A stretch of 11,892 nt of DNA from assembly GCA_017934845.1 (NCBI GenBank), contig JAGBIR010000055.1, forward strand, positions 1 through 11,892. Reading direction: 5' to 3'. Position 1 is the stretch's first letter; the number at the start of each line of letters is the position of its first letter. Both the position numbers and the translations under genes were made by a program. Below are positions 1 to 11,892 of the stretch, in pieces. The DNA is from Alistipes sp. Its GTDB lineage: Bacteria; Bacteroidota; Bacteroidia; Bacteroidales; Rikenellaceae. The notes under the pieces are model-generated. The model did not search any database. It was not told where the DNA came from and saw nothing but the letters and a program-made list of their open reading frames with translations.

Positions 1-28
1 CAAGGCCAAGATCTTTGTAAGATACCAT
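1..28 (-). CDS. Class II fructose-bisphosphate aldolase, first nine codons only (partial)
   Basis: Reading leftward from an ATG at 28-26, the nine visible codons give MVSYKDLGL before the window ends. From memory, Bacteroidales class II fructose-1,6-bisphosphate aldolases begin almost identically (MVNYKDLGL and close variants). That enzyme cleaves fructose-1,6-bisphosphate into dihydroxyacetone phosphate and glyceraldehyde-3-phosphate in cytoplasmic glycolysis. Supporting context is a good Bacteroidetes-type promoter about 100 bases upstream and an A/T-rich stretch just before the ATG. Only nine residues are available, so the identification rests on N-terminal resemblance and the gene could be something else. 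No catalytic residue is visible. Confidence 0.55.
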
Positions 29-131
29 AATTTTGTTTTTATTATGAAGTTAATGAATAAATTTCACTCTCTTTTCTCGTGCAAAACACCTCTTTACGCC
101 AAGCATTTGGCTCTATCGGCCGTTTGCGGCA

Positions 132-163
132 CAAATATACAAAATAATTGGGTCTTTAGGAAA
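132..163 (-). promoter_or_regulatory. Bacteroidetes-type promoter for the left-edge (aldolase-like) gene
   Basis: On the minus strand, TATATTTG (139-132) matches the Bacteroidetes -7 consensus TAnnTTTG exactly. TTTC (163-160), one mismatch from the -33 element TTTG, lies exactly 20 bases upstream of it. Transcription would start near 125, giving a leader of about 95 bases before the ATG at 28. That leader contains a short hairpin (GCCAA at 98-102, TTGGC at 107-111) of unknown relevance. Confidence 0.55.
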
Positions 164-411
164 TTTTATGCCGAAGATAATATATTAAAATGAAATATTT
201 TTTCTTAGTCGTGGTCGAACGCTCTCGCTGGCGTTCTTTTGCGTGGTAATAAAGTCATCGCGTGGAGCAAAAAAATCATTAGCCGAAGTGCGATTTCGAT
301 TAAAAAAGAGTATTTTTGTATTAGGGAGATTGTTTTGCCGTTTGCTGCGAGTGGCGATATGTGAGACGATACCCGCTTTTATTTAGCTAAAACTAACTTA
401 AATTAAACAAT
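164..411. other. Intergenic region without a convincing gene; leader of the rhamnosidase gene
   Basis: No credible gene was found. A 19-codon ORF (190-249, +) starts with ATG, and an overlapping frame stays open from 189 to 386 but has no ATG start; neither resembles a protein family I know. A hairpin lies at 217-236 (GAACGC, 8-base loop, GCGTTC) and is followed by TTTT. On the plus strand TATTTTTG (311-318) matches the TAnnTTTG -7 box and could start the GH78 transcript with a leader of about 90 bases, but there is no TTTG at the right distance upstream, so this promoter call is weak. The bases just before the ATG at 412 are A/T-rich without a Shine-Dalgarno site, as is normal in this phylum. 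Confidence 0.5.
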
Positions 412-3093
412 ATGAGAAGATTATTGTTGTTTGCAATGCTGTTTTTTGCAATTCCGGCCATTGCTCAAGTGAGCCTTACCGACCTTAAGGTCAACCACTT
501 GTCGGCACCCGAAGGTTTGGCGGATCGAACACCTACGTTCAGCTGGATTTTGAAGAGTGATGCTCGTGGCGTGATGCAGACGGCCTACGAGGTTGCTGTA
601 TATAAGGGAGGTAAATGTATGTGGTCGTCGGGCAAAGTGCTGTCGGATAACTCGATAACTGTTCCCTACGAGGGCCCCGAGTTGCAGTCGGGTACGCGCT
701 ATGTGTGGCGAGTCAGAGTGTGGGACAACAAGGGCAAGGTGTCGAAGTGGATGAGCAGTTCGTGGCTTACGGGCCTCTTCTCTTTGGAGGATTGGAAAGC
801 AAAATGGATCGAGCCGGAGTTGCAGGACGACCGTTCGCCCATTATGCGTAAGGAGTTTGCGGTAAACAAGAGTATAGCCTCGGCTGTTTTGCACGTTACG
901 GCACATGGACTGTATGAGGCATCGATAAACGGCAAGAAGGTTGGCGATGCACACCTAACACCCGGCTGGACTGCTTATAACAAGCGTCTGCAATATCAGT
1001 CATACGATGTAACCTCAATGCTTGCGAAGGGTGCAAATGCCGTAGGATTGGAGTTGGGCTATGGCTGGTATCATAGCCGAATGTGTTTCCATGATCGCGC
1101 AAATCGTTATATGTACAACATCCATCAGGTGGGTGCTATTGCTCAGATTGACATTACCTATACCGATGGCACGAAGGAGTCAATCACAACCGATAAGTCG
1201 TGGAAGGCCTCTACGGGCGAGATTCTTCATTCGACAATCTACGATGGCGAGACTATCGATGCCCGCAAGGCACAGCAGGGCTGGAACTGCGTAGGCTTCG
1301 ATGATTCGGCTTGGCAAAATGTAAACGAGGCGTCGTACTCGCTGGGCGAACTTACCGCTACGGAGTCGGAGCCGGTTGTTACGCGAGAGAGGGTTAAGCC
1401 TGTGAAGTTTTTCATCACTCCTGCGGGCGAGAAGGTGCTGGACTTCGGTCAGAATCTTGTAGGCCGCGAGGTCGTAAAGGTAAATGGCAAAGAGGGACAG
1501 GAGATTGTTATCTCGCATGCCGAGGTTTTGGACGAGAAGGGTAATTTCTATACTACAAATCTCCGCACCGCCAAGGCTCAAACGCGCTACACTTGCCGCG
1601 AGGGCGAGCAGACATTCTCGACAAAGTTTTCGTGGTATGGTTTCCGCTACCTGAAGGTCGAGGGTATTGAGGGCGACCTCAATTTGGACGATTTTGTTGC
1701 CGAGGTTATCTTCTCGGACTACCCCGAAACAGGCAATTTCGAGTCATCAAATGCACTTGTAAATCAGTTGCAGAGCAATATCAAGTGGGGTATGCGTGGC
1801 AACTTTGTCGATGTGCCGACCGACTGCAATCAGCGCGACGAGCGCATGGGCTGGACAGGCGATGCACATGTATTCTTCCGCACCGCTACATTTATGGGCG
1901 ATGTGCAGAACTTCTTTATCAAGTGGCTGAAAGATTTGGCTTTGGATCAGTGGCCGGGAGGCGAGATTACCGACCTTGTGCCTTGTATCCCCGGTTGGAT
2001 GGGTGCAGGTCGTACGGGTTGGGCCGATGCGGGCGTTACTATCCCGTGGCAGCACTATATGGCCTATGGCGATAAGCGCGTGCTGGAGAATCAGTACGAG
2101 AGTATGAAGCGCTGGATTGACTTTATGTTCCGCAACTGCCAGGACTATCTATGGTCGTCGGGCTGGCACTATGGTGATTGGTTAGCATATCAGGCAGAGA
2201 ATGATTTTGGAGGTCGTTCGGCCGTGACCTATCGCCCGCTTATCCAGCAGTGTTTTATGGTACACTCTGCCGAGCAGTTTGTCGAGGCGGCGAAGGTGCT
2301 GGGTAAGACGCGCGTTGCGGAACGATATGCGGCAACCATCGAGAAGTGCAAAAAGGCCTTCTGCGAGGCATACCTCACACCACGCGGACACCTCGTATCA
2401 TCGACCCAGGCGGCCTATGTGCTTGCGTTGGAGTTTGATATGGTTCCCGATGAGGTGCGCCCAACGATTGCAGCACGCTTGGCGGAGAATGTTCGCGAGT
2501 ATGGCCACCTTACAACCGGTTTCCTGGGTACGCCTTACTTGTGCCACGCGTTGAGCAATAACGGCTACACCGAGCTGGCATACCGCATCCTGCTGCACGA
2601 GGGCTATCCCGGCTGGTTGTATTCGGTTAAGATGGGCGGAACTACGATTTGGGAGCTGTGGGACTCTATGAAGTCCGACCGCACTATCCCCGATACGGGT
2701 ATGAACTCGTTCAACCACTACTCGAAGGGTGCCGTTGGCGATTGGCTCTATCGTGAGGCTGTCGGCTTGAAGGAGATTACGGCTGGTTACAAGAGCTTTA
2801 TGGTGCGCCCCAACCCGGGTGGCGGCTTTAAGTATATGGGTGCCGACAAGGTTACGCCTTATGGTCGCGCTGCGGCGAAGTGGTACGACGAGCCGGGTAA
2901 GTTCACTCTGGAGGTCGAGGTACCAGCCAACTCAACTGCCGAGATTTATGTTCCCTCGCCTTCGGTTGATGCCGTAACGGTTGATGGTGTGGCGGTTGCA
3001 TCGGTTGCCGATGTTAAGGTTATCGGCAAGGACGGCCCTTACGCAAAATTCGTTGTCGGCTCGGGAAAGTATAAGTTCGTCGCCAACAGGTAA
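412..3093 (+). CDS. Secreted GH78 alpha-L-rhamnosidase
   Basis: This enzyme removes terminal alpha-L-rhamnose from plant glycans such as rhamnogalacturonan side chains or flavonoid rhamnosides, by an inverting mechanism. The 893-residue protein begins with a signal peptide (basic MRR, hydrophobic core, probable cut after AIA at about residue 18). No lipobox cysteine is seen, so it is probably periplasmic. An Ig/fibronectin-like domain (about 20-125) is followed by rhamnosidase N-domains (about 150-430), the (alpha/alpha)6 catalytic barrel (about 435-785) and a C-terminal beta domain (about 790-870). The GH78 catalytic signature DVPTDCNQRDERMGWTGD covers 467-484; E477 corresponds to the general acid of Streptomyces avermitilis SaRha78A (E636). 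GGTTIWELWD holds E748, the expected general base, and H769 lies 21 residues on, as in SaRha78A (E895/H916). Length is normal and all key residues are present. The exact substrate cannot be told from sequence. Confidence 0.93.
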   Translation: MRRLLLFAMLFFAIPAIAQVSLTDLKVNHLSAPEGLADRTPTFSWILKSDARGVMQTAYEVAVYKGGKCMWSSGKVLSDNSITVPYEGPELQSGTRYVWRVRVWDNKGKVSKWMSSSWLTGLFSLEDWKAKWIEPELQDDRSPIMRKEFAVNKSIASAVLHVTAHGLYEASINGKKVGDAHLTPGWTAYNKRLQYQSYDVTSMLAKGANAVGLELGYGWYHSRMCFHDRANRYMYNIHQVGAIAQIDITYTDGTKESITTDKSWKASTGEILHSTIYDGETIDARKAQQGWNCVGFDDSAWQNVNEASYSLGELTATESEPVVTRERVKPVKFFITPAGEKVLDFGQNLVGREVVKVNGKEGQEIVISHAEVLDEKGNFYTTNLRTAKAQTRYTCREGEQTFSTKFSWYGFRYLKVEGIEGDLNLDDFVAEVIFSDYPETGNFESSNALVNQLQSNIKWGMRGNFVDVPTDCNQRDERMGWTGDAHVFFRTATFMGDVQNFFIKWLKDLALDQWPGGEITDLVPCIPGWMGAGRTGWADAGVTIPWQHYMAYGDKRVLENQYESMKRWIDFMFRNCQDYLWSSGWHYGDWLAYQAENDFGGRSAVTYRPLIQQCFMVHSAEQFVEAAKVLGKTRVAERYAATIEKCKKAFCEAYLTPRGHLVSSTQAAYVLALEFDMVPDEVRPTIAARLAENVREYGHLTTGFLGTPYLCHALSNNGYTELAYRILLHEGYPGWLYSVKMGGTTIWELWDSMKSDRTIPDTGMNSFNHYSKGAVGDWLYREAVGLKEITAGYKSFMVRPNPGGGFKYMGADKVTPYGRAAAKWYDEPGKFTLEVEVPANSTAEIYVPSPSVDAVTVDGVAVASVADVKVIGKDGPYAKFVVGSGKYKFVANR

Positions 3094-3156
3094 AGCGTCA
3101 TACCACATTTTCGCACGATAAGAGGGCGTGTGATATGGAATGACGAAATACATAAT

Positions 3157-3198
3157 AGTAACGCGGGTAGTAAAATCACTACCCGCGTTACTGTTTTT
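3157..3198 (+). terminator. Intrinsic terminator between convergent GH78 and GH2 genes
   Basis: A perfect 15-bp inverted repeat (AGTAACGCGGGTAGT at 3157-3171, its complement at 3178-3192) with a 6-base loop is followed by GTTTTT on the plus strand, a classic rho-independent terminator for the rhamnosidase gene. The same hairpin lies 22 bases beyond the beta-galactosidase stop codon on the other strand, where the following bases are only moderately T-rich. It may act in both directions, with stronger support for the plus strand. Confidence 0.85.
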
Positions 3199-3214
3199 CT
3201 ATGTGAATACTCCG

Positions 3215-6343
<3,129 letters not shown>

Positions 6344-6369
6344 TTATTCTTCATCAGGTAATATATATA

Positions 6370-6401
6370 CAAATATACTAATTCTTCCGGTTTCGGGCAA
6401 A
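6370..6401 (-). promoter_or_regulatory. Bacteroidetes-type promoter for the beta-galactosidase gene
   Basis: On the minus strand, TTTG (6401-6398), a 20-base spacer and TATATTTG (6377-6370) match both elements of the Bacteroidetes vegetative promoter exactly. Transcription would begin near 6363, about 35 bases before the ATG at 6328. It lies just downstream of the terminator of the preceding gene, so the beta-galactosidase is probably an independent unit. Confidence 0.75.
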
Positions 6402-6405
6402 TCCT

Positions 6406-6443
6406 TAAAAAGAAAACAGGCCGCTCATTCTCGAGCGGCCTGT
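6406..6443 (-). terminator. Intrinsic terminator after the UPF0324 transporter gene
   Basis: Read on the minus strand, ACAGGCCGCTC (6443-6433) and its complement (6426-6416) form a perfect, GC-rich 11-bp stem with a 6-base loop. It is followed directly by a T-rich tract (TTTTCTTTTT, about 6415-6406). The hairpin begins 26 bases past the stop codon at 6470 and separates this gene from the beta-galactosidase promoter. Confidence 0.88.
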
Positions 6444-6469
6444 ATGGAGAGTTGTTCGATATAGCTCTT

Positions 6470-7708
6470 TTAAGCAAACATAGGCTTAATTACTCCGAAG
6501 AGCATATATGCTACAACCAATGTTACAATAATATTGAATCCCTGAGCAGTAAGGAATGCCCACAAGGTTTTGCGGTTCTCCTTCGAGAAGATATCGGCGA
6601 AGCGGGTCTCCAAACCTACACAGATAAAGGCTATGCTGAACAGAGCATTTGTAAAGCCCTTAGTAATCTTACCAATCGCCTTTGCATCGGGAGTCTCGAA
6701 GCAGAAACTGAATACCAAAGATGCTACGATAAAACCAACAACAAACTTGGGGAAACGATCCCATATAACGCCGATTGTAGGCTTATCCTCCTTGTGCTCA
6801 CCACGATATGACCACATGAGTGAAATGGCAAAAGCGGCAACGCCGAGCAATACATTTTGTGATGACTTAACGATAATAGCGGTCTGCGCAGCAACATCAC
6901 CAAGCAGTGTACCCGAAGCAGCAACAGCACCGGTAGTATCGATTGTACCGCCCAACCAAGCACCGGCAACCTCCTCGGGCAAACCGAGCCACTTGGCAAT
7001 AAACGGCATAAGATACATCATAGGAATAGCACATACCAAAACCAAAGAGATGATATATGAGAGTTTCTTGTTGTCGCCCTTGATTACACCGCAAGTTGCA
7101 ATAGCAGCCGATACACCGCAGATAGATACCGAACTTGCCAACATTGTAGCTGTTTCATCATCTACACCGCGCTTGCGAGAGAACCAAAACGCGAAATACC
7201 ATACGGCAAATACCACTACAAGAGCCTGTGCCAAGCCAAATACGCCCGATTTCATAACCTCGCCGAAGAGGATTGTAGAACCAAGACAAACGATACCGAT
7301 TTTGATGTAGAACTCGCTCTGGATTGCGGGCTTCAACCACTCCGGTACGCGGAATACGTTACTGATGATAAGACCGAAAATTACAGAGAAGAATACCGGC
7401 TCAAGGCCCCAAGTTTTAATAGGTTCGATCTTTGAGATGACCTGCGCAAAGAGTGAAAGCAGGAAGATAACGGCCAAAGAGATGAAAATACCGCGTAACT
7501 TACGACGCAAAATAATGTTACAAATATATGTCACACCCAATACTGCGACAAACATTCCCGCCGCCTTCATCCATGACTCCTGTGAGAGCAGATCCTTAGG
7601 CATAGAGGGCATAAAATCAGGGAAAATTGCCGCCAATGCTAAAATAAGCGCACCAGCATAGACGATAACCCAGTCTTCGTTTTTGAACGTTGCTAAAAGT
7701 TTTTTCAT
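6470..7708 (-). CDS. UPF0324 / YeiH family membrane protein (putative sulfate exporter family)
   Basis: This 412-residue inner-membrane protein has about eleven hydrophobic segments, beginning at about residues 15-31, 47-67, 73-91, 100-118 and 129-149. The conserved centre of the family is recognisable: ICLGSTILFGE-like (VCLGSTILFGEV), ASSVSICGVSAAIA, and GAWLGGTIDTTGAVAASG followed by KSSQNVLLG. The family (Cons_hypoth698, UPF0324) includes E. coli YeiH and is often labelled a putative sulfate exporter; the substrate has not been shown for this branch and should be treated as unknown. It is longer than E. coli YeiH (about 350 residues) because of an extended N-terminal membrane portion. The start is supported by the positively charged MKKLLATFKNED before the first segment. 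It has its own terminator downstream, and XerD upstream also ends in one, so it is probably monocistronic. Confidence 0.85.
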   Translation of the reverse strand: MKKLLATFKNEDWVIVYAGALILALAAIFPDFMPSMPKDLLSQESWMKAAGMFVAVLGVTYICNIILRRKLRGIFISLAVIFLLSLFAQVISKIEPIKTWGLEPVFFSVIFGLIISNVFRVPEWLKPAIQSEFYIKIGIVCLGSTILFGEVMKSGVFGLAQALVVVFAVWYFAFWFSRKRGVDDETATMLASSVSICGVSAAIATCGVIKGDNKKLSYIISLVLVCAIPMMYLMPFIAKWLGLPEEVAGAWLGGTIDTTGAVAASGTLLGDVAAQTAIIVKSSQNVLLGVAAFAISLMWSYRGEHKEDKPTIGVIWDRFPKFVVGFIVASLVFSFCFETPDAKAIGKITKGFTNALFSIAFICVGLETRFADIFSKENRKTLWAFLTAQGFNIIVTLVVAYMLFGVIKPMFA

Positions 7709-7730
7709 TATTTAATTGATTATATGTTGT

Positions 7731-7768
7731 TACATACCCATAATATGTACTAATACGTTGCAAAGTTG
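7731..7768 (-). promoter_or_regulatory. Possible promoter and small palindrome upstream of the UPF0324 gene
   Basis: On the minus strand CAACTTTG (7768-7761) differs by one base from the -7 consensus TAnnTTTG, but no good TTTG lies at the expected distance. Just downstream, TACATA (7731-7736) and TATGTA (7744-7749) form a 6-bp inverted repeat with a 7-base gap, which could be an operator or simply chance in A/T-rich DNA. The leader would be about 45 bases. Confidence 0.25.
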
Positions 7769-7804
7769 ATAAAAATAGTCCAAATCACGATAAGTATTTA
7801 TGCG

Positions 7805-7838
7805 TATAAAAGCAATCCCGAAGTTGTTACTCCGGGAT
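7805..7838 (-). terminator. Intrinsic terminator overlapping the xerD stop codon
   Basis: On the minus strand ATCCCGGAGT (7838-7829) pairs with ACTTCGGGAT (7824-7815), giving a 10-bp stem with one G-U pair and a 4-base AACA loop. It is followed by TGCTTTTATA. The left arm is the last three sense codons of xerD plus the T of its TAA stop, and the other two stop bases lie in the loop. The T-tract is short (four), so strength is uncertain. Confidence 0.6.
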
Positions 7839-8729
7839 ATGCATATGATTTTCGACTGTATTGCGTAGGTGCGTGGTGTCGAGATGGGTGTAAATTTCGG
7901 TCGTCAGTATGTTTTCGTGCCCCAAAAGTTCTTGCACTTGGCGAATGTCGGCACCACCCTCCAGCAGATGTGTAGCAAAGGAGTGTCGCAGCGTGTGCGG
8001 ACTGATCTTCTTGTCGATGCCGGCGCGTGCTGCGGCTTGACGAATGATAGTGAAAATCATTACTCGCGTCAGCTTCTGGCCTCGGTTGTTAAGGAATAGG
8101 ATATCTTTGTTGTGCTTGTTCTGATTTCTCGACTCCAAATATAGCTGCACGCGGTCGCGTGCTATGCTGTTGACGGGCACCATACGCTGCTTGTCGCCTT
8201 TTCCCGTGACGCGGATGTAGCCCTCGCCAAAGAATAAATCTTTTATTTGCAGGTCGCATAATTCGCTTACTCGCAAGCCGCACGAGTAGAGCATTTCGAG
8301 TATGGCCTTGTCGCGCAGACCTTTGGTTGTCGAGCCATCTATGATGTTGATTAATAGGTCAATCTCCGCGGTCGAGAGGGTGTCGGGAAGCGTGCGACTC
8401 GGCTTGGGTGCCGAGATAAGTTCGGCAGGCGAAACCTCTATCTTCTCCTCCAAAAGCAGATAGTTGAAAAAACTCTTCACGCCACTCAATGCGCGGGCCT
8501 GCGAACTCTTTTGGCGTTTGCCCTCGTAGAGCCAATCCATAAAACGCTCAACCATGGTGCGCTCGACTTTGCGTGGCTCGACATCGTAGCGATGCAGAAT
8601 GAAGTGGGCAAACTGCTCCAAATCGCGCATGTATGACTCTACGGTGTTGGCTGCAAGGTGCTTTTCAAGGCGCATATAAACCCTGTATCGCTTTGCCGTA
8701 TCCTCCCATTTCCTTTTGTTATCTGCCAT
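7827..8729 (-). CDS. xerD: Site-specific tyrosine recombinase XerD
   Basis: XerD and its partner XerC resolve chromosome dimers at dif during cell division. The 300-residue protein has the usual length and layout: an N-terminal SAM-like core-binding domain (about 10-95) and a C-terminal catalytic domain (about 115-295). All catalytic residues are visible: R153 (CGLRVSE), K177 (TGKGDKQR), H245 and R248 ([18 protein letters not shown]), H271 ([10 protein letters not shown]) and the nucleophile Y280 (IYTHLD). The conserved ending after Y280 and the absence of nearby att-like repeats, phage genes or conjugation genes favour housekeeping XerD over a phage or transposon integrase, although XerC and XerD paralogues in Bacteroidetes are not always easy to separate. 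It diverges from prmA with 61 bases between start codons. Confidence 0.88.
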
Positions 8730-8745
8730 ATTATTGCTAACTTTG
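8715..8745 (+). promoter_or_regulatory. Bacteroidetes-type promoter for prmA and the WbqC-family gene
   Basis: TTTG (8715-8718), a 19-base spacer and TAACTTTG (8738-8745) match the Bacteroidetes vegetative promoter exactly. Transcription would start near 8752, about 40 bases before the prmA ATG. The -33 element lies inside the first codons of the divergent xerD gene. Confidence 0.75.
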
Positions 8746-8765
8746 TGAAAAGTTTGTTACAACAG

Positions 8766-8773
8766 CAAAAGTA
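8766..8773 (-). promoter_or_regulatory. Candidate -7 box for xerD
   Basis: On the minus strand TACTTTTG (8773-8766) fits TAnnTTTG exactly and lies about 36 bases before the xerD ATG. The -33 region, which would fall over the first codons of prmA, has no good TTTG. Support therefore comes from one element and position only. Confidence 0.4.
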
Positions 8774-8790
8774 GAAAAATTTTACATAAT

Positions 8791-9624
8791 ATGGAATATG
8801 TCGAGCTTAAAATAGTCGCCAAAGATGATGAACAGGCCGAGATTCTTACGGCCGAGTTGGCGGATTTTCCCTTCGAGGCGTTCGATGGCGAGGGTGGCGA
8901 GTTAAGGGCCTATATCGTTGCCGACGAGTACGATACTTGCCGCGACGAGATTGGCGCGATGCTCGCTGGATGGGAGGTGGAGTGGTCGGCCGAGAGTGTT
9001 GCCCAGCAAAATTGGAATGCCGAGTGGGAGAGCTCGTTCGAGGCTGTCGATGTCGAGGGTGAGCCTCGTCTGCGTATTCGTGCCGAGCATCATGCGCAGC
9101 CAGAAGAGGGTGTAATCGATGTGGTTATCGCGCCACGAATGTCATTCGGTACGGGCCATCATACGACGACGGCTCTTATGTCGCGTGCCATAGCCGACTC
9201 TGCTCTTCAGGGGTTACGCGGTCTGGATATGGGTTGCGGTACGGGAGTGCTGGCAATAGTTGCAGTAAAGTGCGGAGCCGAGAGTGTGGTGGCGGTCGAT
9301 ATCGACGAGTGGGCTTGCGATAGCTGCCGCGATAGTATTGCGTTAAGTGGCGTTGAGTCGGCAATCGATGTGCGTTGCGGCTCGATGGCGGCTGCCGAGG
9401 GCGAGAAGTTCGATTTTGTGCTGGCAAATATCAATCGTAATATTCTGGTCGATATGATGCCCTCGTTTGCGACTGTATTGCCCTCGGGCGGATTGCTCTA
9501 TATGAGTGGCTTCCTTGTTGAGGATGTGGAGGTTATCAGTGCCTCTGCAGCGGAGCGTGGATTCAATGTCGTGCGCGAGCTTCAGCGTGATGGCTGGGCT
9601 GTTGTAGTGTGTAAAAAGAGTTAA
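8791..9624 (+). CDS. prmA: Ribosomal protein L11 methyltransferase PrmA
   Basis: PrmA transfers methyl groups from S-adenosylmethionine to lysines and the N-terminus of ribosomal protein L11 in the cytoplasm. The 277-residue protein has the two expected parts. An N-terminal L11-recognition domain (about 1-95) ends with the family-typical QQNWNAEWESSFEAV. It is followed by the linker motif PRMSFGTGHHTTTALM (compare FGTGTHPTT in E. coli PrmA). A Rossmann-fold methyltransferase domain then carries the SAM-binding loop LDMGCGTG (145-152), the acidic ribose-binding VDID, and LANINRNIL (211-219), the NIN motif typical of PrmA. Length is slightly below E. coli PrmA (293) and normal for this phylum. 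Two bases separate its stop from the next ATG, so the pair is almost certainly co-transcribed and perhaps translationally coupled. Confidence 0.92.
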   Translation: MEYVELKIVAKDDEQAEILTAELADFPFEAFDGEGGELRAYIVADEYDTCRDEIGAMLAGWEVEWSAESVAQQNWNAEWESSFEAVDVEGEPRLRIRAEHHAQPEEGVIDVVIAPRMSFGTGHHTTTALMSRAIADSALQGLRGLDMGCGTGVLAIVAVKCGAESVVAVDIDEWACDSCRDSIALSGVESAIDVRCGSMAAAEGEKFDFVLANINRNILVDMMPSFATVLPSGGLLYMSGFLVEDVEVISASAAERGFNVVRELQRDGWAVVVCKKS

Positions 9625-9626
9625 TT

Positions 9627-10238
9627 ATGGCAACAATATTACCTTCGGCATATATGCCAACGGTGGAGTATGTGGCACGCCTGCTGCGCGAGGAGTGCGT
9701 TGTGGATGTGGGTGAGAATTACATTAAGCGCTCCGAGCGCAACCGAGCGCAAATTCTCTCAGCAAACGGCGTTATGCCCCTTACGGTGCACGTCGAAAAT
9801 GCCAATCGCCCGCGAATGCCAATGCGCGACGTGAGGATTGACTATTCGAAGCGTTGGCAGCATCAGCATTGGGTGTCGATTCTTTCGGCTTATAAGTCGT
9901 CGCCCTATTTCGACTATTTCGCAGCCGATATCGAACCGTTCTATCGTCGCGAGTGGCGATTTCTGGTGGACTACAATATGGAGTATTTGCAGACGCTGTT
10001 GCGATTGATGGGGGCAAGCGTAGAGTTGAATATCGATGAGCGGTATGTCGAGGCTGCCGATGACGATTTGGATTTGCGCCCCAAACGAAAAAAAGAGGAC
10101 TCGACATTTGTTGCCGAGCCCTATTTTCAGGTCTTTTCCGACCGTATGCCTTTTGCCGAGAACCTATCGGTGCTCGACCTTGTGATGTGCGAAGGCCGAG
10201 ATGCTATCGACGCTGTTTTAATGCGTTGCCAATTGTAA
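9627..10238 (+). CDS. WbqC family protein
   Basis: The 203-residue protein matches the WbqC-like family (PF08889) by its run of conserved motifs: LPSAYMPTVEYVARL near the N-terminus, VGENYIKRSERNRAQILSANG (about 27-47), the WQHQHWVSILSAYKSSPYFDYF core (about 75-96), then PFYRREWRFLVDYN. The C-terminal PYFQVFSDR...NLSVLDLVMCEG also fits. The family is named after a gene in O-antigen biosynthesis clusters, and its members are sometimes thought to act in sugar-nucleotide or amino-sugar modification, but no activity can be assigned here. The protein has no signal peptide or membrane segment and should be cytoplasmic. The ATG lies two bases after the prmA stop. A basic, low-complexity stretch (RPKRKKED, about residue 150) interrupts the otherwise ordinary family pattern. 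Its last 35 bases overlap the tail of the convergent GH2 gene. Confidence 0.8.
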   Translation: MATILPSAYMPTVEYVARLLREECVVDVGENYIKRSERNRAQILSANGVMPLTVHVENANRPRMPMRDVRIDYSKRWQHQHWVSILSAYKSSPYFDYFAADIEPFYRREWRFLVDYNMEYLQTLLRLMGASVELNIDERYVEAADDDLDLRPKRKKEDSTFVAEPYFQVFSDRMPFAENLSVLDLVMCEGRDAIDAVLMRCQL

Positions 10239-11892
10239 TCTGCTGATTATCGAACAGATCGCCAGCAAAAACCTCTACGTTGTTGTGGCCGTGCAGCACC
10301 ACTGAATCCGATATGAATTGGCAGGGTGCATACTCGCGTACGGGGATCGTATCCTTGTTGATGAGCAAAACGGGAGTCGCTTCAACCGAAGAGTAGAATT
10401 TCACCTGCTGGATAGTATCTTGTCGAATGTTACGACGCTTTTCTGTAAGGTGGAGAGTCTTGCTCTGCTTGTTCCACAATGCGCGGTAGAGGTAGTAGGC
10501 ATCCTTGCGATCCTTTCTGTCGAAGGTCATCAAGCCGCGGTGTGACATACCATCGGCGTGACGTGCCGAGCCAAAATCGAACATATTGTTAATCCACACA
10601 CCCCAGAAAATAGAGTCGGGACGAACGTGCTGAGAGTAACCCTCGTGGAACTCCGTCTGCCAACGTTCAGGCAACCAACGATCGTTGATGCGGACAGGCT
10701 TGTCGCTTCGTGCTGTCTGCTGATCTATCGATCCGCTCTCGCCATAGGCAACAGCCGAACGCAAATGACTCCAATTGCTATGGAGCTTCTCGCGCCACAC
10801 CTGTAAATCGTTAATCGAGCCGCGTGACCATCCAATATTTTGCTGCCATACGATAAGGTCGGTGATGAAGTTTAGCTCGCCGTCCTGATTGCTGCACGCA
10901 ACCGTCGGACGTGTCTTATCCAATGACTTTGCCGTAGAGTTGAGCTGACGCACATACGAGAGCACGTTGTCGCCACGCTCCCAGATAAGCGAGTAGATGC
11001 CCCACATTACAACCGACGGGTGGTTGTAGTTCTGAATAATCACCTCGCGTAGCTGGTGCAGACCATTCTGCTTGAAGCGGTCGGTCGCGTAGTAGAATAT
11101 GTCGCTCAAATAGGGTGCGCGAGTAAAAGGCGTGTCAATCCATGTAAGCAAGCCCAACTCATCGCAACGATTGTAGAGGTATTGCGAATGTGGAGCTGTC
11201 GATGAACGTATGGCATTGGCTCCGATATCCATAATACACTCCAAATCCTCCTCGTAGTGGCGTGTACGCAGGGCATTGCCTATCGCAGCGCGGTCGTGAT
11301 GGAGTTTTACGCCATTTATTGGTGTATATTTACCGTTGATGTACAACCCCTTATCGGTATAATCTATTTTTCGGAAGCCTGTTGTGACGGTTACCTCGTC
11401 GTTGAAGTGCATTCCCATACCTATACCCACAGTTATTGAGTAGAGGTTTGGCTCATCGCAACTCCATAACAATGGTACTTCGATTGTAAAGGGTATGTCG
11501 ATAGGAGTGTCCGGCTCGATACGGCCCTTGATATATTTTGTAAATACCGCATCGCCCGATGGAGCACGAACGGTTATCGAGAGGTCGCACAACTTATCGT
11601 GTAGCGAAGTTACCCATACCGAGGCCGTAGCATTTACTTCGGTGTCGGTAATCTGATTCTGATGAATAAGAATACCATCCGATCCGTAGTAGAGAGGCGA
11701 GATTGTAGTCGGCTCGGTTACAATCAACTCTACGTCGCGATATATTCCGCCATAGAGATTCTCTTCGGAAGATGTGGGCAGAACGTCGTTCTGGTAGGCA
11801 TTGCTTACAACCACGACGAGCGAATTGCTGTCGCCATATTTTATCAACTTGGTAATCTCGAATGTAAAGGCCGTCCATCCGCCACGATGCTC
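10204..11892 (-). CDS. GH2-fold protein with degenerate active site, N-terminus beyond window (partial)
   Basis: The reading frame is open to the right edge (562 residues visible). A TTG at 11847-11845 is just an internal leucine, since the preceding 15 codons continue the GH2 jelly-roll motif (EHRGGWTAFTFEIT). Visible parts: end of the sugar-binding domain with GGIYRDVEL, an Ig-like domain, a TIM barrel from about residue 190 (INGVKLHHDR) and a C-terminal beta domain ending in TIGNALKQRR. The scaffold matches exported Bacteroidetes beta-galactosidase-like proteins (NHPSVVMWG, NMFDFGSA, TFDRKDRKDAYYLYRALWNK). However, the acid/base motif reads WGIYSLIW instead of WG..NE, and the nucleophile motif reads AVAYGESG instead of SEYG. 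Three further subsite residues also differ: T for His in SHYP, D for Glu in WxEIP, N for Trp before NMFDFG. Catalysis by the normal GH2 mechanism is therefore doubtful. About 100-130 N-terminal residues, including any signal peptide, lie outside. Confidence 0.85.
   Translation of the reverse strand, partial: EHRGGWTAFTFEITKLIKYGDSNSLVVVVSNAYQNDVLPTSSEENLYGGIYRDVELIVTEPTTISPLYYGSDGILIHQNQITDTEVNATASVWVTSLHDKLCDLSITVRAPSGDAVFTKYIKGRIEPDTPIDIPFTIEVPLLWSCDEPNLYSITVGIGMGMHFNDEVTVTTGFRKIDYTDKGLYINGKYTPINGVKLHHDRAAIGNALRTRHYEEDLECIMDIGANAIRSSTAPHSQYLYNRCDELGLLTWIDTPFTRAPYLSDIFYYATDRFKQNGLHQLREVIIQNYNHPSVVMWGIYSLIWERGDNVLSYVRQLNSTAKSLDKTRPTVACSNQDGELNFITDLIVWQQNIGWSRGSINDLQVWREKLHSNWSHLRSAVAYGESGSIDQQTARSDKPVRINDRWLPERWQTEFHEGYSQHVRPDSIFWGVWINNMFDFGSARHADGMSHRGLMTFDRKDRKDAYYLYRALWNKQSKTLHLTEKRRNIRQDTIQQVKFYSSVEATPVLLINKDTIPVREYAPCQFISDSVVLHGHNNVEVFAGDLFDNQQITIGNALKQRR

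Follow-up and report, generated by a model that had tools for sequence, protein, structure and literature searches.

A widespread GH2-fold protein of Alistipes that has probably lost glycosidase activity

The window, which is the whole stretch of 11,892 nucleotides that was analysed, is contig C140 of a 70% complete MAG of Alistipes sp. (1.65 Mb, 242 contigs). One end of it is occupied by a minus-strand open reading frame that has no internal stop up to the stop codon at 10206-10204 and lacks its 5' end, as the contig stops at 11892. The remaining 106 residues come from contig C31: its first 141 bases are identical to the window's last 141. C31 carries codons 1 to 153, including an ATG and an N-terminus that resembles a signal sequence, and joining both pieces gives about 668 residues. 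This is the length of P0001, the nearest homologue of the window protein (86% identical, among 120 listed of 6801 hits). The features of the gene and its neighbours are collected in Table 1. The window also includes an ordinary LacZ-type beta-galactosidase gene with GNE, SHYP and CEYAH motifs (3215-6328, minus strand), which adjoins an alpha-L-rhamnosidase-like gene (412-3093).

Table 1. Features of the putative GH2 pseudoenzyme gene and of its surroundings (window coordinates)
Feature	Coordinates	Strand	Remarks
Putative pseudo-GH2 gene	10204..11892	-	C-terminal 562 of ~668 codons plus stop; continues on C31:1-459(-)
His-Asp, end of barrel strand 1	11293..11298	-	H305-D306 (P0001 numbering); conserved polar set
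Thr at His of SHYP	11197..11199	-	H in 19/19 canonical, 0/167 Alistipes
Asp at Glu of WxEIP	11134..11136	-	D in 112/116, E in 4/116
Ser-Leu at acid/base N-E position	10987..10992	-	Glu there in 3/167 other Alistipes genomes
Loop-6 changes	10825..10845	-	Asn to Gln 10845-10843, Tyr to Asn 10839-10837, Tyr to Ser 10827-10825
Ala-Tyr junction, nucleophile Glu codon missing	10744..10749	-	Ala 10749-10747; alignment gap
Asn at pocket Trp before NMFDFG	10588..10590	-	N, E or D in 157/167; W in none
Ser-His-Arg for uronate-binding N-x-K (INDKGL in 3cmg)	10537..10545	-	N 42/116, K 10/116
WbqC-like protein gene	9627..10238	+	PF08889; convergent downstream neighbour, common in genus
prmA (ribosomal protein L11 methyltransferase)	8791..9624	+	Context
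xerD-type tyrosine recombinase gene	7827..8729	-	Context

The window piece exceeds the Pfam cut-offs for PF02836 and PF00703 and stays under that for PF02837; in full-length P0001 all three GH2 domains are present. The predicted fold is that of a GH-A barrel, with a Foldseek TM score of 0.91 to 3cmg. The closest solved relatives are the B. fragilis beta-glucuronidase (3cmg, 5z1a) and the T. forsythia GUS mL1 (8dhe), and the corresponding NCBIfam model is NF050095 (LacZ4). P0001 resembles these beta-glucuronidases in the whole fold, the domain order and the shared structural residues, at 38% identity over about 660 columns. It does not reach the NF050095 cut-off of 950: the score is 606 for P0001 and 480 for the 562-residue piece, against 1173 for P0121, a canonical control. 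The C-terminus of P0121 matches DUF4982 and that of P0001 does not. By eye, the N-terminus is hydrophobic and closes with an A-R that is invariant in 20 aligned sequences, and P0021 has a lipobox-like Cys there. The protein is probably secreted or periplasmic.

To compare the active sites, the window protein was aligned with 3cmg, 5z1a and 8dhe using phmmer, and a multiple alignment was made of 116 Alistipes proteins (115 distinct proteins of at least 480 residues from 187 loci, plus P0001), 22 other proteins of the clade in which the nucleophile is deleted (see below), and 19 canonical relatives. A preliminary description of the window had reported a GH2-fold protein devoid of both catalytic glutamates, and every codon that it quoted (Ser-Leu, Ala before YG, Thr, Asp and Asn) is as given there, in an open frame. 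In the phmmer alignments the canonical N-E pairs with S-L, the His with T, the E of W-A/T-EIPF with D, and the W of WNMFDFG with N. The alignments also agree with the loss of the nucleophile Glu, but not with its substitution by Ala: Y-G pairs with Y-G and the Glu faces a gap (SAVA-YG versus IGISEYG), so that a one-residue deletion fits better. In the multiple alignment, this column is E in all 19 canonical relatives and a gap in all 116 Alistipes proteins and all 22 other deleted-clade proteins. Two residues had been put forward as replacement carboxylates, and neither turned out to be conserved: among the 120 listed homologues just 21 have the E of IWERGD, and 57 of the 116 Alistipes proteins have the Glu of YGES. 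Thus, the protein lacks the nucleophile (deleted), the acid/base Glu of the NE motif (S-L) and the NxK uronate motif of LacZ4 (S-H-R, where 3cmg has N-D-K). The preliminary description had also considered that close homologues of proven activity might carry the same residues; the closest solved relatives instead have the canonical N-E, SEYG, His, Tyr, Trp and NxK, all missing from the window protein.

These losses are concentrated. Among the 75 positions that are invariant in the 19 canonical relatives, 54 hold their residue in at least 80% of the Alistipes proteins and 21 do not. By our count the latter include ten pocket landmarks (338, 359, 407, 408, 456, 458, 462, 541, 556 and 558; at 556, Asn is retained in 36%), and the pattern is hence not one expected by chance. 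The landmarks Arg335 and Tyr489 are retained. At the positions of the acid/base, the His, the loop-6 Asn and Tyr, the Trp and the NxK, entropy is 1.5-3.2 bits in Alistipes and zero in the canonical relatives. Because neither the uronate motif nor the Tyr residues of loop 6 nor the Trp remain, and these positions now vary, the protein is unlikely to bind the original sugar still.

The altered states are general in the genus. S-L and the Ala before YG are found in all 120 listed homologues (69-87% identical, of 6801 hits), most of which have 655-668 residues. A GH2 match exists in 180/180 genomes of the genus, below 1e-100 in 178. The orthologue could be read in 167 of the 179 other Alistipes genomes searched, the remaining 12 having weak, partial or unplaced matches (G019, G040, G047, G056, G090, G101, G107, G108, G111, G113, G114 and G117). 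Both Glu are present in none of the 167; Glu occurs at the acid/base position in three and directly before YG in seven, never together, and Ser occupies the acid/base Asn site in 151. At seven loci (L058, L066, L286, L287, L302, L312 and L323) the Glu before YG was regained by substitution at the shortened strand, and each has Arg at the acid/base position. Four genus-grouped genomes (loci L332, L333, L336 and L339) have a form like that of the deleted clade in other genera, with S-K, LTYSAG and VAGNMF. A canonical LacZ4 query matches 177 of the 180 genomes at 1e-60 or below, 157 of them once only by our count. Two matches exceed 41% identity, in G010 (71%) and G168 (65%), and both are canonical. 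These extra copies (L350 and L351) show these identities to the LacZ4 of another Bacteroidales family, which suggests recent transfer or contamination. In G019, the canonical LacZ4 query gives a better match (5.8e-104) than P0001 (2.7e-63), unlike in the neighbouring genomes of the table. Tandem GH2 paralogues, suggested by one cluster, were considered and rejected, as only three extra members aligned over 150 residues, at about 22% identity.

The gene evolves under constraint. In 11 close pairs, a chosen subset with long flanks that leaves out L085 and in which not all pairs are independent, dN/dS is 0.066-0.231 (median 0.155). The neighbours in the same pairs give 0.126 for RsgA (7), 0.140 for TrmH (6), 0.180 for WbqC (10, one infinite) and 0.280 for CvpA (7), and the dN/dS of the pseudo-GH2 gene resembles that of these housekeeping neighbours. 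In a wider set of 30 pairs the range is 0.026-0.354, or up to 0.301 in the 23 pairs without L030 and L085; the seven pairs with either locus (0.19-0.354) are suspect because their N-termini look frameshifted. These values indicate purifying selection.

The genomic neighbourhood is also conserved. In the genus, cvpA-like, rsgA and trmH/spoU genes commonly lie divergently upstream and wbqC convergently downstream; the window gene's own cvpA and rsgA are on C31. The flanks of 60 loci and the window (n = 61, some contigs ending early) contain wbqC in 52, rsgA in 50, cvpA in 45, recG in 35, and prmA and xerD in 12 each. In this survey the commonest neighbours are cvpA, rsgA, trmH/spoU, wbqC and recG; genes more divergent than the query could escape the search. 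The names TrmH/SpoU, RecG and aminotransferase were assigned by eye; for CvpA, RsgA, WbqC, PrmA and XerD the check covered the window and C31. In the other genera, 20 of 22 loci with the deletion have cvpA-rsgA next to them (all except L206 and L210; on the other side at L202). The pair lies beside none of the 17 relatives with an intact nucleophile, nor beside L214. The fixed genomic place and the deletion therefore coincide on the tree.

To follow the losses through the family, we read 40 loci from 39 of 88 genomes of non-Alistipes Rikenellaceae, which cover 20 of 21 genera (for G196 and G207 the locus used was a lower match than the best one). Five loci are canonical (L216, L218, L219, L230 and L231), four have DQ with the nucleophile retained (L217, L220, L227 and L229), seven have S-x with the nucleophile retained (L207, L209, L213, L223-L225 and L228), one has Ala for the nucleophile (L214), and 22, from nine genera, have the deletion, four of these with Glu at the acid/base position. 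The last, L222 (G180), sits on a long branch and has NE and E with His and Trp gone, either a relic or a reversal. In the other families of the order, 247 genomes were searched and 27 loci found; the best 16 homologues (L236-L251), all canonical with both Glu, were placed in the tree, and 11 more distant GH2 were omitted. In the resulting 90-row tree, the rows with the deletion group into a single clade of 56, of which 34 are from Alistipes and 22 from elsewhere, with an SH-aLRT of 100. It sits inside a larger clade of 65 rows in which L222 alone has the NE motif. When the columns around both catalytic sites are removed, the deletion still has a single origin (SH-aLRT 100); on that tree there are two losses of the nucleophile, with L214 included, and three changes of the NE state. 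The trees are from short searches with SH-aLRT as the measure of support; of the 87 inner branches 25 lack resolution, and the composition of some rows is unusual. L217, L220, L227 and L229 make up a separate clade from one genus, with D-Q for N-E and the SEYG nucleophile and pocket Trp intact, a second loss of the acid/base. The losses thus accumulated stepwise in the history of the family and not as the one coordinated event that had been proposed, and they are not private to the window: none of the 167 other Alistipes genomes read has both Glu, and the deletion extends to nine further genera of Rikenellaceae. The phenomenon is wider than the preliminary description could see.

A set of polar residues, placed at the barrel mouth by strand ends only and numbered as in P0001, is near-invariant in the 116 Alistipes proteins: D306, S336, H341, S440 and W539 in 116, H305 and Q457 in 115, R335, D359 and R550 in 112, and S407 in 110. 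D306 and R335 are common in the canonical relatives as well, 18 of 19 of which have Q at the position of H305; the other deleted genera frequently have H341, D359, S407 and S440 too; H305, S336, Q457, W539 and R550 are for the most part confined to Alistipes. In this alignment the barrel strand ends show no new conserved carboxylate, single or paired. The substitute pair that would have spoken against the preliminary description is therefore missing, as judged from the alignment. Seven acidic positions are conserved in Alistipes and found in less than half of the canonical relatives (37, 161, 178, 370, 620, 635 and 654). D370 (D in 114/116 Alistipes, 7/19 canonical), located in the loop that follows strand 3, is the only one of them within the barrel.

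The homologues, the trees, the dN/dS and the conserved synteny bear out the view that this is a GH2-fold pseudoenzyme under purifying selection, i.e., a homologue of an active family that has lost its catalytic residues. As a whole, the reading of a secreted GH2 pseudoenzyme that descends vertically from a LacZ4-type beta-glucuronidase seems to us rather probable. Retaining glycoside hydrolysis should almost certainly be impossible for such a protein. Since nearly every Alistipes genome examined keeps it, often with the same genes around it, another function is probable. There is about an even chance that it now acts as a non-catalytic periplasmic or secreted binding protein whose ligand or partner protein sits at a remodelled barrel mouth (H305, D306, S336, H341, D359, S407, S440, Q457, W539 and R550, 95-100% conserved in Alistipes). 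Under this scenario, the ancestor would have been a beta-glucuronidase of the LacZ4 type (mini-loop-1-like). Rikenellaceae would first have lost the acid/base N-E and next, in one ancestor, the nucleophile, through a one-residue deletion. The deleted lineage would have become fixed beside cvpA-rsgA (leaving aside the order relative to the deletion) and been inherited vertically, the barrel mouth being rebuilt for the ligand or partner while most of the old sugar subsite drifted. Some observations run counter to this reading. Some of the conserved residues may reflect core repacking, and D306, H341, D359, S407 and S440 are also common in other deleted genera, some of them in canonical relatives. 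A single Glu is present in some proteins (again before YG in 7/167 Alistipes genomes; at the acid/base position in 3/167 and in 4/22 other deleted-clade proteins), and L206 and L210 lack cvpA-rsgA.

The same residues admit other explanations. If only the outer surface mattered, in oligomer or envelope assembly, the barrel interior would be repacked filler; most old pocket positions are indeed as variable as the average (entropy rank 0.49-0.95), and the related TfGUS mL1 is a homotetramer according to the available part of PMC10162664. Fully conserved polar residues at strand ends are unusual for filler, and we regard such a pure scaffold as rather unlikely. The rebuilt set less Q457, together with the stepwise intermediates in sister genera, could instead mark a functional site newly evolved within the original mouth of the GH2 barrel, with new chemistry or an important receptor for an envelope ligand, which we hold to be unlikely. 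More doubtful still is the specific proposal of a neofunctionalised enzyme with a different active site there (e.g., Ser-His-Asp or metal) and non-glycosidase chemistry. The predicted barrel fold is retained, and S336, S440, D306 and H341 are invariant, with H305, D359, R550 and S407 close to it; yet H305, S336, Q457, W539 and R550 are absent from most other deleted-clade proteins, which would need another site.

Readings that preserve a link to glycosidase activity fare worse. Substitute residues might maintain hydrolysis, as the available text of a 2025 GH2 survey (PMC12243196) reports subfamilies that tolerate changes in the NE motif, Alistipes commonly has Ser at the Asn site (151/167) and D370 offers a well-conserved loop carboxylate. 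However, the deletion removes the very nucleophile that this text describes as invariant across GH2, the NxK, His, Tyr and Trp have gone as well, and at the strand ends there is no newly conserved carboxylate; an active glycosidase is very improbable. Equally improbable is a regulatory subunit paired with an active LacZ4 paralogue. TfGUS mL1, an active enzyme in the part of PMC10162664 available, does assemble as a homotetramer, but a close canonical LacZ4 exists in only two of 180 genomes (G010 and G168), although a more distant GH2 partner is possible. As for a decaying gene or a MAG artefact, the MAG is incomplete and a contig end truncates the window gene, and in a few relatives (L008, L011, L049 and L330) the match contains an in-frame stop. 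Against this, L008, L011 and L049 still read 659-662 residues, and the homologue lengths, low dN/dS and conserved synteny dispose of decay, leaving this explanation a practically negligible probability.

Chitinase-like lectins and Klotho have a GH fold without catalysis. They resemble the window protein in the intact fold and, probably, the loss of activity, and differ from it in belonging to other families and eukaryotic hosts. The same applies to the GH pseudoenzymes of herbivorous beetles, in the available part of PMC6549527. Compared with these eukaryotic cases, the Alistipes gene is bacterial, vertically inherited and genus-wide, with stepwise intermediates in sister genera. Within GH2, the available text of PMC12243196 lists the NE, His, Tyr, Trp and NxK among the described pocket landmarks and gives variants of the NE motif in some active or untested subfamilies, the acid/base site being SD in GH2_16, SE in GH2_14 and Trp in GH2_21. 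GH2_19 (TV, NA, NQ) and GH2_21 resemble the window protein in that the motif is replaced; unlike them, the window protein has its nucleophile Glu deleted, and the deleted clade is thus an exception to the invariance stated in that text. The words "inactive" and "pseudo" are absent from the available part of PMC5145203, and no prior description of the deleted clade was found in the open-access literature searched. The family offers a natural series, from NE with E, to DQ or S-x with the nucleophile, to a deleted nucleophile, which can serve as a test bed for the decommissioning and re-employment of enzymes. Nine of the 120 listed homologues bear a source name, and all nine are called beta-galactosidase, so that the beta-galactosidase/glucuronidase potential of gut Alistipes is probably overcounted, by about one dead copy per genome.
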